A stretch of 64,000 nt of DNA from NCBI RefSeq assembly GCF_003144315.1, contig NZ_MPDK01000009.1, positions 1 to 64,000 of the forward strand, read 5' to 3'. This document shows, in pieces, positions 1-64,000 of this stretch. Position 1 is the stretch's first letter; each line of letters opens with the position of its first letter. The notes under the pieces were generated by a model. It saw only the letters and a list, made by a program, of their open reading frames with translations, was not told the DNA's origin and searched no databases. This DNA comes from Sulfoacidibacillus thermotolerans. Its GTDB lineage: Bacteria > Bacillota > Bacilli > Alicyclobacillales > SLC66. The translations under genes were made by a program, and so were the position numbers.

Positions 1-69
1 AACGGTAGGTTTGTCGCCAACCCCCGTTCGGGACTTACACCCTAAAGATTCCGCCCATGCCGGGCGTAC
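1..69 (-). mobile_element. 5' end of a group IIC intron (cut by window edge)
   Basis: Read on the minus strand from 69 the sequence begins GTACGCCCGGCATGGGCGG and continues through AGGGTGTAAGTCCCGAAC. I recognise this as very close to the start of the Oceanobacillus iheyensis group IIC intron (domain I: GUGUGCCCGGCAUGGG, then AGGGUGAGAGUCCCGAAC), recalled from memory. Class C introns are known to insert just downstream of intrinsic terminators, and this one begins 7 bases past the ileS terminator hairpin. The third base is A where GUGYG is the rule, so it may be degenerate. The rest, including any reverse transcriptase, lies outside the window. Confidence 0.72.
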
Positions 70-75
70 AACGGC

Positions 76-106
76 AAAAGGCACGAGGGAATCCCTTGTG
101 CCTTTT
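76..106 (-). terminator. Intrinsic terminator of ileS
   Basis: A hairpin with arms AAAAGGCAC and GTGCCTTTT, extended inside by GGGA/TCCC, lies 18 bases beyond the ileS stop. On both strands it ends in four T, so it can work in either direction. Confidence 0.8.
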
Positions 107-123
107 GCTTTTCTATTCTTCTT

Positions 124-2889
124 TTAAAGAAGTCCTTTTTGCACAAGAATCTCAGCGCAACGCGGACATACATCAGGGACTTTGGGATTTGCTCCAACAT
201 CTTGACGAACGTGCCAACACCGCGGACACTTTTCTCCTTTTGCTTCAGTCACAAAAACTGTAACGTGTTCACCATACAAAGCTTCCTTAGGAGCAATTTC
301 AGCAGGCCCATGAACATGAACTTCCGAAACAATAAGGAGTTCCTTCCACTCATCACTCGACCTTTGACGCATTTCATCAGAAAGCCCATAAAGATGAACA
401 GCAGCGCCAAGCGATTGACCAATTCGCTTTTCTTGACGCGCGAGTTCTAATGCTTGTAAGACATGATCGCGCACGGCGAGAATCTGCCCCCACACTCTTG
501 CAAGCGTATCGTCACGATACTCAATCGGCAATTCTGTCCATTCTATCAATTGGACGCTAGGTTCTGATACATCTGAACGATAGCGCCAAATCTCATCCGC
601 AGTAAACGTTAAGATCGGGGCAACAAGCACAAGCAAAGTGTGCAGACATTCATAAAGTACTGTTTGGGCAGCACGTCGCGCCGCAGAGTCAGCAGCTTCG
701 ACATAGAGCGTGTCTTTTGCGACATCGAGATAAAAACTCGATAAGTCAGTCGCACAGAAATTCTGAACGGCATGAAATACAACGTGAAATTCATAGTCGC
801 GATAAGCTGTAATGCATTTTTCCTGCAAGCGGACTAAGCGATCTAAAAGATAGCGATCAATCTCGCGCAATTGCTCATAAGGCAACTTTTGATCGGCTGT
901 AAAATCATACAGATTCCCAAGCAAAAAACGGAATGTATTGCGAATTTTGCGATAGACTTCAGAAACTTGCTTTAAGATCGAATTCGAGATCCGAACGTCG
1001 GAGCGATAATCAACTGAAGAAACCCATAGGCGCAAAATATCAGCACCCATTTGTTCAATCACTTGCATTGGATCAATCCCATTACCAAGACTTTTGGACA
1101 TTTTTCGCCCTTCGCCATCCACCGCAAATCCGTGCGATAGAACTTCTCGATATGGAGCAAGACCCGTTACGGCAACAGATGTAGAAAGTGAGGAGTTAAA
1201 CCATCCGCGATACTGATCCGATCCTTCCACATAGAGATCTGCCGGCCACGCTAAGTCATGGCGCTTGCGCAGTACAGCCATGTGACTTGACCCCGAATCA
1301 AACCAAACGTCCATGATGTCTGTTTCCTTGCGAAAGTGCTTACTGCCACAAGTACATGCAGCACCTTCAGGAACAAGTTCTGCAGCCTCTTTCGCAAACC
1401 AAATCTGTGAACCATGTTCAGCAAATAACTCGGCGACATGTTCAATCGTCTGTTCATTAAATAGCGCCTCGCCACACTCCTTACAGTAAAAAACCGGGAT
1501 AGGTACCCCCCATGTCCGCTGTCGCGAAATGCACCAATCTGTGCGATCGGCGATCATATTGTGCAAGCGAATTTTCCCCCAGGGAATTGCCCACGATACA
1601 GCTTCAACTTGCTCTAACATTTGCTCTCGAAACGCAGCAATCGACGCAAACCACTGTTCTGTCGCACGATAAATTACGGGGTTTTTACAGCGCCAACAAT
1701 GTGGGTACTGATGATCCAAAGTTTTTTGTGCTAACAAAGCTCCTTGCTCTTCTAACGCAGCTAGAATGGCCGGATTGGCCTTTGCATAAAATTGTCCTGT
1801 AAATGGCTCTGCTTCATTTGTAAAACGTGCCTTGTCGTCAAGCGGAGCAAAAATAGGCAATTCATACTGCAACCCGACTAAATAATCTTCCATCCCATGA
1901 CCAGGAGCGGTATGCACAGCACCAGTTCCACTATCAAGCGTGACATGGTCTCCAAGTACGACAAGTGAATCGCGGTCATAAAGCGGATGTTTCGCCACTG
2001 TGCGCTCAAGATCGCGACCCTTATAAGTAGCTAAAATTTCATAAGGTTCCTGAGAAAACCCAACTTCTTGTAAAACTTTCTCAACCAGTTCTGATGCGAT
2101 TAAAAGTTTCCTTCCCATAACCGAGACAACTGAGTAGTCAAAATCAGGCCCTAAAGCAATCCCCATATTAGCCGGAATTGTCCAAGGGGTCGTCGTCCAA
2201 ATGACAATTGAAACATCCTGATCGATCACTCCCCGCCCATCACGGATAGGAAATGCAACATAGATAGACGGAGACACATGTGTTTCATATTCAATCTCAG
2301 CTTCTGCAAGAGCTGTCTCACAGGATGGACACCAATACACAGGCTTAAATCCTTTATAAATATAGCCTTTTTGTGCCATTGCACCAAACACGCGAATTTG
2401 TTCCGCTTCATAGCTCGGATCCATTGTGACATAAGGATGAGCAAAGTCACCACGCACCCCAAAACGTTTAAACTGCGTCCTTTGAATGTCGATAAATTTT
2501 TGCGCATACTCCGCGCACGCCTTGCGAAATTCGACTACACCCACTTCGTGGCGATTTAATTTCTGTGATTTGATGATCGCATTTTCAATTGGCAATCCAT
2601 GCGTGTCCCAACCTGGCACATACGGTGCATCATACCCATCCATCGACCGCGATTTGATGATGATGTCTTTGATGATTTTATTGAGCGCATGTCCAAGATG
2701 TGTTTCGCCATTTGCATACGGAGGACCATCGTGAAGAATAAATTTTTTCTTTCCAATTTTTGTGTTTTGTACAGCACGATAGAGGTCCATCTGATTCCAG
2801 TACTCAAGAATTTCTGGCTCACGTTTAGGTAAATTCCCACGCATCGGAAAATCCGTTTGCGGCAAATTGAGTGTTTGATCAAATTCCAT
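124..2889 (-). CDS. ileS: Isoleucyl-tRNA synthetase
   Basis: Class I aminoacyl-tRNA synthetase that charges tRNA-Ile in the cytoplasm. The N-terminal HIGH-type motif is HLGH in GETHLGHALNK, the KMSKS loop is seen as GRKMSKSLGN, and a C-terminal zinc site (CPRCWH then CPRC) closes the protein. About 921 residues, the usual length for the bacterial zinc-containing form. An upstream in-frame ATG at 2904 is possible, but GGAGGA lies inside those extra codons and is correctly spaced for the ATG at 2889, so I use that one. The gene follows divIVA, as in many Bacilli, and is controlled by a T-box leader. Confidence 0.97.
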   Translation of the reverse strand: MEFDQTLNLPQTDFPMRGNLPKREPEILEYWNQMDLYRAVQNTKIGKKKFILHDGPPYANGETHLGHALNKIIKDIIIKSRSMDGYDAPYVPGWDTHGLPIENAIIKSQKLNRHEVGVVEFRKACAEYAQKFIDIQRTQFKRFGVRGDFAHPYVTMDPSYEAEQIRVFGAMAQKGYIYKGFKPVYWCPSCETALAEAEIEYETHVSPSIYVAFPIRDGRGVIDQDVSIVIWTTTPWTIPANMGIALGPDFDYSVVSVMGRKLLIASELVEKVLQEVGFSQEPYEILATYKGRDLERTVAKHPLYDRDSLVVLGDHVTLDSGTGAVHTAPGHGMEDYLVGLQYELPIFAPLDDKARFTNEAEPFTGQFYAKANPAILAALEEQGALLAQKTLDHQYPHCWRCKNPVIYRATEQWFASIAAFREQMLEQVEAVSWAIPWGKIRLHNMIADRTDWCISRQRTWGVPIPVFYCKECGEALFNEQTIEHVAELFAEHGSQIWFAKEAAELVPEGAACTCGSKHFRKETDIMDVWFDSGSSHMAVLRKRHDLAWPADLYVEGSDQYRGWFNSSLSTSVAVTGLAPYREVLSHGFAVDGEGRKMSKSLGNGIDPMQVIEQMGADILRLWVSSVDYRSDVRISNSILKQVSEVYRKIRNTFRFLLGNLYDFTADQKLPYEQLREIDRYLLDRLVRLQEKCITAYRDYEFHVVFHAVQNFCATDLSSFYLDVAKDTLYVEAADSAARRAAQTVLYECLHTLLVLVAPILTFTADEIWRYRSDVSEPSVQLIEWTELPIEYRDDTLARVWGQILAVRDHVLQALELARQEKRIGQSLGAAVHLYGLSDEMRQRSSDEWKELLIVSEVHVHGPAEIAPKEALYGEHVTVFVTEAKGEKCPRCWHVRQDVGANPKVPDVCPRCAEILVQKGLL

Positions 2890-2944
2890 AACAAATTCCT
2901 CCATGTATTCATTCCGGCACTGAAGTACGCGGTGATGTGTCTAA

Positions 2945-3237
2945 AAATGAAAAAAGCCTGCAGCCCGGGCAAGGGGCGCAGACAATCGTCGCGAGGTACC
3001 ACCCTATTCGCGAAATGTGTTCACGACAGATAATCAAGTTCGTTCACACTTCACCTCATTGAAAACGCGCTAACGGGCGTTACCCGGTAAAGCTAGGGAT
3101 AACCAAAAATGGCATCCGTTCACCTTTCTTCTCCGAGGTGATCTTCGCACGCGCTAAACCGACCTGCTCTCACCATGTACAGGCTCTCTTTGCGGTTTTT
3201 ACACGCCTACTCTCCTCATCATCGAACAGCTATGGAC
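2945..3237 (-). promoter_or_regulatory. T-box riboswitch (isoleucine) upstream of ileS
   Basis: On the minus strand the leader contains the T-box antiterminator core AGGGTGGTACC (2995-3005) followed by a GC-rich terminator hairpin with TTTTTT near 2947-2980. The Stem I base GAGGAGAGTA pairs with ACCTC at the other end. An AGAGAG loop motif and GGTGAGAG are present in the distal part. The specifier loop reads GAAG-ATC-ACC, and ATC (about 3140-3142) is an isoleucine codon, matching the gene. Uncharged tRNA-Ile is expected to stabilise the antiterminator. Confidence 0.93.
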
Positions 3238-3243
3238 GTTGTA

Positions 3244-3272
3244 AATTTACAATATGTCATACCGAAAAACAA
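3244..3272 (-). promoter_or_regulatory. Promoter of the ileS T-box leader
   Basis: TTGTTT (3267-3272) and TAAATT (3244-3249) on the minus strand are separated by 17 bases. They sit between the divIVA stop and the T-box Stem I, where the leader transcript should begin. Confidence 0.5.
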
Positions 3273-3274
3273 GG

Positions 3275-3748
3275 TCATTCAGAGGGCTCATTGAGAAATT
3301 CATCCCATTCTGTTGCCTTTAACATCTCCATCTGTGCTGTCATCAGCGAATGGAAACGCGCTTTAAAAATCGCTGCTTGTTTCTTGACCTCATCAAGTTC
3401 CATCGCGGTTTTACGCGCCTTGTTTAACGCGTCTTGCACGATGCGATCTGCATTTTTTTCGGCCTCGCGAATGACTAATTGCGCCTCTTTACGCGCATTT
3501 TGCTTCAATTCCTCTGCGGTATCCTGAGCTAACATCAGTGATTTACTTAGGGAATCCTCCATCATCTTGAAATGATTCACTTGTTCTTCAAGCTGTGCAC
3601 ATCGTTCTTCTAATTCTTTGTGCTGGCGAATGAGACCTTCATAATCCTTAATAATTCGGTCAAGAAAATCATTCACCTCATCCTCATTGTAACCCCTGAG
3701 AGACCGCTTAAACTCTTTATTATGAATATCAAGAGGCGTTAAGGGCAT
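3275..3748 (-). CDS. divIVA: DivIVA cell-division initiation protein
   Basis: Coiled-coil protein that binds curved membrane at poles and septa and positions division and growth factors. The N-terminal lipid-binding domain is seen as LTPLDIHNKEF followed by GYNEDEVNDFLD at about residues 4-30. The rest is heptad-rich coiled coil with an IVQDALNKAR segment typical of the family. 157 residues is normal. Start is supported by AGGAGG 10 bases upstream. It ends the ylm/sepF run and precedes ileS, the conserved Firmicutes order. Confidence 0.95.
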   Translation of the reverse strand: MPLTPLDIHNKEFKRSLRGYNEDEVNDFLDRIIKDYEGLIRQHKELEERCAQLEEQVNHFKMMEDSLSKSLMLAQDTAEELKQNARKEAQLVIREAEKNADRIVQDALNKARKTAMELDEVKKQAAIFKARFHSLMTAQMEMLKATEWDEFLNEPSE

Positions 3749-3850
3749 CCGTGCTCAACCTCCTACTATAGAACTTCTCGAAACTGCACTTTATATGTAG
3801 CAAATCATTCGACAGAAATAGAAGATTTCCTTTTTTCTTTTCCATCGTCC

Positions 3851-4636
3851 CTATTCATAGCGTCCAATGCGCACAAATGTGCGGCCACTGCGTGAATTCC
3901 CTTCAATTGCAAGAACGCGCGCTCGACCAAATCCGCGAAGCGATACGAGATCATTGACTTGAATCTCTTGCGCAGGTTCAAGACATACTGCGTAATTCAA
4001 CCGTACCTTCCCCGAACGAATCGGTTCAACTGCCTTACTGCGCGATAATCCAAATGCATGTGCAAGAAACGCATCTAAGCGTAGACTCTGTAACGTGACT
4101 TGTCGCTCGCTCATCACTGCTTGCACAAATTGCGCAACAGGAGGTTTTTCTTCGAGGCGCACATGAACAGGAAACCTGCCTACTTGCGTCAAATCACGCA
4201 ACAAAATGGGAGCCATTTGTTTTATACAAAACGCAAACGCCGTCTTCCCTTCGGGTAAAAATGCGATGTCTCCTATAGCTTCTCGACGAATGCCAAGCCC
4301 AAGCAGAGCACCAAGAAAATCAGCATGTCGCAATTTTTCACCGCCGCGTGATACGTCGATTTGTATGGCGACAATCTCATACTCGTGCTTGCTCACCTCT
4401 TGCCCATAACTACAAAAGAAGGTGCGCGTACGCTCTGCACCATCATAACCACCATAATCAAAGCTACCCAGACTGTGCTTTGACGCGACGATTTTAGCAA
4501 TCCAAGCCTCCCGAGGACTGAGAAAATCTGTAAGCGCCGAAATAGAGGAACGCTCAACACGATGTGCAAACTCCTCAAATCGCTTGACTAAAGGTTGCTC
4601 CGATGGTCGAAAATGCTGATACATCCCGTCGCTCAT
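3851..4636 (-). CDS. ylmH: YlmH, S4-domain RNA-binding protein
   Basis: Conserved protein of the divIVA neighbourhood. The C-terminal half carries an S4 RNA-binding domain: LDAFLAHAFGLSRSKA followed by IRSGKVRLNY and a VNDLVSLRGFGR turn. The N-terminal part matches YlmH family features (FLSPREAWIA, and DFLGALLGLGIRREAIGDI). Work on YlmH homologues links them to ribosome rescue and translation quality control. 261 residues is typical. It lies between ylmG and divIVA. Confidence 0.92.
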   Translation of the reverse strand: MSDGMYQHFRPSEQPLVKRFEEFAHRVERSSISALTDFLSPREAWIAKIVASKHSLGSFDYGGYDGAERTRTFFCSYGQEVSKHEYEIVAIQIDVSRGGEKLRHADFLGALLGLGIRREAIGDIAFLPEGKTAFAFCIKQMAPILLRDLTQVGRFPVHVRLEEKPPVAQFVQAVMSERQVTLQSLRLDAFLAHAFGLSRSKAVEPIRSGKVRLNYAVCLEPAQEIQVNDLVSLRGFGRARVLAIEGNSRSGRTFVRIGRYE

Positions 4637-4656
4637 CTAGCCATCGACCTTTCTTC

Positions 4657-4947
4657 TTAGGAGAGTCCAAAAAGTTGTAAGATCGATTCAACGATCCAGA
4701 GCAACCCATTTTCGATGAAGTAAAATGCGAAAATCGCCACTATGACAGAGAGATCTAAATACACCGATCCGAGTCGAACTGCCGGAATAAAGCGACGAAA
4801 AGGCGCAAGATACGGCTCTGTCACCCGAATGATAAAACGCCCAATCGCCGTGTCATTAACATCCGGGAACCAACTAATCAAGATGCGCGCAAGGATAAAA
4901 TACCAATATAAGTTGAGCAGCCAAGAAATCGTTGATCCGATCAACAC
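4657..4947 (-). CDS. ylmG: YlmG/YggT family membrane protein
   Basis: Small integral membrane protein of 96 residues with two hydrophobic segments (about residues 5-25 and 65-90) and the family signature ILISWFPDVN and PYLAPFRRFIP between them. The start is GTG with AGGTG just upstream, immediately after the sepF stop, so translation is probably coupled. The family is linked to division or membrane organisation by its conserved position next to sepF; its molecular role is unsettled. Confidence 0.9.
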   Translation of the reverse strand: MLIGSTISWLLNLYWYFILARILISWFPDVNDTAIGRFIIRVTEPYLAPFRRFIPAVRLGSVYLDLSVIVAIFAFYFIENGLLWIVESILQLFGLS

Positions 4948-4948
4948 G

Positions 4949-5371
4949 TCACCTCAAGTGCGCTCTGCCTTCACCTGCTAAATATTCACTAATCGTACCT
5001 TGAATATCTACGTTTTCAGGTGCGCAGAGAAAAATGTTATGCCCTAATTTTTGCATGCTCCCGCCTATTGCATAGACGCACCCACTGAGAAAATCGACCA
5101 CGCGTAATGCCTGATCAAACGGTGCGCGATGCAAATTGACAATCACTGAACGATGACCCTTCAGATGATCGGCGATTAACTGCGCATCATCATAAGTTGC
5201 TGGCTCTGATAAAATGACGCGCACTTGCTTTTGTGTATGCAGGTTAACCACTGTTCCACGCCGACCCGCACTCGACGACTCTTGTTCAGGCTCATACGCT
5301 GGCTCGTCCACCAACTCTTCTTCTTCCTCTTCGTCGCCGAGTCCCAAAAAGTGCATCACGCGGTGCAGCAT
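4949..5371 (-). CDS. sepF: SepF, FtsZ membrane anchor and bundling protein
   Basis: SepF tethers FtsZ to the membrane and arranges septal filaments. The N-terminal amphipathic helix is followed by an acidic stretch (GDEEEEEEL), then the compact DUF552 core with YDDAQLIADHLK, VIVNLH and VVDFLSGCVYAIGG. The open frame reaches further upstream to 5473, but GAGGGGA lies 9 bases before the ATG at 5371, giving the MLHRVMHFLG start expected of SepF. About 140 residues. Confidence 0.94.
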   Translation of the reverse strand: MLHRVMHFLGLGDEEEEEELVDEPAYEPEQESSSAGRRGTVVNLHTQKQVRVILSEPATYDDAQLIADHLKGHRSVIVNLHRAPFDQALRVVDFLSGCVYAIGGSMQKLGHNIFLCAPENVDIQGTISEYLAGEGRAHLR

Positions 5372-5447
5372 CTCTTCACTTCCCCTCGTCATAAAACTTC
5401 TCACTATATCTAAGATACACCATCTCACAACATTGTTCGAGCCTTTT

Positions 5448-6161
5448 TTACAGGTCTTGATCAAAATTGACAAGATATCTGCCGATCCGCACGATTGTCG
5501 CGCCTTCTTCTACAGCGATATCAAAATCATTTGACATCCCCATCGATAGTTCAGGAAGTAAAATTCCAACTTGCTGTTGAACTTCATCACGCAGCGCTTT
5601 TAACTGTCGAAACTCTGCGCGCGCCTCTGCCACACCCGCATTCTGTTTTCCAATCGCCATGAGTCCCACAACTTGTACATGTGACAATTTGGCACAGTGT
5701 TCGAGTAAAGGTTTCAACTGTTCAGGATCGACACCAGATTTTTGCTCTTCCTGCGAAACATTGACTTGTAACAGAATGTTTCGCAGCAAACCGCGCTCAC
5801 TTGCAATACGGTTGATGTCATCTGCCAATTCATTGCGATCGACGCTGTGGATCCAAGAAAAATAGGGAACCACCATGCGCACTTTATTGCGCTGTAATGG
5901 ACCGATAAAGTGCCATGTAGCGGACGGAACACTTTCCACTTTGGGTTTTGCAACTTGCCATCTATTTTCTCCAAAATCCACAAGCCCAGCTCTTATCAGT
6001 AATTGTACCACATCTTGTTCAACGTATTTTGTCACAGCAACAATCCGGATATTGTCATCTTCTCTATGCGCAATTTTGCGCGCATTTGCAATACGGGTAC
6101 GGATCTGCGCGAGACGTTCGTTTAACCGATCAACTCGTTCCTGCTCATCGTTCAAGCTCAC
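5448..6161 (-). CDS. ylmE: YlmE/YggS family PLP homeostasis protein
   Basis: Fold-type III PLP-binding protein (PROSC/YggS/YlmE) involved in pyridoxal phosphate homeostasis. The PLP lysine lies in IVAVTKYV, followed by GENRWQVAKPK, WHFIGPLQRNK, IHSVDR, a LSMGMSNDFDIAVEEGAT block and VRIGR near the end, all family hallmarks. The start is GTG at 6161 or 6167; GGGGGG upstream fits 6161 better, while 6167 would overlap the pgeF stop by 4 bases. Co-transcribed with pgeF and sepF. Confidence 0.92.
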   Translation of the reverse strand: MSLNDEQERVDRLNERLAQIRTRIANARKIAHREDDNIRIVAVTKYVEQDVVQLLIRAGLVDFGENRWQVAKPKVESVPSATWHFIGPLQRNKVRMVVPYFSWIHSVDRNELADDINRIASERGLLRNILLQVNVSQEEQKSGVDPEQLKPLLEHCAKLSHVQVVGLMAIGKQNAGVAEARAEFRQLKALRDEVQQQVGILLPELSMGMSNDFDIAVEEGATIVRIGRYLVNFDQDL

Positions 6162-6163
6162 GC

Positions 6164-6955
6164 TCACACCCCCCGCAGCCGTATTAATCCTGCTTGACGC
6201 CCCGTTGTTCCGTGATCGCGGCGATGCGAAAAAAAGCCTGGCATGCAGCTTGTACAAATCGATACATCCAAAATATGCTCTTCTTTCACGCCAAGAGTGC
6301 GCAACTCATCGTGACATATACGCGGAAGATCCATCATGACGGCGCCAATATGATTTGACGATCTACGCCACACAGGCATGGGTTTTCCCATCTGTTCATA
6401 GGCCGTTCGCGCTGACCGCACAACAGGCGCATCAACTTCGTAACAACACCCGCGAATCGCAGGTCCAATCGCCACACGTATGCGCTCAGGCTTCGCGAAA
6501 AGACCTAGCATCTGTCTGACCACTTCAGAAACGATGCCAGAAGTCGCTCCTCGCCACCCTGCATGAGCTACGCCGATTACCCCCGCATAAGCGTCCGCAA
6601 AGAGCAGCGGAACACAATCTGCAGCAAGTACGCCAAGAGCAATGCGCCGATCGGTTGTAACAAGGCCATCCACAGCTGCAATCGCATCGTATAATGCACG
6701 GCGCGGTGTATCTTTTGTGACTACCGCTACGGCATTGCCATGAACTTGTTCGCCAAAAAGCACGTCAGACTTCTGAACATCTAGCATTGCAGCCACACGC
6801 TCGCGGTTGATTTGCACATCTTCTTCTCGATCGCTTACATGGAACCCGAGATTTAGTGACTCATAGTTACCTTCACTGACCCCGCCCTCGCGATTTGTAA
6901 AGCCCGCCGATACAGGGGCGCCAAACCACTGATCCAACCGAATCAAATGCGTCAT
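6164..6955 (-). CDS. pgeF: Purine nucleoside phosphorylase, YlmD/PgeF (YfiH) family
   Basis: Multicopper-oxidase-like fold family (DUF152) whose members were first called laccases and are now linked to purine nucleoside phosphorolysis, or to peptidoglycan editing in E. coli. The metal-binding motifs are visible: FGEQVHGNAV, AADCVPLLFAD and VAHAGWRGA, and CCYEVD later. GGGAGG inside the longer frame is spaced for the ATG at 6955, so I do not use the ATG at 6970. It belongs to the conserved ylm cluster. Confidence 0.9.
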   Translation of the reverse strand: MTHLIRLDQWFGAPVSAGFTNREGGVSEGNYESLNLGFHVSDREEDVQINRERVAAMLDVQKSDVLFGEQVHGNAVAVVTKDTPRRALYDAIAAVDGLVTTDRRIALGVLAADCVPLLFADAYAGVIGVAHAGWRGATSGIVSEVVRQMLGLFAKPERIRVAIGPAIRGCCYEVDAPVVRSARTAYEQMGKPMPVWRRSSNHIGAVMMDLPRICHDELRTLGVKEEHILDVSICTSCMPGFFSHRRDHGTTGRQAGLIRLRGV

Positions 6956-7067
6956 CTCGCTCCCTCCCATTATATTTCATTTCATCGTATCATAAAATAT
7001 CACGCGCAGGGGGGAATGTATCGGCCACAGACTAGAAACGTGTACTTCTTGGTTTGCAAAATAAAAA

Positions 7068-7084
7068 TGACCGCATCGCGGTCA
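7068..7084 (-). terminator. Terminator overlapping the ylmC stop
   Basis: TGACCGC-GAT-GCGGTCA followed by TTTTTATTTT on the minus strand. The first arm contains the stop codon of ylmC, so the unit ends here and pgeF needs its own promoter in 6956-7060. Confidence 0.78.
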
Positions 7085-7375
7085 ATAGCCGCTCGAACGA
7101 GCACTAGAACGGCTTCCTTGCAGTTCTTGTGATTCTAATAACCCTTGACGCAAATCTACTAATACGACGTCAGAACCAATTTTTACAATCTGCGTCCAAG
7201 GAATCACGACTTCTTCTCCCCCGCCCATTAAACCGAAAAAGCGACCACTTTGGGGAATGATCATGGAACGAATGAGTCCGGTCTCAAGATCGATATCAAG
7301 GTCGCCAATCGCCCCTAATTTGCGACCATCCACGATGTTCACAACGTCTTTTGCTTGCAATTCAGAAGCTCTCAT
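7082..7375 (-). CDS. ylmC: YlmC/YmxH family PRC-barrel sporulation protein
   Basis: 97-residue protein with a PRC-barrel fold: ELQAKDVVNIVDGRKLGAIGD at the N-terminus, then GLIRSMIIP and VIPWTQIVKIGSDVVLVDL. The YlmC/YmxH family is restricted mainly to spore formers and sits downstream of sigG in many Bacilli. Its function is not established. The last 15 residues are polar and variable. Confidence 0.88.
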   Translation of the reverse strand: MRASELQAKDVVNIVDGRKLGAIGDLDIDLETGLIRSMIIPQSGRFFGLMGGGEEVVIPWTQIVKIGSDVVLVDLRQGLLESQELQGSRSSARSSGY

Positions 7376-7495
7376 CGCCCACTCGCCTCATTTTTGGCGT
7401 CAGCCTTCTGGCTGCTCTCTTATAAGGTATGTTCGAGGCGAGAAACTTTTACACAATCCTTGTATTTTCTGTCCCACACAATCAGTCAAAATCTC

Positions 7496-8272
7496 TTACT
7501 TAATGTATTTTTGCATGTGGCCAATCGCCGCTTTTTCTAGACGCGAGACTTGCGCCTGAGAAATTCCAATTTCATCAGCAACTTCCATCTGCGTCTTCCC
7601 TTCAAAAAATCGCATGGCTAAAATTCGCTTTTCACGTTCCGACAAACGTCGCATTGCTTCTTTGATAGCAATTGACTCAACCCAGGACGTATCAAGGTTT
7701 GCATCATCGCGAATCTGATCCATCACGTAAATTGGATCTCCACCGTCGTGATAAATCGGTTCAAATAGAGATACAGGATCCTGTATGGCATCTAAGGCAA
7801 AAATCACTTCTTCCTTGGCTACCTCCATCGCCTGCGAAATTTCAGTAATCGTTGGTTCGCGCAGATTTTTATTCGTCAAACTGTCGCGAATTTGCAAGGC
7901 CTTATATGCGATATCACGCAGCGACCGACTCACCCGAATCGGATTGTTGTCACGCAAATAGCGTCTAATCTCACCGATGATCATCGGCACTGCATAGGTC
8001 GAAAACTTTACGTTTTGACCCAAATCAAAATTGTCAATCGCTTTCATGAGTCCAATACACCCAACCTGAAAAAGGTCATCCACAAATTCACCGCGGTTAT
8101 TAAATCTCTGAATTACGGAAAGGACCAGCCGCAAATTTCCATTGACTAGTTTTTCCCGAGCAGCAAGCTGTCCACTTTGCAGTTGCGTGAACAACTGTCT
8201 CATTTCTGCATTGGTCAGGACTGGAAGTTGCGAGGTGTTCACGCCGCAAATTTCTACCTTGTTGCGCTTCAA
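7496..8272 (-). CDS. sigG: Forespore sigma factor SigG
   Basis: RNA polymerase sigma factor for late forespore gene expression. The N-terminus NKVEICGVNTSQLPVL is diagnostic of SigG. Region 2 includes LRLVLSVIQRFNNRGE and KFSTYAVPMIIGEIRRYLRDN, region 3 IRVSRSLRDIAYKA, and region 4.2 EVADEIGISQAQVSRLE. 258 residues is the usual length. The start is TTG with GGGGGG 6 bases upstream. It follows sigE as in other Bacilli. Confidence 0.97.
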   Translation of the reverse strand: MKRNKVEICGVNTSQLPVLTNAEMRQLFTQLQSGQLAAREKLVNGNLRLVLSVIQRFNNRGEFVDDLFQVGCIGLMKAIDNFDLGQNVKFSTYAVPMIIGEIRRYLRDNNPIRVSRSLRDIAYKALQIRDSLTNKNLREPTITEISQAMEVAKEEVIFALDAIQDPVSLFEPIYHDGGDPIYVMDQIRDDANLDTSWVESIAIKEAMRRLSEREKRILAMRFFEGKTQMEVADEIGISQAQVSRLEKAAIGHMQKYIK

Positions 8273-8340
8273 GTTCTTCCCCCCAAGCGAGCCATACCGA
8301 TTCGTGTACCAGTATGTCCTCGCAAGGGAGAATTATGCAG

Positions 8341-9072
8341 CTATATCATCTTGTTAAACTCTTTACGCAGCCGCTTGATAATGCGTTTTTCGAGTCTTGA
8401 AATATAAGATTGGGAGATTCCTAGGAGATCTGCCACATCTTTTTGTGTCATCTCTTTTTGCCCTGCTAGTCCAAAACGCAATTCCATAATACGGCGTTCG
8501 CGATCCGATAGTTTTTCCAGTGCACCATAAAGCAAAGTACGATCTACTTCATCTTCGATGTCGCGATAGATCGTATCTCCTTCTGTGCCAAGTACATCGG
8601 ATAGTAACAACTCGTTCCCGTCCCAGTCGACATTAAGCGGTTCATCAAATGAAACTTCCACTCGAACCTTATTGTTTCTGCGTAAAAACATCAGAATTTC
8701 ATTCTCTATGCAGCGTGATGCGTACGTAGCAAGTTTAATTTTCTTCTCCGTATCAAACGTATTAATCGCTTTAATGAGTCCAATTGTCCCGATAGAAACC
8801 AAATCTTCAATATTTACTCCTGTGTTTTCAAATTTCCGAGCAATATAAACCACTAAGCGCAAATTGCGTTCAATTAATAATGACCGTACCGCCTCATCGC
8901 CGCTCGGCAACCGCTCAAGCAAGAACTCCTCTTCTTCCCTAGTAAGGGGCGGCGGCAGTGCTTCAGAACCTCCTACATAGTAGATGCGCTCTGGACCTGC
9001 CCCAAGTTTAAGCAGAATGCGAAGAATGAGAAGCCTCATCTGAAGACGTACGCGAACGGGTGTGAACACCAC
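8341..9072 (-). CDS. sigE: Mother-cell sigma factor SigE (pro-sigma-E)
   Basis: Early mother-cell sigma factor made as an inactive precursor. The hydrophobic pro-sequence (residues about 1-25) precedes [14 protein letters not shown], the region cleaved by SpoIIGA in B. subtilis. Region 2 has [17 protein letters not shown] and [15 protein letters not shown], region 4.2 [19 protein letters not shown]. The frame opens at a TTG (9087), but GGGAG is better placed for GTG at 9072 or 9069. The first 65 bases overlap the end of spoIIGA. Confidence 0.95.
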
Positions 9073-10030
9073 TCTCTCTCCCTTCAACCAGTAAACCCGC
9101 TATGCTGCCAGGCAAAATACAAGCAAATTGGTCTAACAGCGCAAAATCATGTACTTGCAATGCGATTAACATAGGAGCAAGTGATCTCTCTGTACCTTCT
9201 AAAACAGCAAACACTTCATCGGGTCTAAACGCCAATAAATACCCTGTATTTCCGGCTACTGCACGATATGGAATCACGCTGATACGCGCAGCAAAGTCAC
9301 CAAGTTCTGCAGTGCTTTGATATACAAACGCTAAAGGGTCTTTGCCCTCAGTCACCGCTTGACGCAAAGGTCGCGGCAACAAGTCAACAAGTGCGTTCAC
9401 GCGAGCGATTGCGACAGGAGTTTTCGTGAGCGGGTCCGTCAGCGTATTTCCTGTGTCTAACAACCCATCAAACTGCGCAATTTGCCCAAATAACCTCACT
9501 TGAATCGCAACGACTTGCCCACTCATGCGTTTCATTCGCACCGCATAACCCCACAGAAAACGAACAAGTAACAATGCCAGAGGAACTGCCAAAACGAGAA
9601 ACACTGTACTGATGCTAGTCCACCAAGCTACTTGCCCACGAACGAGGGCAAGACCATCGAACGTTGCTGTTCCTTTTGAAAACATGTTGTGCAGTGCGAA
9701 AATAGCGCCTGCCACAGCAAATGTCACCGCATAAAAGGCAGCAACAACTTGCATCAGTTTCACGATTGCCTGGTATTTTTTACGCCGCCATGTGGCAAGC
9801 CCAAAAGCGGTATCTACCATCCAGACAGAGACTAACCATTTAACGACGACCATGCGCAAGACAGATGTGCCTGGAAAGAGCGTTGCAACCGCATAAACTG
9901 ATCCAACAAATGCAGCAAAAAGAACCCGGCCCAGTTTCATTTGCCGGTGGAGCAATGAACCTGTAATAAGCAATAAAGAACCATCGATAAACAGGTTGAT
10001 GAAAAAGGCCAGATCCACATAAATGACCAC
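9008..10030 (-). CDS. spoIIGA: SpoIIGA, pro-sigma-E processing peptidase
   Basis: Membrane aspartic protease that activates SigE after forespore signalling through SpoIIR. About five hydrophobic segments lie in the first half, beginning [17 protein letters not shown]. The cytoplasmic protease domain carries the catalytic motif [13 protein letters not shown]. The longer frame opens at 10126, but alignment with the known N-terminus and AGGGGG upstream point to GTG at 10030. The C-terminus runs 65 bases into sigE, which suggests translational coupling. Confidence 0.94.
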
Positions 10031-10059
10031 ATACACGCCCCCTGTGGCGAGTTGACCAC

Positions 10060-10092
10060 AGTATAGTACATGTATATTGCGAAGTTTGTCAG
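10060..10092 (-). promoter_or_regulatory. spoIIG promoter with 21-base spacer and possible 0A boxes
   Basis: On the minus strand CTGACA (10087-10092) and TATACT (10060-10065) are 21 bases apart. The B. subtilis spoIIG promoter is likewise a SigmaA promoter with an over-long spacer (22) that Spo0A~P activates. Two TTCGCAA elements (near 10074-10083 and 10097-10104) are one change away from the inverted 0A box TTCGNCA. Distance to the GTG start is 29 bases. Confidence 0.6.
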
Positions 10093-10206
10093 AACTTGCG
10101 AACTTCTTATAGAAAAGAATCGACACCTGGAAGGAGAGTTTTTGCGAGGTCGTCCGTACCTTGTACGCGAAAGATGAAGCACTGTATCTAGTGGGGGTGG
10201 TTCTAC

Positions 10207-10311
10207 ATGAAAGTATACAAACTTACACTTCAATCAGTCATTGCATTGCTGCGCCTCATGCAAAGGCTGCTCACTGTTCTCTTAAAGGCCAAAGACAACC
10301 AAAACGTGTAA
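10207..10311 (+). CDS. Putative 34-residue amphipathic peptide (SpoVM-like in form)
   Basis: ATG at 10207 follows GGGGGTGG with a 6-base gap and opens a 34-codon frame ending TAA at 10311. The peptide starts MKVYKLTLQ and then alternates Leu/Ile/Val with Arg/Lys (SVIALLRLMQRLL, then TVLLKAKD), forming a clear amphipathic helix. SpoVM, the 26-residue spore-coat anchor, begins MKFYTIKLP and is of the same type, but the Pro-9 important in SpoVM is not present here. It is transcribed away from spoIIGA and towards ftsZ, and ends at a bidirectional terminator. A real gene is likely; its role is unknown. Confidence 0.55.
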   Translation: MKVYKLTLQSVIALLRLMQRLLTVLLKAKDNQNV

Positions 10312-10326
10312 GCCGTCCCCATACGC

Positions 10327-10363
10327 AAAGCAGGCTGTGAATCATGTGTTCTCAGCCTGCTTT
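10327..10363. terminator. Bidirectional terminator between the 34-codon gene and ftsZ
   Basis: Perfect 11-bp stem AAAGCAGGCTG / CAGCCTGCTTT with a 15-base loop, lying 16 bases past the small plus-strand gene and 38 bases past the ftsZ stop on the minus strand. Confidence 0.78.
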
Positions 10364-10400
10364 GTCATACTGCGTTCAAGGAGTAGGAAGTCTGCAGAGT

Positions 10401-11477
10401 TTAAGGACGGTGATTTTGGCGATTACGCAAAAATGCGGGGATTTCTAAGTCTCCTGACTGTGCACTGCTAGCACCAGCATGTGGTTCTTGACGCCGCGAC
10501 AACGGTTTAGGAGTGGTGCCCCCATGATTTTCAAAGCCTGTAGCGATCACAGTGACCACAAGTTCATCTTTTAGTTCAGGTTTAATCACTGCCCCAAAAA
10601 TGAGGTTGACCTCGGGATCAGCAGCTTCCGCCACAATATCAGCAGCTTCCGTCACTTCAAAGAGCGTCAAGTTTTCTCCACCTGCCACCTGAATCAGCAC
10701 ACCGCGCGCACCATCGATGGAAGTTTCAAGAAGCGGGCTGCGAATTGCCTTTTGGGCTGCTTCTGCTGCACGCTTTTCGCCACTTGCAACGCCAATTCCC
10801 ATCAAAGCAGAGCCGCGCTCCGTCATGACAGCTTTGACATCAGCAAAGTCAACATTAATTAGACCCGTTTCTGAAATAAGATCAGAAATGCCTGATACCC
10901 CTTGACGCAACACATTATCAGCTTCGCGAAAAGCATCGAGCATCGGCGTATTCTTCTCCACGATCTCAAGTAAGCGATCGTTTGGAATGACGATCAGCGT
11001 ATCGACTTTTTCTTTGAGCGCTGCGATCCCATTCTCAGCTTGATTTAAGCGACGACGCCCTTCAAAAGTAAATGGCTTAGTCACAACACCAACTGTTAAA
11101 GCCCCGAGTTCCTTCGCGATTTCCGCGATCACCGGAGCTGCACCCGTTCCCGTACCCCCGCCCATACCTGCGGTCACAAAGACCATATCGGCGCCGCGCA
11201 GTGCATTCATAACCACTTCGCGCGTCTCTTCCGCCGCACGCTTGCCAATATCAGGATTTGCACCTGCGCCTAGACCACGCGTTAACTTTTCGCCAATCTG
11301 GATTCGCTCAGGCGCTTTTGACAGATGCAACGCTTGGGCATCCGTATTTACAGTAATAAAATCGACATTGCGCACACCTGCTTCGATCATGCGATTCACA
11401 GCGTTACACCCTCCGCCGCCAACCCCAATCACTTTAATGTGTGCCAATGTTTCACTCTCAAAATCAAACTGTAACAT
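10401..11477 (-). CDS. ftsZ: Cell division protein FtsZ
   Basis: Tubulin-like GTPase that forms the Z ring. The GTP-binding signature [10 protein letters not shown], the N-terminal [17 protein letters not shown] loop and the T7 loop region [11 protein letters not shown] are intact. The C-terminal peptide [10 protein letters not shown] is the tail that binds FtsA and SepF. AAGGAGG is positioned for ATG at 11477, not the GTG at 11498. About 358 residues with a short linker. Follows ftsA as in most dcw clusters. Confidence 0.98.
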
Positions 11478-11544
11478 CCCACGTCCTCCTTGACGCACTA
11501 TATGAAACGCATGCTAATTAGCGATTAGCAAGTCATATTCCTAG

Positions 11545-12768
11545 CTAAATAAAATCCTGAAACCAGCCCTTTATTTTCTGTAATGCGCCGCCTGAACGCT
11601 GTCTTTTCACAGATGAAGCTGCAGCTGCAACTTGACGATGGTAATATCTCGACACGTATTTGATCATTCCGACGCAACCTACATAAGAAGGATCGCGCAC
11701 ACCCACATAATCAGGGATAGCAATGCGCACTGGCGCCTCAAGTTCCAATTCTGCCAGCTTGTCAGCACCTTTTAATAACATCGAACCCCCAGATAATACA
11801 TAACCACTCGGTAATCCATTTGGATATCCCATGCGTTCGACTTCATCTCGTACAAGTGAAAAAATCTCTTGCATGCGCGGCTCGATAATATAGGCAAGAT
11901 CCACTGCTGAGAATTCCTTTTCTACACTGTTACCTATTCGCGGTACCTTGAATTTTTCCTCTTCACGCGCAGCAGAAATCTGTGCCACCCCATACCGACG
12001 TTTAATCACTTCGGCAGCATCAGTCCCTGTTTGCAAACCCACTGTAATGTCGTTTGTCACACTGTCGCCACCGACTGGAACGACAGCAAAACGCTCTAAC
12101 GTTCCGCGTTCAAACACTGAAATCGTCGTCGCTCCAGCACCCACATCGACCAAAACGACGCCTAGCTTCTTTTCGTCCGCAGATAAAACCATGCCCGCTG
12201 CAGCCAGCGGCATCAGCACTGTACCTGCAACCTCTATGTCCGCTCGCTCTACACAGCGCAATAAATTGTGCAAAACTGTGCGCGACCCAGTAACTACGTA
12301 AGTATCTACTTCTAAACGCACGCCAATCATGCCACGCGGATCAGTCACTTCAGACAGTCCGTCTACCGTGAATTCACGCGGTACAACGTCGACAATCTCC
12401 CGTTCTGCTGGAAGATTGATCACGCGCGCCGCAGCTATGACGCGTTCCACATCCTCATCGCCAATTTCTCGATCAATAGCTGAAACAGCCACAATGCCAT
12501 GACTTGGTTGCAGGGAAATATGGTTGCCTGACACCCCAACATACGCAGAGCCAATCGAAATCCCCACCATGCGCTCCGCATGATCCACTGCTTCGCGAAT
12601 CGCCGTGACCGTCTTGTCAATGTCGACGATCGCGCCTTTTTTAATTCCGTCACTTTTTGCTGTACCTACGCCGATGATATTGACGTTCAAGCCATCAAGC
12701 TCGCCAATGATTGCCCGTACGGTCGAGGTTCCAATATCCAAGCCAACAACGATATCTCCCTTGGTCAA
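11545..12768 (-). CDS. ftsA: Cell division protein FtsA
   Basis: Actin-like ATPase that anchors FtsZ and recruits the divisome. Phosphate-1 motif VVGLDIGTSTVRA, a 1C/S12 region with SGNHISLQPSHG, phosphate-2 VDVGAGATTISVF, and the adenosine motif GYVLSGGSMLLKG are visible. The C-terminal amphipathic helix (ALQKIKGWFQDFI) is the membrane anchor. The frame opens at TTG 12795, but GGGAG favours TTG at 12768, giving an N-terminus in line with the family. About 407 residues. Confidence 0.95.
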   Translation of the reverse strand: MTKGDIVVGLDIGTSTVRAIIGELDGLNVNIIGVGTAKSDGIKKGAIVDIDKTVTAIREAVDHAERMVGISIGSAYVGVSGNHISLQPSHGIVAVSAIDREIGDEDVERVIAAARVINLPAEREIVDVVPREFTVDGLSEVTDPRGMIGVRLEVDTYVVTGSRTVLHNLLRCVERADIEVAGTVLMPLAAAGMVLSADEKKLGVVLVDVGAGATTISVFERGTLERFAVVPVGGDSVTNDITVGLQTGTDAAEVIKRRYGVAQISAAREEEKFKVPRIGNSVEKEFSAVDLAYIIEPRMQEIFSLVRDEVERMGYPNGLPSGYVLSGGSMLLKGADKLAELELEAPVRIAIPDYVGVRDPSYVGCVGMIKYVSRYYHRQVAAAASSVKRQRSGGALQKIKGWFQDFI

Positions 12769-12828
12769 GGAGTGGCACTCCCTTCTCCAAATCAACTAAC
12801 ACACTATCTACACGTATACCAGTCTATA

Positions 12829-13203
12829 TTAACATGAATTTGAAGAATCATGGAACGGAATTTTTTTACGAAATAGCAGAAGATGCCGAATCGAGGCCAG
12901 ATTATTAAAAATGCGTACGCCAAATGCAACGACTGCGGCAAGTGTCAAGTCGATGCCAAGCCACGAACCAATAAAAGCAAGTAATGCAGCTAACAAGGTG
13001 TTTGAGAAAAAACCTGTAAGAAAAACACGCTCGTCAAACTTGTGCTCTAACATCGCGCGAATGCCGCCAAACACAGTGTCTAAAGCCGCCAAAATCGCGA
13101 CAGAAAGATAGGCAGAATATTGAACAGGCAAATGAACATTAACAGCAAGACCGATTCCAAGGCCAATGAACAACCCGAATGCAGGCACCACAAAAATCCA
13201 CAT
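12829..13203 (-). CDS. sbp: Small basic protein Sbp (DUF1290)
   Basis: Integral membrane protein of about 124 residues found just upstream of ftsA in Gram-positive dcw clusters. Hydrophobic segments lie at about residues 3-20, 30-45 and 62-98, with the family motif ALDTVFGGIRAMLEHKFDERVFLTGF. Start at ATG 13203, after GGGGGAATTTAGG. In B. subtilis this gene is non-essential and its function unknown. Confidence 0.88.
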   Translation of the reverse strand: MWIFVVPAFGLFIGLGIGLAVNVHLPVQYSAYLSVAILAALDTVFGGIRAMLEHKFDERVFLTGFFSNTLLAALLAFIGSWLGIDLTLAAVVAFGVRIFNNLASIRHLLLFRKKIPFHDSSNSC

Positions 13204-13207
13204 CGTC

Positions 13208-13948
13208 CTAAATTCCCCCTTCTTTAGCGTATGAAGTTGGCAGTGCACCGTCATATGGCGGCAATTGGACTCCTTTGGCACTTGGAAACTGGTGGATCAC
13301 AAACGACTGATCCAAAATAGTAAACTGCTGGCCTAACCCTTCCGCAGTTAGCATATTCACGAGACTACTTACTGGGCCTACTACTGAAATGACATAGGGA
13401 GCTTGCACGGGTAAGCCATTGATTTCAACAATGCCAGAAAATGGGCCAGGCGCATCGTTGAAACTCAGAATACTGCGAATGGCTGTGGTAGTTACAAGAC
13501 GTTGCCCATTGATGGCAATCCCTTTTGCACCTGCCGCATCTAAATAATTGACAACCATTTGCAATTGCGTCGCTTCATCGACATACCGCAAACCAGGAAT
13601 CACAGGCAAAGCCGGATCATAATTAATCGTTACTGTGATGCCAGGACCAGTGAGAGCAGTGAGTCCGGCAATTTCACTTTGTTGTCGCAATTCCGTGATC
13701 AGTGCAGTTTTTCCTGTCGCATTATGCGAAGAGGCTTCAATCAGAGCTTGTTTTTGTTTTGAAAAACTGGCGATTTGATCTTCTAATTGAGTCGACGTAG
13801 CAAGTGCTTCATCGAGTGCTTGCGTAGCCGCTAAATACGAGCTGTAGTCAGCCTGTGATGACGTACGATGAACATGCAAGTCTAGGCCAAAAAGAACTCC
13901 AAGCGTCACACTTACTCCAAGCAGCGCAATAAATGAAGATCGTCTCAC
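13208..13948 (-). CDS. DUF881 family protein (YlxX-like)
   Basis: One N-terminal membrane helix (SFIALLGVSVTLGVLFGLDL), then a coiled coil (residues about 40-70) and a DUF881 domain with GPGITVTINYD, VVNYLDAAGAKGIAINGQRLVT and the closing VNMLTAEGLGQQF block. The family sits between divIB and sbp in Bacilli (ylxW/ylxX) and probably acts at the septum, though direct evidence is thin. Its GTG start overlaps the stop of the preceding DUF881 gene by 4 bases. Confidence 0.86.
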   Translation of the reverse strand: MRRSSFIALLGVSVTLGVLFGLDLHVHRTSSQADYSSYLAATQALDEALATSTQLEDQIASFSKQKQALIEASSHNATGKTALITELRQQSEIAGLTALTGPGITVTINYDPALPVIPGLRYVDEATQLQMVVNYLDAAGAKGIAINGQRLVTTTAIRSILSFNDAPGPFSGIVEINGLPVQAPYVISVVGPVSSLVNMLTAEGLGQQFTILDQSFVIHQFPSAKGVQLPPYDGALPTSYAKEGGI

Positions 13949-14682
13949 GGCGTCTCCCCCCCTGAAAGAGGTGTAAGCGGCGCTTCGTACGCAGGAATTT
14001 TTATAACGCGCTCTTCAATCGGAGCAGAAATCGTGAGCCCGCGATTTTGACTGCGCAATAGATCAAGTGGACCGCCGGGCAAATTGAGCGCGGCACGCAA
14101 AACTCCACTCGGCCCAATAGCGCGAATCACAAACGGCGGACCGAGATGCATTGCGCCGACACGTACAACTGGCCCAACGCAAAAGATTCCAGTTGTCGCT
14201 GTCACACGTGCCTGATTAATTGCCACTGCATCTGCTCCTGCCGCAAAAAGCTCATTCACCACAGAGCGAAGATCCCAGTCGTGAGTGATAAACTGCGCCA
14301 TTGCAACCTTGTCCATTTTCCCGTCTGAAATTGTCACTTGCACACCCGGACCAACTACCGGCACCGTTCCGGCAAGAATCCGTGCAGCGCGGAGTTGACG
14401 CTCGATATCCGCCATTTGTCCGCCTTGTGCAATCGCTTGATTTTGCAGTTGCAAGATTTGTTGATTCATGTGATGCGCTTTCTGATAGAGCTCCTGATTG
14501 TACGCGCGCACCGCAGCGACACGTGCATAGACACTAGCCACGTCAGGAAGCCCCGACCACAACGCCGCACCCCCAAGCACCACGTCGTGATATTGAATTG
14601 ACATCATAGCTCCAAAAACGGTACAAACTACCGTCCAAGCAATGAGTTTTCGTTTTGCCGCGCGTGTATCGCTCATCTTCAC
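13945..14682 (-). CDS. DUF881 family protein (YlxW-like)
   Basis: Paralogue of the next gene downstream: N-terminal membrane helix (residues about 11-30), a coiled coil and a DUF881 domain with VVGPGVQVTISDGK, VVNELFAAGADAVAINQARVT and LRAALNLPGGPLDLLR. Start GTG at 14682 (ATG at 14676 possible) overlaps the divIB stop by 4 bases, so the divIB-DUF881-DUF881 block looks translationally coupled. Confidence 0.86.
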   Translation of the reverse strand: MKMSDTRAAKRKLIAWTVVCTVFGAMMSIQYHDVVLGGAALWSGLPDVASVYARVAAVRAYNQELYQKAHHMNQQILQLQNQAIAQGGQMADIERQLRAARILAGTVPVVGPGVQVTISDGKMDKVAMAQFITHDWDLRSVVNELFAAGADAVAINQARVTATTGIFCVGPVVRVGAMHLGPPFVIRAIGPSGVLRAALNLPGGPLDLLRSQNRGLTISAPIEERVIKIPAYEAPLTPLSGGETP

Positions 14683-15557
14683 GAGTGCTTGCCACCCGCC
14701 TTCGGATATGGTTCATAAACGCCTTGCCCACTTGAAATAAAGTCAATGATGCCAGGCGCAACCCCCATCGCGATCAACTTATTGTGAATGACACGATAGA
14801 GTCCTAAATACCGCTGTAACTGGGTCATCGGCAATAATAATTCAAAACCATCTCGTGAGAACGCTTGGATTTGCTCTCGTCCATCCACTGTTTGCACGTG
14901 TAGTTCGGATAATTCTGCGCGTTCACTCTGCGGAATTTCCGGCAACTCCTTGCATAACGCGAGTAACCCGGGATCTGTTACTTTACTGCCAAGACTAATC
15001 GCAAGGGGAGCTGTCGTAGAGAGAATCGGCCCCTCAATCCCAATGCCCGTCGGATCTTTCTGTAGAATCGTCCCATCCGCTAAAATCGTATAAAAGCTGC
15101 CATTGGCTTCAAGCAGTCCAGCAATTTCGCGCTCGCGAACATCAATCATGACTTTTTGCTGAAAAAAATCGCGACGAATACTCACGTCTGCCAGCATCGG
15201 GAAATCTGCTAGCAACCGTTCTTCTGCACTTAAAATGGGCAATTGAAATAGATTTTCTCCAACGGCGATCCCAGAATCGCGAATCAACACACTAGAATCT
15301 AAATTCGCATCACCAACAATCGTGATTGCCTTTACTTTTGCCAGCGGAGACTCCATATAAATAGCGAATAAAACAGCAAGAAAAAAGACCATAATAAGTA
15401 GAGTATAGGCGGTTTTCCGCACATGCGATCGACGATTTCCATCTGACACGCTACGGTGATACTCCTTTCGCACATGTCCCTGCCGCTTGCAATTAGGAAA
15501 GGCACAAGCCGCAATCGGTCCTGTGCCCCTTTTCCTCCAGAGATCAAGATTACCCAT
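14679..15557 (-). CDS. divIB: Cell division protein DivIB/FtsQ
   Basis: Bitopic divisome protein. A basic cytoplasmic segment precedes one membrane helix (YTLLIMVFFLAVLFAIYM). The extracytoplasmic POTRA domain follows (KVKAITIVGDANLDSSVLIR) and then the FtsQ beta domain with VMIDVREREIAGLLE. The first ATG (15557) overlaps the murA stop and has no good ribosome binding site; the Cys-containing first 36 residues look atypical, so a downstream GTG near residue 29 or 37, close to AAAGGAG, may be the real start. Confidence 0.88.
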   Translation of the reverse strand: MGNLDLWRKRGTGPIAACAFPNCKRQGHVRKEYHRSVSDGNRRSHVRKTAYTLLIMVFFLAVLFAIYMESPLAKVKAITIVGDANLDSSVLIRDSGIAVGENLFQLPILSAEERLLADFPMLADVSIRRDFFQQKVMIDVREREIAGLLEANGSFYTILADGTILQKDPTGIGIEGPILSTTAPLAISLGSKVTDPGLLALCKELPEIPQSERAELSELHVQTVDGREQIQAFSRDGFELLLPMTQLQRYLGLYRVIHNKLIAMGVAPGIIDFISSGQGVYEPYPKAGGKHS

Positions 15558-16839
15558 CCGCTAACGCGATTGAATCTTTGCCAGTTTCCCGCACACGTCG
15601 AATCTTTGCGCCAAGCTCGCGCAACTGAACCTCGAATCCTTCATAACCGCGATCAATATGGTGAATGCGTTCGAGTACAGTCGTACCTTCCGCCGCTAAC
15701 CCAGCAAGCGCTAAAGCAGCACCAGCTCGCAAGTCTGTGGCCTCTACGACAGCGCCAGTCAATTCCTTGACGCCACGCACAAACGCTGTACGAAAATCAA
15801 CTTTTATCGAAGCACCCATTCGCTGTAATTCACTGACATGTTGGAAGCGATCTTCAAAAATCGTTTCAGAGATTACACTGACTCCTTCTGCTATCGTCAT
15901 CAACGACATAAAAGGAGCTTGCAAATCGGTAGGAAACCCGGGATAAGGGGAGGTTTGAACGCGTTCAACTGCAGCAAGCGGTCCACTCCGTTTGATTTCT
16001 AGTATATCATGTAAGGGCGTGACCTGCACTCCTGCTTCACGCAATTTCATTGTTACAGCAGCTAAATCAAACGGCCGCACATTACGCAATTGCACATGGC
16101 CCTCGGTAATTGCTGCTGCAATCATTAAAGTACCTGCCACAATTCGATCCGGCGAAACGCGATAGCTAGTACCCTGCAGTTCAGACACTCCTTCTATCAC
16201 GATCGTATCGTCGCCAGCCCCCTCAATTTTCGCCCCCAACTGCGTTAAAAAAGCTGCAAGATCGCGAATTTCTGGTTCTCGAGCAGCATTCCCAATTACC
16301 GTTTCTCCATGTGCAAGAGCCGCCGCCATCATCAAATTCTCTGTTGCTCCAACACTTGGTAGATCAAGAAATATTGTCGCACCCTGCAATCTTGTCGCAT
16401 TACATTCAATAAATCCGTGTTTATCAATGATCTTGGCACCTAAACGCTCCAATCCCTTTAAGTGTAAATCAATTGGGCGAGTGCCAATCGAGCAACCCCC
16501 CGGTTTGGAAATTCGTACGGTTCCAAATCGTGCCAATAGCGGCCCCATTAAGAAAATCGAAGACCGCATGAGGCGCATAAGATACTCAGGCACATCGGTC
16601 GTATGGATTGAACTCGGGTCGACTGTGACAGTCGATCCAACTCGCGTCACACGCGCGCCAAGCGACCGCAAAATATCCAGCATCACGCTGATGTCGTCTA
16701 AATTTGGCACATCGTGAATTTCCGTTTCTCCCTTGGCCATAACGACCGCCGCCAAGATCGGCAACGCAGCATTTTTTGAACCGTGCACTCGAATTGAGCC
16801 AGTGAGGCGTTTACCGCCTTCAATGACCAAACGTTCCAC
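15550..16839 (-). CDS. murA: UDP-N-acetylglucosamine 1-carboxyvinyltransferase
   Basis: First committed step of peptidoglycan synthesis: transfers enolpyruvate from PEP to UDP-GlcNAc. The Lys-Asn pair HGSKNAALP (residues about 22-23) and the catalytic cysteine in PGGCSIGTRPID (about Cys116, the fosfomycin target) are intact, as is DLRAGAALALAGLAAEG. About 429 residues. GGAGG is spaced for GTG at 16839 and sits in the murB end, so I reject GTG at 16848. Located between murB and divIB. Confidence 0.96.
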   Translation of the reverse strand: MERLVIEGGKRLTGSIRVHGSKNAALPILAAVVMAKGETEIHDVPNLDDISVMLDILRSLGARVTRVGSTVTVDPSSIHTTDVPEYLMRLMRSSIFLMGPLLARFGTVRISKPGGCSIGTRPIDLHLKGLERLGAKIIDKHGFIECNATRLQGATIFLDLPSVGATENLMMAAALAHGETVIGNAAREPEIRDLAAFLTQLGAKIEGAGDDTIVIEGVSELQGTSYRVSPDRIVAGTLMIAAAITEGHVQLRNVRPFDLAAVTMKLREAGVQVTPLHDILEIKRSGPLAAVERVQTSPYPGFPTDLQAPFMSLMTIAEGVSVISETIFEDRFQHVSELQRMGASIKVDFRTAFVRGVKELTGAVVEATDLRAGAALALAGLAAEGTTVLERIHHIDRGYEGFEVQLRELGAKIRRVRETGKDSIALADG

Positions 16840-16844
16840 GCTTG

Positions 16845-17765
16845 TCACCTCCGCGTCTCGTCCTCTCCGACGATTCGCACCTCCGGTTCCAAAGTCATCC
16901 CGAATCGCTGTTGCACTGTTTCTTGCGCGTGGCGAATCAGCCAGAGTACATCCGCCGCACTCGCTTGACCGACGTTGACAATAAAATTTGCATGCACCTC
17001 GGAGATCATGGCATTGCCGTGACGTAGTCCTTTTAATCCCGCTTCTTCAATCAATCGCGCTGCATAATGGCCAGGAGGATTACGAAATACACTCCCACAA
17101 CTTGGAAGAGACAGCGGTTGTGTCAATTGTCGGCGTTTACTCCAAGCACGCACTTTTTCTTGCAACTGTTTGGTATCGCCAGGTTGCAAAGCAAATTCCG
17201 CTTGTACCACGGTCAAACGTTGTTCCGGCACAATACTGTGACGATAACGAAAGCCGAGATCATCCGCAGAAAGTTCGGTGATCGTGCCGTCAGAAGTGAT
17301 CACAGTCGCCTGTTTAAGCACGTCTTTTATCTCGCCACCGTGCGCTCCAGCGTTCATCGTGACCGCTCCTCCAACAGTTCCTGGAATGCCGGTTGCGAAT
17401 TCTAAACCAGAAAGTCCATGCCGAATTGCGATATGCGCCGCTGACACAATGGATCGCCCAGCAAGAGCAGACAATGTGCGGTCGGAAACCGCGATTGCAG
17501 CGAACTCATCACCCAATTTCAGCACAGCGCCGCGCATTCCACCATCTTTAACAAGCAAATTACTCCCGCGTCCCAGGACAAAAAGTGGGAGATCATGCGC
17601 TTTTGCAGCAAGAACTACCGCTCGAACTTCATCGATTGTCCTTGGGATCAGAAGTACGTCCGCAGGTCCGCCGATGCGCCAGGTGGTATGCTTAGCTAAC
17701 GGTTCGTCATACAAAATCGTGGGGGCAAGGCCCGTGAAAATCGTTTCAAGCAACACCCGATCCAT
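16845..17765 (-). CDS. murB: UDP-N-acetylenolpyruvoylglucosamine reductase
   Basis: FAD enzyme reducing UDP-GlcNAc-enolpyruvate to UDP-MurNAc. FAD-binding motifs HTTWRIGGPAD, LGRGSNLLV and GIPGTVGGAVTMNAGAHG are seen, and the catalytic block LPSCGSVFRNPPG has Cys where E. coli uses Ser, as in Firmicutes. Near the end, AMISEVHANFIVN. AAAGGAG upstream favours TTG 17768 or ATG 17765 over GTG 17792. It follows a hairpin after ftsW, not murG. Confidence 0.95.
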   Translation of the reverse strand: MDRVLLETIFTGLAPTILYDEPLAKHTTWRIGGPADVLLIPRTIDEVRAVVLAAKAHDLPLFVLGRGSNLLVKDGGMRGAVLKLGDEFAAIAVSDRTLSALAGRSIVSAAHIAIRHGLSGLEFATGIPGTVGGAVTMNAGAHGGEIKDVLKQATVITSDGTITELSADDLGFRYRHSIVPEQRLTVVQAEFALQPGDTKQLQEKVRAWSKRRQLTQPLSLPSCGSVFRNPPGHYAARLIEEAGLKGLRHGNAMISEVHANFIVNVGQASAADVLWLIRHAQETVQQRFGMTLEPEVRIVGEDETRR

Positions 17766-17864
17766 CAAACTTGCGCTCTCCTTTAACTTCACTTTCCTCT
17801 GCGCAATGTCACCTTGTGAGACTGCTTACCATTGCTGTCCGCTCGCGTATCACATCATATGTCA

Positions 17865-17889
17865 AGGCGGCGTCGTGGTGACACCGCCT
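17865..17889 (-). terminator. Hairpin after ftsW/spoVE
   Basis: AGGCGGTGTC / GACGCCGCCT form a 10-bp stem with one wobble pair around a 5-base loop, 31 bases past the ftsW stop. The T-tract is weak (TTGACAT), so termination may be partial. It stands where murG would be expected. Confidence 0.5.
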
Positions 17890-17920
17890 CACAAAACGCT
17901 TGGTAGACAACCTCTCCCTT

Positions 17921-19018
17921 TTAGTAGTGCGCATAGCGAGAAATATTCATTAAAATTCCCACAGCCGTTAACATCAGCGTTAAAGAAGATCCTCCATAAC
18001 TTAAAAAAGGCAAGGTAATCCCTGTCACAGGCATGAGACCCGTGACAACACCGATATTAATAAAAACTTGAACTGCGATAACGCCTGTCAATCCTGTCGC
18101 AAGATAACTGCCAAAGCGGTCTGGCGCTCGCATGGCCGCGCGCAGGCCGCGCCAAATAAGCACAGTGAAAAGCAAAACGACGACAGCACCGCCAATTAGC
18201 CCAAGTTCTTCAGAAAGAATCGCAAAAATAAAGTCAGTTTGCGGCTCCGGTAAATAAAGATGCTTTTGTGTACTATGACCAAGCCCTACCCCAATTAAAG
18301 CACCTTGACCCAGAGCGATTAATGACATGATGATGTGATAGCCAATGGTGTCTGGATATTTCCAAGGGTCAAGAAACGAGAGTACACGTGCAAGCCGATA
18401 GGGAGCCGCAGCAATCAGTGCCGCAAAAGCGAGCAAACCTACTGCAGCCATCGCAACAAGATGTTTTACTTGTGCTCCTGCCACAAAAATTACAATCATG
18501 GTCGCACCTGCAATCACAGCGCTTTGTCCAAGATCTGGTTCAAGCATAATTAGGCCGATCACAAGTGCCATTACACCTAGCGGTGGCACCATCCCTTTGC
18601 GAAAAGAACGCATGCGATCAGGCTCTCGACTCAAAAACCAACTGAGAAAAATCAAGAGCCCAAATTTCGCAAATTCAGAAGGTTGGATGCCAAATGTTCC
18701 AATCCCAAGCCAAGCGCGCGACCCCCCACGCACCTGTCCAACATGCGGTATGAGCACAAGCCCGAGAAACAACAAACACATCAACATCAGATGCGGTGCA
18801 TAGCGCGCGAACAGGCGATAGTCGACACGACTCATGACATACATAGAAATCAGACCCAAGGACGCCCACATCAATTGCCTTTTGAAGTAATAAAAAGCGT
18901 CGTGAAAATGTTCTTCAGAAAGAACCGTACTCGCGCTATGGACCATCACCACCCCAATGATCAAGAGAATAACGGTAACCAACGGAATCACGAAATCTGG
19001 CGACTTAGTGTTTTGCAC
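17921..19018 (-). CDS. ftsW: FtsW/SpoVE peptidoglycan glycosyltransferase (SEDS)
   Basis: Polytopic SEDS protein that polymerises lipid II with its partner class B PBP. About ten membrane segments. Signature blocks: GSRAWLGIGTFGIQPSEFAK, MLEPDLGQSAVI (with the catalytic-type Asp after Glu-Pro), YLPEPQTDFIFAILSEELG and the C-terminal PFLSYGGSSL. 365 residues. By position it corresponds to spoVE of B. subtilis; whether it serves vegetative division, spore cortex or both cannot be told from sequence. Confidence 0.92.
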   Translation of the reverse strand: MQNTKSPDFVIPLVTVILLIIGVVMVHSASTVLSEEHFHDAFYYFKRQLMWASLGLISMYVMSRVDYRLFARYAPHLMLMCLLFLGLVLIPHVGQVRGGSRAWLGIGTFGIQPSEFAKFGLLIFLSWFLSREPDRMRSFRKGMVPPLGVMALVIGLIMLEPDLGQSAVIAGATMIVIFVAGAQVKHLVAMAAVGLLAFAALIAAAPYRLARVLSFLDPWKYPDTIGYHIIMSLIALGQGALIGVGLGHSTQKHLYLPEPQTDFIFAILSEELGLIGGAVVVLLFTVLIWRGLRAAMRAPDRFGSYLATGLTGVIAVQVFINIGVVTGLMPVTGITLPFLSYGGSSLTLMLTAVGILMNISRYAHY

Positions 19019-19050
19019 GAACTTACCTCCTAGGCGGATACTCGTCCATG

Positions 19051-20424
19051 CTAAAGCATATGCACCGCCTCTTTGAAGATGCGCCCGCGCTCTTCAAATG
19101 ACGCAAACATATCCCAACTCGCTGCCGCTGGCGATAACAACACCACATCCCCCGCAACAGCGAGGTTTTTTGCGAGTTGTACCGCTTCTTCCAGAGTTTG
19201 TACACGTTTTACAACAGGAACCCCAACAGACCGTGCAAGCTCCGCCATGCGTTCTCCTGATTGACCAATCGTAACAACAGCTTTCATGTGCTCTCTGACA
19301 GCAGCAGCAAGCGGTGACAAATCATCCCCGCGGTCAAGCCCCCCTAAAATACCTACAATCGGCTCCGTGAAAGACCCAATCGCCTGTAAAGCAGCCTGTG
19401 GATTTGTCGCCTTGGAGTCATTGATAAATTTGATTCCATCTACTTCCCTGACAAACTCCATCCGATGCGCTACTCCCGCAAAAGAAGTAAGTGTCGTGCG
19501 AATCGCATCTGGAGATGCACCTGCAGCGAATGCGATTGCACTTGCAAAAAGTGCATTTTGCAAATTATGGCGACCTCGCAAGACGATTTGATCAATTGGG
19601 AGGATCGCTATAACAGTTGGAATCGATTGCCCCTGCAAAGGAGCAGAAAGCATGAGCCAGTCATTTTCAATGTAGGCCCCAAACTCTACTTTTTGTTCGA
19701 GACTCACCCACCACACCTTGGACTGCAGTGTCTTTGCAATCTCAGAAAACACTTCCTGATCGCGATTTAAAATGGAAAGATCGTCCAGACCTTGATTCGC
19801 AAAGATTTTGCGCTTTGCCTCACGATAGTTGTCTAGATTCCCATGATAATCAAGATGCGCCGGATATAAATTAAGCCATGCAGCGATATGCGGATGAAAA
19901 GTAACCGTCCCTTGCAATTGAAAGCTCGATAATTCCACCACCACATGTTGCTGTTTTGCAAAAACAGCAGAGGCCACCGCAGACAGAGGAGTCCCAATAT
20001 TCCCTGCCACCGTGACTGGAAGCTGTGATGTGCGCAACATTTCACCGACGAGCGTAGTTGTTGTCGTCTTCCCATTAGAACCAGTGATTCCAATGATCGG
20101 CGCTCTAATCACCTGTGCGGCTACTTCGACCTCAGTAAGTACAGGAATACCCCGAGCAAGAGCGCGTAAAATCTGCGGTTGATCATAGCGTATCCCAGGA
20201 TTTTTTACTAGAATATCGCAGTGATCGACAAGTTCAAGTGGATGCCCTCCCGTGATGACTTGTACGCCGAGTGCTTCAAGTTCCTCAGCCTCCCGAGCAA
20301 CTTTTTCCCGCGGACTTTGATCATTAACAACAACGTGCGCATGTAGCTGATGCAATAATTTAGCCACTGCTACACCGCTTTTGGCAAGCCCTATCACGAG
20401 TACAGACTGGTTAGCAAAATTCAT
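19051..20424 (-). CDS. murD: UDP-N-acetylmuramoyl-L-alanine:D-glutamate ligase
   Basis: Adds D-Glu to UDP-MurNAc-L-Ala. N-terminal Rossmann-like domain (VLVIGLAKSGVAVAKLL), central ATPase with GITGSNGKTTTTTLV P-loop, LSSFQLQ, YPAHLDYHGN and the C-terminal ligase domain with NDSKATNPQAAL and GGLDRGDDLSPL. 457 residues. Start ATG after GAGGTGAATCGAC. Sits between mraY and ftsW as usual. Confidence 0.96.
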   Translation of the reverse strand: MNFANQSVLVIGLAKSGVAVAKLLHQLHAHVVVNDQSPREKVAREAEELEALGVQVITGGHPLELVDHCDILVKNPGIRYDQPQILRALARGIPVLTEVEVAAQVIRAPIIGITGSNGKTTTTTLVGEMLRTSQLPVTVAGNIGTPLSAVASAVFAKQQHVVVELSSFQLQGTVTFHPHIAAWLNLYPAHLDYHGNLDNYREAKRKIFANQGLDDLSILNRDQEVFSEIAKTLQSKVWWVSLEQKVEFGAYIENDWLMLSAPLQGQSIPTVIAILPIDQIVLRGRHNLQNALFASAIAFAAGASPDAIRTTLTSFAGVAHRMEFVREVDGIKFINDSKATNPQAALQAIGSFTEPIVGILGGLDRGDDLSPLAAAVREHMKAVVTIGQSGERMAELARSVGVPVVKRVQTLEEAVQLAKNLAVAGDVVLLSPAAASWDMFASFEERGRIFKEAVHML

Positions 20425-20442
20425 GTCGATTCACCTCAGTTG

Positions 20443-21399
20443 TTAACGCACATAGAAGTAAAGCGCCGCAATGGACAGCGCAAGTCCAACCAGCCAAAAG
20501 GTCGTCACGACCCTCCACTCTGACCATCCGATCAATTCAAAATGATGATGTAAGGGGCTCATCTTAAAGACACGTCGACCAAATGACTGAAACGAAATCA
20601 CCTGAATGATTACAGAGAGCGCCTCAATAACAAAAATGCCACCAATGAGCGCGAGCCAAATCTCCGAGCGCGTCAGCACAGCCACTGCGGCAAGACCTCC
20701 ACCAAGTGCAAGTGAACCCGTATCCCCCATAAACACCTTGGCTGGATGCCGATTATATACGAGAAATCCAAGTAATGCACCTACAGTCGCCATCGCAAAC
20801 ACGGAGATATTCCACTGACTCTCCCACCACGCCATCGCAGCAAAAGCAGCAAAGGCAATTGCCGTAGTACCCGCCGCTAAACCATCTAAACCGTCTGTGA
20901 TATTCACCGCATTCGCTGTTCCAATCATAAAAAAGGCGAGAAATATGAGATAAAATGGACCTAATTGCAGCGCAGTATTAAACCCCGGAATATAGAGTTC
21001 AAAATGCCATCCACGAAAATAAAGGAATAAGTAAAATAATACCACAACAAGTACTTGCAACACGAGTTTTTGTCGCGCAGTCAATCCTAAATTGCGATGT
21101 CGCAAAACTTTGATCCCATCATCCAACAACCCAATGATTCCAAACCCAACCATAGCAAAAATCAGGAGATCTGTCGTTGGAGAACTCGAAAAACGCAGCG
21201 CCGTAAATACGACGCTAAGAAGAATCATCATCCCTCCCATCGTGGGAGTCCCTGATTTTTGTTGGTGGCGAGCGGGGCCCTCCGCCCGAATGGCCTGGCC
21301 AAATTTTAACCTTTGCAATAACGGAATTGCGATCGGACCTAACAACACGACGATCGCAAAAGATACGACCAGGATCCAGGATAATGACTGCGCGTCCAC
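20443..21399 (-). CDS. mraY: Phospho-N-acetylmuramoyl-pentapeptide transferase
   Basis: Membrane enzyme making lipid I from UDP-MurNAc-pentapeptide and undecaprenyl phosphate. About ten membrane helices, with the signature H-Q-K-S-G-T-P-T-M-GG near the start, FLDDG-type motif GLLDDGIK, NITDGLDGLAAG, VFMGDTGSLALGG and MSPLHHHFELIGW (the HHH loop). 318 residues. GTG start after GGAGAGACACACT. Confidence 0.97.
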   Translation of the reverse strand: MDAQSLSWILVVSFAIVVLLGPIAIPLLQRLKFGQAIRAEGPARHQQKSGTPTMGGMMILLSVVFTALRFSSSPTTDLLIFAMVGFGIIGLLDDGIKVLRHRNLGLTARQKLVLQVLVVVLFYLFLYFRGWHFELYIPGFNTALQLGPFYLIFLAFFMIGTANAVNITDGLDGLAAGTTAIAFAAFAAMAWWESQWNISVFAMATVGALLGFLVYNRHPAKVFMGDTGSLALGGGLAAVAVLTRSEIWLALIGGIFVIEALSVIIQVISFQSFGRRVFKMSPLHHHFELIGWSEWRVVTTFWLVGLALSIAALYFYVR

Positions 21400-21443
21400 A
21401 GTGTGTCTCTCCTTACATACTTGAATCTACTTCAAAAGTCCGT

Positions 21444-22841
21444 TTAAGAAGTTTCTTGTTCAAGGCGTTTGGCCATTTCTTCAAATTTCATTTTGCGTGA
21501 AGCTTTTAACAACAAGACAATTTTGCCCGCAGTTTTTGCCGCTGTGAGCAGGGATTGCAAGAGTTCCCACGCCTGTTCAACATCACTCGCTGCCAGAACA
21601 CTCGTTTGACTGCCTGTCACACCATTTGCACCGCGTGTCATGGCAGCAGAAAACTCTCCGACTGCAAGGAGCACATCCACGCCAAGGTGTGCAGCTTGCG
21701 CACCCACTTGTTCATGCAGTCGCTCACTTTCTTGACCAAGCTCCATCATGTCGCCAAGGACTGCAATTCGGTAATCTCCAGGCATGTCACGCAGTACTGC
21801 GAGCGCTGCTAAAGTTGAGGTAGGCGCTGCATTGTAGGCGTCATTAATCACTGTGAAACGATCACTGAGATCCGTGATTTCCATCCGCATCTTCGTCAGT
21901 GTTGCTCGTTCCATGGCATGTGCCGCAAGCTTGAGATCTACGCCTAGATATTTTGCAGCTGCAAACGCGCAAAGGGCATTTCGCGCTTGATGTTTGCCTG
22001 GTATGGGAAGTCTGACGGGCACTTGGTCTGGACACACCGTAAAATGTCCTTCCGTCCCCACAAGCTGATACTCCTTAAGGCGCAAGACAGCGTCTTTTGT
22101 TTCTCCTACACGCCATACGCATACGTCATTAGGAACGGGGAGGGCATCAAGCAACGGCTCATCGTCTGGAAGAATCGCAAGCGCACGCGGCCCCAGGGAT
22201 TCGATCAATTCCCACTTGGCGCGTGCAATATTTTCTCTTGAACCGAGTAATCCAATATGTGCCTCTCCGATGTTCGTGATGATGCCAAGGTCAGGTCGTG
22301 CAATTTCACACAGTCGCGCGATCTCCCCTCGCGCGCTCATCCCCATTTCCAAAATTGCGATTTGCGTTTCAGGTGCAAGCCGTAAAATAGACAGAGGGAG
22401 CCCAATGTGGTTATTGAAATTGCCTTCTGTTTTATAGGTGACATACTGCACAGAAAGAGCCTCAGCCACTAAATCTTTCGTAGAAGTTTTACCATTACTC
22501 CCTGTAATCCCAATGACGAAAACAGAAAGCGATTGACGATACCACGCAGCCAACATTTGCAGTGCATGCAAAGTGTCCGGAACCACTAGATGCAAAACCC
22601 GCGATAAATCTTCTGGAAGAGAGATATTTTCCTGCCACAAAAAACCACTTGCCCCGCGATGCAATGCATCGCGCACAAACGCGTGCCCATCAAACTGTTC
22701 TCCGCGCAATGGCACATAGAGTTGCCCAGGCAATATACTGCGCGAGTCAGTACTCACCCCGGTAAAAGAACCATCATATGGCGGTGGCGGAGATGCAACA
22801 TGTAACACTGTAGCTATTTCACGAAACGTCGCACGAATCAT
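21444..22841 (-). CDS. murF: UDP-N-acetylmuramoyl-tripeptide--D-Ala-D-Ala ligase
   Basis: Adds D-Ala-D-Ala to complete the cytoplasmic pentapeptide. N-terminal uridine-binding part (VSTDSRSILPGQLYVPLRG), P-loop GITGSNGKTSTKDLV, GNFNNHIGLPLS, EMGMSARGEI and C-terminal INDAYNAAPTSTLAAL with VLGDMMELG. 465 residues. ATG overlaps the murE stop by 4 bases. In B. subtilis murF lies elsewhere with ddl, so its inclusion here is a lineage difference. Confidence 0.95.
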   Translation of the reverse strand: MIRATFREIATVLHVASPPPPYDGSFTGVSTDSRSILPGQLYVPLRGEQFDGHAFVRDALHRGASGFLWQENISLPEDLSRVLHLVVPDTLHALQMLAAWYRQSLSVFVIGITGSNGKTSTKDLVAEALSVQYVTYKTEGNFNNHIGLPLSILRLAPETQIAILEMGMSARGEIARLCEIARPDLGIITNIGEAHIGLLGSRENIARAKWELIESLGPRALAILPDDEPLLDALPVPNDVCVWRVGETKDAVLRLKEYQLVGTEGHFTVCPDQVPVRLPIPGKHQARNALCAFAAAKYLGVDLKLAAHAMERATLTKMRMEITDLSDRFTVINDAYNAAPTSTLAALAVLRDMPGDYRIAVLGDMMELGQESERLHEQVGAQAAHLGVDVLLAVGEFSAAMTRGANGVTGSQTSVLAASDVEQAWELLQSLLTAAKTAGKIVLLLKASRKMKFEEMAKRLEQETS

Positions 22842-24325
22842 AGGAGCTCCTGTGCGATCTTGGCAGCAACAAGCCGATCGTCAAAATCGTATTTCGTCGT
22901 TCCAATGATTTGATAGGTTTCATGTCCTTTCCCTGCGATGAGGACGACATCATTCTTTTTCGCGTGAGTCAATGCATATCGAATGCCTTCTGTACGCGAA
23001 GTATATCGGACATAAGAGATCCCTTGCATGTCTTTTATGCCCGCCTCCATCTCATCAATAATGCACTCTGGATCTTCCGTGCGCGGATTGTCGGAAGTAA
23101 GGACGGTTACATCGCTGTATTTTGCAGCGATTTTCGCCATGAGTGGGCGTTTTTTGCGATCTCGATCACCACCACAACCTACCACGGTAAAAACACGCCC
23201 TTGGCAAAATTCGCGAATGGTTGTCAAGGCATTCTCGAGACTGTCTGGCGTATGCGAGTAATCAACCAAAATGGTATACGGCTGCCCCGCCTCAACGCGT
23301 TCAAAACGACCGGGAACTCCCTTGATTTGCTGAAGTGTCTCCACGATTATAGGAAGCTCAATGCCGAGAGCCAGTGCACTCGCCGTCGCGGCAAGCGCAT
23401 TGTACACACTAAAGCGCCCAGTCATCTGCATACTTACACGTGCATGTCCTTTAAAGGTCTCAAGGAAAAAACTTACGCCATTTGCTTGAATATCTACATT
23501 TGTTGCGCGCACATCTGCTGTCTGTTCAATTCCATACGTCACAACTTGTTGGACGGTGTTCGTTGCGTAGACCTGACTCCAAGGATCGTCCGCATTTAGC
23601 ACGGCGACAGGCAACCCTTGATCCGCTAAGGGAGTAAACGTGTTTCCTAAGCGCCCAAAAAATTTCCCCTTCGCCTGACCATAGGCTTCCATCGTCTCGT
23701 GAAAATCCAAATGGTCTTGCGTTAAGTTTGTAAAAACTGCAACGCGATATGCAATCCCAGCTACGCGTAAAAGTTCTAAAGCATGCGATGACACTTCCAT
23801 CGCGATATACTGTACCCCCAAATCGCGCATCTCGCGAAGTGTCCGCACGAGTTCTACTACCTCGGGCGTCGTCATGGTCGACTCGCGCAGTTCTCCCTTG
23901 CTCGTGCGCTGTTCGATCGTTCCAATCAGCCCTGTGTCTGCTCCTGCGCGTTGCAAGATCTGCTCAATGAGTGTCGTCGTTGTCGTTTTCCCGTTCGTTC
24001 CAGTGACGCCAATCACAACGACATCTTGCGCCGGATTACCTAAGATCGCATGCGCAAAAATCGGCGCCACTCGCCTGGTTGAAGGCACGATGATTTGGGT
24101 GCACATAACATCAACAGGCTCTTCAACAAGTACAGCGACAGCCCCTGCTACAACCGCTTGCTGCACAAATTGATGGCCGTCAACATGGCCCCCTCGATAC
24201 GCCACAAACAAACAGCCCGCAGTGGCTTTTCGCGAGTCATCACAGATATCTACCACATCAATGTCAAGTGAGCCGCGCACTTCCTTTATTAAGATCTTTT
24301 CTACCACTTGGCGAAGTTGCATCAT
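22838..24325 (-). CDS. murE: UDP-MurNAc-tripeptide synthetase (meso-DAP type)
   Basis: Adds the third stem residue. Uridine motif DDSRKATAGCLFVAYRG, P-loop GVTGTNGKTTTTTLI, VSSHALEL, TNLTQDHLDFH and the C-terminal SDNPRTEDP. The DNPR sequence is known to select meso-diaminopimelate rather than lysine, so the wall is inferred to be of A1gamma type. 495 residues. Start ATG-ATG after GGGGGG. Confidence 0.96.
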   Translation of the reverse strand: MMQLRQVVEKILIKEVRGSLDIDVVDICDDSRKATAGCLFVAYRGGHVDGHQFVQQAVVAGAVAVLVEEPVDVMCTQIIVPSTRRVAPIFAHAILGNPAQDVVVIGVTGTNGKTTTTTLIEQILQRAGADTGLIGTIEQRTSKGELRESTMTTPEVVELVRTLREMRDLGVQYIAMEVSSHALELLRVAGIAYRVAVFTNLTQDHLDFHETMEAYGQAKGKFFGRLGNTFTPLADQGLPVAVLNADDPWSQVYATNTVQQVVTYGIEQTADVRATNVDIQANGVSFFLETFKGHARVSMQMTGRFSVYNALAATASALALGIELPIIVETLQQIKGVPGRFERVEAGQPYTILVDYSHTPDSLENALTTIREFCQGRVFTVVGCGGDRDRKKRPLMAKIAAKYSDVTVLTSDNPRTEDPECIIDEMEAGIKDMQGISYVRYTSRTEGIRYALTHAKKNDVVLIAGKGHETYQIIGTTKYDFDDRLVAAKIAQELL

Positions 24326-24390
24326 GATCCCCCCAAAACGAGCTCAGCAAAAGAACGACAGTCTTAATCTAGAAAACCTCTTGTATCCTG

Positions 24391-26343
24391 TCAACCCGCA
24401 CCACTCGGAGCAGGGCCAAGATACAAGCGTACTGTGCTCCCTTGAGGCAATTTCGTCCCTTCTTTTGGCGCCTGCGCAATCACGTAGGGCCCTTCTCCAA
24501 CTACAGCCACACGCAAGATCGTACCACTTTCCAGCATCGTACGCACCGCATCTTTATAGGATCGCCCTGCTAGACCCGGCACGGTCGTCAAAACTGGATC
24601 AATGCCATAACGATATTTTTTCGGAATCCCTTGTAGAGAGGGCGGTACGTTAAGATATTGCAAACTATCCGCCAAAAGATTTCCAATTACTGGAGCCGCA
24701 ATCACTCCACCAAAAACAGGTGTACCCTTTGGACGTGGATAATCGATCGCAACATATGCAACCAATTGTGGATGGTTCACAGGCGCCATTCCAATAAACG
24801 ATACAATATAATGCGCACCTGAGTAATGACCATTTTCTACCACTTGCGCAGTCCCCGTTTTCCCGCCAATTCTCCACCCTTCCCGAAACGCTGCACCACC
24901 TGTTCCTTGAGCTACCACACTTTCTAGCGCATCTCGTACTTGTGCTGCAACCTCTGGGGATATGACGCGATGGACGGCAACTGGCTGAAAGGTTTTAACC
25001 ACTTGTCCTGTTGTTGGATTAATAAATGCTTTGACGATCTCTGGTTTCATGAGAATGCCGCCATTTGCAATCGCAGACATCGCCATCACTTGCTGAATTG
25101 GAGTTACAGAAACCCCTTGACCAAACGCGGTCGTCGCCAGTTCCAAAGGCCCTACGCGACTCGGATTAAACAGAATGCCTTTCCCTTCCCCAGGAAGCGT
25201 AATGCCTGTTTTCTTACCAAAACCAAAAGCGCGTATAAATGAAAAGAGCTGTGTTTTCCCTAAGCGTTCACCTAGTTGAATAAACCCTGGGTTACATGAA
25301 TTTTCCACAACATTCAAATAGGATTGAGATCCGTGTCCCCCTGCTTTCCAGCACTTAATCTTGTGCCCTGCAACCTCATAATACCCCGGATCGTAGAACC
25401 GCTCTTTTAAATTTACCTTTTTCTCTTGCAACGCTGCTGCAAGTGTTACAATTTTAAATGTCGATCCCGGTTCAAACGTCTGCCAAATCGCAAGGTTGCG
25501 ATTATACACTTGCTGAGGCACACTACGCCAATTGGCAGGATTAAACGTTGGATAATTTGCCATCGCAAGAATTTGCCCGGAATTTGGATTCGCAACGATG
25601 ATCGTCACGTGATCTGGCGCGTATTTTGCAACGATATTCTGAATCTCACGCTGCGCAAACTGCTGAATTTGTCGATTAAGTGTAAGCTCCACATCAAGTC
25701 CTGGAACAGGCGGAATATAATCGTCATTTGTCTGCGGAATCTCTTCGCCGCGAGCGTTTGACACAAATTGTAACGCCCCTTTTTGCCCGGCTAACACCTG
25801 ATTAAACTCGAGTTCAATCCCGCTTAATCCTTGCCCCTCCCCCCCTGTAACTCCGAGAACTTGAGCGGCCAAATCACCGTATGGATACTCTCGCTTACCT
25901 TCTTCTGTCAAATAAATCCCTGGCAAACGAAGAGCCCGAATGGCCTTTACTTTTGCTTCATCAAGTCGTCTGCCGCGCGGTCGAATATAGACCATCAACT
26001 TTGGCTGGCTTAGTAATTTCAAGATGCCTTGCTCAGTGCCGCCAATGATTTTCCATAATAAATAGGCTGTTCGCTGCTTGTCCTTGATTTGCCTAGGAAC
26101 CGCAATGATACTCGCCGCACTCGCCGTATACACAAGGGATTGTCCCGCTGAATCGAGGATCTCCCCACGAACGGCTGGCAACGGAATGTTGCGCCGAATT
26201 AAGTGAACCGCTTTTTCATTGTAAAACTGAACAGCTAGCACTTGCACATGCACGAGCCGTCCGATGAGCAAAGAGGCTCCGCAGACAAACGCCAATAACA
26301 CGAGAAAAATGCGCCTGCGCACTTTTGTTTGCGTGATTCGCAT
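24391..26343 (-). CDS. spoVD: SpoVD-type class B penicillin-binding protein
   Basis: Transpeptidase with a short cytoplasmic tail and one membrane helix (IFLVLLAFVCGASLLIG). The dimerisation domain is followed by the catalytic motifs EPGSTFK, ENSCNPG (SxN) and GGKTGTAQ. One C-terminal PASTA domain (TVPGLAGRSYKDAVRTMLE). SpoVD of B. subtilis has the same single PASTA and the same position between pbpB and murE, which suggests spore cortex synthesis with SpoVE. GAGGAGAG supports ATG 26343 over GTG 26358. Confidence 0.9.
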   Translation of the reverse strand: MRITQTKVRRRIFLVLLAFVCGASLLIGRLVHVQVLAVQFYNEKAVHLIRRNIPLPAVRGEILDSAGQSLVYTASAASIIAVPRQIKDKQRTAYLLWKIIGGTEQGILKLLSQPKLMVYIRPRGRRLDEAKVKAIRALRLPGIYLTEEGKREYPYGDLAAQVLGVTGGEGQGLSGIELEFNQVLAGQKGALQFVSNARGEEIPQTNDDYIPPVPGLDVELTLNRQIQQFAQREIQNIVAKYAPDHVTIIVANPNSGQILAMANYPTFNPANWRSVPQQVYNRNLAIWQTFEPGSTFKIVTLAAALQEKKVNLKERFYDPGYYEVAGHKIKCWKAGGHGSQSYLNVVENSCNPGFIQLGERLGKTQLFSFIRAFGFGKKTGITLPGEGKGILFNPSRVGPLELATTAFGQGVSVTPIQQVMAMSAIANGGILMKPEIVKAFINPTTGQVVKTFQPVAVHRVISPEVAAQVRDALESVVAQGTGGAAFREGWRIGGKTGTAQVVENGHYSGAHYIVSFIGMAPVNHPQLVAYVAIDYPRPKGTPVFGGVIAAPVIGNLLADSLQYLNVPPSLQGIPKKYRYGIDPVLTTVPGLAGRSYKDAVRTMLESGTILRVAVVGEGPYVIAQAPKEGTKLPQGSTVRLYLGPAPSGAG

Positions 26344-26426
26344 AGGGACTCTCCTCACTACTTTGCAAGTCTTGTCCCTGAAACTTTATGCGACTGCACA
26401 AAAAAGTAGACGCGTCATGCGAAAGA

Positions 26427-28568
26427 TTACTGTATGGGTGCAAACTGAACGACAAGAGGAGAACCTAATTGCACTTTTCGCCCAGGTACTACACTTTGCC
26501 ATACAGCAAAGCCATTTCCTTTGGGCTGCAGTTGCAATCCCACAATCGAGCAAGCATTTACTGCATCTGCCATTGACAACCCTTGTAGATCTGGAACGAC
26601 AACCATGCCAGTCTCATTTGGGGCACTCCCAGCAAGGATCAAAACACGCGATTGCGCAGGGACAATCGTTCCAGCAGCTGGCCACTGTGCAGTGATCACA
26701 GAAACCACTCCTCGTGCAGAGGCCTTTAGATTCGCTTGCTGCAGTACATGTTGTGCAACCGCACTTTCATCACCAAGGACAGAAGGTACTGTCACATACT
26801 GTGTCGTCGGCGATTGACTTTGCGGTTTTGCAGTCGGTTCACCATGAGGTGGGATATTCAAATAATGCAAAGCTTTTTCTAACACAAATTTCGCCGCTGG
26901 CGACGCAACATCATTGCCAAACTGAATCGCATGAAGAGGCTCATTGACTGTTACATAAATTTCAAGCACCGGATGATGTGCAGGTACAAATCCAATAAAT
27001 GATAAATTATATTTATGCGGAATATATCCGCCGTTTGGACTCGGAATCTGCGCAGTCCCTGTCTTACCTGCGACGTTATAACCAGGAATATATGCCATCA
27101 ATTCAGGATCTTGATTCACATCTTGAATCATAACATTTGTGATTTCATTCATAATCGCGGCAGGCGCAACTTGGCGTACAATATGTGGCTTGCGTGCAAA
27201 AATCACACGTCCATCTGGTGCGATGATTTTTTGCACAACATAAGGTGTCATTAAGTAGCCACCATTTGCGACAGCCCCGACTTCTGCAACTTGCTGAATT
27301 GGGGTAACGGCAAGCCCTTGCCCAAACGTCATGGTTGCAAAGTCCACGGGATTCAAATGGTTCGGATCAAATAAAATTGAGTTTCCTTCACCCGGCAGAT
27401 CGATTCCCGTCGGCCGATCCATCCCAAAGAGATGAATATAATGGTAGAGAGTTTGCACTCCTTCCGCTTGACCAATGTGAATAAATCCCGTGTTGCTTGA
27501 GTAGATCATCGCCATTCGGTAGGTAATGCGACCCCAACCCCATAGATTCCAGTCGCGAATTGGCACCCCGTTAACTACATCGACTCCTGACATATAAGTT
27601 TGATCTAGCTGAATTGCACCTGTGGCAAGCGCCCCAGTCAAGGTCACAATTTTAAAAGTAGATCCTGGTTCAAACGGATCTGATATCGCCCAATTGGTAT
27701 CAAGTGTACTTGCGGGATACGCAAAATATCGATTCGGATCAAAGGTAGGCAACGTCGCCATCGCGAGAATCGCACCTGTGTTTGGATCTGCTACGATGAT
27801 GGCTGCATGAGCTGGCGTAAAACGTTTTTCAATCGTCGCAAGGGCCTCTTGCGCATAGTGCTGAATCGCAGGATCAATCGTCAAATACACACTGTCTCCA
27901 TTTTGAACAGGTTTTGTCAGTACTTGATCAAAAGGGAGCGGTTGTCCTAAATCATCTTGCATAAACTGCACCGTTCCAGGAGTCCCAGATAAATAGGAAT
28001 TATACTCTCTTTCAATTCCCCCTGCTCCTGATCCTGTTTGATCAATAAACCCCACGACTTGCGCTGCAAAAGATCCATCTGGATAAACGCGTTCATACGT
28101 TTTATAGGGATTTATATCATTACTTATATTCATTTGATTAAATAACTGTAAAACGCGCTCCTTCGTGGCGAGAGAAACGTGCACAAAATAAGGATAGAGA
28201 CGTAACCATACCACATTTTTTTGCATGAGCGCTTGAAGAACAACAGATTCTGGTGCCCCGACAATTTGGGCGAGTGAGGTTGCAAGTTGCTGCAGCTTTG
28301 CCGTCCCGAGTTGCTGAAGACCAGGTACATATAAATCCAAATCATACGCCGGCATAGAAAACGCGAGACGATCTCCACTCGCATCGTAAATCGTTCCGCG
28401 CATTGGGGTAATTGTCTCTTCTGCAGACCACTGATCTCGTTCGATCTTAGCTAAAAAATGATCTGAAGCTTGTACATAACCAATGCGAACAAGAACGATC
28501 GACAAAAATCCGACTAACCCGATGCGCACTATACCTAAACGAGAAAATCGCAGTCTTTTTGATTTCAA
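26427..28568 (-). CDS. pbpB: Class B PBP for division (PbpB/FtsI)
   Basis: Septal transpeptidase. N-terminal membrane helix (IGLVGFLSIVLVRIGYV), dimerisation domain with MRGTIYDASGDRLA, catalytic motifs EPGSTFK, YSSNTGF and AGKTGTAQ. Two PASTA domains follow a Gln/Ser/Pro linker (VTVPSVLGDESAVAQ and VVVPDLQGLSMADAV). TTG start overlaps the ftsL stop by 4 bases. Two PASTA domains and the place after ftsL match B. subtilis PbpB. 713 residues. Confidence 0.92.
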   Translation of the reverse strand: MKSKRLRFSRLGIVRIGLVGFLSIVLVRIGYVQASDHFLAKIERDQWSAEETITPMRGTIYDASGDRLAFSMPAYDLDLYVPGLQQLGTAKLQQLATSLAQIVGAPESVVLQALMQKNVVWLRLYPYFVHVSLATKERVLQLFNQMNISNDINPYKTYERVYPDGSFAAQVVGFIDQTGSGAGGIEREYNSYLSGTPGTVQFMQDDLGQPLPFDQVLTKPVQNGDSVYLTIDPAIQHYAQEALATIEKRFTPAHAAIIVADPNTGAILAMATLPTFDPNRYFAYPASTLDTNWAISDPFEPGSTFKIVTLTGALATGAIQLDQTYMSGVDVVNGVPIRDWNLWGWGRITYRMAMIYSSNTGFIHIGQAEGVQTLYHYIHLFGMDRPTGIDLPGEGNSILFDPNHLNPVDFATMTFGQGLAVTPIQQVAEVGAVANGGYLMTPYVVQKIIAPDGRVIFARKPHIVRQVAPAAIMNEITNVMIQDVNQDPELMAYIPGYNVAGKTGTAQIPSPNGGYIPHKYNLSFIGFVPAHHPVLEIYVTVNEPLHAIQFGNDVASPAAKFVLEKALHYLNIPPHGEPTAKPQSQSPTTQYVTVPSVLGDESAVAQHVLQQANLKASARGVVSVITAQWPAAGTIVPAQSRVLILAGSAPNETGMVVVPDLQGLSMADAVNACSIVGLQLQPKGNGFAVWQSVVPGRKVQLGSPLVVQFAPIQ

Positions 28569-28957
28569 TGGCTAATCGTCCCTACTTCAACCGGAGTCGC
28601 CGGTTGCATATGTAACACGTGTTCCGCAATGTGCAAGACGCGCGTTGGGGACGCGAGTTCATAGACTGTAGAACGCAAAGCCGCATCACGTGCTACTTCA
28701 TGTGAAAGCGTCACTTTCAAACTCGCTATCTGATAATTCGTCACGATCAAATTCGCATACTGCCCCACCAAAAAAATTGCGATGCCAGCGCAAAAAAACA
28801 AGGATACAATGAGACCTAAGCGATCCCTTGTCTGTGGATGTGCTGCTTGATGGGGCATTTTTATAGATTTTTGTTGCCGCAATGTGTCGTTCATCGTCTG
28901 ATGCGCGACTGTTTTGGGAGAAGGGGCAGTATTACGAATGGGATTCGATGCGATCAT
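28565..28957 (-). CDS. ftsL: Cell division protein FtsL
   Basis: Bitopic protein of 130 residues: polar cytoplasmic N-terminus, one membrane helix (LGLIVSLFFCAGIAIFLVG) and a short leucine-zipper-like extracytoplasmic coil (IASLKVTLSHEVARDAALRS), ending with a RVLHIAEHVL segment. FtsL-like by size, topology and its location between rsmH and pbpB; sequence conservation in this family is low. GAGGAGAG precedes the ATG. Confidence 0.85.
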   Translation of the reverse strand: MIASNPIRNTAPSPKTVAHQTMNDTLRQQKSIKMPHQAAHPQTRDRLGLIVSLFFCAGIAIFLVGQYANLIVTNYQIASLKVTLSHEVARDAALRSTVYELASPTRVLHIAEHVLHMQPATPVEVGTISH

Positions 28958-29011
28958 ACGTTTCTCTCCTCTTCACAGGTGCTTGACGAACCATTTTCAA
29001 CTCATCATCTT

Positions 29012-29962
29012 CTAACTTGGCAAGCGTTCTGCAACGCGCAGTTTCGCCGACCGCGCGCGCGGATTGCGCGCAATCTCCGCTTCTGTCGGCACGACAGCTT
29101 TTTTTGTGATAATACGCAATGTCGCTTGGTGATGGCATACACATTGCGGAAAATGCGGGGGACACACACAGTCTTTAGCGTATTGAGAGAAAAAACGTTT
29201 AACTAAGCGATCTTCGAGAGAATGAAACGTAATAAATCCGACGCGCCCACCAGGTGCTAATAGTTGCGGCACTTTACTTAGCAGTTCCTCTAGCGCTGCC
29301 ATCTCTTCATTCACTGCGATGCGCAATGCCTGAAAGACGCGCTTTGCCGGATGTGGACCTTCCTTACGCGCCGCTGCGGGGATCGCAGCCTTAATGATGG
29401 AAACAAGCTGTTCTGTCGTTACAATCTCCTGAATTTGCCGCTGCGCAACGATAAACTGGGCAATGCGTTTCGCCCACCGCTCTTCGCCATAGTCAAAAAA
29501 TAAATCTGCTAATTCACGTTCTGAGCATGTATTCACCAATTCCCGAGCGGTCAAAGATTGTCTGTGATCCATACGCATATCAAGCGGTGCGTCTTGCTGA
29601 TAAGAAAATCCACGCCACGCATCGTCGAGTTGTGGGGATGAAACGCCAAGATCACAGAGAATCCCTTGAACTTTTGGCATCCCCATTTGCAACAAGTAGT
29701 GATCCATGCGTCGAAAGTTATCGCGTACCAAGACCAAGCGATCCCCATAGTGAGCACGCCATTCATTTGCATATTCAATTGCTTGCTGATCCTGATCAAA
29801 TGCAATCACGCGACCGTTTGGCGCACATGCATCAAGCAAAGCCCGCGTATGGCCCCCTGCACCGAGCGTCCCATCGACGTAAATTCCGTCTGCACTTCTG
29901 CACAGTGCCTCTACTGCTTCGTTTTGCAACACAGTATGATGAACAAAACCCTCACTGGACAA
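29012..29962 (-). CDS. rsmH: 16S rRNA (cytosine-1402-N4)-methyltransferase
   Basis: SAM-dependent enzyme modifying C1402 of 16S rRNA. SAM motif YVDGTLGAGGHTRALL, FDQDQQAIEYA, GILCDLGVSSPQLD, ARGFSYQQDAPLDMRMD and FQALRIAVNEE are all family hallmarks; the end has ITFHSLEDRLVKRFF. AGGAGG abuts an ATG (29971) but is correctly spaced for TTG at 29962, which also gives the expected N-terminus. Second gene of the dcw unit. Confidence 0.94.
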   Translation of the reverse strand: MSSEGFVHHTVLQNEAVEALCRSADGIYVDGTLGAGGHTRALLDACAPNGRVIAFDQDQQAIEYANEWRAHYGDRLVLVRDNFRRMDHYLLQMGMPKVQGILCDLGVSSPQLDDAWRGFSYQQDAPLDMRMDHRQSLTARELVNTCSERELADLFFDYGEERWAKRIAQFIVAQRQIQEIVTTEQLVSIIKAAIPAAARKEGPHPAKRVFQALRIAVNEEMAALEELLSKVPQLLAPGGRVGFITFHSLEDRLVKRFFSQYAKDCVCPPHFPQCVCHHQATLRIITKKAVVPTEAEIARNPRARSAKLRVAERLPS

Positions 29963-29998
29963 AAAATACATCCTCCTCAAATTGCATAGCCTGTAGAT

Positions 29999-30430
29999 TT
30001 AGAGATCTAGATCGACAAGCCCGCTTGCCAGATCACTAAATTGGTCTTCGGCATCTGAGGTATAGGATTTCCATGTCTCAAGATCCCAAATCTCGACGCG
30101 CGCGCCTACTCCGATGACCACACAATCACGAGCAATGTGCGCATAATCACGCAGGTTCATCGGCAATAGCACCCGCCCTTGTTTATCCAATTCAGATTCT
30201 GCCGCACCACTGAAAAAAAAGCGCATAAATTGCCGCGCATCTGCCCTTGATAATGGCATAGCCCGCAACTTCGCTTCTAATGCCTCCCAGTCCTTGCGCG
30301 GATAGACAAACAAACAGTGGTCAAGACCACGGGTGATCACAAAAGAGGTTCCTAATTCTTCGCGGAATTTTGCAGGAATCGTAATGCGCCCTTTGTCATC
30401 TAGCGCATGTTGATATTCGCCCATGAACAC
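29999..30430 (-). CDS. mraZ: Transcriptional regulator MraZ
   Basis: Double AbrB/MazE-like DNA-binding protein that controls the dcw operon. First repeat YQHALDDKGRITIPAKFRE, second FFSGAAESELDKQGRVLLP, each with the conserved DxKGR core. 143 residues. GGGTGA and homology (MFMGEYQH in B. subtilis) favour GTG at 30430 over ATG at 30436. It heads the cluster and is preceded by its likely operator. Confidence 0.95.
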   Translation of the reverse strand: MFMGEYQHALDDKGRITIPAKFREELGTSFVITRGLDHCLFVYPRKDWEALEAKLRAMPLSRADARQFMRFFFSGAAESELDKQGRVLLPMNLRDYAHIARDCVVIGVGARVEIWDLETWKSYTSDAEDQFSDLASGLVDLDL

Positions 30431-30440
30431 GAGCATTCAC

Positions 30441-30512
30441 CCACTTTTCCTGCAGAATTCCCCACTTTAAACCACTTTCCACCACTTATACGGTATAATT
30501 CGCTCCGATCAA
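30441..30512 (-). promoter_or_regulatory. mraZ promoter with MraZ boxes
   Basis: Minus-strand AAGTGG occurs at 30482-30487, 30472-30477, 30462-30467 and 30441-30446, the first three exactly 10 bases apart. MraZ is known to bind tandem GTGG/AAAGTG-type repeats ahead of its own gene. TTGATC (30507-30512) and TATAAG (30485-30490) with a 16-base spacer form a promoter whose -10 overlaps the first box, so binding should repress it. Confidence 0.7.
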
Positions 30513-30513
30513 C

Positions 30514-30552
30514 AAAAATCCTGCCTCCTTTAGCTGGGAGACAGGATTTTTT
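30514..30552 (-). terminator. Terminator after bshC
   Basis: AAAAATCCTG ... CAGGATTTTTT hairpin with inner CTCC/GGAG pairing, T-rich on both strands, between the bshC stop and the mraZ promoter. It separates the bshC unit from the dcw cluster. Confidence 0.8.
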
Positions 30553-30579
30553 ATTTGGATAATATGGTTTATGCACCCA

Positions 30580-32211
30580 TCAGAAACGGATGTACGTCAT
30601 CAAGAGCGGGGAATACTCAAGCTCTAGCAAAGCAGTTATCCATGAGATTCCGTACTTTGAAAATAAAGAAAGCGGCGACAGAATTCGTTCTTGTTCCGAC
30701 AGTGCAGGTCGCAACCAAGAAGACAGAACGGTTGCTAAGTACGCTGTTTCTTTATTTTTTCGTTCAAGAGCTTGCAAACTACGATTTTCAAGATGCCTCA
30801 AACTGCGCGTCATCATTTCTTTTGCGCGTTCCAAGGAGGCGCGTAAAGTCACATCAATCCCTAGAAAATACGCTTCACGATCGAGCAGGGCTTTTCGCAT
30901 CCACTGCTCCATTTCACGCATCACAGTATCAAGTGACGGCGACAAATCGCGAACAAGCGATTCTTTTAGCAAATTGCGCTTTAACCCATCCTCTAGCGTC
31001 ACACCTAAATGTTCGAGTGCCCGAGTCACAGCAGTTGGCAAAGCTGTGACTCGCATACGCAACTGCAAAATGGGAAGATGCCTTCCAGCCTCTGCAAAAA
31101 CTTCTTTTAGCATTCCATGATACGCAATTTCCGCTGGTCCTCCTACATACGCTAAGACCGGCAGTAAAAAATCTTGAACCACGGGGCGGTACAAAACCCC
31201 CGAAGAAAAATCAGAAGGTTGTTCTTGTAAGCGCAGCAACAACTCTTCTTTTGTAAAATATTGTTCCGTATCGCGTAAGACGAACCGATCCGGTTGGAAA
31301 CGATCCACATCAAGCGCATAGCGTCGACCTTTATCGACAATAAACAACAAAGAATGATCAGGATGAAGTTCCACTTGTGGGGCAAACCCGCGTTTTGTGA
31401 GCGCCTCCGCTCCTGATTGCGCGGCACGCATATAACCGTAAGGATTTTTGATCACGCGAGCAAACGCATCTTTAACCAAACGCCTGAATGTAGGATAGAT
31501 TGGATTTAAAAATAGGATTGGCACATCTTTTAAGAATCGCGCCATCAATCGGGCAAACGCATCTCCCATGTTCGTCGCACCCCGATAGGAAAAATCCAGA
31601 TCTTCTAATAGTTGAGATTTATACATTCCTTCAGGAAGTTCTACAGCCAGTTGCGCCAGCAATTTGTCAAGTTCCGTGTCAGAAATCGCATAAAGTCCGA
31701 TGGGAACTCGCCCCACAGGTCGTTCATGTAGACGCACGCGGGCAATTTTTGCATCTTTGTCTACATAATAAGCAGAGGCAACTTCATCAAAATCATGATC
31801 TTCTGCGGCAATCCAAAACACGGGTACCACTGGCCGACACATGACCTCTTCATAGTGCTTCGCTAGCGCAACTGCAGATACCGCTTTGTAGACTGTATAA
31901 AGCGGACCCGAAAAAAGACCTGCTTGTTGACCCGTAACCACCGTCATACAGCGATCATCAGAAAGTTTATCTAGCAACAACTGACTCGCTTCATTGAGCA
32001 AATTCTGCTCCTTTGCATAGTCAGTGAGCGCAGCGACGAGCGCTTTGCGATGCGCGTGATCAAACAGGTGATCGATCGTATGACATCGCCGTTTTACTGC
32101 ATCAGCTTGCTGCGGTGCAAACTCAAATCGATCGCGAATCCGTGGATCGCCCTGCAGATACGCATCCGTGAGCGCATTACCTGTTAACCTCTCCGTTTGC
32201 CAGATCTCCAT
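30580..32211 (-). CDS. bshC: Bacillithiol synthase BshC (putative cysteine-adding enzyme)
   Basis: Last enzyme of bacillithiol synthesis, adding cysteine to GlcN-malate. Family blocks: VVTGQQAGLFSGPLYTVYKA near residue 90, VFWIAAEDHDFDEVAS and VLAYVGGPAEIAYHG. A C-terminal coiled coil (residues about 440-500) is typical. 543 residues, the usual length. In many Bacilli bshC lies next to the dcw cluster, as here. Bacillithiol is the main low-molecular thiol of Bacillales. Confidence 0.93.
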   Translation of the reverse strand: MEIWQTERLTGNALTDAYLQGDPRIRDRFEFAPQQADAVKRRCHTIDHLFDHAHRKALVAALTDYAKEQNLLNEASQLLLDKLSDDRCMTVVTGQQAGLFSGPLYTVYKAVSAVALAKHYEEVMCRPVVPVFWIAAEDHDFDEVASAYYVDKDAKIARVRLHERPVGRVPIGLYAISDTELDKLLAQLAVELPEGMYKSQLLEDLDFSYRGATNMGDAFARLMARFLKDVPILFLNPIYPTFRRLVKDAFARVIKNPYGYMRAAQSGAEALTKRGFAPQVELHPDHSLLFIVDKGRRYALDVDRFQPDRFVLRDTEQYFTKEELLLRLQEQPSDFSSGVLYRPVVQDFLLPVLAYVGGPAEIAYHGMLKEVFAEAGRHLPILQLRMRVTALPTAVTRALEHLGVTLEDGLKRNLLKESLVRDLSPSLDTVMREMEQWMRKALLDREAYFLGIDVTLRASLERAKEMMTRSLRHLENRSLQALERKNKETAYLATVLSSWLRPALSEQERILSPLSLFSKYGISWITALLELEYSPLLMTYIRF

Positions 32212-32262
32212 GGTTTCGCGAACCCCTTTGCATCTCTCTCAAAATTGGTTCTTCTTAAACGC

Positions 32263-33282
32263 TTAGCGATATGCGCGTTCGTAAGACTTCGGAACTTCTA
32301 CTTCATATCCTAAACTCTTGGCAGCAGTATGCGCAAAATGTTTGTCACGCAAAAAACCGCGACCAATCGCGACAGCATCTGCCTGTCCGCTGCGCACAAC
32401 ATATTCAGCTAACTTTGGATCATCTAACATTCCCACCGCAATCACCGGGACCGACACAGCTTGTTTGATCATGTTTGCAAACCCGACTTGATACCCAGGA
32501 TACACTTCTGGTACTAAAGGAACATTGCCCCCCGAACTCACATCAAGAACGGTGATACCATGCCGGATGAATTCCTTACAATAGTCGGTCATTTGCCTTT
32601 CATTGTACCCTTGCGGGTGATACTCTGTCGCAGAAACACGGATCCCAACAGGGATTTTATGTGCTACCGCCTCCACCATAGCATCAATAACTTCTAACAC
32701 GAAGCGCAGTCTCCCCTGCTCATTGCCCCCATACTCATCTGTTCGCTGATTGGAGAGCGGAGAAATAAACTCGTGAAGTAAGTAACCGTGTGCAGCATGT
32801 AATTCAATAAAATCAAACCCTGCGTCCACCGCACGTTGTGCAGCTTTTACAAACGCTTCGCGGATTGCTTTTAATCCCTCTCGATCTAGCGCTTGTGGAA
32901 CTGCATAACGATTGCTAAACGCGATCTCAGACGGTGCGACAATCGGACCTGGAATGTCTGCCTTGCGCCCCGCATGCGCGAGTTGAACTCCGATTTTCGT
33001 CCCCTGCAAGTGTGCAAAATCGACAATTTTACGCAATCCCGACTCATGTTCTGGCGCATACAGCCCGACATCATGAACAGAAATCCGCCCCTGTGCAAGT
33101 ACAGCCGTCGCCTCTATAATCATAAGTGCCGCGCCACCAAGCGCCATCGACCCATAATGAACGAGATGCCAATCTGTAACATTTCCAGTCTCTTGTGCTT
33201 GATATTGACACATTGGAGATACAACCACGCGATTTTTCAATGACAACGAACCGATGCTCCACGGATCAAATAGCCCAGGCAT
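32263..33282 (-). CDS. namA: NADPH dehydrogenase, old yellow enzyme family (NamA/YqjM-like)
   Basis: FMN-dependent ene-reductase that reduces activated double bonds in aldehydes, ketones and nitro compounds. The thermophilic-like/YqjM signature VVSPMCQYQA has the Cys25 and Tyr27 that tune the flavin. The substrate His pair is in FIELHAAHGYLLHEFISPLSN. FMN contacts near the end: AVGMLDD and DAVAIGRGFLRD. 339 residues; AAGGAGG precedes the ATG. Apparently a single-gene unit, with bshC 52 bases downstream. Confidence 0.92.
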   Translation of the reverse strand: MPGLFDPWSIGSLSLKNRVVVSPMCQYQAQETGNVTDWHLVHYGSMALGGAALMIIEATAVLAQGRISVHDVGLYAPEHESGLRKIVDFAHLQGTKIGVQLAHAGRKADIPGPIVAPSEIAFSNRYAVPQALDREGLKAIREAFVKAAQRAVDAGFDFIELHAAHGYLLHEFISPLSNQRTDEYGGNEQGRLRFVLEVIDAMVEAVAHKIPVGIRVSATEYHPQGYNERQMTDYCKEFIRHGITVLDVSSGGNVPLVPEVYPGYQVGFANMIKQAVSVPVIAVGMLDDPKLAEYVVRSGQADAVAIGRGFLRDKHFAHTAAKSLGYEVEVPKSYERAYR

Positions 33283-33366
33283 CTATACGCCTCCTTGCTC
33301 GACCAATCTAAATTCCTTCATAAACTATAGACGTTTCACTTAATAAAGTAAAGTTAATAACATCAA

Positions 33367-33630
33367 TCAAGCATGTCGCTTGTGCTCTCGCACAATCTCC
33401 ATAGCCCGCGCAAGCTCCTGCATCACGTCAACTGCAGCTTGATCTTCCAACATTTTTGCTTTGATATATACCTCCCCTGCCGGACTTGCGCTATATTGCG
33501 GCGGCAAGTGATTCAACGCGATTGCCAAAATATCATTTTGACAGCGCTCGCAGGTACATCCATCGTAACCGCGTTCAATGAGGTTTTGCAAAGCACGGCG
33601 CGCAACATTTTCCATCACATTCGTCAACAT
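33367..33630 (-). CDS. ComFB-like (late competence) protein
   Basis: 87-residue protein with the ComFB signature: NVMENVARRALQNLI, then a Cys cluster DGCTCERCQNDILAIALNHLPPQY and GEVYIKAKMLEDQ. Members bind zinc through these cysteines; some cyanobacterial homologues bind cyclic dinucleotides. No comFA or comFC is nearby. GGGGAG supports ATG 33630 rather than the longer frame from 33705. Confidence 0.85.
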   Translation of the reverse strand: MLTNVMENVARRALQNLIERGYDGCTCERCQNDILAIALNHLPPQYSASPAGEVYIKAKMLEDQAAVDVMQELARAMEIVREHKRHA

Positions 33631-33733
33631 ACACTCTCCCCATTTCGGTTGATTTAGGTAACCGAAGGCAATTTCACAGTACCACAAACAGGTAAAATTG
33701 AGCAACTACCACATTTCTATTTGCCGCAGTGAT

Positions 33734-33763
33734 TTGTAGATTTACCAGAATCGGACATACTAT
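33734..33763 (+). promoter_or_regulatory. Possible promoter of the pseudo-P1B-ATPase gene
   Basis: TTGTAG (33734-33739) and TACTAT (33758-33763) are 18 bases apart. The overlapping CATACTA (33756-33762) fits the -10 consensus of forespore SigmaF/SigmaG promoters, but the -35 fit is poor, so the sigma class is open. Confidence 0.35.
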
Positions 33764-33784
33764 CGGGGTGAGGGGGGATCTTGC

Positions 33785-35131
33785 GTGCAAGATGTACATT
33801 GTCTGCGACGCATGCGGATTCGCGTGCGTGGACTAGAAATTGAACAGACGAGAAAGCTCTATCAATCGTTACTACTTATGATCGATGGTGTCGTTTCAAT
33901 CAAAGTCAATTCACTTTCTGGCCGAATGCTGATCATTTATGACGATCGAAAAATTACCAGTTGGCAATTAACCGCGCTCGCAGGTCGTTTAGAAAGTTCA
34001 CCTCATTCCTTATTGTCGGCGAGTCATTATGCACTTCGCAAGCATCAAATGTATTTGATCATTCCACTCGCATTACTTGTGGGACTTCTTGTGAAACGAC
34101 TTATTTCCGGAAAACCAAAGTTTGCTGACAATTTGGTCGCCTATGAATTAGCGACACTCGTCGCAGTTTTTACTGGCTATCCCCAATTGCGTAGATACGT
34201 CAAACGTTTTGCAGACAAAATCGGCACTAGTGATCACTTGTTATTAAGTTCCGCCGCTTTATTTGTCGCTGTGATCCGCGAGTCCTTTCTTGTCATTACC
34301 GCGCTGTATTTGCTAACTTATAATTCCTATCGCAAACGCAATAACACCTTGGTTGCTGCGGCAAAGGCGGGGGAAGTGGTCGCACTCATTGACAGCGAAA
34401 ACCGCGAACCAAAAAATGTACAACAATACGCGGAGATCGTTTCCAAACTGGGGCTTTTACTCGCGCTCAGTTCCCTTTTGATCACGCGCGACCCTTTATT
34501 ATTTAGTACGCTGCTTGTAGCTTTCAACCCGCGTCCCGCCGTAGTAAGCGCGCGTTATGGTCTGAATCACGCGGAAATTTTAACACATGAAGACTGTCGC
34601 TATATTCCCATGCATACCGGAATGGATTTGTATGAATTATTAGACGCCCGGGAAATTGTAATCTTATCTACAAATGACGCCAAAAATCCGCCAAAAATCT
34701 TTCCCCCTTTGGCAGAGTTCGCAAAAATGCATCACATTTCGTCGATTTACACCCTTTCGGTCTCTGAATTTACGGAACCGATTCCTGACGTGAGGGAGCG
34801 CGAACGACATGCAAACCGTCCGATTGAAAAAATCGTATTACTATCGGAAGAAGTCATTTACCCAGCTGTCCATCAAAGACAAGATCATTTGATTTACTTG
34901 CGCCAAAGTCAACAAGCCTTGCTAGAGACTCTGCGCCTTAGTGCGCGTTTGCGAGACAACATCACGCGTAACTTGATCTATACAAGTGTCGTTAGTCTCA
35001 CGCTCACCGCACTCTCCTTGGGACGTGTTCACCCAAATAAAATCAACTTGCTAGCAGATGGATACACCATTGCAAGTCTTGGCTTGGCTGAAAGCAGTAA
35101 ACTGAGCCCAATCGCCACAAATCACCACTAA
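33785..35131 (+). CDS. HMA2-domain, P1B-ATPase-like membrane protein lacking catalytic motifs
   Basis: Residues about 9-70 form a ferredoxin-like heavy-metal-associated domain (RMRIRVRGL...GVVSIKVNSLSGRMLIIYD) without the CxxC metal site. Hydrophobic pairs at about 88-135, 150-180, 220-247 and 396-435 copy the eight-helix plan of P1B-ATPases. Where those pumps have CPC there is NPRP (248-251), and where the phosphorylated DKTGT follows VVLD here IVILSTNDA (291-299) stands. The TGE actuator loop and a recognisable nucleotide domain are missing. About 448 residues against roughly 700 for a working pump. No frameshift or stop is visible, so it looks like a maintained pseudo-enzyme. GTG start after GAGGGGGGA. 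Confidence 0.75.
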   Translation: MQDVHCLRRMRIRVRGLEIEQTRKLYQSLLLMIDGVVSIKVNSLSGRMLIIYDDRKITSWQLTALAGRLESSPHSLLSASHYALRKHQMYLIIPLALLVGLLVKRLISGKPKFADNLVAYELATLVAVFTGYPQLRRYVKRFADKIGTSDHLLLSSAALFVAVIRESFLVITALYLLTYNSYRKRNNTLVAAAKAGEVVALIDSENREPKNVQQYAEIVSKLGLLLALSSLLITRDPLLFSTLLVAFNPRPAVVSARYGLNHAEILTHEDCRYIPMHTGMDLYELLDAREIVILSTNDAKNPPKIFPPLAEFAKMHHISSIYTLSVSEFTEPIPDVRERERHANRPIEKIVLLSEEVIYPAVHQRQDHLIYLRQSQQALLETLRLSARLRDNITRNLIYTSVVSLTLTALSLGRVHPNKINLLADGYTIASLGLAESSKLSPIATNHH

Positions 35132-35160
35132 GAGCGGATTGCGTAAGAACTCATAAATAG

Positions 35161-35190
35161 TGAGGCGCAAGGAAGACTCCCTGCGCCTCA
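35161..35190. terminator. Bidirectional terminator
   Basis: Perfect 9-bp stem TGAGGCGCA / TGCGCCTCA with a 12-base loop, between the convergent ends of the pseudo-ATPase gene and the 226-residue protein gene. No strong T-tract. Confidence 0.62.
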
Positions 35191-35207
35191 GTATTGCTCC
35201 TGCTATG

Positions 35208-35888
35208 TTAATGATAGGTGCCTAGCTGTGAATCAGATCGGCGAAGTTGGTCTTCTGCGAGATCAATGAAGTGTTCATACTCCGGTTTAAATTCAGCTCC
35301 GATCTGCTTCACATCATTGGCGAACTGTAAAAGCGCCTGCGTATTTTTTACAGCAAATGCAGGAGGTAAATGAGTTTTTTGAGGTGCGTTGGACGTTGTG
35401 ACCGAGTGCAATCTCGGTAACAAATTTTCCGAAAGACGGTCTTGACGGTGATCATCCACTTGCCCAATTTGGCCAACCTCAACGCTCTGTGCGCGATTTT
35501 CGCCAGCCAATTTTACCCGACGAGCCACTTCCTTTGTCCCTGCGATTACATCGTCTGCGGCGTTTAGCGCTGTAGCAAGTCCACCCACGATCACTCTCCG
35601 AAAGGGTGGGCGCTGTAGATTTTTCTGCTCCTGCCACCCCTCATTTGCAGGCATGGTATTTTCCAAAACAGGTTCATTGTGTGGAATGGTCGGTGACTGT
35701 AACTCAGTAGGCTTTGTCCACTCTTTCATGCGATCACCAAGCGCCATAACTCCAACCGCAGTATTGACTGTCGCTTGGCGAATCAATTTTCGCACAGCGG
35801 GCACCGTGAGCAAAACTGCAACGCCTACGCCAATCCAGCCGATTGGATGATCAAATTTTAATGAACGACCCCAGTCTTTCATCGCCAT
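35208..35888 (-). CDS. Single-helix membrane protein with DUF5132-like N-terminus
   Basis: 226 residues. The first 50 (IGWIGVGVAVLLTVPAVRKL, then amphipathic RQATVNTAVGVMALGDRMKEW) line up with the Gly-rich helix and basic amphipathic segment of the small protein encoded at 36050-36319. A second Gly/Ala-rich amphipathic part lies near residues 97-125 (VIVGGLATALNAADDVIAGTKEVARR). The last 45 residues form a charged helix (FANDVKQIGAEFKPEYEHF). No metal-binding Cys cluster. Not a family I can name; placed with the P1B-like gene by proximity and shared design. AAGGGGGGAACGCA precedes ATG. Confidence 0.65.
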   Translation of the reverse strand: MAMKDWGRSLKFDHPIGWIGVGVAVLLTVPAVRKLIRQATVNTAVGVMALGDRMKEWTKPTELQSPTIPHNEPVLENTMPANEGWQEQKNLQRPPFRRVIVGGLATALNAADDVIAGTKEVARRVKLAGENRAQSVEVGQIGQVDDHRQDRLSENLLPRLHSVTTSNAPQKTHLPPAFAVKNTQALLQFANDVKQIGAEFKPEYEHFIDLAEDQLRRSDSQLGTYH

Positions 35889-36049
35889 TGCGTTCCCCCC
35901 TTTTCACATCCCCTATCACGTAGCATCCCCAAGCAGTAAAAGCGCATGCGAAAAAGTGCTTTCTGACGTATGAATCACTCAAAAACGTGGAACGGTATCA
36001 AATACAGCCACAGTTTATGAAACCGCAGGGGTTGCAGGAGGAAGTCGTT

Positions 36050-36319
36050 GTGAAAAAATCATTTTCAGTTGAAGGAATCGCCATGGGAATTGGTCTTGGT
36101 GTACTCGCAGTCCTCTTAGCTCCAGTCGTAAAAAGACAAATTCGCCCCGCTGGAGAAGCGATCGCGTCTGGAATCGGAGCGCTCGCACAAGGGGCACGCA
36201 AATGGTATGAAGTAACAAAAGAAGAAGTAGAGGATCTATTTGCTGAAGCGCAATTCGAGCGAATGAAACGGTCACTCGATCAAGAAATAGAAGAACCTGT
36301 ACAACCACCCCGTATGTAA
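36050..36319 (+). CDS. DUF5132-like small membrane protein
   Basis: 89 residues: Gly-rich membrane helix (IAMGIGLGVLAVLLAPVV), a basic stretch, then an amphipathic helix ending in EEVEDLFAEAQFE, which matches the DUF5132 pattern as I recall it. DUF5132 and the related DUF1490 (mycobacterial PacL) occur beside P1B-ATPases or HMA2 proteins, where PacL assists metal efflux. The C-tail here has no His, Cys or Asp-rich metal site. GGAGG fits GTG at 36050; the longer frame from 35987 lacks a binding site. Confidence 0.68.
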   Translation: MKKSFSVEGIAMGIGLGVLAVLLAPVVKRQIRPAGEAIASGIGALAQGARKWYEVTKEEVEDLFAEAQFERMKRSLDQEIEEPVQPPRM

Positions 36320-36337
36320 TCATCTTAGAGTCATTAC

Positions 36338-36378
36338 CCCACCAGGTTGTACTCCTTGGTCGTGCACAACCTGGTGGG
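36338..36378. terminator. Bidirectional terminator
   Basis: Perfect 13-bp stem CCCACCAGGTTGT / ACAACCTGGTGGG, between the convergent ends of the DUF5132-like gene and yngE. Confidence 0.78.
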
Positions 36379-36414
36379 TCACTCGCTAAATTTATCTTTT
36401 CAAGCAATAAACCA

Positions 36415-37950
36415 TTATACCGGATACACAGCGTGTTTACGCCTTGAGAAAGAAATATCTTTCCCTTCATACTGACGCAATCGCATGACAAGTTCTGTAC
36501 GCAGTTGATCAGGATCGACTATGGCGTCTACTACGAGTTCCGAAGCTAGACGATAGATATCGATATCTTGGCGATACTCTTCCCTTTTTTGCGCAACAAA
36601 AGCGCTCTTTTCCGGTTCCTCAAGCTCTGCAATTTTATTGGAATACACCGCATTTACCGCTGCTTCAGGTCCCATAACTGCAATTTGAGCAGTTGGCAGA
36701 GCGATGCACACGTCTGGATCAAACGCAGGCCCTGCCATCGCATATAATCCCGCACCATACGCCTTGCGCACGATCACAGAAATTTTAGGTGTCGTAATTT
36801 CAGCCATCGCAGCGATCATTTTTGCTCCATGGCGGATAATCCCCGCTCGCTCAACTTTCGTTCCAATCATAAATCCAGGAACATCCGCTAGAAATAGAAT
36901 TGGGATATTGAACGCATCACATAGGGTCATAAAACGCGCCGCTTTATCTGCTGAATCGACAAATAACACTCCGCCTTTTACCCGCGGCTGATTGGCCACA
37001 ATCCCCACTGAACGACCGTCGATGCGCGCTAACCCTGTGATAATCTCACCTGCAAACAAACGTTTGATCTCAAAGAAGCTCCCCTCATCAATCAATTGGT
37101 TGATGAGATCATACATGTTAAAGGGTGTATTTTGATTATTTGGAATAATTTCTGATATTTTCTTTCCGGTCTCTGCCACTGGCCGAACTTCCGCACGTGG
37201 CACTGGAGCTGCATAGTTCGCAGGAAAATAAGACAAATACGTACGCGCCGCTAAAATCGCTTGTTGCTCATCAGAAGCGAGCACATCCCCACATCCGCTA
37301 ACCGAACAGTGCATGCGTGCGCCGCCCATTTCTTCAAGCGTCACCTTCTCACCGATCACCATTTCCGCCATGCGTGGAGAACCGAGATACATGCTGGCAT
37401 TCCCTTCGACCATAATGACAATGTCGCAAAATGCAGGAATATAAGCACCGCCTGCGGCGGAAGGTCCAAACAGCACACAAACTTGCGGAACCATTCCCGA
37501 CATCTTTACCTGATTGTAAAAAATTCTCCCTGCTCCACGACGACCAGGAAACATTTCTACTTGATCGGTAATCCGCGCACCTGCAGAATCGACAAGATAT
37601 ACAAGGGGAATTTGCATTTTCATAGCCGTTTCCTGAATGCGAATAATTTTCTCTACAGTCCGAGATCCCCAAGAACCCGCTTTCACCGTTGAATCATTGG
37701 CCATTACAGCTACCGTTTGGCCATTAATCTGCCCAATGCCCGTCACCACGCCATCTGCTGGCAAATCCCCAGCGAAAGCATTTGCGAACATGCCATCTTC
37801 TGTTTCTAAATCCCCGTCAAAAAGCAACCGCAAACGATCGCGAACAAATAATTTGCCCATTTCTTGATTTTTTTCATGATACTTTTGCGCACCTCCCTGA
37901 GCGATCGCTCGGTTCCAGTCCGCAAGTGTTTTATGTTCTGTCGTACTCAC
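36415..37950 (-). CDS. yngE: Acyl-CoA carboxylase beta subunit (YngE, methylcrotonyl-CoA type)
   Basis: Carboxyltransferase subunit of a biotin-dependent acyl-CoA carboxylase. Crotonase-fold halves carry the oxyanion-hole glycines GPSAAGGAYIPA and the C-terminal SVIVRKAYGAGLYAMAGPAF. 511 residues, as for PccB/MccB. It ends a five-gene operon identical in content to B. subtilis yngHB-yngE, which SigmaE drives in the mother cell for leucine degradation; methylcrotonyl-CoA is therefore the likely substrate, though propionyl-CoA cannot be excluded. GTG start after GAGGTGACATC. Confidence 0.88.
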   Translation of the reverse strand: MSTTEHKTLADWNRAIAQGGAQKYHEKNQEMGKLFVRDRLRLLFDGDLETEDGMFANAFAGDLPADGVVTGIGQINGQTVAVMANDSTVKAGSWGSRTVEKIIRIQETAMKMQIPLVYLVDSAGARITDQVEMFPGRRGAGRIFYNQVKMSGMVPQVCVLFGPSAAGGAYIPAFCDIVIMVEGNASMYLGSPRMAEMVIGEKVTLEEMGGARMHCSVSGCGDVLASDEQQAILAARTYLSYFPANYAAPVPRAEVRPVAETGKKISEIIPNNQNTPFNMYDLINQLIDEGSFFEIKRLFAGEIITGLARIDGRSVGIVANQPRVKGGVLFVDSADKAARFMTLCDAFNIPILFLADVPGFMIGTKVERAGIIRHGAKMIAAMAEITTPKISVIVRKAYGAGLYAMAGPAFDPDVCIALPTAQIAVMGPEAAVNAVYSNKIAELEEPEKSAFVAQKREEYRQDIDIYRLASELVVDAIVDPDQLRTELVMRLRQYEGKDISFSRRKHAVYPV

Positions 37951-37965
37951 GATGTCACCTCATTC

Positions 37966-38742
37966 TCATTGCCCGGTGTAATTTGGCTTGCGTTTTTCTG
38001 CGAATGCCCGCAATCCTTCTAGACGGTCGGACGTCCGTAAAACTTCTTCATAAGCGGACCACTCGACTTTAAGTCCTGCCTGCAAAGGAAGATCAGAACC
38101 TTCGCGAATTGCGCGTTTGGCAGCACGCAGTGCAATTGGCCCACCCTCGCCAATTGTTGCAGCAATTTGCATCGCCTTAGGTAAAACATCATTAGCTTCT
38201 GTTACGTATTGTGCAAATCCGATCGCAAAAGCTTCGTTGCCATCAAATCGACGACCTGTGAAGATTAGTTCGTTTGCCCGACCCAGTCCAACAATACGTG
38301 CAAGCCGTTGCGTTCCCCCTGCACCAGGTATGATCGCGAGCCTTGTTTCTGTCAGGCCTAGTACAGCGTTGTCAGCGACAATGCGCACATCACATGCAAG
38401 TGCAAGTTCCATACCGCCCCCGAGAGCCACACCGCGTACCGCTGCAATCGTAGGCATCGGAAGAGCAGCAACCGCTTCGACTGCGGCACGAATTCTTCCT
38501 ACAGCTTGTACTACCTGCTCTTCATTCATCCCACGGCGCTCTTTCAAATCAGCTCCAGCACAAAAAGCTCGCTCACCAGCTCCTGTAAGTACGACACAGC
38601 GCACATCCGGATTTTGCGACAATTCCTGTAACCGTGCTCGCATTTCCTCCAACAACTCAGTCGATAAAGCGTTCATTGCTTCTGCTCGATTGAGTGTGAC
38701 GATCGCTGTGTGTTGGTCAACGCGGACTTCACATAGTGACAC
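37966..38742 (-). CDS. yngF: Enoyl-CoA hydratase family protein (YngF, methylglutaconyl-CoA hydratase-like)
   Basis: Crotonase-fold enzyme: N-terminal VTLNRAEAMNALS, CAGADLKERRGM, oxyanion region AVRGVALGGGMELALACD and the catalytic-Glu region TRLAIIPGAGGTQRLAR. About 258 residues. GGGGGG supports GTG at 38742, which overlaps the yngG end by 14 bases. In the leucine pathway it would hydrate 3-methylglutaconyl-CoA to HMG-CoA. Confidence 0.88.
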   Translation of the reverse strand: MSLCEVRVDQHTAIVTLNRAEAMNALSTELLEEMRARLQELSQNPDVRCVVLTGAGERAFCAGADLKERRGMNEEQVVQAVGRIRAAVEAVAALPMPTIAAVRGVALGGGMELALACDVRIVADNAVLGLTETRLAIIPGAGGTQRLARIVGLGRANELIFTGRRFDGNEAFAIGFAQYVTEANDVLPKAMQIAATIGEGGPIALRAAKRAIREGSDLPLQAGLKVEWSAYEEVLRTSDRLEGLRAFAEKRKPNYTGQ

Positions 38743-39655
38743 AATGATCCCCCCCTTGTGCGAGATGTACTTTGCTCGCATGACTATTCAAGGCGTGACC
38801 GACACTATTTTGTAATAGCTCAAGAGACTGCAAGAGTTTTCCTTCGTCAATTCCCGTCTGAATTCCTGATCCCTGAAGCATATACAATACATCATCAGTC
38901 GCTACATTGCCAGAAGCTCCTGGCGCATACGGACATCCACCAAGCCCCCCCAAAGCGCTGTCAATCTTTGTGATTCCCATAGTCAGTCCAACAAGCAGAT
39001 TGGCAAGTGCTGTTCCACGCGTATTGTGCATGTGCAACGCGAGGCGCTCAGCTGGAATTTCCTTTAGCAATCTGTCGAGCACGCGCTCAGTTTGAAGCGG
39101 CGTTGCAACCCCGATCGTGTCGCCTAGAGAGATTTCATCGACGCCATCATCCAGTAATGCAAGAGCGACACGCAGGACTTGTTCAGCACTCACTTCACCT
39201 TCATAAGGGCAGCCAAATACAGTAGAAACATAACCACGCACAAACGCCTGATGCATTTTTGCAGTGCGCGTCACATCACGCAAAACAGGGAACGTTTCAT
39301 CAATCGTCTTATTAATATTTTTCTTATTATGTGTTTCACTCGCCGACATGAACACAGCAACCGCTTTTACTCCAACGTTGAGCGCACGTTCTAACCCTTG
39401 CTGATTCGGAACTAGCGCACTGTATACGACTCCTGCTTTCTTCTGAATCCCTGCAAATACTTCCGCCGCATCAGCCAGTTGCGGAATCCAGCGCGGGCTC
39501 ACAAAGCTACTGACTTCAATATGCGTCAATCCACTTTCCGTCAAACTATTAATCCATGCAATTTTCTGCTCCGTTGACAATCGAGCAGGTTCATTTTGCA
39601 ACCCGTCGCGCGGCCCTACTTCCCAGATAGTTACCTCTTTTGGCAAGTTCATCAT
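38729..39655 (-). CDS. yngG: Hydroxymethylglutaryl-CoA lyase (YngG)
   Basis: TIM-barrel lyase that splits HMG-CoA to acetyl-CoA and acetoacetate. Catalytic Arg-Asp in VGPRDGLQNE, metal-binding HMHNTRGTALAN and the glycine loop GGLGGCPYAPGASGNVATDD with the active-site Cys. 308 residues. Start is one of two adjacent ATGs just after the yngHB stop, with GGAG inside that stop region. Follows yngHB without a gap. Confidence 0.93.
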   Translation of the reverse strand: MMNLPKEVTIWEVGPRDGLQNEPARLSTEQKIAWINSLTESGLTHIEVSSFVSPRWIPQLADAAEVFAGIQKKAGVVYSALVPNQQGLERALNVGVKAVAVFMSASETHNKKNINKTIDETFPVLRDVTRTAKMHQAFVRGYVSTVFGCPYEGEVSAEQVLRVALALLDDGVDEISLGDTIGVATPLQTERVLDRLLKEIPAERLALHMHNTRGTALANLLVGLTMGITKIDSALGGLGGCPYAPGASGNVATDDVLYMLQGSGIQTGIDEGKLLQSLELLQNSVGHALNSHASKVHLAQGGDHCVTM

Positions 39656-39868
39656 TTACTCCAACTCCACGAGTACGTCGCCCTCGTTCACAAAGTCGCC
39701 CTCGCCAATGTTCACTTTTACAACTTTTCCTGAAAAATCAGCGGAAACAGGGACTTCCATTTTCATCGACTCTAAAATGACGACATCATCTCCTGCAGCA
39801 ACCTCTTGTCCTGCACTCACTAATACTTTAAATACGGTACCCGCCATAGTAGAAGCAATCGTTTTCAT
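39656..39868 (-). CDS. yngHB: Biotin/lipoyl attachment protein (YngHB)
   Basis: Free-standing biotin carboxyl carrier of 70 residues. The biotinylated lysine is in ESMKMEV (about Lys36) and the barrel has the usual symmetric GTVFKVLVSAGQEV and GKVVKVNIGEGDFV. It shuttles carboxybiotin between YngH and YngE. ATG preceded by GAGGGGTTCTGTCA. 43 bases downstream of yngH. Confidence 0.93.
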   Translation of the reverse strand: MKTIASTMAGTVFKVLVSAGQEVAAGDDVVILESMKMEVPVSADFSGKVVKVNIGEGDFVNEGDVLVELE

Positions 39869-39911
39869 TGACAGAACCCCTCTTCGCGTTTTGGAATGAA
39901 CTCATTCTCTG

Positions 39912-41252
39912 CTATAACCCGAACTGCTCATGTAAAAATGAAGTGTGCGTATCCCCAGCTGCAAACGCCTCGTTCTCCAATACACGTTGCAAAAGCGGGA
40001 GATTCGTCTTAATTCCTGCTACGTGGTACTGACGCAAAGCTACAAGCATCGCTTGCCTTGCTTCTTCGCGATCTTTCCCGTAAGTAATCAATTTTGCAAA
40101 CATCGGATCATAATAAGGTGTGATGGCATCTCCTTGACGCACCCCTATTTCATTGCGCACAGACGGCCCCTCAGGCAATTGCAACTCAGTAATCGTACCT
40201 GGTGAAGGGAAGAAACGCTCTGGATCTTCCGCGCAAATCCGACATTCAATGGCATGTCCTGTTTGACGCCGTTCCATCACTTCCGCATCTAGCGCTTGCC
40301 CCATAGCAACACGCAATTGCCATTGTACCAGATCGACGCCCATTACCTCTTCTGTCACAGGATGCTCCACCTGAAGTCTTGTATTCATTTCTAGAAAATA
40401 AAACTTTCCTGAGGTGTCCAACAAAAATTCCACTGTCCCTACACCTGTATACTGCAACTCGCGAACAAGCGCTAAAGCAGCCCGTCCCATTTGTTCGCGA
40501 AGTTCTGGTGTCACCGCCGTCGATGGAGATTCCTCGACAATTTTTTGGTGGCGGCGCTGGATGCTACACTCCCGCTCTCCTAAGTGGATCGCGTTTCCGT
40601 GTTCATCTGCAAGGACCTGAATCTCAACGTGGCGTGGACGCTCGATGAATTTTTCAAGGTACATAGTCCCGTCGCCAAAGTAGGACAACACGCGTTTTGA
40701 GGAGGATGCAAACGACGAGCGTAAATCCGCTTCATTGTGTGCTACGACCATCCCAATTCCGCCGCCGCCAGCAGAAGCTTTTAGCATGACCGGATAGCCC
40801 ATCTCAGAAGCCAACTGAACGGCTTGTTCTTCATCTTGGACTGCACCTTGTGACCCAGGTACAACTGGCACCCCCGCCGCAATGGCAACTTGCCTCGCCT
40901 GAACTTTGCTCCCCATACGAGCAATTGCCGCTGGTTTGGGGCCAATAAACACAAGTCCTGCACGCTGACAAAGTTCTGCAAAATCTGCGTTTTCAGAGAG
41001 CAGTCCATATCCAGGATGAACAGCATCTGCATTGCACGACTTCGCAATTTCAACAATTTTTGCCCCTTGCAGATAACTCTGCGAAACGGCACTCGGCCCA
41101 ACAAGAAACGCTTCATCCGCCAATTGCACATGCAGCGCATTTGCATCCGCCTCGCTGTATATAGCGACCGCACGAATGTTCATCGCATGACAGGCGCGAA
41201 TAATGCGACAAGCGATTTCTCCGCGATTTGCGATCAGAACTTTTTTAAACAA
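39912..41252 (-). CDS. yngH: Biotin carboxylase (YngH)
   Basis: ATP-grasp biotin carboxylase subunit. KVLIANRGEIACRIIRA at the start, HPGYGLLSENADFA, ATP loop KASAGGGGIGMV, GERECSIQRRHQK, and FLEMNTRLQVEHPVTE with the catalytic Arg/Glu. 446 residues, short of full AccC-BCCP fusions because the carrier is separate here. TTG start after GGGAG. First gene of the yng unit, divergent from the SDR gene. Confidence 0.92.
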   Translation of the reverse strand: MFKKVLIANRGEIACRIIRACHAMNIRAVAIYSEADANALHVQLADEAFLVGPSAVSQSYLQGAKIVEIAKSCNADAVHPGYGLLSENADFAELCQRAGLVFIGPKPAAIARMGSKVQARQVAIAAGVPVVPGSQGAVQDEEQAVQLASEMGYPVMLKASAGGGGIGMVVAHNEADLRSSFASSSKRVLSYFGDGTMYLEKFIERPRHVEIQVLADEHGNAIHLGERECSIQRRHQKIVEESPSTAVTPELREQMGRAALALVRELQYTGVGTVEFLLDTSGKFYFLEMNTRLQVEHPVTEEVMGVDLVQWQLRVAMGQALDAEVMERRQTGHAIECRICAEDPERFFPSPGTITELQLPEGPSVRNEIGVRQGDAITPYYDPMFAKLITYGKDREEARQAMLVALRQYHVAGIKTNLPLLQRVLENEAFAAGDTHTSFLHEQFGL

Positions 41253-41410
41253 TGGCTGCCCACTCCCTGTGAGTAAAATCTGCCAACAAACATTTCGGAG
41301 TTCGTCTTTTTGTTGTATAACAACAGGACGCTCACGTGTGCTATCATCATCCTCAGCACTATTTTAACATGACAACAGGGAAAAGTAATTGCACAGGCAG
41401 GAGATCTTCT

Positions 41411-42184
41411 ATGTCACATGTCCATTCATTTTCAACGACTCGCCCACTATTTGGACAAGTCGCCCTTGTCACTGGCGCTTCGCGCGGTATTGGCGCGGAA
41501 ATTGCGCGCACGCTTGCTAAAGCCGGAGCCGCTGTCGCCGTCAACTATTTTTCACAGCGTGATGCTGCTCTTGAAGTCGTCGCTAAGTGCCAAGCTTATG
41601 GTTCAAAAGCAATCGCCCTGCAGGCGAATGTCGCTGACAAAGCTGCCATTGCAAAGCTCGTCGAGGATACGACCGTTTTACTTGGTGCGCCTACGATTCT
41701 CGTTAATAACGCTGGGCGTGCACATGCTGAGCTATTTTTAGATACAAAAGAGCAAACATTCGACGCATTGATGGATGCGAATTTAAAAGCCCCATTTTTT
41801 TTGGCACAAGCTGTTTTACCCGGAATGTTGCGCGTGCAATATGGGAGAATTGTGAATATAAGTTCGATTTGGGGAATCGCTGGGGGTTCTTTGGAGGTTG
41901 CGTATTCCGCATCAAAAGGCGGATTGATCGCCTTTACTAAAGCACTGGCAAAAGAAGTGGCGCCTTCTGGCATAACTGTTAATGCAGTCGCTCCTGGCGC
42001 CATCGAAACCGATATGCTGCGACATTTGAGCGCGGCAGATCGCGAACAACTCTTGCGCGAAACACCGGTTGGGCGTCTTGGAACCCCACAAGATGTCGCG
42101 GCTGCCGTGCTCTTTCTCGCAAGCCCTACAGCTTCATTTATCACTGGGCAGATCATTAGTCCAAATGGTGGACTTGTAATCTAA
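41411..42184 (+). CDS. Short-chain dehydrogenase/reductase (FabG-like)
   Basis: NAD(P)-binding SDR of 257 residues: cofactor motif VTGASRGIGAEIAR, NNAGRAH, catalytic Ser in NISSIWG and YSASKGGLIAFTKALAKE, then VNAVAPGAIETDM. Close in pattern to 3-oxoacyl-ACP reductase FabG, but substrate cannot be assigned; it stands apart from fatty-acid genes and divergent from the yng operon. GGCAGGAG supports ATG at 41411. Its stop codon overlaps that of typA. Confidence 0.85.
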   Translation: MSHVHSFSTTRPLFGQVALVTGASRGIGAEIARTLAKAGAAVAVNYFSQRDAALEVVAKCQAYGSKAIALQANVADKAAIAKLVEDTTVLLGAPTILVNNAGRAHAELFLDTKEQTFDALMDANLKAPFFLAQAVLPGMLRVQYGRIVNISSIWGIAGGSLEVAYSASKGGLIAFTKALAKEVAPSGITVNAVAPGAIETDMLRHLSAADREQLLRETPVGRLGTPQDVAAAVLFLASPTASFITGQIISPNGGLVI

Positions 42185-44010
42185 ACCTGCACATCTTGCA
42201 AAGTAGATTGTTTTTGCGCTTTTTCGCGCTCTCCCTTTTTTAATACCTTTTTACGCAAGCGAATCGTTTTTGGGGTGACCTCACAATACTCATCGTCAGC
42301 CAAGTACTCAAGAGCCGCCTCAAGCGAGAGGATACGCGGCGCTTTTAAACGCGACGTGTCCTCTTTCGTCGCGGATCGAACATTGCTCATATGTTTCTCG
42401 CGGCAAACATTGACCACAAGGTCATTATCGCGGGAATGCTCGCCAATGATCATCCCTTCGTAGACTTCTGCTCCAGGTGTGATAAAAAGCACTCCGCGCT
42501 CCTCAATCGACTGAATGGCGTAAGCTGTTGCAACCCCAGCTTCACTCGCAACGAGCACCCCGCTTTGTCGATCAGAAATCTCGCCTTTATAGGGTTCATA
42601 ATGTAAGAACGTATGGTGCATCGTCCCATAGCCACGCGTTGCCGTCAACAGTTCCGAACGAAATCCGATCAGGCCCCGTGCAGGTACGTGAAACTCCAGA
42701 CGTGTGGAGGACGTCCCAGGAACCATTTGTACAAGCTCCCCACGACGACCGCCTAAGCGCTCCATCACTGTTCCCACATGTTCCTCTGGAACATCGATCA
42801 CCACGTGTTCAATCGGCTCAAGCAATCCATTTTTCTCATCTCGTTTGAAAATAACCCGCGGTTTTGAGACCTGCATCTCGTATCCTTCTCGTCGCATCGT
42901 TTCAATTAAAATCGATAAATGCAACTCACCGCGACCTGAAACAAGAAATGCATCTGGCGAATCTGTATCTTGCACGCGCAAACTCACGTCTTTTTCAAGT
43001 TCTGCATACAATCGCGAACGAAGTTTACGCGACGTCACATGTGTTCCTTCTCTTCCTGCAAAAGGACTGTCATTCACAACAAACGTCATTTGCAATGAAG
43101 GTTCTTCGATGGGAATCGAAGGTAGAGCTTCTGGAAAATTGACATCAGCTACCGTTTCACCAACCGTTAAATCTCCAAGCCCTGCAACCGCGACAATTTC
43201 ACCTGCGCTCGCTTGCTCTAATTCAACACGTCGCAACCCGCGAAAACCATATAACTTGGTAACGCGTTGCAGTGATGTTTCTCCACTTTGCTTTAGCACA
43301 ATCACTTGTTGTCCAAGTTTGATCGTACCGCGTACGATGCGCCCAATGCCAATGCGGCCCAAAAATTCACTGTAATCGAGAATACTCGCCTGCCACTGCA
43401 AAGGCCCCGTCGAATCGTCTGTAGGGGCTGGGATCGTTTCAATGATCGCTTCAAACAAAGGCCGAAAATCCGGACTCGGCTGATCCAGATCAAGCGTCGC
43501 TGTCCCATTGACCGCGGAAGCATATACCACAGGGAAATTAATCTGTTCATCCGATGCGCCAAGATCCATAAAAAGTTCCAACACTTCGTCCACCACTTCT
43601 AATGGACGCGCCATCGGTCGATCAATCTTATTAATCACCACGATCGGTACCAAATTCTGATCCAAGGCCTTACGCAAGACAAAGCGAGTTTGCGGCATGC
43701 ACCCTTCAAAAGCGTCAACGACGAGTAAAACACCGTCAACCATCTGCATAATCCGCTCTACTTCACCGCCAAAATCAGCGTGGCCGGGTGTATCGACGAT
43801 GTTAATCAGATAATCCTGATATTGAATGGCTGTATTTTTTGCAAGAATCGTGATTCCGCGTTCGCGCTCAAGGTCATTTGAGTCAAGCGCCCGCTCAGTA
43901 ACCGCTTCATTACTCCGAAATACTCCTGATTGACGCAATAATTGATCGACCAAGGTCGTTTTTCCATGATCGACGTGAGCAATAATTGCAATGTTGCGCA
44001 GATGTTTCAC
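42181..44010 (-). CDS. typA: Ribosome-associated GTPase TypA/BipA
   Basis: EF-G-like GTPase involved in 50S assembly and stress or cold adaptation. G1 [12 protein letters not shown], switch [12 protein letters not shown]3 [13 protein letters not shown]4 [10 protein letters not shown]. The BipA-specific C-terminal domain has [16 protein letters not shown] and [15 protein letters not shown]. 609 residues, standard length, single gene with no operon partners. Confidence 0.96.
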
Positions 44011-44225
44011 GAACGATTCGTTCCTCTCCGTCTATCTCATTTTGTCTGACAGTTTATTGTATCACAGACTAATCAATATAATCTATAGCCAAAAGAAAAT
44101 CCCCCTTACGATGCCATCTCATCCCCCATTACCACAAGTCATTCTCTATCTGCCTCTGTTAACCCAGATCAGTGGAACGTCGATTAGCTAACTTCCATAT
44201 GATAAAAAAGCCCCAAAAACCCTAT

Positions 44226-44257
44226 CGGCACAAACCGCATACGGGCTGTTTGTGCCG
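44226..44257 (-). terminator. Hairpin, possible terminator of the gerC transcript
   Basis: CGGCACAAA / TTTGTGCCG 9-bp stem; on the minus strand GATAGGGTTTTTGGGGCTTTTTT follows in two T-rich steps. As gerC runs antisense into the gene at 44286-44708, this may be where its transcript ends. The rest of the 275-base gap (44011-44285) shows nothing else clear. Confidence 0.4.
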
Positions 44258-44285
44258 TGCGAAAGTCAAATGTAGGTGTGATGAG

Positions 44286-44708
44286 ATGAACGTCAAAAAA
44301 AATCGCCCTTTGCGTATCCCGGCAAAGATTCAGCGTCGCATTTTAGCGGAAAGCCGTATGTTACACGTATCTACAGAAGAATACCTCGCTCTCATTACAC
44401 AAATTGCTGCATCAATCCGCGGCGCAGTTCTCCCTGAAGGACTTAAGGACAGTGCGCCGCTTCAATCTATTTTAGAAAACCCGCTTATGCTAGAAATGGC
44501 ATCCACACTAGCAAGTACAATCTGGCAGCAACTACAATCCACACAAGATCAGCAGCCTGAGACAACCACGGATGCGCGAGAAACACCTACCGCATCAGTA
44601 GCTCCACCCGAATTGCGCGACAAACCACACACCGCCCCCGCGATGGTCATGATCGATCCGATTACGGGGCAAATCATTCATATCCAAAGACGCCCTTTGC
44701 TTCCTTAA
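44286..44708 (+). CDS. Hypothetical protein, 140 residues
   Basis: No family recognised. The first 80 residues are basic and helical (NRPLRIPAKIQRRILAESR, then EEYLALITQIAASIRG and MLEMASTLASTIWQQL); the remainder is a Pro/Thr/Gln-rich low-complexity linker ending in MVMIDPITGQIIHIQRR. AGGTG with a 7-base gap supports ATG 44286. The stop TAA is shared with the stop of gerC on the other strand (TTAA at 44705-44708). Confidence 0.6.
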   Translation: MNVKKNRPLRIPAKIQRRILAESRMLHVSTEEYLALITQIAASIRGAVLPEGLKDSAPLQSILENPLMLEMASTLASTIWQQLQSTQDQQPETTTDARETPTASVAPPELRDKPHTAPAMVMIDPITGQIIHIQRRPLLP

Positions 44709-46003
44709 CGTGTCCCTGGAATCTCAGGCGGATCAAGCTGTGTGCCAATTCGTCGAACAATCACTCGCACGTGTAACTTTGTCACAATTCTTGGCAACTG
44801 TCGATGCCAATTGTACTGTTGCATTGCTCCATAGGTTGGAAATAATCCGCGTGCATAGCGAAAAAAGCCAAACGGATCAACATCGTAAGTGACAAACATT
44901 TTGTGAATGAGAGACATTTCCTGTTTACTGATTTCTTTCTCTATTTTTTTCTCCAATTGTTTGCGTGCGCGAGAACTCACGAACGAAGCATCTGTCTGAT
45001 CCCCTAGCAAAGTCCCTTCAAAAGATTGTGTAATGTCAATGACTGGACGTTCTCCAGATAGAGCAATGCGAACTTGTTCTGGTTTTGCATTGTGTACCAT
45101 CAAAGTAACAGGCGCAGGTTGCCCAATCGGAGAGTGCACAACGACAATCGCTCGATGTAACTCCCCGGATAGCAATTGCAAATAGCGTGATTGCTCCCCA
45201 TCTAAAATTGTCTGCATCCGATCTGCCCGAAAGATTGCTGTCCCGACACATTCTATCGGATTTCCTCCCGCCCGATTCATTTTCCCGGGCTCAGTATTGG
45301 CATTTTGCGACCGCAAATCATCCGTGGAACCAGAAGTTTTTTTATTCTCTTTGCCTACTTGTTCGTTCTCGCTCAATACGGGTAAAACAGGGTCAGTATT
45401 TGGCATCTCCAACGCATTCATAAATTGGTGCACTTCAACTGAAGGGGCATACCCTGTACGTTCGCTAGATTCCTGTAAATCTTCAAACACTCTTGTCGCC
45501 GAAGTTTCTAGGACGGGTTTATCATGAACAAAGATATTGCCTACACTGCCCTTTGCAACAAATAAAAAAAGCGTTCTGCGGAACTCTCGATAGCGCACGA
45601 GTGCGCGCATATAGGGTAAAACACCCTGCCGCGCCGCCCTTTCACCAAAAAGAATCGCCGCTAAATGTGAGAGATTGAGTTTGCGTTCGACACCCGCATT
45701 CATGACATTAAATGCTTCGTGCAAACTTTTTCCTGTCGCCGAAACGATCGGCGTCCCTGTACGAAAATCACCGCCAGCTCCTCCACCCCCACTCCCCCCG
45801 CCACCACCGCTTGAACCCGAAAGCTTACTGGGTACAGCGATACGACCTGCAACAACAACGTCGTTGCCTTTTATTTGTTTATCAATCCCCATCGTCACAA
45901 GAAACGCCTGTCCCTCAAGTTCCGAACGGTCATAGCAACCCGTTATAGATAGACTGACGAGTAGACCTGCGAGCAGATAGCAACATCTCATTTTGCGGCG
46001 CAT
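44705..46003 (-). CDS. Ger(x)C family spore germination lipoprotein
   Basis: C subunit of a germinant receptor. Signal peptide with lipobox LSITGCYDR (Cys is the lipidation site), then the family opening ELEGQAFLVTMGIDKQ. A glycine/serine run (residues about 67-80) interrupts the first domain where most GerC proteins have a short turn. C-terminal domain with TYDVDPFGFFRYARGLFP, as in GerAC. No GerA or GerB partners are beside it. GGAAGGGG supports ATG 46003; the frame opens upstream at 46084. Confidence 0.86.
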   Translation of the reverse strand: MRRKMRCCYLLAGLLVSLSITGCYDRSELEGQAFLVTMGIDKQIKGNDVVVAGRIAVPSKLSGSSGGGGGSGGGGAGGDFRTGTPIVSATGKSLHEAFNVMNAGVERKLNLSHLAAILFGERAARQGVLPYMRALVRYREFRRTLFLFVAKGSVGNIFVHDKPVLETSATRVFEDLQESSERTGYAPSVEVHQFMNALEMPNTDPVLPVLSENEQVGKENKKTSGSTDDLRSQNANTEPGKMNRAGGNPIECVGTAIFRADRMQTILDGEQSRYLQLLSGELHRAIVVVHSPIGQPAPVTLMVHNAKPEQVRIALSGERPVIDITQSFEGTLLGDQTDASFVSSRARKQLEKKIEKEISKQEMSLIHKMFVTYDVDPFGFFRYARGLFPTYGAMQQYNWHRQLPRIVTKLHVRVIVRRIGTQLDPPEIPGTR

Positions 46004-46138
46004 CTTTCCGACCCCTTCCACTGTCCATTTATAACCTGCATAACAATCCCTAAGCTTATGTATAAAGGAATGCACAAGGAACAAAAATCAAACGCGTGAT
46101 TGTGTATAATGAAGTTGAAAACTGAAGGAGGGGAGTCC

Positions 46139-46597
46139 ATGACGGACGTCATTCGGTTGCAAATTAATTACCATACACTCGAAGAATTTAAACGTTTTAA
46201 TGAAAATGGTCTCGAAGAACTTTCCATGCTGGATGAACTCAAAGAAAACATGGTAGAAAACCAAATTGATAGTCCGTTTTATGGGATTTACGAGGACGGC
46301 AAATTAGTGGCACGCATGAGTCTCTACCCGATTCACGCGAAATACGATCGCTATTTTGATCCTCCGCGCGATTACCTTGAACTCTGGAAACTTGAGGTGC
46401 TCCCTGGCTATAAAGGCCGAGGTTTGGGGACAGCGCTCGTTGAATATGCAAAATCTTTAGGTCACGCAATCAAAGTAAATGTACGTGGACAATCCCATCC
46501 CTTTTTCTTGCGTCTTGGATTCACGCCTGTGAAATATGATGCACAAAGAGATCGCGGTGAGAATCCCTATGTGTGGATTCCTGAAAAGGAGCGCTGA
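46139..46597 (+). CDS. GNAT family N-acetyltransferase (YlbP-like)
   Basis: 152 residues. The acetyl-CoA loop is LPGYKGRGLGTALVEYAKSLG with the Q/RxxGxG/A core, and the closing HPFFLRLGFTPVKYD is typical of GNAT folds. YGIYEDGKLVARMSLYPI and LELWKLEVLP resemble B. subtilis YlbP. Substrate unknown. GAAGGAGG 8 bases before ATG 46139. Confidence 0.85.
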   Translation: MTDVIRLQINYHTLEEFKRFNENGLEELSMLDELKENMVENQIDSPFYGIYEDGKLVARMSLYPIHAKYDRYFDPPRDYLELWKLEVLPGYKGRGLGTALVEYAKSLGHAIKVNVRGQSHPFFLRLGFTPVKYDAQRDRGENPYVWIPEKER

Positions 46598-46781
46598 TTC
46601 CTTCATTCCAGAAGTCGGCCAATCGCAAGACGCGCAGACGCTTTGCGCAAAAATCGATCAGACGTTACATGACGTTGAAGAGTACTACGAAAAGCATCCC
46701 GCAGGACGTTATCTTTACTCGCGCAATGGACACGTAGAGGACCTCAAACAGGCATTTACATCTGCCTTGGCAGCAATCTAG
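46569..46781 (+). CDS. Hypothetical small protein, about 70 residues
   Basis: Acidic-helical protein with QTLHDVEEYYEKHPAGRYLYSRNG and EDLKQAFTSAL near the end. Unrecognised. The frame overlaps the acetyltransferase end by 29 bases if it starts at ATG 46569 (GGTGAG upstream); an ATT or later start after AAAAGGAG (46584-46591) is also possible. Regular composition after residue 12 argues it is coding. Confidence 0.5.
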   Translation: MCGFLKRSADSFIPEVGQSQDAQTLCAKIDQTLHDVEEYYEKHPAGRYLYSRNGHVEDLKQAFTSALAAI

Positions 46782-46820
46782 CTATAAAGTTGTTGCAACA
46801 CACCGCCATTTGTCGGGGTA

Positions 46821-46829
46821 TGGTATAAT
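46821..46829 (+). promoter_or_regulatory. Extended -10 promoter of sodA
   Basis: TGG-TATAAT at 46821-46829, the TGnTATAAT form, 66 bases before the sodA ATG. No convincing -35 element is seen. Confidence 0.55.
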
Positions 46830-46895
46830 GAAAATTGGTTGATCCGTACAATGGCGGTCAACCTGTTACATATACGAGGAAAGAGGGGACTCTTC

Positions 46896-47507
46896 ATGGC
46901 ATTTGAAACACCTGCACTACCGTATGCAGCCGATGCACTAGAACCGTACATCGATGCAAAAACAATGACTGTGCACCACGATGGACATCATGTTGCGTAC
47001 ACCAATAACTTAAACGCCGCATTAGAAAACCACCCAGATTTACAAGCAAAATCTGCAATTGACATTCTTAAAAACATTCATGATGTGCCTGAATCCATTC
47101 GCACAACGGTTCGCAACAATGGAGGCGGCCACGTCAACCACAACATGTTTTGGAAGTTATTGAGTCCAAACGGCGGTGGAGAACCGACTGGCGAACTTGC
47201 AGATGCAATAAATAAGGAATTTGGCAGCTTTGCGAAATTTAAGGAAGAATTTGTGAAAGCAGCAGCTACGCGGTTTGGCAGCGGCTGGGCCTGGCTTGTG
47301 CTTGATTCGACAGGAAAACTCGCAATCACGAGCACGCCGAACCAAGACAGTCCCTACATGGATGGCTTGACGCCCATTTTAGGGCTCGACGTATGGGAGC
47401 ACGCTTACTACCTCAAGTATCAAAACAAGCGCGCAGATTATATTTCTGCTTTTTGGAATGTGGTCAATTGGCCGCAAGTTGCGGAAAACTACGCAAACGC
47501 AAAGTAA
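46896..47507 (+). CDS. sodA: Superoxide dismutase (Mn/Fe family)
   Basis: Converts superoxide to peroxide and oxygen. Metal ligands: His in MTVHHDGHH, His in [13 protein letters not shown], Asp and His in [14 protein letters not shown]. 203 residues from ATG 46896, chosen for GAGGGGA upstream; the frame opens earlier at 46839. GGG before HVNH and the overall pattern are those of Bacillus SodA, usually manganese-dependent, but metal choice is not certain from sequence. Confidence 0.96.
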
Positions 47508-47531
47508 AAAGCAAAAATAACTCGCAATCGT

Positions 47532-47573
47532 AAAAAAGGCGGACAGGGCATATGCTCTCGTCCGCCTTTTTTT
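47532..47573. terminator. Bidirectional terminator between sodA and rsfA
   Basis: AAAAAAGGCGGAC / GTCCGCCTTTTTTT with a 15-base loop; long A and T tracts serve both convergent genes. Confidence 0.92.
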
Positions 47574-48174
47574 ACGATTCCTCTTCCTGGTTATCAGAGC
47601 TAATATGTACAGTCACTTCTGTTATGGGGCGCAAATCGCTAAGTTGCCGTTTGCGTGCCCGATCGACAATCTCAAGGAGAGCCTTATAATCCTCGTTGAT
47701 CATCTGATATTCATCAGATACATCATGCAATCGTTGCAATAAATCGGATTTGTCTTTGCGTAACTTTTCCACTTCCATCCGAGCCGAATCAACATCTCGT
47801 TCCAGTTGCTTGACGCGGTTTTGCAACGCCATAAAATCGCGTCGATACTGCCGTAAAAACTTTAAAACCGCATTCCATGTTAAGACGTGGGCTTGCGCCT
47901 CTTCCATCTCATCCACGTTTCCCTGCGGATGTCTCAGCCGTTCATCACGATGCTCTCTACGCTCGAGTTTTGCAAAGTCAATCGCAGCTAAAAACTGTTT
48001 CCGAACGCAGGCATTCCAGCGATACCCACAGGCTGCCGGTGTGCGCTTTAGGGCTTGCGCGCCTTCTTCAAATGCAGCTAATTGGGTACTCCCCTCCCGA
48101 ATATGACGCAAGATAATCTCCGCTAATTTTGCGTCATCCTCAGGGGTCCATGCATCCTGTCTGATCGTCTTCAT
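47572..48174 (-). CDS. rsfA: RsfA family forespore transcription regulator
   Basis: Myb/SANT-like DNA-binding N-terminus: [21 protein letters not shown], followed by [20 protein letters not shown]. The rest is a long coiled coil (residues about 105-165, [20 protein letters not shown]). In B. subtilis RsfA tunes SigmaF-dependent genes in the forespore. 200 residues. GGAGGGG supports ATG 48174, not 48192. Confidence 0.85.
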
Positions 48175-48280
48175 GCCCGTATACCCCTCCAAATACCGAG
48201 GCTTCTACGGGTATATATATGCACGGACTGGTGAAATACAGCACTGCGAATTTAACAACTTTACAATCTGGGAGCAAATT

Positions 48281-49405
48281 TCATCCCCTTTGCAACGGCT
48301 CTGCAAGCATCACGAAAAAGCGGTCGCCAAATCCACCCGGCATGACTAGCTGTTTGAGTTTTTGCGAAAGCGAGTGGTCTTTTTGTTGCATAGCGTAAAA
48401 TACTTCTTCTAATGCCGAAATCCCCATTAAAAAAGGGCCTTGCCGCTGTAACAATTGCGTAGTATATCCGTAGGAGAAAAGCACATCGCTCACAAACGTA
48501 AAATCAACATCAAACGTCACGTCCACTTCGCCCGCAAGATCTAGCCAATCCTCTATCATATGATGGGCAAAATAAGACCGTAAAGATCCATAGGGACGAT
48601 CTTCAGCGATGACGTCACGCGTCAATCCTCCATAGTCGATCCACGCGATATAACGCGGGTGCAATACTTCTGTTATTTCACGAATCAATTGTGGCAAACT
48701 CACCTGCATCTCTGTGATCAGAACATCGGCGTCAAGCTCCGCAAAAAGCGGAAAAACGTATCGATTCGCATATTCCTGTAAGGGACCTGCCACCACAGGT
48801 TCAAAGTAAGTGACAAGTTGCTTTCCCCCAAAAGGACCTACAGGTTGATCAGGAGGAAGCGATTTTGCAGTTGTCACCATGAGACGCCAAACTTCCTTGT
48901 TGCGAGTTACCCGCACAACTTCACATGGCAGTGCATCAAGCACTTCGTTGCCAATCACCCACGTAGTTTGGGGCCAATCTTTTTGCATCGCCTTAGCCGC
49001 TTCAACGGTTGACGCGATTGCAAATTCAACAACGCCATTACAATCCCGTTCCGTTAGTATCTGCTGCAAACGTTCAACCGTACGCTTGCGCGCAAAAGGA
49101 GAGAGGTCGATTCCTACATAGAGTAATCGCTGAGTCTCCTTGCAAACACGAAGCCACTCTTTCACCAGTCCTGCTGCAAGATCACCGTCACCACACCCGA
49201 GTTCAACAATGCAAATCGCGTGCGTCAAAGGTGATTGTTCCATGACAAAGCGAGCCCACAGGGCACCAAATAGCGGCGACACCTGTGCGCTCGTATAAAA
49301 GTCACCCAAACGGCCAAACCGATCTCGCTCTGTCATATAGTAGCCATTTTCTCCATATAGAGCTTCTTTCATATATGTAGAAAATGGAATAGGGTATGCG
49401 CTCAT
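48281..49405 (-). CDS. MidA/NDUFAF7-type SAM-dependent methyltransferase
   Basis: Class I methyltransferase of the DUF185 family, whose eukaryotic members methylate an arginine in respiratory complex I. Family blocks: [43 protein letters not shown] motif [17 protein letters not shown] and [17 protein letters not shown]. 374 residues. Its ATG overlaps the clpP stop by 4 bases (ATGA). Bacterial target unknown. Confidence 0.85.
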
Positions 49406-49980
49406 GGAAGCAAAACCTGATCGATTAACCCATATTCCTGTGCTTCATTCGCTGACATGAAAAAGTCTCGATCTGTATCCTTCTCAATACGTGATAGAGG
49501 TTGTCCGGAATGCTCAGCAATCAATCGATTAAGGCGGTCACGCGTACGTAAAATATGATCGGCAGCAATTTTAATATCGCTCGCCTGTCCGCGTTGCCCT
49601 CCTAACGGCTGATGAATCATAATTTCGCTGTTTGGCAAAGCTGAACGCTTGCCTTTTGCTCCCCCTGTAAGAAGCACCGCACCCATTGAAGCTGCAAGTC
49701 CAACGCAAATCGTTGCCACATCAGGCTTAATCAAATTCATCGTGTCATAAATTGCAAGTCCCGCAGATACAGATCCACCCGGACTATTAATATAAAGGAA
49801 AATATCTTTCTCTGCATCCTCCGACGCCAAAAAGAGCAATTGCGCTACAACTGCATTGGCAACATCATCATCGATTTCTGAACCCAAAAATATGATGCGA
49901 TCCTTTAACAAGCGTGAATATAAATCATACGCTCGCTCTCCGCGACTCGTTTGTTCAATGACTGTCGGGATGACACTCAT
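49402..49980 (-). CDS. clpP: ATP-dependent Clp protease proteolytic subunit
   Basis: Serine peptidase that forms the double-heptamer chamber used by ClpX/ClpC. The catalytic triad is complete: Ser98 in [10 protein letters not shown], His123 in MIHQPLGG and Asp172 in DTDRDFFMS. The N-terminus [17 protein letters not shown] is canonical. 192 residues. GGAGGAAGCGCAG precedes ATG. No CtsR operator was recognised upstream. Forms a two-gene unit with the methyltransferase gene. Confidence 0.95.
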
Positions 49981-50030
49981 CTGCGCTTCCTCCTTCAGAC
50001 AGTTCCTGCCGCGTTCCTTGCACTATGTAA

Positions 50031-50056
50031 AGAGGATCGGCAACGTCCGATCCTCT
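50031..50056 (-). terminator. Hairpin between the 56-codon gene and clpP
   Basis: Perfect 10-bp stem AGAGGATCGG / CCGATCCTCT with a 6-base loop, followed on the minus strand by TTTACAT. It should end the transcript of the small gene at 50090-50260. Confidence 0.6.
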
Positions 50057-50089
50057 GCCATTCATGCGTATCATACCACACTTTTAGCG

Positions 50090-50260
50090 CTAACGAAATC
50101 GAACCCCAAATTTTCCGCTTTCGGTTTTATACAATTGGAGTTCAGATGGAGAACAGCGACCAAAAACTTTTTGATCTCCTTCCATCCACATCGCCGCACA
50201 ATATGCTTCAAACTTTGTGTCATAGAGCCCCGCAAAATAGACCCATGAAGCAGGAGCCAT
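50090..50260 (-). CDS. Small protein of 56 residues, unknown family
   Basis: ATG at 50260 lies 8 bases after GGGGG and opens a 57-codon frame to TAG at 50090. The product (begins MAPASWVYFAGLYDTKFEAY, ends ESGKFGVRFR) is rich in Tyr, Phe and Trp with mixed charge, reads like a compact alpha/beta domain and has no low complexity. It has its own downstream hairpin. I do not recognise the family. It lies between the clpP unit and the IDEAL-domain gene. Confidence 0.6.
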   Translation of the reverse strand: MAPASWVYFAGLYDTKFEAYCAAMWMEGDQKVFGRCSPSELQLYKTESGKFGVRFR

Positions 50261-50381
50261 CCCGAACACCCCCAGTCACAATGAATAGGCTTAGTGTAAG
50301 GCGTGATACTTTCCTTCATTCGTGGAATATTTTTCTTCGTTTTTTCCGTAGAATGGAAGATATAAGGGCGAAAGAACAGGG

Positions 50382-50410
50382 TTGTCGGAATGCTCAAAAC
50401 TTCGTATGAT
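50382..50410 (+). promoter_or_regulatory. Promoter of the IDEAL/DUF3055 genes
   Basis: TTGTCG (50382-50387) and TATGAT (50405-50410) with a 17-base spacer, 76 bases ahead of the GTG start at 50486. The rest of 50261-50485 shows no further gene. Confidence 0.55.
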
Positions 50411-50485
50411 GAATGTAAAGTATCCCTCATTTATCGTTGAAAGTTTTGACCCGAAAAGCCACTTTCTTTTCAGGGGGCGATAAAC

Positions 50486-50947
50486 GTGATTACACAAACC
50501 GAGTTAGATGAATTGCGCATAAAGCTTTTGCCGCCAGGCGCAGAGCGCGTTTTGGAACTACTCGCAGCACATCGGGAGCGTGTGGAAGCCATTACCGTCG
50601 TGATGGATAAAGTACCGCTGCTCATTATCGGACGACACGGCATGATCGCGCGCTTACCCATGGATGGAGTTTTGCAAAAAGTCTCACAGACAAAAGACGT
50701 GGTAACCATGTTAGAACGTTTTTTTGAAGGGGAAAATGTGCTTTACTTATTTGTAAATTTACCTGCTCTACAAATTCCCCTGTTCATTTCGCAGATGCTC
50801 CAAGAAACAGCGCAAAAGTATCAACACATGTTGACTCTGCGCACATGCATCGACGAAGCGCTTGATCGAGGAGATCGCAATGCATTTCTTCACTATACAG
50901 CTGAACTGCGGGACTTGGAGAAAGAAGATTTCAACCATATGTCATAG
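50486..50947 (+). CDS. IDEAL-domain protein
   Basis: 153 residues. The C-terminal segment RTCIDEALDRGDRNAFLHYTAEL matches the IDEAL motif found in several Bacilli proteins. The N-terminal 110 residues (LRIKLLPPGAERVLELLAAH, then MDKVPLLIIGRHG and FFEGENVLYLFVNLP) are not assigned to a family. GTG start after AGGGGGCGATAAAC. Followed by the DUF3055 gene, 42 bases on. Function unknown; IDEAL domains are thought to mediate protein contacts. Confidence 0.65.
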   Translation: MITQTELDELRIKLLPPGAERVLELLAAHRERVEAITVVMDKVPLLIIGRHGMIARLPMDGVLQKVSQTKDVVTMLERFFEGENVLYLFVNLPALQIPLFISQMLQETAQKYQHMLTLRTCIDEALDRGDRNAFLHYTAELRDLEKEDFNHMS

Positions 50948-50989
50948 GGAATGTACATTTCCTATACAGAATGTAGATGGAGCGTGGAC

Positions 50990-51256
50990 ATGGAAAACCT
51001 AGATCTCCTGTATGACGAAACTGAACAATGCCCTGTACGTTACGTTGGATTTATAGGATTACATTCTCATTTTGACTTGGCGATTGTGTCGACTAGCCAT
51101 TTTTATGCAAAAAAAATGGTCATTTCGACCCAAACAGGGAAAATGGCCCTATTAAGTGCGCAAGAAGCGGAAGATGTTGCCTACCTTTCATCTGTTTTTG
51201 CAATAACGGCGGATGAAGCAGAGGAACTTTCCGCTTTTCTTTGCGCGAATCTGTAG
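50990..51256 (+). CDS. DUF3055 (SAV0927-like) protein
   Basis: 88 residues: LYDETEQCPVRYVGFIGLHSHFDLAIV, KKMVISTQTGKMALL and ITADEAEELSAFL follow the DUF3055 pattern of Bacilli. A small cytoplasmic protein with no known function. GGAG 7 bases before ATG 50990; the frame opens at 50951. Confidence 0.78.
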   Translation: MENLDLLYDETEQCPVRYVGFIGLHSHFDLAIVSTSHFYAKKMVISTQTGKMALLSAQEAEDVAYLSSVFAITADEAEELSAFLCANL

Positions 51257-51345
51257 TACAAGCAAGAACATAAACTTACTCTATGTACGCTTTGCAGTCG
51301 AACCGTTCACGCAAGTTTCGAAGACTTTCGATGACGTACAAACCT

Positions 51346-51801
51346 TTACGTTGCAACAGAAAAAAAGTGGCTATAACGCTCCATAAACGCTTCAGAAACT
51401 TGCGCATGTTCGTCTGCATCCACAACCGCTTCCAGTTGTACGTCATCTGCCTCACCGATAATTCGCAAAAAGTAGAGCGTCTGCTCATCTGTATTACGCT
51501 CATAATACGCCCCGTACATATCTGGCCCCACCGGAAAGTACGTCCCAAGCGCCAATCGCTTTGTCTCTCCTTCTCCTTCAGCCATTTCTACGAGCAAAAT
51601 TCGATCGACCGCAGCGCGAATCTGTTCTTCAAACAATCCACCTGGATAGTCTAATTGAAGGACATCCCCTTCACTTTCACGGATCAGAAACAATTCTCGA
51701 TGTGCATCACGTTCAAATACGATGAATAATAAATGGGTATCTTCGTAAAAAAACGGAAAATATTCTGCCCGAGGGAACATAATTTTAGGTAATTCAGCCA
51801 C
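51346..51801 (-). CDS. Hypothetical protein, 151 residues
   Basis: Acidic protein with alternating strands in the first half (YFPFFYEDTHLLFIVFER, ELFLIRESEGDVLQLDYPGG) and a helix FEEQIRAAVDRILLVEMAEGEG. Strand-GG-helix order is like a Nudix fold, but the Nudix residues (GX5EX7REUXEEXGU) are not kept, so this is only a fold guess. GGGGAG precedes GTG 51801. Unrecognised otherwise. Confidence 0.65.
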   Translation of the reverse strand: MAELPKIMFPRAEYFPFFYEDTHLLFIVFERDAHRELFLIRESEGDVLQLDYPGGLFEEQIRAAVDRILLVEMAEGEGETKRLALGTYFPVGPDMYGAYYERNTDEQTLYFLRIIGEADDVQLEAVVDADEHAQVSEAFMERYSHFFSVAT

Positions 51802-51959
51802 AATGACTCCCCTTCCGTTCATTCATTTTACTAAACTCGGTTCTCAGTCATTATACCGCGTTTTTCGATGACTATGACATTGTGCTTCTTTTTCGTTATA
51901 ATATCGACTATAAAAGTACACCTTGCAGCTTATATTCGCTATGAAAGGAGTAATTCCTG

Positions 51960-52172
51960 ATGCCACGTACGAGTCGTTATGTTTTATACTCCTTGATCTT
52001 TGCACTTGCCCTGATCGGACTCATCATCAAAACACAAACGATCCTCACCACGTGTCTCATCCTCGCAATTCTTATAGGAGTAATTGCAGATGGATTTGAC
52101 AATGCCCGTGATGAACGATTTAAAAAATACAATGTAAAACATAAGCATCATAAGCTAGGCGGCCAAGCCTAG
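51960..52172 (+). CDS. Small membrane protein, 70 residues
   Basis: Two hydrophobic segments (YVLYSLIFALALIGLII and LTTCLILAILIGVIADGF) followed by a basic tail with KHKHHKLGG. GAAAGGAG 9 bases before ATG, and a promoter-like ATGACA-17-TATAAT upstream ending near 51902. Family unknown. Its TAG stop overlaps the stop of the dioxygenase remnant (CTAG at 52169-52172). Confidence 0.7.
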   Translation: MPRTSRYVLYSLIFALALIGLIIKTQTILTTCLILAILIGVIADGFDNARDERFKKYNVKHKHHKLGGQA

Positions 52173-52366
52173 CCGAATTGCCAAATGCTATCACTCAGAT
52201 TTCCGTATTGATAGCTTTGATATCGGCGTACGGCCGCGCGTTGATCCTCAGCTGCTCCCATCGCATAGAACAATGGAATCCAATGTTCATTCCCACCTGG
52301 TGGGACAGCTAACTTTGCATAGGAATCATCAGATCCCTCCCTTTCATCATGAATGAATCGAATCAC
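52169..52366 (-). pseudogene. C-terminal remnant of a DODA-type extradiol dioxygenase (YgiD-like)
   Basis: The last 46 residues (AVPPGGNEHWIPLFYAMGAA, then YQSYQYGNLSDSIWQFG) match the closing segment of 4,5-DOPA extradiol dioxygenase-like proteins (HPTPEHYLPLLYALGAA...GSISMxSVxFG), but the roughly 210 residues that should precede it, with the metal-binding histidines, are absent. No continuation is seen in any frame up to the EAL gene. So this is a decayed gene end, perhaps left by a deletion. Confidence 0.72.
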
Positions 52367-52533
52367 GAAGCTACAAAGCGCACAATCACAATATCTTCAT
52401 TATACATTCGCAACTTATTTTTTATATCAGAATAAAATTCATCTCCCCCTAATTAACCTTTACATATTCCTTGTACATCATTTACAAGCAACTCATCGAT
52501 TCCCTGTATAATCTGCATATAACGATTCCCGAA

Positions 52534-53319
52534 ATGAGGATGATGGTCTTGTCGATCCTTTTACCGAGCCAACAACCCTCCTCACAAATCCCACTTCAAC
52601 TCGCAGAAGAACTCGAATACATCATCGCAACAAGAAGTATCGCAATCCATTATCAACCGATCAAGAATCTTCAGACTCATGCAATTCTCGGTTGGGAATC
52701 TCTTGCGCGCGGACCTCTGCATTCTGCATTCGCACAACCGCTCGCCCTATTTGAAGTTGCAGAGCGCACAGGTCATTTGCTTGAACTCGAGCGCATTTGC
52801 AGATCTGAGGCACTGAAGCGTGCCATCCTATCACCCATTGACAAACTTTTTCTCAATATTTCCCCCTATATTTTATCCGATCCCACCTTTAAAGCTGGCG
52901 AAACACGGATATTGATTGAGTTATTAGGACTTCGCCCTGAGCAAATTGTCTTTGAAATTACTGAACACCATGCAATCAAGGATTACTCTGCCTTTTTACA
53001 ACTCGTGAATCACTACCGGAATCAAGGATATCAAATTGCGATCGATGATATGGGCGCAGGATATTCTGGTTTAGTGACACTCGTACAAGTAAAACCTGAT
53101 TTTGTGAAAATTGACAGAGAACTGATTTGCGGGATCGATAAAGATCAAACAAAACAGGACATTGTGCGAGCGATCGACCAAATATGCACCAGATTTAACG
53201 CAAAAGTAATTGCCGAAGGAATTGAAACAGACGATGAATTGAATTGCCTTAAGGAATGTAAAATAGAATTTGGCCAAGGCTATTTGCTGGGGCGACCAAG
53301 CTCTTCGCAAGATGCTTGA
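52534..53319 (+). CDS. EAL-domain protein (putative c-di-GMP phosphodiesterase)
   Basis: Stand-alone EAL domain of about 260 residues with no GGDEF or membrane part. Motifs: GWESLARGP (Glu of EAL kept, Ala replaced by Ser), LFLNISP, FEITEH, IDDMGAGYSGL, VKIDREL, AEGIET and GQGYLLGRP. The metal and catalytic residues I can identify are present, so activity is plausible. TATAAT near 52505-52510 suggests transcription starts just before, favouring the ATG at 52534 or close to it over 52471. Confidence 0.85.
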   Translation: MRMMVLSILLPSQQPSSQIPLQLAEELEYIIATRSIAIHYQPIKNLQTHAILGWESLARGPLHSAFAQPLALFEVAERTGHLLELERICRSEALKRAILSPIDKLFLNISPYILSDPTFKAGETRILIELLGLRPEQIVFEITEHHAIKDYSAFLQLVNHYRNQGYQIAIDDMGAGYSGLVTLVQVKPDFVKIDRELICGIDKDQTKQDIVRAIDQICTRFNAKVIAEGIETDDELNCLKECKIEFGQGYLLGRPSSSQDA

Positions 53320-53414
53320 ATCCCGTGCATTTGAACTTTGAAAAAGAACCATCTAATGTTAAGATGATGGTGCAGAGATTGCGCGCATGCGCAAAGAGAA
53401 AGAGGGGCCTCCCA

Positions 53415-53726
53415 TTGTCAAACCATGATGATCACAACCACGACCATGAGCATGAATTCGTCGATGAAGAAGTTGTCATTCTAGAAGATGAAGACGGCAA
53501 TGAACATGAATTCCTCATCGCAGAAACATTTGAAGTCGACGCCAGAATTTACGCTGTTCTCGTATCAGCAGACGGAACGTCAGAAGAAGGCTTTATCTTT
53601 CGCGTAGAAGAAAAAGATGTGGATGGCGAACAATTTCTTGATTTCATCGCCATTGAGGATGATGCCGAATGGGCAAATGTTGAACGAGTGTACAACGAGA
53701 TGCTCGAGGAAGAAGATCAAGAGTAA
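53415..53726 (+). CDS. DUF1292 (YrzB-like) protein
   Basis: 103-residue strongly acidic protein. After a His/Asp-rich N-terminus the DUF1292 core appears: EEVVILEDEDGNEHEFLIAE, IYAVLVSADG and GFIFRVEE. In Bacilli yrzB usually follows yrrK; here it stands alone. TTG start at 53415 is preceded by GAGGGG; the longer frame from 53316 overlaps the EAL gene and has no site. Confidence 0.82.
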   Translation: MSNHDDHNHDHEHEFVDEEVVILEDEDGNEHEFLIAETFEVDARIYAVLVSADGTSEEGFIFRVEEKDVDGEQFLDFIAIEDDAEWANVERVYNEMLEEEDQE

Positions 53727-53785
53727 AGAGCAAAACTCCTAGAAAGTGTGAAAAACCACCTGTGAAAGATATCGCAGGTAGCCGC

Positions 53786-53884
53786 AAAAAACGCTCCCGC
53801 CCTAAAAAAGTAAAATTTGTAAGCTCGAGATTGATTCATGATCCTCAAGCTTTGCAAATTGTACGGGTAAACGGGAGCTTTTTT
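53786..53884. terminator. Long quasi-palindromic bidirectional terminator
   Basis: A6 then GCTCCCG at 53793-53799 pairs with CGGGAGC at 53872-53878 followed by T6; inside it AATTTGTAAGCTCGAG (53814-53829) pairs with CTCAAGCTTTGCAAATT (53844-53860). The structure lies between DUF1292 (plus) and tRNA-Ser (minus) and has a T-tract on each strand. At 99 bases it is far longer than an ordinary terminator. Confidence 0.6.
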
Positions 53885-53979
53885 GTTGAGAGAACACAAG
53901 GTCTAGCGCGTAAAAAACAAATAGACCGCCTATGCAAGCGGTTCTTCCTTCTTAAATTGATTGTCATTGAAAATATAAC

Positions 53980-54073
53980 TGGCGGAGTGAGAGGGATTCG
54001 AACCCTCGATACGCCTTTACAGCGTATACTCGCTTAGCAGGCGAGCGCCTTCGACCAACTCGGCCATCACTCC
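53980..54073 (-). tRNA. tRNA-Ser (anticodon GCT)
   Basis: Acceptor GGAGTGA/TCACTCC, discriminator G and encoded CCA (plus-strand TGG at 53980-53982). Anticodon loop CTGCTAA gives GCT, reading AGC/AGT. The long variable arm (about 20 bases) is that of a class II serine tRNA; T-loop GGTTCGAATCC is intact. Confidence 0.95.
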
Positions 54074-54184
54074 CTATAAAAGTCGTGATTGCTTGTGAAA
54101 TTGTAGCCTGTTTATATGACAAAGTCAATGACTAAGACCATTTAGAAAGTAAGCTCGTGCCATTGTGATGAATAGATCAGGCTC

Positions 54185-54574
54185 TTATCGTTTAGAATAG
54201 TAGCCATCGTTTGAGCGAAGCAACGCTGCTTTTGTCTTTTGCAAATCTCGGCCGAGTTCAGCCGTACACTCCGCACAATACCTTCCCCCGTGAATTGTCG
54301 CACCACAACGCTCACAAGCATAGTTAATTCGAGCGATAAGACGTCCTTCCTTCACCCACTTCATGACATGAGCAACTTCAACTCCCGTTTCATCTGAAAC
54401 CTCCTTCGCTTGTGCGTTTGGATGATCGCGCAAATAATCTGACACCAGCTCAAATTCTTGCTCTTCTTTCGCAAAACAGGCATCACAAATTTTTCGAACA
54501 CCGAGAAATACTTTCCCACATTGTTCACAAGTACGAAAAGACGCGGTCACTGCGCGCACTGCTACCGAAAACAT
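54185..54574 (-). CDS. YvyF-like flagellar-operon protein
   Basis: About 129 residues with two zinc knuckles: CEQCGKVFLGVRKICDAC near the start and CERCGATIHGGRYCAEC near the end. Between them lies a helix-turn-helix-like part (VSDYLRDHPNAQAKEVSDET, then VMKWVKEGRL). This is the layout of YvyF, found next to flgM in B. subtilis. No flagellar or com gene is nearby here. Start is uncertain (ATG 54574, or GTG about 24 bases later). Confidence 0.78.
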   Translation of the reverse strand: MFSVAVRAVTASFRTCEQCGKVFLGVRKICDACFAKEEQEFELVSDYLRDHPNAQAKEVSDETGVEVAHVMKWVKEGRLIARINYACERCGATIHGGRYCAECTAELGRDLQKTKAALLRSNDGYYSKR

Positions 54575-54592
54575 AGACAAACATATCCACAC

Positions 54593-54894
54593 GAGAGTTT
54601 CCCTGTTTCTGTTTTGCCTATGTTACTTCCGCGTTCAGTAGCAGTTTTCACCTTCTTTCTGCGTTCATATTTACGGGATAACGCCCGTGGCGCTCGCTTC
54701 AGACATTTTTCTGTACGTCTGATTGCGGAAGATTTGTCGATGTTTCAGCAACTACATCTTCTGAACCTCGCACACTTCCTTCCCTATGAAATTATCATGT
54801 ATTTTAACAATAAACAACCAAAATATGAGTTCCCTGATTTTTACTGCCAGAGTGAATCATGCCTCTGTGAGACCCATGAGTTTTATTCTCAGCA
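54593..54894. other. Gap with one doubtful ORF
   Basis: A plus-strand frame from ATG 54620 to TAG 54898 could give a 92-residue aromatic-rich protein (FTFFLRSYLRDNARG, LNLAHFLPYEIIMYF), but there is no ribosome binding site, and the open frame runs antisense into yvyF. I see no RNA gene here; promoters of the two flanking minus-strand genes are the likely content. Confidence 0.3.
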
Positions 54895-55296
54895 CTAGCC
54901 TTGTTCAGTGCAATCTACAGCGCGCTCTTGTCCCATCAAAATACGATCTAGTTCCATCTCAAATGGAATTCGCAAAGGATCTGGTAACATTTCAAATATT
55001 TTTTTAAATTCAGGGTGTGCCTGAGCCTCTTCAACATCTTGTAGAGGGTTCTCAAGCTCTGCAACCAATGAGTAAACGAGTTCGAACAGCGCATAAAATT
55101 CCTTTTGAAAGCGATCAGCATCATCAGAAATCTCATCGCCAGTACTATATTTCATGTTTTCCCACATTCGTATTACGGTCTCCATTTCTTTTTGTATAAG
55201 TTCAAACAAATTTATTCTCATCCTTACCTTCGAATTTTCAATCGGTGGTAACCCCATCTTCATTTTAGCGGAAAATGCAGCAAAGGGATTGATCAT
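54895..55296 (-). CDS. Hypothetical protein, 133 residues
   Basis: Helical acidic protein: a first part with FELIQKEMETVIRMWENM, then FQKEFYALFELVYSLVAELENP and a closing EFKKIFEMLPDPLRIPFEME. No family recognised. Start unsure: ATG 55296 has only a weak site, while ATG 55221 follows AAGGTAAGG directly. No partner genes in the same direction within 300 bases. Confidence 0.6.
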   Translation of the reverse strand: MINPFAAFSAKMKMGLPPIENSKVRMRINLFELIQKEMETVIRMWENMKYSTGDEISDDADRFQKEFYALFELVYSLVAELENPLQDVEEAQAHPEFKKIFEMLPDPLRIPFEMELDRILMGQERAVDCTEQG

Positions 55297-55324
55297 ATCC
55301 AGGAACTAAGTAACGAAAAATTAA

Positions 55325-55354
55325 TTGCTAAATTCTTCTGAACCATGCTATAAT
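55325..55354 (+). promoter_or_regulatory. Promoter of the rubrerythrin operon
   Basis: TTGCTA (55325-55330) and TATAAT (55349-55354), 18-base spacer, 81 bases ahead of the rubrerythrin ATG. A Fur/PerR-like palindrome lies just downstream. Confidence 0.65.
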
Positions 55355-55371
55355 AGGTTTTGAGTAAAATA

Positions 55372-55388
55372 ATAATTATTCTAATTAT
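55372..55388 (+). promoter_or_regulatory. Fur/PerR-like operator
   Basis: Perfect inverted repeat ATAATTA-TTC-TAATTAT in an AT-rich run, 18 bases past the -10 and so over the start of transcription. The sequence is close to PerR/Fur boxes (TTATAATNATTATAA) but has a 3-base centre, so the regulator is a guess. Control by peroxide or iron would suit rubrerythrin. Confidence 0.45.
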
Positions 55389-55434
55389 AAGTAGTCGATT
55401 CAAAGCGGCTACATATCTTGAGGGAGATGAGCGT

Positions 55435-55863
55435 ATGGCGAACTTAAAAGGATCAAAAACAGCCGAAAATTTAAAAATAGGTTTTGCAGGAGAATCTCAA
55501 GCAAATCGAAGATATCTTTATTTTGCAGATAAGGCAGATTTAGAAGGAGCTGTCGAAGTCGCCAACTTATTTCGCAGCATTTCAAATGGTGAAACGAAAC
55601 ATGCTTTTGGCCATTTTGACCGCTTGCGCGAACATGGTGAAGGAGATCCTGTTACAGGGTATCCAGTAGGAGATGCCAAGGAAATGCTGAAGTCTGCAAT
55701 CGCTGGAGAAACATATGAATACACAGAAATGTATCCAGGCTTTGCAGCGACCGCCCGAGAAGAAGGTTTTGCAGAAATTGGAGAATGGATGGAGGTCATG
55801 GCAAAGGCTGAACGCGTGCACGCACAACGTTTCCAAAAATTATTGGATTCATTAGAAGTATAG
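55435..55863 (+). CDS. Rubrerythrin (ferritin-like diiron domain only)
   Basis: Peroxide-scavenging diiron protein of 142 residues. Iron ligands: Glu in [12 protein letters not shown], Glu in [11 protein letters not shown], Glu pair in [12 protein letters not shown] and Glu-His in [11 protein letters not shown]. The C-terminal rubredoxin domain of classical rubrerythrin is absent, as in sulerythrin-type proteins of aerobes, so the electron donor must be separate. TTGAGGGAGATGAGCGT precedes ATG. Followed by DUF3501 in the same unit. Confidence 0.92.
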
Positions 55864-55923
55864 GAAAAACGCAAGCTGCAATTTTCATGACTATGTAATT
55901 TTTGTGAAAGGAGGCCTGAGTTT

Positions 55924-56520
55924 ATGAATGCAATGATTACGTCGCACGACCTAATCCCACTTTCTACGTATCGCAAGAGCCGTGACGAATACATCCACAA
56001 GATGATTGCTTATAAGCAGTCTCGTCGCATTCGAGTGAATGAATTCATCTCCCTCTTATTTGAAAATCGACAGACGGTCCTCTTTCAGATTCAGGAGTTA
56101 GTCAACAGCGAAGACTTGACCGATCACGAGGAGATCGCAGAATATATTGAGATTTACTCGGCGATGTTGCCAGCTGAAGATGAGTTGTCAGCAACGTTAT
56201 TTATTGAGATCGACGATCTTCCCCTGTTGGAAGAAACATTGAGAAAATTAAAAGGCATTGAACACACGCTGTTCATCGAGATCGGAGAAGAACGGATTGC
56301 AGCTATTTTTGAAGAAGAGCATAACGATCGCGAGTTTACTACGAGTGTGCATTATTTGAAATTCCCCTTGAGCGAATTAGCAAAACAGTATCTATTAGAA
56401 GAACCAGAAACATCAGCCAAGGTTCACCTCATACTTGATCACCCACAGTTACATGCAGAGACTGCCCTTTTAGCGAGCCAGATTCGCTCACTAAAAGCAG
56501 ATTTTAGCCATAACAAATAA
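55924..56520 (+). CDS. DUF3501 family protein
   Basis: 198 residues. Family pattern: [44 protein letters not shown] and [15 protein letters not shown]3501 genes are repeatedly found next to rubrerythrin, as here, and probably share a redox-defence role, but no activity is known to me. GGAGG precedes ATG by about 10 bases. 60 bases after rubrerythrin, ending at a terminator. Confidence 0.85.
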
Positions 56521-56554
56521 AGGTTTCTACTTGACTAAAACCTTCAACTAAAAG

Positions 56555-56590
56555 AACAAGAAGCCGTCCAAAACTGGATGACTTCTTGTT
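56555..56590 (+). terminator. Terminator after DUF3501
   Basis: AACAAGAAG / CTTCTTGTT with inner GTCCA/TGGAT around AAAC. T-tract weak. Confidence 0.65.
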
Positions 56591-56613
56591 CCTCTTTGGC
56601 AACAAACCTTTTC

Positions 56614-56689
56614 TGGAGCCACTTAGCGGACTCGAACCGCTGACCTGCTCATTACGAGTGAGCCGCTCTACCAACTGAGCTAAAGTGGC
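56614..56689 (-). tRNA. tRNA-Thr (anticodon CGT)
   Basis: 76 bases with encoded CCA. Acceptor GCCACTT/AAGTGGC, anticodon loop CTCGTAA gives CGT for codon ACG, T-loop GGTTCGAGTCC. First of three tandem tRNAs read on the minus strand (last transcribed). Confidence 0.95.
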
Positions 56690-56697
56690 AAAAACAG

Positions 56698-56774
56698 TGG
56701 TGGCGGAGGAGGGACTCGAACCCCCGACACTGCGGGTATGAACCGCATGCTCTAACCAGCTGAGCTACTCCGCC
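56698..56774 (-). tRNA. tRNA-Met (anticodon CAT)
   Basis: 77 bases with encoded CCA. Acceptor GGCGGAG/CTCCGCC, anticodon loop TTCATAC. The paired acceptor end and lack of the three-G-pair anticodon stem suggest the elongator; a CAT anticodon modified for Ile (ATA) cannot be fully excluded. Confidence 0.93.
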
Positions 56775-56777
56775 GCA

Positions 56778-56870
56778 TGGCGGAGAGAGTGGGATTCGAA
56801 CCCACGAGACGGTGATAGCCGCCTACACGATTTCCAATCGTGCTCCTTCGACCAACTCGGACATCTCTCC
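56778..56870 (-). tRNA. tRNA-Ser (anticodon GGA)
   Basis: 93 bases, class II with long variable arm and encoded CCA. Acceptor GGAGAGA/TCTCTCC, anticodon GGA reading TCC/TCT, T-loop GGTTCGAATCC. Only 3 bases separate it from tRNA-Met, so the three tRNAs form one transcript. Confidence 0.95.
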
Positions 56871-56963
56871 ACGCGGACAAGAGCTAATATACCACGAATC
56901 GCTCCGACAATCAACTACTTTTGTCCTGTTTTTGCACTATAGCTTGTATCAAACGGTCTGAAA

Positions 56964-57374
56964 CTATTTTGTCTTAGGCAGTTGAGTAAGCTGTTGTTTA
57001 TATGCGCGCAACAACCCAAGAAAATCATGAAACCACGGGCCTCCATAAGCGACGAGCACTCCTGCCGATAAGTAATCAAACGCATCGCCAATCCATGCAG
57101 GTTCAATATTTGACCAAATCGGCGTCAAGTTTAACATTTCTAAAGGATGAATTTGTGCCAATCCGGCCAATACTGAGCCATTTACCCCAGCAAGAAAATG
57201 GATATTTACTCTGCGCAACGCATCCTCATACAACTCATCCCACTTGCTGTCATTCGGAATGGATTTTGCTTGTAAGTGTAGAAAATTGAGGCGTTTTTTC
57301 ATCTGTTGCGTAATCGCTTGCGCACCTGCGGAAACAGCAGCCATGACAGCCATGAATTCCATCCATTCATCCAC
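56964..57374 (-). CDS. Hypothetical protein, 136 residues
   Basis: N-terminal hydrophobic/Ala-rich helix (EFMAVMAAVSAGAQAITQQ), then basic and aromatic stretches (WDELYEDALRRVNIHFLAGVNGS) and a hydrophobic C-terminal part (YLSAGVLVAYGGPWFHDFLGLLRA). Probably membrane-associated. No family recognised. GAGGGGGAGAAG lies just upstream of the ATG. Isolated, between the tRNAs and the trpE terminator. Confidence 0.6.
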   Translation of the reverse strand: MDEWMEFMAVMAAVSAGAQAITQQMKKRLNFLHLQAKSIPNDSKWDELYEDALRRVNIHFLAGVNGSVLAGLAQIHPLEMLNLTPIWSNIEPAWIGDAFDYLSAGVLVAYGGPWFHDFLGLLRAYKQQLTQLPKTK

Positions 57375-57440
57375 ATCTTCTCCCCCTCTCGCATCCCCTT
57401 TCTTTCACCCTACGCACTACATGTCGTCCAATAGAACAAT

Positions 57441-57481
57441 AAAAGGCCAGATTGCAGTCAATTCCTGCAATCTGGCCTTTT
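57441..57481 (-). terminator. Terminator after trpE
   Basis: Perfect 16-bp stem AAAAGGCCAGATTGCA / TGCAATCTGGCCTTTT with a 9-base loop; T-rich on both strands, 19 bases past the trpE stop. Confidence 0.93.
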
Positions 57482-57499
57482 ATTTCAAATTCTCGCGAA

Positions 57500-58942
57500 T
57501 CACGTTCCTTCATTGTAGATCGTCGCGCGCAATGCACCGAGTTTATGATCACACTCACGCCATTCCAACACTGGATCAGAATCTGCAACAATACCCGCGC
57601 CAGCTTGTAAATAGGAGACGCCATCCTGATGCACAACGGTGCGAATAATAATCGCAGTATCAACATTTCCTTGAATGTCAAACATGCCGATAATTCCACC
57701 ATACGGTCCACGATTCACATCTTCTAATTCATCAATAATCTCCATCGCACGTACCTTTGGTGCACCTGATAAGGTTCCTGCAGGAAAGGTGGATAAAAAT
57801 ACGTCAAATGGACTTACGCCAGCTTGAATCTTTGCAGTTACAAGGGATACAAGATGATACACGTGAGAATACTCTTCGATTTGCAATAGTTGTTCTACAC
57901 GTACTGACCCGGGAACAGCGATGCGACCGATATCGTTTCTACACAAATCCACTAACATCACATGCTCCGCTCGTTCCTTTGGATCATTTTGTAAAGCATC
58001 AATTAGCAATTGATTCTCGTCCGGAGTAAGTCCTTTTCCTTTTGACGTCCCAGCAATTGGACGCATTTGCACAACTTGATCTTGCACTCGCAACTGCATC
58101 TCCGGGCTTGCACCAAAAATCAAATACGATCCATAATGCGCGTAAAACATATACGGAGAGGGATTCATTTTCCGGAGTCGGCCATAGACCTCTAAGGTAT
58201 CTATCTCCCCTTCAACACGCAAACGCTTGGAAATCACGCATTGAAAGACATCTCCTGCTCGGATGTACTCCTTAATTCGCTCTACGCGCTCGCGATATAC
58301 ATCAAATGACACATCTTCACGCGATATTAAATGGCTACGGTCATACCCTTTAAAGGAAAGAGGTTCGCTTGCGGCAAAATGCAGCAAACGCTCTACATCA
58401 GCGATACCCGGCCCCTTCACCCCTTCGATTTCATGAACATAAATTACAGTTTGCTCTGGAGTCATATGCAAGACGATGCGATGGATTTGCAGATGAAAGT
58501 CATCAATTTCGCGATCATCTGTCGTTGTGTTAGGAATCTTCTCAAAGTAGCGAATAGAATCATAACCAAAAAAACCTAGATAACCAAATGCATAAGCGGG
58601 TAAATTCTCTTCCACATCAAAAGAATGCAAGATTCCATCCAAATGTTGTGAGAGATTATATTGGATTTTTTGCTCAGCATCAGGCTGCAAAATAGAGAGA
58701 ACCGCCTCATGACCGCTTACTGTCAACTTCTCACCTTTTGCCCGCACCGTTAATATGGGGAACAACCCGATCATCGAGGAACAGTATTCTTTCTTTGAAT
58801 CCGTGACCGAATCAAGCAAAAAAGCTTGCTCTTCTCCGTACTCACGCACAAAGGCAACAAAAAACGAGAAAGCTTCTGCCTGCGTTGTCAGTTCAAAGCG
58901 TTTCGTCCGCACGGGCACCACTGCGTGAACTTGCATCTTCAT
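57500..58942 (-). CDS. trpE: Anthranilate synthase component I (TrpE; PabB possible)
   Basis: Chorismate-utilising enzyme: FGYLGFFGYDSIRYFE, DVFQCVISKRLRV, FGASPEM, MRPIAGTSKGKG, VDLCRNDIGR and FPAGTLSGAPKVRAMEIIDELE. PIAGT, with Ala where E. coli-type PabB has a Lys nucleophile, points to TrpE, though some PabB proteins also lack the Lys. The tryptophan-binding LLES motif appears as LLDS near residue 42, so feedback control may be kept. 480 residues. ATG overlaps the trpG stop by 4 bases. Confidence 0.85.
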   Translation of the reverse strand: MKMQVHAVVPVRTKRFELTTQAEAFSFFVAFVREYGEEQAFLLDSVTDSKKEYCSSMIGLFPILTVRAKGEKLTVSGHEAVLSILQPDAEQKIQYNLSQHLDGILHSFDVEENLPAYAFGYLGFFGYDSIRYFEKIPNTTTDDREIDDFHLQIHRIVLHMTPEQTVIYVHEIEGVKGPGIADVERLLHFAASEPLSFKGYDRSHLISREDVSFDVYRERVERIKEYIRAGDVFQCVISKRLRVEGEIDTLEVYGRLRKMNPSPYMFYAHYGSYLIFGASPEMQLRVQDQVVQMRPIAGTSKGKGLTPDENQLLIDALQNDPKERAEHVMLVDLCRNDIGRIAVPGSVRVEQLLQIEEYSHVYHLVSLVTAKIQAGVSPFDVFLSTFPAGTLSGAPKVRAMEIIDELEDVNRGPYGGIIGMFDIQGNVDTAIIIRTVVHQDGVSYLQAGAGIVADSDPVLEWRECDHKLGALRATIYNEGT

Positions 58943-59592
58943 GCGCGCAGCCTCCCTGCTGAAACATCTTCAACTAAAGCACGGTCATTCACATCATCAT
59001 GCGCCTGACTAGGACGAACTTCATGCGCAATTTCGAGGAAATTCTCAATCAACTCATGTCCATATTCTGTAAGAACGGCTTCTGGGTGAAATTGCACACC
59101 ATATACAGGGAATTGTTGGTGTTGTAAAGCCATAATGACGCCGTCATCTGTCCTTGCGGTTACTCGTAAACTATCCGGGAGTGAAACTGGGTCCACCACG
59201 AGAGAATGGTATCTCGTTGCGAGATATCGATTCGGTAGATTGCGGAATAGTTCAGAATCTCCTGTATGCTCAATCACAGAAACTTTTCCATGCATGATTT
59301 CGGTTGCTCTTATAATCCGTGCGCCAAACGCCTGCGCAATCGACTGATGCCCAAGACAGACGCCGAGAATTGGCGTTTCATATGCTAAGCGCTGCACAAC
59401 TTCAACCGAAATTCCCGCTTCCGTCGGAGAACATGGCCCAGGGGATAGTACGATGCCATTCGGTTGCATCACCCGCAACTCATCCACAGTGACTTCATCG
59501 TTGCGAAAGACTTTGACCACTGCCCCAGCCATCATCATATACTGTACTAAATTAAATGTAAAAGAATCATAGTTGTCGATCACGACAATCAC
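58939..59592 (-). CDS. trpG: Anthranilate synthase glutamine amidotransferase (TrpG/PabA)
   Basis: Class I glutamine amidotransferase supplying ammonia to TrpE, and in many Bacilli also to PabB. IDNYDSFTFNLVQY start, catalytic Cys in GVCLGHQSIAQAFG, oxyanion LSPGPCSP and His/Glu in QFHPEAVLTEYG. 217 residues, the last 20 extra and polar. GTG start after GGAGGTTTCCGGC. Heads a two-gene unit under a leader attenuator. Confidence 0.9.
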   Translation of the reverse strand: MIVVIDNYDSFTFNLVQYMMMAGAVVKVFRNDEVTVDELRVMQPNGIVLSPGPCSPTEAGISVEVVQRLAYETPILGVCLGHQSIAQAFGARIIRATEIMHGKVSVIEHTGDSELFRNLPNRYLATRYHSLVVDPVSLPDSLRVTARTDDGVIMALQHQQFPVYGVQFHPEAVLTEYGHELIENFLEIAHEVRPSQAHDDVNDRALVEDVSAGRLRA

Positions 59593-59595
59593 GCC

Positions 59596-59805
59596 GGAAA
59601 CCTCCTCTCGAAATGGAGCAATAAAAAAACCGCGCCGGTTCCGTCGTGGTTGAGGTCATCTTCGCGCACAGAAATTGTCTGAACGCAGCTTAACAACAAT
59701 GAAATTCGCTAAGCTCTCCTCAACTCATCCGACTGACTCTGCTCTATCGCCCTAAACTGGCGATTCTCTCCTAGTTACTTCATAAGAATAACGCGTGGCC
59801 CGCTT
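59596..59805 (-). promoter_or_regulatory. trp leader with TRAP-type attenuator
   Basis: On the minus strand nine GAG/TAG triplets lie in 59709-59773; four run as GAGttGAGgaGAGctTAG with exact 2-base gaps, and others keep the 5-base phase in blocks. GTTGAGG (59718-59724) within them pairs with CCTCAAC (59649-59655), an antiterminator that shares 3 bases with the terminator stem (59628-59651) followed by T7. This is the layout of the B. subtilis trp leader, where tryptophan-bound TRAP (MtrB) blocks the antiterminator. TTGACT lies near 59833-59838. Confidence 0.65.
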
Positions 59806-59868
59806 ATCGTCAATATGTGATCGCATAAGAGATAGTCAAGAAATAGTTAGCCAAATACATCAAAAATA

Positions 59869-59896
59869 CCCGATCGAGCATTTCTGCTCTTTCGGG
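59869..59896 (-). terminator. Terminator after tRNA-Ile
   Basis: CCCGA..GAGCA / TGCTC..TCGGG stem-loop followed on the minus strand by TATTTTTG, 21 bases past the tRNA end. Confidence 0.8.
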
Positions 59897-59917
59897 CATT
59901 CTATATTCTCAACGTTT

Positions 59918-59994
59918 TGGTGGGCCTAAGTGGACTTGAACCACTGACCTCACGATTATCAGTCGTGCGCTCTAGCCAGCTGAGCTATAGGCCC
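59918..59994 (-). tRNA. tRNA-Ile (anticodon GAT)
   Basis: 77 bases with encoded CCA. Acceptor GGGCCTA/TAGGCCC, anticodon loop CTGATAA gives GAT, T-loop GGTTCAAGTCC. Single gene with its own terminator, not inside an rRNA operon in this window. Confidence 0.96.
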
Positions 59995-60068
59995 TTTTCT
60001 ATAAACAAAAACTGTTTTGTCAGCAACATGTAGTAATATAGCATAAACATACCTAATTAGTCAACACC

Positions 60069-60281
60069 CTATCGCAACTCAGAAAATACTATTGGATTTT
60101 CTTCTGGAACTGCAGCGCCGGCTTCAGGCGCAAAAGCAATTAAACTCCCATCCTCATCCACGTGATAAATTTTCACTTCATCCCCGACCAATGCAAACTC
60201 CATAAAACAATTCCAACAATAAAATTGGTTGTTTCCGATCTTCCCAATATCTTTACAATTGCAATGCGGACACCGTTCCAC
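60069..60281 (-). CDS. Small zinc-ribbon protein, 70 residues
   Basis: Two cysteine knuckles (ERCPHCNCKDIGKIG and FYCWNCFMEF) form a rubredoxin-like zinc ribbon, followed by a strand-rich VKIYHVDEDGSL part and a Pro/Glu/Ala tail. Zinc-ribbon proteins of this sort occur in many Bacilli without assigned function. GGAGGTG precedes GTG at 60281; the frame opens at 60335. Lies just after the cysteine desulfurase gene in the same direction. Confidence 0.75.
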   Translation of the reverse strand: MERCPHCNCKDIGKIGNNQFYCWNCFMEFALVGDEVKIYHVDEDGSLIAFAPEAGAAVPEENPIVFSELR

Positions 60282-60360
60282 CTTTTCACACCTCCATCGT
60301 GAAGAATCTTTTTTATGATAACCACTTTCATCCATGTATAATCAACAGTTGATGATCCTT

Positions 60361-61512
60361 TTAAAGGTCTGTCCCATTTAACACCCGCAAACGATGCACA
60401 TGATAAGCAATCCGATCGACCGCTCGGTCGACTTGCGCTCGTGTTATAAAGGATGAAAAACTAATACGTACAGAAGACAACACCTCTTCCTCCGGAATCC
60501 CCATGGCCAAGAGGACATGCGAAGGTTCCATTGCTCCTGCAGAGCACGCAGAACCTGTAGAAATTGCAATTCCATCCAGATCGAGCGCCATGACAAGCGC
60601 ATCTGCCTGTACACCTGTAAAGGTTACGTTGCAAATAGAAGGCACTGCATGTTGCGCGCCATTCAATCGCCAGTGCGTCACTGCACGCTGCAATCCAGAC
60701 AAAAACTGTTCGCGCACTTGCGAAATACGCAAAACTCGATCTTCCCACTCTGCACGAAGTTGTTCCACTGCGACGCCAAAACCAACTGCAGCTGCAACAT
60801 TTTCCGTTCCTGCACGACGGTCCCGCTCTTGATGCCCCCCTCGAATCACAGACGAAAAAGGCGTTCCCTCACGCAGATACAAAGCCCCGATCCCTTTAGG
60901 ACCATAAATTTTGTGCCCACTAAATGATAATAGTGACACAGGTACTTGGTTTACGTCAATAGAAATTGAAGGGAGAGCTTGCACAGCGTCAGAATGAAGC
61001 AATACCCGCCGATCACTCAATTCTCTTGATAACCGTTCAATTGGTTGAACAGTTCCTGTTTCATTATTGACCCACATCAAGCTAACAAGTCCTGTATCCG
61101 GGCGTAACGCTGCGAGAATTTCCTCAACTGCCACGTACCCCGTCGCATCTGGAGAAACGTACGTCACTTCATAGCCAAGTTCTTGCAACCAGGTACAGGT
61201 TTGCAAGACCGCATGATGTTCGATGCGTGAGGTCACAAGATGGCGCTTGTCAGAGGCGCGCAGTACACCCACTAAGGCGAGAAAATCCGCTTCTGTACCT
61301 CCGCTTGTAAAGATCAATTCGCGACTATGTGCACCAATTGCCTGGGCAATGTGACTTCGCGCCTGTTCAACGGCGCGGCGTGCCTGCTGCCCAAATTGAT
61401 GAACACTCGATGGATTGCCATACACATCACCCAAAAACGGACGCATAGCGAAAGCAACTTGCGGATGAAGTGGAGTTGTAGCCGCATTATCTAAATACAC
61501 GGGCAGATCCAT
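60361..61512 (-). CDS. Cysteine desulfurase (NifS/IscS family)
   Basis: PLP enzyme that moves sulfur from cysteine to acceptors for tRNA thiolation or Fe-S assembly. VYLDNAATTPLHPQV start, HAVLQT, HSDAVQ, PLP-lysine in SLLSFSGHKIYGPKG and persulfide Cys in STGSACSAGAMEPSHVL. 383 residues. AAGGAG supports ATG 61512. In B. subtilis the same neighbourhood (rarA-cymR-yrvO-mnmA) makes it the tRNA-thiolation desulfurase, but mnmA is not next to it here. Confidence 0.92.
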   Translation of the reverse strand: MDLPVYLDNAATTPLHPQVAFAMRPFLGDVYGNPSSVHQFGQQARRAVEQARSHIAQAIGAHSRELIFTSGGTEADFLALVGVLRASDKRHLVTSRIEHHAVLQTCTWLQELGYEVTYVSPDATGYVAVEEILAALRPDTGLVSLMWVNNETGTVQPIERLSRELSDRRVLLHSDAVQALPSISIDVNQVPVSLLSFSGHKIYGPKGIGALYLREGTPFSSVIRGGHQERDRRAGTENVAAAVGFGVAVEQLRAEWEDRVLRISQVREQFLSGLQRAVTHWRLNGAQHAVPSICNVTFTGVQADALVMALDLDGIAISTGSACSAGAMEPSHVLLAMGIPEEEVLSSVRISFSSFITRAQVDRAVDRIAYHVHRLRVLNGTDL

Positions 61513-61524
61513 CAAGATCACTCC

Positions 61525-62817
61525 TTAGATTGAGCAACGCGCAATTTCAGCTTTGCTCAGTTTACGAGGGCGAATCTTACCCTCTGTACCTTGTTCTGTA
61601 GGCTGATAGAACACTGCATTTTGCAACTCGTTTGGAAGATACACCTGCTCGACGTAATGGCCAGGATAATCATGTGGGTACAGATAAGGACGATCGTCGT
61701 TCCCCTCGCGATAAAAATGACGATCCCGCAACCACGTTGGAACTTTTGCATGTGGATATGCTGTGATCGCTTCATCGACTTTTGCTAGTGCAGCGACCAC
61801 ACTATTTGATTTGGGAGCCTCACACACAAAAATAATTGCCTGTGCGATAGGGATTCGCGCTTCTGGCATCCCTACCTGCAAAAGCGCCTGCATCGCAGTG
61901 ACCGCTTGCACCAGCGCGTGCGGACTCGCAAGCCCCACATCTTCACTCGCGTGCACAATCAAGCGCCGCACAGGGACGCGCGGATCCACTCCAGCTGCAA
62001 CCATGCGCATAAACCAGTACAATGCCGCATCACTGTCACTTCCACGCAAAGATTTCCCAAAAGCACTTAACATATCGTATAAAATCGACTCATCTACTGC
62101 TGCCACTGCCTCTTGCGCCACTTCGCGCACATCTGCGACACTCACTTGACGTGCACCATCTGATGACACCGCCATCTGTACGGATGCCTCAAGCAGTTGC
62201 AAGGCCTTGCGCAAATCGCCATCCGCCAGATGGACGATGGCTTCGAGCGCATCTTTGCTCACTTGCACATCGTACGATCCTAAGCCGCGCTCCGCATCTG
62301 TCAGCGCTCGCTGCAAAGCGAGAACGATCTCATCAGCACGCAAACCTTGCAATTCAAAGATCTGCAAGCGACTTAGCAATGCGCGCGTGAGGCAAATCCG
62401 GGGATTTTCTGTGGTACTCCCTAACACATACACAATCCCGCGCTCCACAGCAGGAAGTAATAAATCTTGTTGCGCCTTGCTATAGCGATGGATTTCATCG
62501 ATAAAAAGCACTGTCTGTATTCCGTACATGCGCTTTTCTTGCTCAGCGGCTGCAAATACCTCGCGTAATTCCTTTGCTCCTGAAGCAACCGCTGACAGTT
62601 CTACAAAACGCGCATCTGCCGCCATCGCATAAATCTTTGCAAGTGTTGTCTTTCCAGTGCCTGGCGGCCCAAAGAAGACTGCAGACATCAATCTCCCTGC
62701 ATCTACTGCACGCCGAAGCACTTTTCCTGGCCCCACAAGCTGCTCTTGTCCTATAAATTCGTCGAGTTGACGCGGCCGCATACGTTCAGCAAGTGGAATT
62801 GTCAAATCAAGTTGCAT
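61525..62817 (-). CDS. rarA: Replication-associated recombination protein RarA (MgsA), AAA+ ATPase
   Basis: Clamp-loader-like ATPase acting at stalled forks. N-terminal PLAERMRPRQLDEFIGQEQLVG, Walker A FFGPPGTGKTTLAK, Walker B VLFIDEIHRYSKAQQD, sensor 1 LGSTTENP, and the C-terminal tetramerisation domain with the YPHDYPGHYVEQVYLP signature. 430 residues from ATG 62817, chosen for GAGGTGAGAAAT; GTG 62826 is an alternative. Its start region overlaps the threonine aldolase end closely. Confidence 0.94.
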   Translation of the reverse strand: MQLDLTIPLAERMRPRQLDEFIGQEQLVGPGKVLRRAVDAGRLMSAVFFGPPGTGKTTLAKIYAMAADARFVELSAVASGAKELREVFAAAEQEKRMYGIQTVLFIDEIHRYSKAQQDLLLPAVERGIVYVLGSTTENPRICLTRALLSRLQIFELQGLRADEIVLALQRALTDAERGLGSYDVQVSKDALEAIVHLADGDLRKALQLLEASVQMAVSSDGARQVSVADVREVAQEAVAAVDESILYDMLSAFGKSLRGSDSDAALYWFMRMVAAGVDPRVPVRRLIVHASEDVGLASPHALVQAVTAMQALLQVGMPEARIPIAQAIIFVCEAPKSNSVVAALAKVDEAITAYPHAKVPTWLRDRHFYREGNDDRPYLYPHDYPGHYVEQVYLPNELQNAVFYQPTEQGTEGKIRPRKLSKAEIARCSI

Positions 62818-62822
62818 ATTTC

Positions 62823-63854
62823 TCACCTCATCCGCGTAGCAAATGCGACTGCAGCAATCGCATCATCAATTTGATCGTCGGTTACGTCCAAATGAGTGAC
62901 AAATCGAATCAGTGAGCCCCCAAATGCAGTTGCCAGAACTCCACACTGCTCTAAAACCGTCAAAAATTCTTCTGTACTCAGTCCACTATCACTCACATCG
63001 GCAATGACGATGTTGGTCTCAACTCGTTCGACATCAACCGTGATTCCGCGAATATTAGCAAGACCCTTGGCAAGGTGTTTCGCACGTACGTGATCCTCTA
63101 CTAACCGATCCCTCATTTGTGTCAAAGCGATCAACCCAGGTGCTGCAATCACTCCCGCTTGTCGCATCCCTCCGCCAAGCATCTTGCGCCACTTGCGCGC
63201 CTGTTCGATAAAGGTGCGACTCCCTACAAGCACGGATCCAATCGGCGCCCCTAAACCTTTTGAGAGACAGATCTGGATAGAGTCGGCTGTGGCCGCATAC
63301 GCTGCAGCAGATATGCCAGTTGCTGCTACTGCATTAAAAAGTCGAGCGCCGTCAAGATGCACAGGAAGGTGGTGTTGTACTGCCAATTCCTTGACTGACT
63401 GCATATAAGAGAGGGGCAAAATTGTACCACCAGACCGATTGTGCGTATTTTCAAGACAGATCAAACCCGTTTGGGGAAAATGGATATTCTCAGGGCGAAT
63501 TGCTTTTGCAATCTCATCTAGCGGCATCATTCCGTGCATCCCCGCGATCGGACGCGTTTGCAGACCTGCTAGAGCTGCCATCGCTCCCACTTCGTAATAA
63601 AAGACGTGTGAATCCGCCTCCACGATGACTTCTTGTCCGCGTTTCGTGTGAGTTAAGATTGCGACTTGATTGCCTTGCGTGCCGCTTGTGACAAAAAGCC
63701 CTGCTTCTTTACCAAGAATCTCGGCCGCCGTTTCCTCTAACTCGATGACCGTCTGGTCTTCTCGGTATACGTCATCGCCAACTTCAGCTACAGCCATCGC
63801 CTGCCGCATCGCATAGGTTGGCTTTGTCACCGTGTCACTGCGCAAATCAATCAT
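62823..63854 (-). CDS. ltaE: Low-specificity L-threonine aldolase
   Basis: PLP enzyme splitting threonine or allo-threonine to glycine and acetaldehyde. IDLRSDTVTKPTYAMRQAM start, VGDDVYREDQTVIELE, GTQGNQVA, LENTHNRSGG, HLDGARLFNA and the PLP-lysine region ICLSKGLGAPIGSVLVG. 343 residues. GGGGAGGG precedes ATG. Lies between aspS and rarA with the same orientation; 53 bases after aspS. Confidence 0.93.
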   Translation of the reverse strand: MIDLRSDTVTKPTYAMRQAMAVAEVGDDVYREDQTVIELEETAAEILGKEAGLFVTSGTQGNQVAILTHTKRGQEVIVEADSHVFYYEVGAMAALAGLQTRPIAGMHGMMPLDEIAKAIRPENIHFPQTGLICLENTHNRSGGTILPLSYMQSVKELAVQHHLPVHLDGARLFNAVAATGISAAAYAATADSIQICLSKGLGAPIGSVLVGSRTFIEQARKWRKMLGGGMRQAGVIAAPGLIALTQMRDRLVEDHVRAKHLAKGLANIRGITVDVERVETNIVIADVSDSGLSTEEFLTVLEQCGVLATAFGGSLIRFVTHLDVTDDQIDDAIAAVAFATRMR

Positions 63855-63907
63855 TTAGGTTCCCTCCCCAAAGTCGCAAAAAGCCCCTCTATCCTGCTCC
63901 TTGTCAC

Positions 63908-64000
63908 CTATTCTGCAATGCCTTTTGTCGCCAAGTGCAGAATCTCTAACTGCTCCTGCGCAACTGGAGCCGGGGCTCCTGTAAGCAGGTCTGTTCCGCT
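63908..64000 (-). CDS. aspS: Aspartyl-tRNA synthetase, C-terminal end (partial)
   Basis: The last 30 codons on the minus strand read SGTDLLTGAPAPVAQEQLEI, then LHLATKGIAE and TAG at 63908. The DLLTGAPxPV...QLxELHL ending is characteristic of bacterial AspRS. The rest is beyond the window edge. aspS near rarA and iscS is a common Bacilli order. Confidence 0.85.
   Translation of the reverse strand, partial: SGTDLLTGAPAPVAQEQLEILHLATKGIAE

Follow-up and report, generated by a model that had tools for sequence, protein, structure and literature searches.

A stand-alone pseudo-P1B-ATPase of Sulfoacidibacillus thermotolerans and its kinship with the dead N-half of two-headed P-type ATPases

A gene of Sulfoacidibacillus thermotolerans encodes what resembles a P1B-type ATPase which has kept its transport scaffold and lost its phosphorylation machinery, and this raises the question of whether such a protein is decaying or selected and, if selected, what it could do. 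The gene lies in the window, by which we mean the whole 64,000-nucleotide stretch of DNA that was analysed (contig NZ_MPDK01000009.1, positions 1 to 64,000, forward strand). A sequence-only reading had taken the protein to be apparently intact and seemingly selected, and had proposed that it could be a metal sensor, a channel or a partner modulating a true pump. Our firm conclusion is that it is almost certainly a free-standing version of the dead P1B module found in two-headed ATPases, so that what had seemed an isolated oddity is instead the detached form of a known module. We give a probability of about one half to its being a non-pumping accessory subunit which would act in trans on a P2-type pump. 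The features to which we refer are the following (window coordinates):

33785..35131, plus strand: stand-alone pseudo-P1B-ATPase, 448 aa, stop codon in range (ORF reading, alignment and model)
33800..33802, plus strand: Cys6, in 13/13 orthologues and 0/28 other rows having a letter there (alignment)
33803..33997, plus strand: HMA-like domain, residues 7-71, CxxC metal loop absent (sub-threshold PF19991; HMA folds at Z ~10)
34277..34285, plus strand: Arg165-Glu166-Ser167 in M2, common to live P1B relatives (alignment)
34526..34537, plus strand: NPRP, residues 248-251, replacing the M4 CPC motif (alignment)
34586..34597, plus strand: His268-Glu-Asp-Cys271 directly after M4, with His268 and Cys271 in 13/13 orthologues (alignment)
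34667..34681, plus strand: STNDA, residues 295-299, replacing DKTGT and varying within the family (alignment)
35057..35059, plus strand: Asp425 in M6, paired with Arg250 in 26/32 pseudo rows (alignment)
35161..35190, minus strand: terminator-like hairpin of 13 pairs between convergent genes (scores on the minus strand)
35208..35888, minus strand: 226-aa protein, convergent, with an N-terminal membrane segment akin to that of the helper (adjoins the pseudo-ATPase in 12/12 relatives)
35987..36319, plus strand: 110-aa one-helix helper, DUF5132-like, with a (K/R)EExED..AEAQ motif (neighbour and profile searches)

The frame at 33785-35131 opens with a GTG start and encodes 448 aa with zero internal stops, and a purine-rich run like a ribosome binding site, read directly, lies immediately 5' of it; the clean frame and ribosome binding site reported earlier are both borne out. 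The terminator which had been credited to the gene does exist as a hairpin, but the strand on which it scores is the minus one, that of the convergent gene. No second copy of the protein was found in its own genome at E 1. MraW, MraZ, BshC and an FMN oxidoreductase gene (window 29012-33282) adjoin the pseudo-ATPase, and a ComFB-like late competence protein is encoded at 33367-33705 on the minus strand (Pfam 71.8 bits; below the NCBIfam cut-off). BshC was found nearby, on the opposite side from the 226-aa gene, in the window and in 5/5 loci tested with Pfam. That a bacillithiol synthesis gene sits close to a protein whose two cysteines are invariant could be a coincidence of position.

Pfam gave one match in the 448-aa protein, to HMA_2 (PF19991) at 21.7 bits, under the curated cut-off of 30, and E1-E2_ATPase and Hydrolase were not matched. 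The HMA_2 match was found at E 0.1 or better in 9/13 orthologues. The absence of CxxC from the HMA-like domain is a reading of the sequence, in which only Cys6 and Cys271 exist. When compared to the PDB, the family profile matched HMA domains (CopZ 6ff2 at E 2.4e-5) and CopA 3j09 (E 0.0073 overall), the latter with a second weak stretch pairing query 359-403 with CopA 632-676, which in our reading spans the passage from the P domain to M5. An AlphaFold2 model was built from 11 sequences, i.e. the window protein and those from 10 named loci (one Ferroacidibacillus organovorans and nine MAGs), and had a mean pLDDT of 80.9 and a pTM of 0.78. The group to which these belong is acidophilic. The top five Foldseek matches of the model were P1B ATPases, only rank 1 of 283 reaching E 0.001, and unrelated receptors appeared from rank 6 on with lower probability. 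VIA-align gave Z 15.4 to HMA4 8q74 (rmsd 4.7 over 291 residues, model 78-443), 14.7 to KdpB, 12.6 to CopA 3rfu, 12.1 to ZntA 4umv and ~10 for the HMA part alone; helical bundles may score this high without kinship, but here the first 23 rows were all P-type ATPases. The model is therefore of the predicted kind, with an N-terminal HMA-like domain and a P1B membrane fold and, in our reading of its secondary structure, eight membrane helices, as had been suggested before any structure was predicted.

To the 13 stand-alone orthologues we aligned 14 fused N-halves, 5 unfused relatives and 10 live P1B ATPases, with the fused rows cut ahead of the live half for motif counts. The earlier placements of NPRP for CPC and STNDA for DKTGT are right: NPRP shares a column with the CPC/TPS/SPR-type motifs of the 10 live P1B ATPases, and AREIVILST with their VDTVLFDKT-like motifs. 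DKTGT was present in 10/10 live rows and absent in 32/32 pseudo rows, including all 13 orthologues, in which the M4 metal motif was NPR or SPR in place of CPC-type motifs. It should be noted that the live relative L081 carries SPRA, so that Arg alone is no proof of transport loss. Since all 12 same-locus relatives lack DKTGT and the model resembles P-type ATPases, we found neither a degradation confined to this strain nor an unlike structure.

The domains reported missing from the sequence, the TGE loop and the nucleotide domain, are indeed gone. The distance between the M2 Glu and the M4 Pro is 82 residues in the window protein, 70-90 in 32/32 pseudo rows and 172-184 in 10/10 live P1B ATPases, which means that all pseudo forms have lost the A domain; this loop length was used as the A-domain measure because TGES/TGEP strings were flagged in only 3/10 live P1B ATPases. 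From M4 to M5 the window protein has 135 residues, as against 288-291 in 10/10 live P1B ATPases. This span was 104-140 in 11/13 stand-alone orthologues, 55-56 in the remaining two (one genus), 250-285 in 18/19 pseudo forms outside the stand-alone family and 159 in the other (L054), from which it follows that the stand-alone family lost the N domain and that one genus lost the P-domain remnant as well. In that genus the 226-aa-type neighbour is also shortened (120-136 aa), and this represents one event only. Read as a series, the sequences show a stepwise loss, in which the A domain went in all pseudo forms, followed by the N domain and finally the P-domain remnant, and so reveal which pump parts are dispensable while something selected stays.

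We compared the protein to other genomes to determine how far this module is spread. The stand-alone pseudo-ATPase was found in 13/18 genomes of the family (own genome counted), at 35-64% identity. Outside the family, the best matches (E down to 8.6e-23) were the N-terminal part of P-type ATPases of 1428-1661 aa and proteins of 630-700 aa. In the two-headed ATPase L054 the order of Pfam domains was HMA_2, a domain-free stretch, Cation_ATPase_N, E1-E2_ATPase, Hydrolase and Cation_ATPase_C. A broader profile gave clear matches, all at or below E 7.8e-65, in 37 of the class's 398 genomes (the following match, at 3.8e-39, was of live-P1B size), including 26 with a frame of two-headed length and 4 with an unfused 639-720-aa frame (two also fused), the remainder being 8 stand-alone family members and 1 fragment; two candidates were scored per genome and fused or unfused was called from frame length, the live half being read directly only in L054, L055, L057, L137, L138, L139 and L145. 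A 228-aa frame at G708:C4:595981-596637 which matches only part of the dead module is possibly a true remnant, unlike the genes found in other genomes, which are intact. A search of plasmids with the fused N-half L138 gave nothing at 1e-10.

The stand-alone family formed one clade in the tree (100/99) and shares its ancestry with fused dead halves, as a 28-row clade (100/99) consists of this family, 11 fused halves and 4 unfused proteins. Nested among the fused halves are three unfused proteins from other families, and the starred branches require at least 3 changes for the unfused state and at least 5 for the fused state, indicating that the module has repeatedly joined and left live pumps. 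The fused halves L074 and L075 fall weakly beside live P1B ATPases and L076 and L083 branch apart, and hence the tree does not establish that deadness arose only once. Dead P-type proteins of a second kind, P2-type and 922-1046 aa long, were observed at L056:5562-8621, L058:9174-11942, L059:9675-12446 and L060:1743-4883; in these proteins DKTGT is replaced (LSEQA, LTDHG etc.) and TGES and TGD are lost, and they share clusters with live HMA_2-P2 pumps and unfused dead P1B proteins (Pfam on three of the four).

Two small genes accompany the pseudo-ATPase. The 226-aa protein has a long variable tail after its membrane segment. Relatives of the one-helix helper were found in 29/29 genomes carrying the dead module, beside it in each (a count which drops 18/47 listed genomes with E 0.001 or worse), and in 1/122 other genomes, of 151 searched; as the helper profile was built partly from module-adjacent genes and the genomes are non-independent, this co-occurrence is not wholly independent and its very small p-value overstates the case. 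The sole helper-positive non-carrier was G015 (65% complete), where the helper lies beside an HMA_2-P2 pump. The gap between helper and module was 0.5-1.4 kb in the family, <0.2 kb in 11 other genomes and ~2.5 kb from the N-half in five fused cases, where the live half would account for the intervening sequence. Both forms are present in G091 and G147, and there the helper match was beside the unfused module only and the fused genes were without one. Helper-like proteins also flank 4/4 live P1B pumps examined, and the helper is thus not specific to the dead module. DUF5132 (PF17195) was matched weakly by 10/19 aligned helpers at E 1 or better (best 2.4e-5), with the window copy unmatched, and we found no mention of DUF5132 in the open-licence PMC papers searched. 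PADLOC gave no match at E 0.01 for the pseudo-ATPase and its two neighbours, and an anti-phage defence role was rejected on this null.

We also examined which pump the module could serve. Its own genome has seven E1-E2_ATPase matches, and the candidate partner among its pumps is G000:C70, a separate pump of 1055 aa which begins with a sub-threshold HMA_2-like part (18.5 bits) and continues as a live P2 body containing TGES and DKTGT; it is on a different contig from the 448-aa ORF and unlinked to it. This pump is kin to the fused live halves: in a tree of P2 pumps it fell in an 18-row clade (SH-aLRT 99) with 8 family relatives, 6 fused live halves and 3 HMA_2-P2 pumps from clusters, while 8 general P2A pumps lay outside it (98), one of the five chosen HMA_2-P2 loci (L060) having been dropped at the motif filter and the L142 branch being very long. 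Unfused dead modules were likewise found near live HMA_2-P2 pumps in G091, G107, G121, G147 and G380. The best NCBIfam names for the G000:C70 pump were Ca2+-ATPases, below cut-offs. A second copy of the helper lies beside this pump, along with a VTT protein, a Na/Ca exchanger and TerC, so that its cargo is probably Ca2+ or Mn2+. The cluster, at L041:6443-12756 and in the order live HMA_2-P2 pump, helper copy, Na/Ca exchanger, VTT protein and TerC, has the look of an efflux island for Ca2+ or Mn2+, and its gene order recurs, judged by frame sizes, in G001, G008 and G015 (L140, L141 and L142).

Within the family the association of module and pump was not significant, with the pump in 8/13 carriers vs 1/5 non-carriers (p 0.29). 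We rejected a strict dependence on an HMA_2-P2 pump on the basis of this value and of the 5/13 carriers lacking such a pump (G002, G003, G004, G011 and G014; 83-98% complete), where the module may have a different pump as its partner or no partner at all.

These results can be weighed against other explanations. A decaying pseudogene or an assembly artefact might be suspected from the lost catalytic motifs, and from the two genomes of one genus which are also without the P-domain remnant, but the frames are intact at the same locus in 13 genomes and have 43 invariant columns. By NG86, dN/dS was 0.185 for the pair G008/G014 and 0.096 for G013/G006 (YN00: 0.244 and 0.131), values which rest on two close pairs, synonymous sites being saturated between the window gene and its two nearest relatives. 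For comparison, two flanking genes had 0.085 and 0.090 in G008/G014, and BshC had 0.085 in G013/G006; the G008/G014 pseudo-ATPase is therefore about twice as relaxed as its neighbour genes, and still clearly constrained. With low dN/dS and same-locus orthologues we ruled out decay or artefact, to which we would assign next to no probability, and agree with the sequence-only reading that the gene is under selection. A passive ion channel, or a leak left from the old transport pathway, would suit the retained membrane scaffold and M2 Arg-Glu-Ser. It is disfavoured by the conserved Arg and Asp which stand at former metal-ligand positions, together in 26/32 pseudo rows (the other six having R/N, S/D, S/N, V/N, A/K and Q/D) and in no live row, 4/10 of which are gapped there. 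By eye, the M6 His-Asn of three live relatives (C-termini of L133-L135) is Ala-Asp425 in the window protein. A salt bridge between Arg250 and Asp425 may occupy the place where the metal sat, a closed bridge being likelier than a pore, and we consider a channel very improbable.

The adjoining one-helix helpers also bring to mind an organiser of membrane platforms which, like PacL, would gather several different pumps rather than one. Passages of two papers on PacL proteins, which hold pumps within such platforms, provide a precedent (PMC9374683, PMC13043812), and carriers without an HMA_2-P2 pump would fit; however, the link to PacL by sequence is limited to weak matches of the helpers to PacL-type families (DUF1490 in 2/19, DUF6110 in 1/19) and the pattern of fusions indicates one pump kind, so this role appears rather unlikely. 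More can be said for a free-standing metal or thiol sensor, in which a ligand at a putative Cys6/His268/Cys271 site shared by the HMA-like domain and the post-M4 stalk would shift the helix bundle, and the shift would pass to the two one-helix neighbours, the pump being optional. Cys6, His268 and Cys271 are invariant in 13/13 orthologues, neither the window protein nor three other members (L043, L046 and L052) have any cysteine besides Cys6 and Cys271, and the other 29 rows of the alignment have Cys at neither column (L086 being gapped at column 6). The set has thus been gained in the stand-alone clade, a gain which hints at a metal or thiol sensor. Both the helper and the 226-aa neighbour remain with the pseudo-ATPase, and five carriers lack an HMA_2-P2 pump. 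Against this, His is also present at column 268 in one outside row (L057) and the wider family indicates a pump partner; a sensor role is possible, and we hold it as a minority view. A fuller version is slightly more doubtful again: that a dead pump half turned independent receptor, having also lost its N domain, gained these three residues to link the HMA-like domain to the post-M4 stalk, sense metal or thiol state and control P-type pumps in trans with its two one-helix neighbours.

Because other genomes have this module fused to a live pump, the pump partner is the likeliest of the three functions which had been proposed, a ranking that we infer from the relatives. For an accessory subunit of a P2-type pump, we suggest that the detached and trimmed dead N-half of a two-headed ATPase persists as a separate gene, and that the pseudo-ATPase and the DUF5132-like helper would dock onto a live P2-type pump, for which G000:C70 is the candidate in this genome. 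Such docking may tune the assembly or activity of the pump. The novelty lies in a module that is free and trimmed and carries its own Cys/His set; the dead module itself has reportedly been described before. A lineage in which the module is a free gene allows the role of the large N-half of two-headed P-type ATPases to be tested by deletion and add-back.

Compared to known systems, the window protein is similar to live HMA_2-type P1B ATPases (DKTGT, loci L072-L086) in its HMA-like domain, M2 Arg-Glu-Ser and membrane plan, but it is without their A domain, N domain, DKTGT and metal ligands. It is closer to the unfused dead P1B proteins of 613-678 aa (L056, L058, L059, L060 and L144), which likewise lack the A domain and DKTGT, have an adjoining helper and sit beside live HMA_2-P2 pumps; unlike the stand-alone members, these keep the N domain (M4-M5 271-285 vs 104-140 in 11/13) and are without Cys6, His268 and Cys271. 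The PacL, DUF1490 and DUF6110 helpers of P-type ATPases are, in the part of the source concerned, likewise small one-helix proteins encoded adjacently (PMC9374683), whereas the present helper is nearest, weakly, to DUF5132 and a metal-binding tail was not recognised in it. Searches of open-licence PMC papers gave no title or abstract dealing with a dead P-type ATPase that stands alone. Chan et al. in 2010 reportedly described FUPA24 ATPases as fusions of a type I with a type II gene in which the type II part alone stayed functional. A large N-terminal segment is described in a passage of one paper (PMC3573892), and a 2023 review, in the section concerned, treats CtpI and CtpH as uncharacterised and perhaps their own family (PMC10654040). 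The two-headed ATPases of Bacillota share the plan of FUPA24 (TC 3.A.3.24; e.g. mycobacterial CtpH and CtpI, known here from literature alone), i.e. a dead P1B-like N-half and a live P2-type half, whereas in the family described here the dead half is a separate gene (448 aa in the window) which has lost its N domain and has its own Cys/His set.
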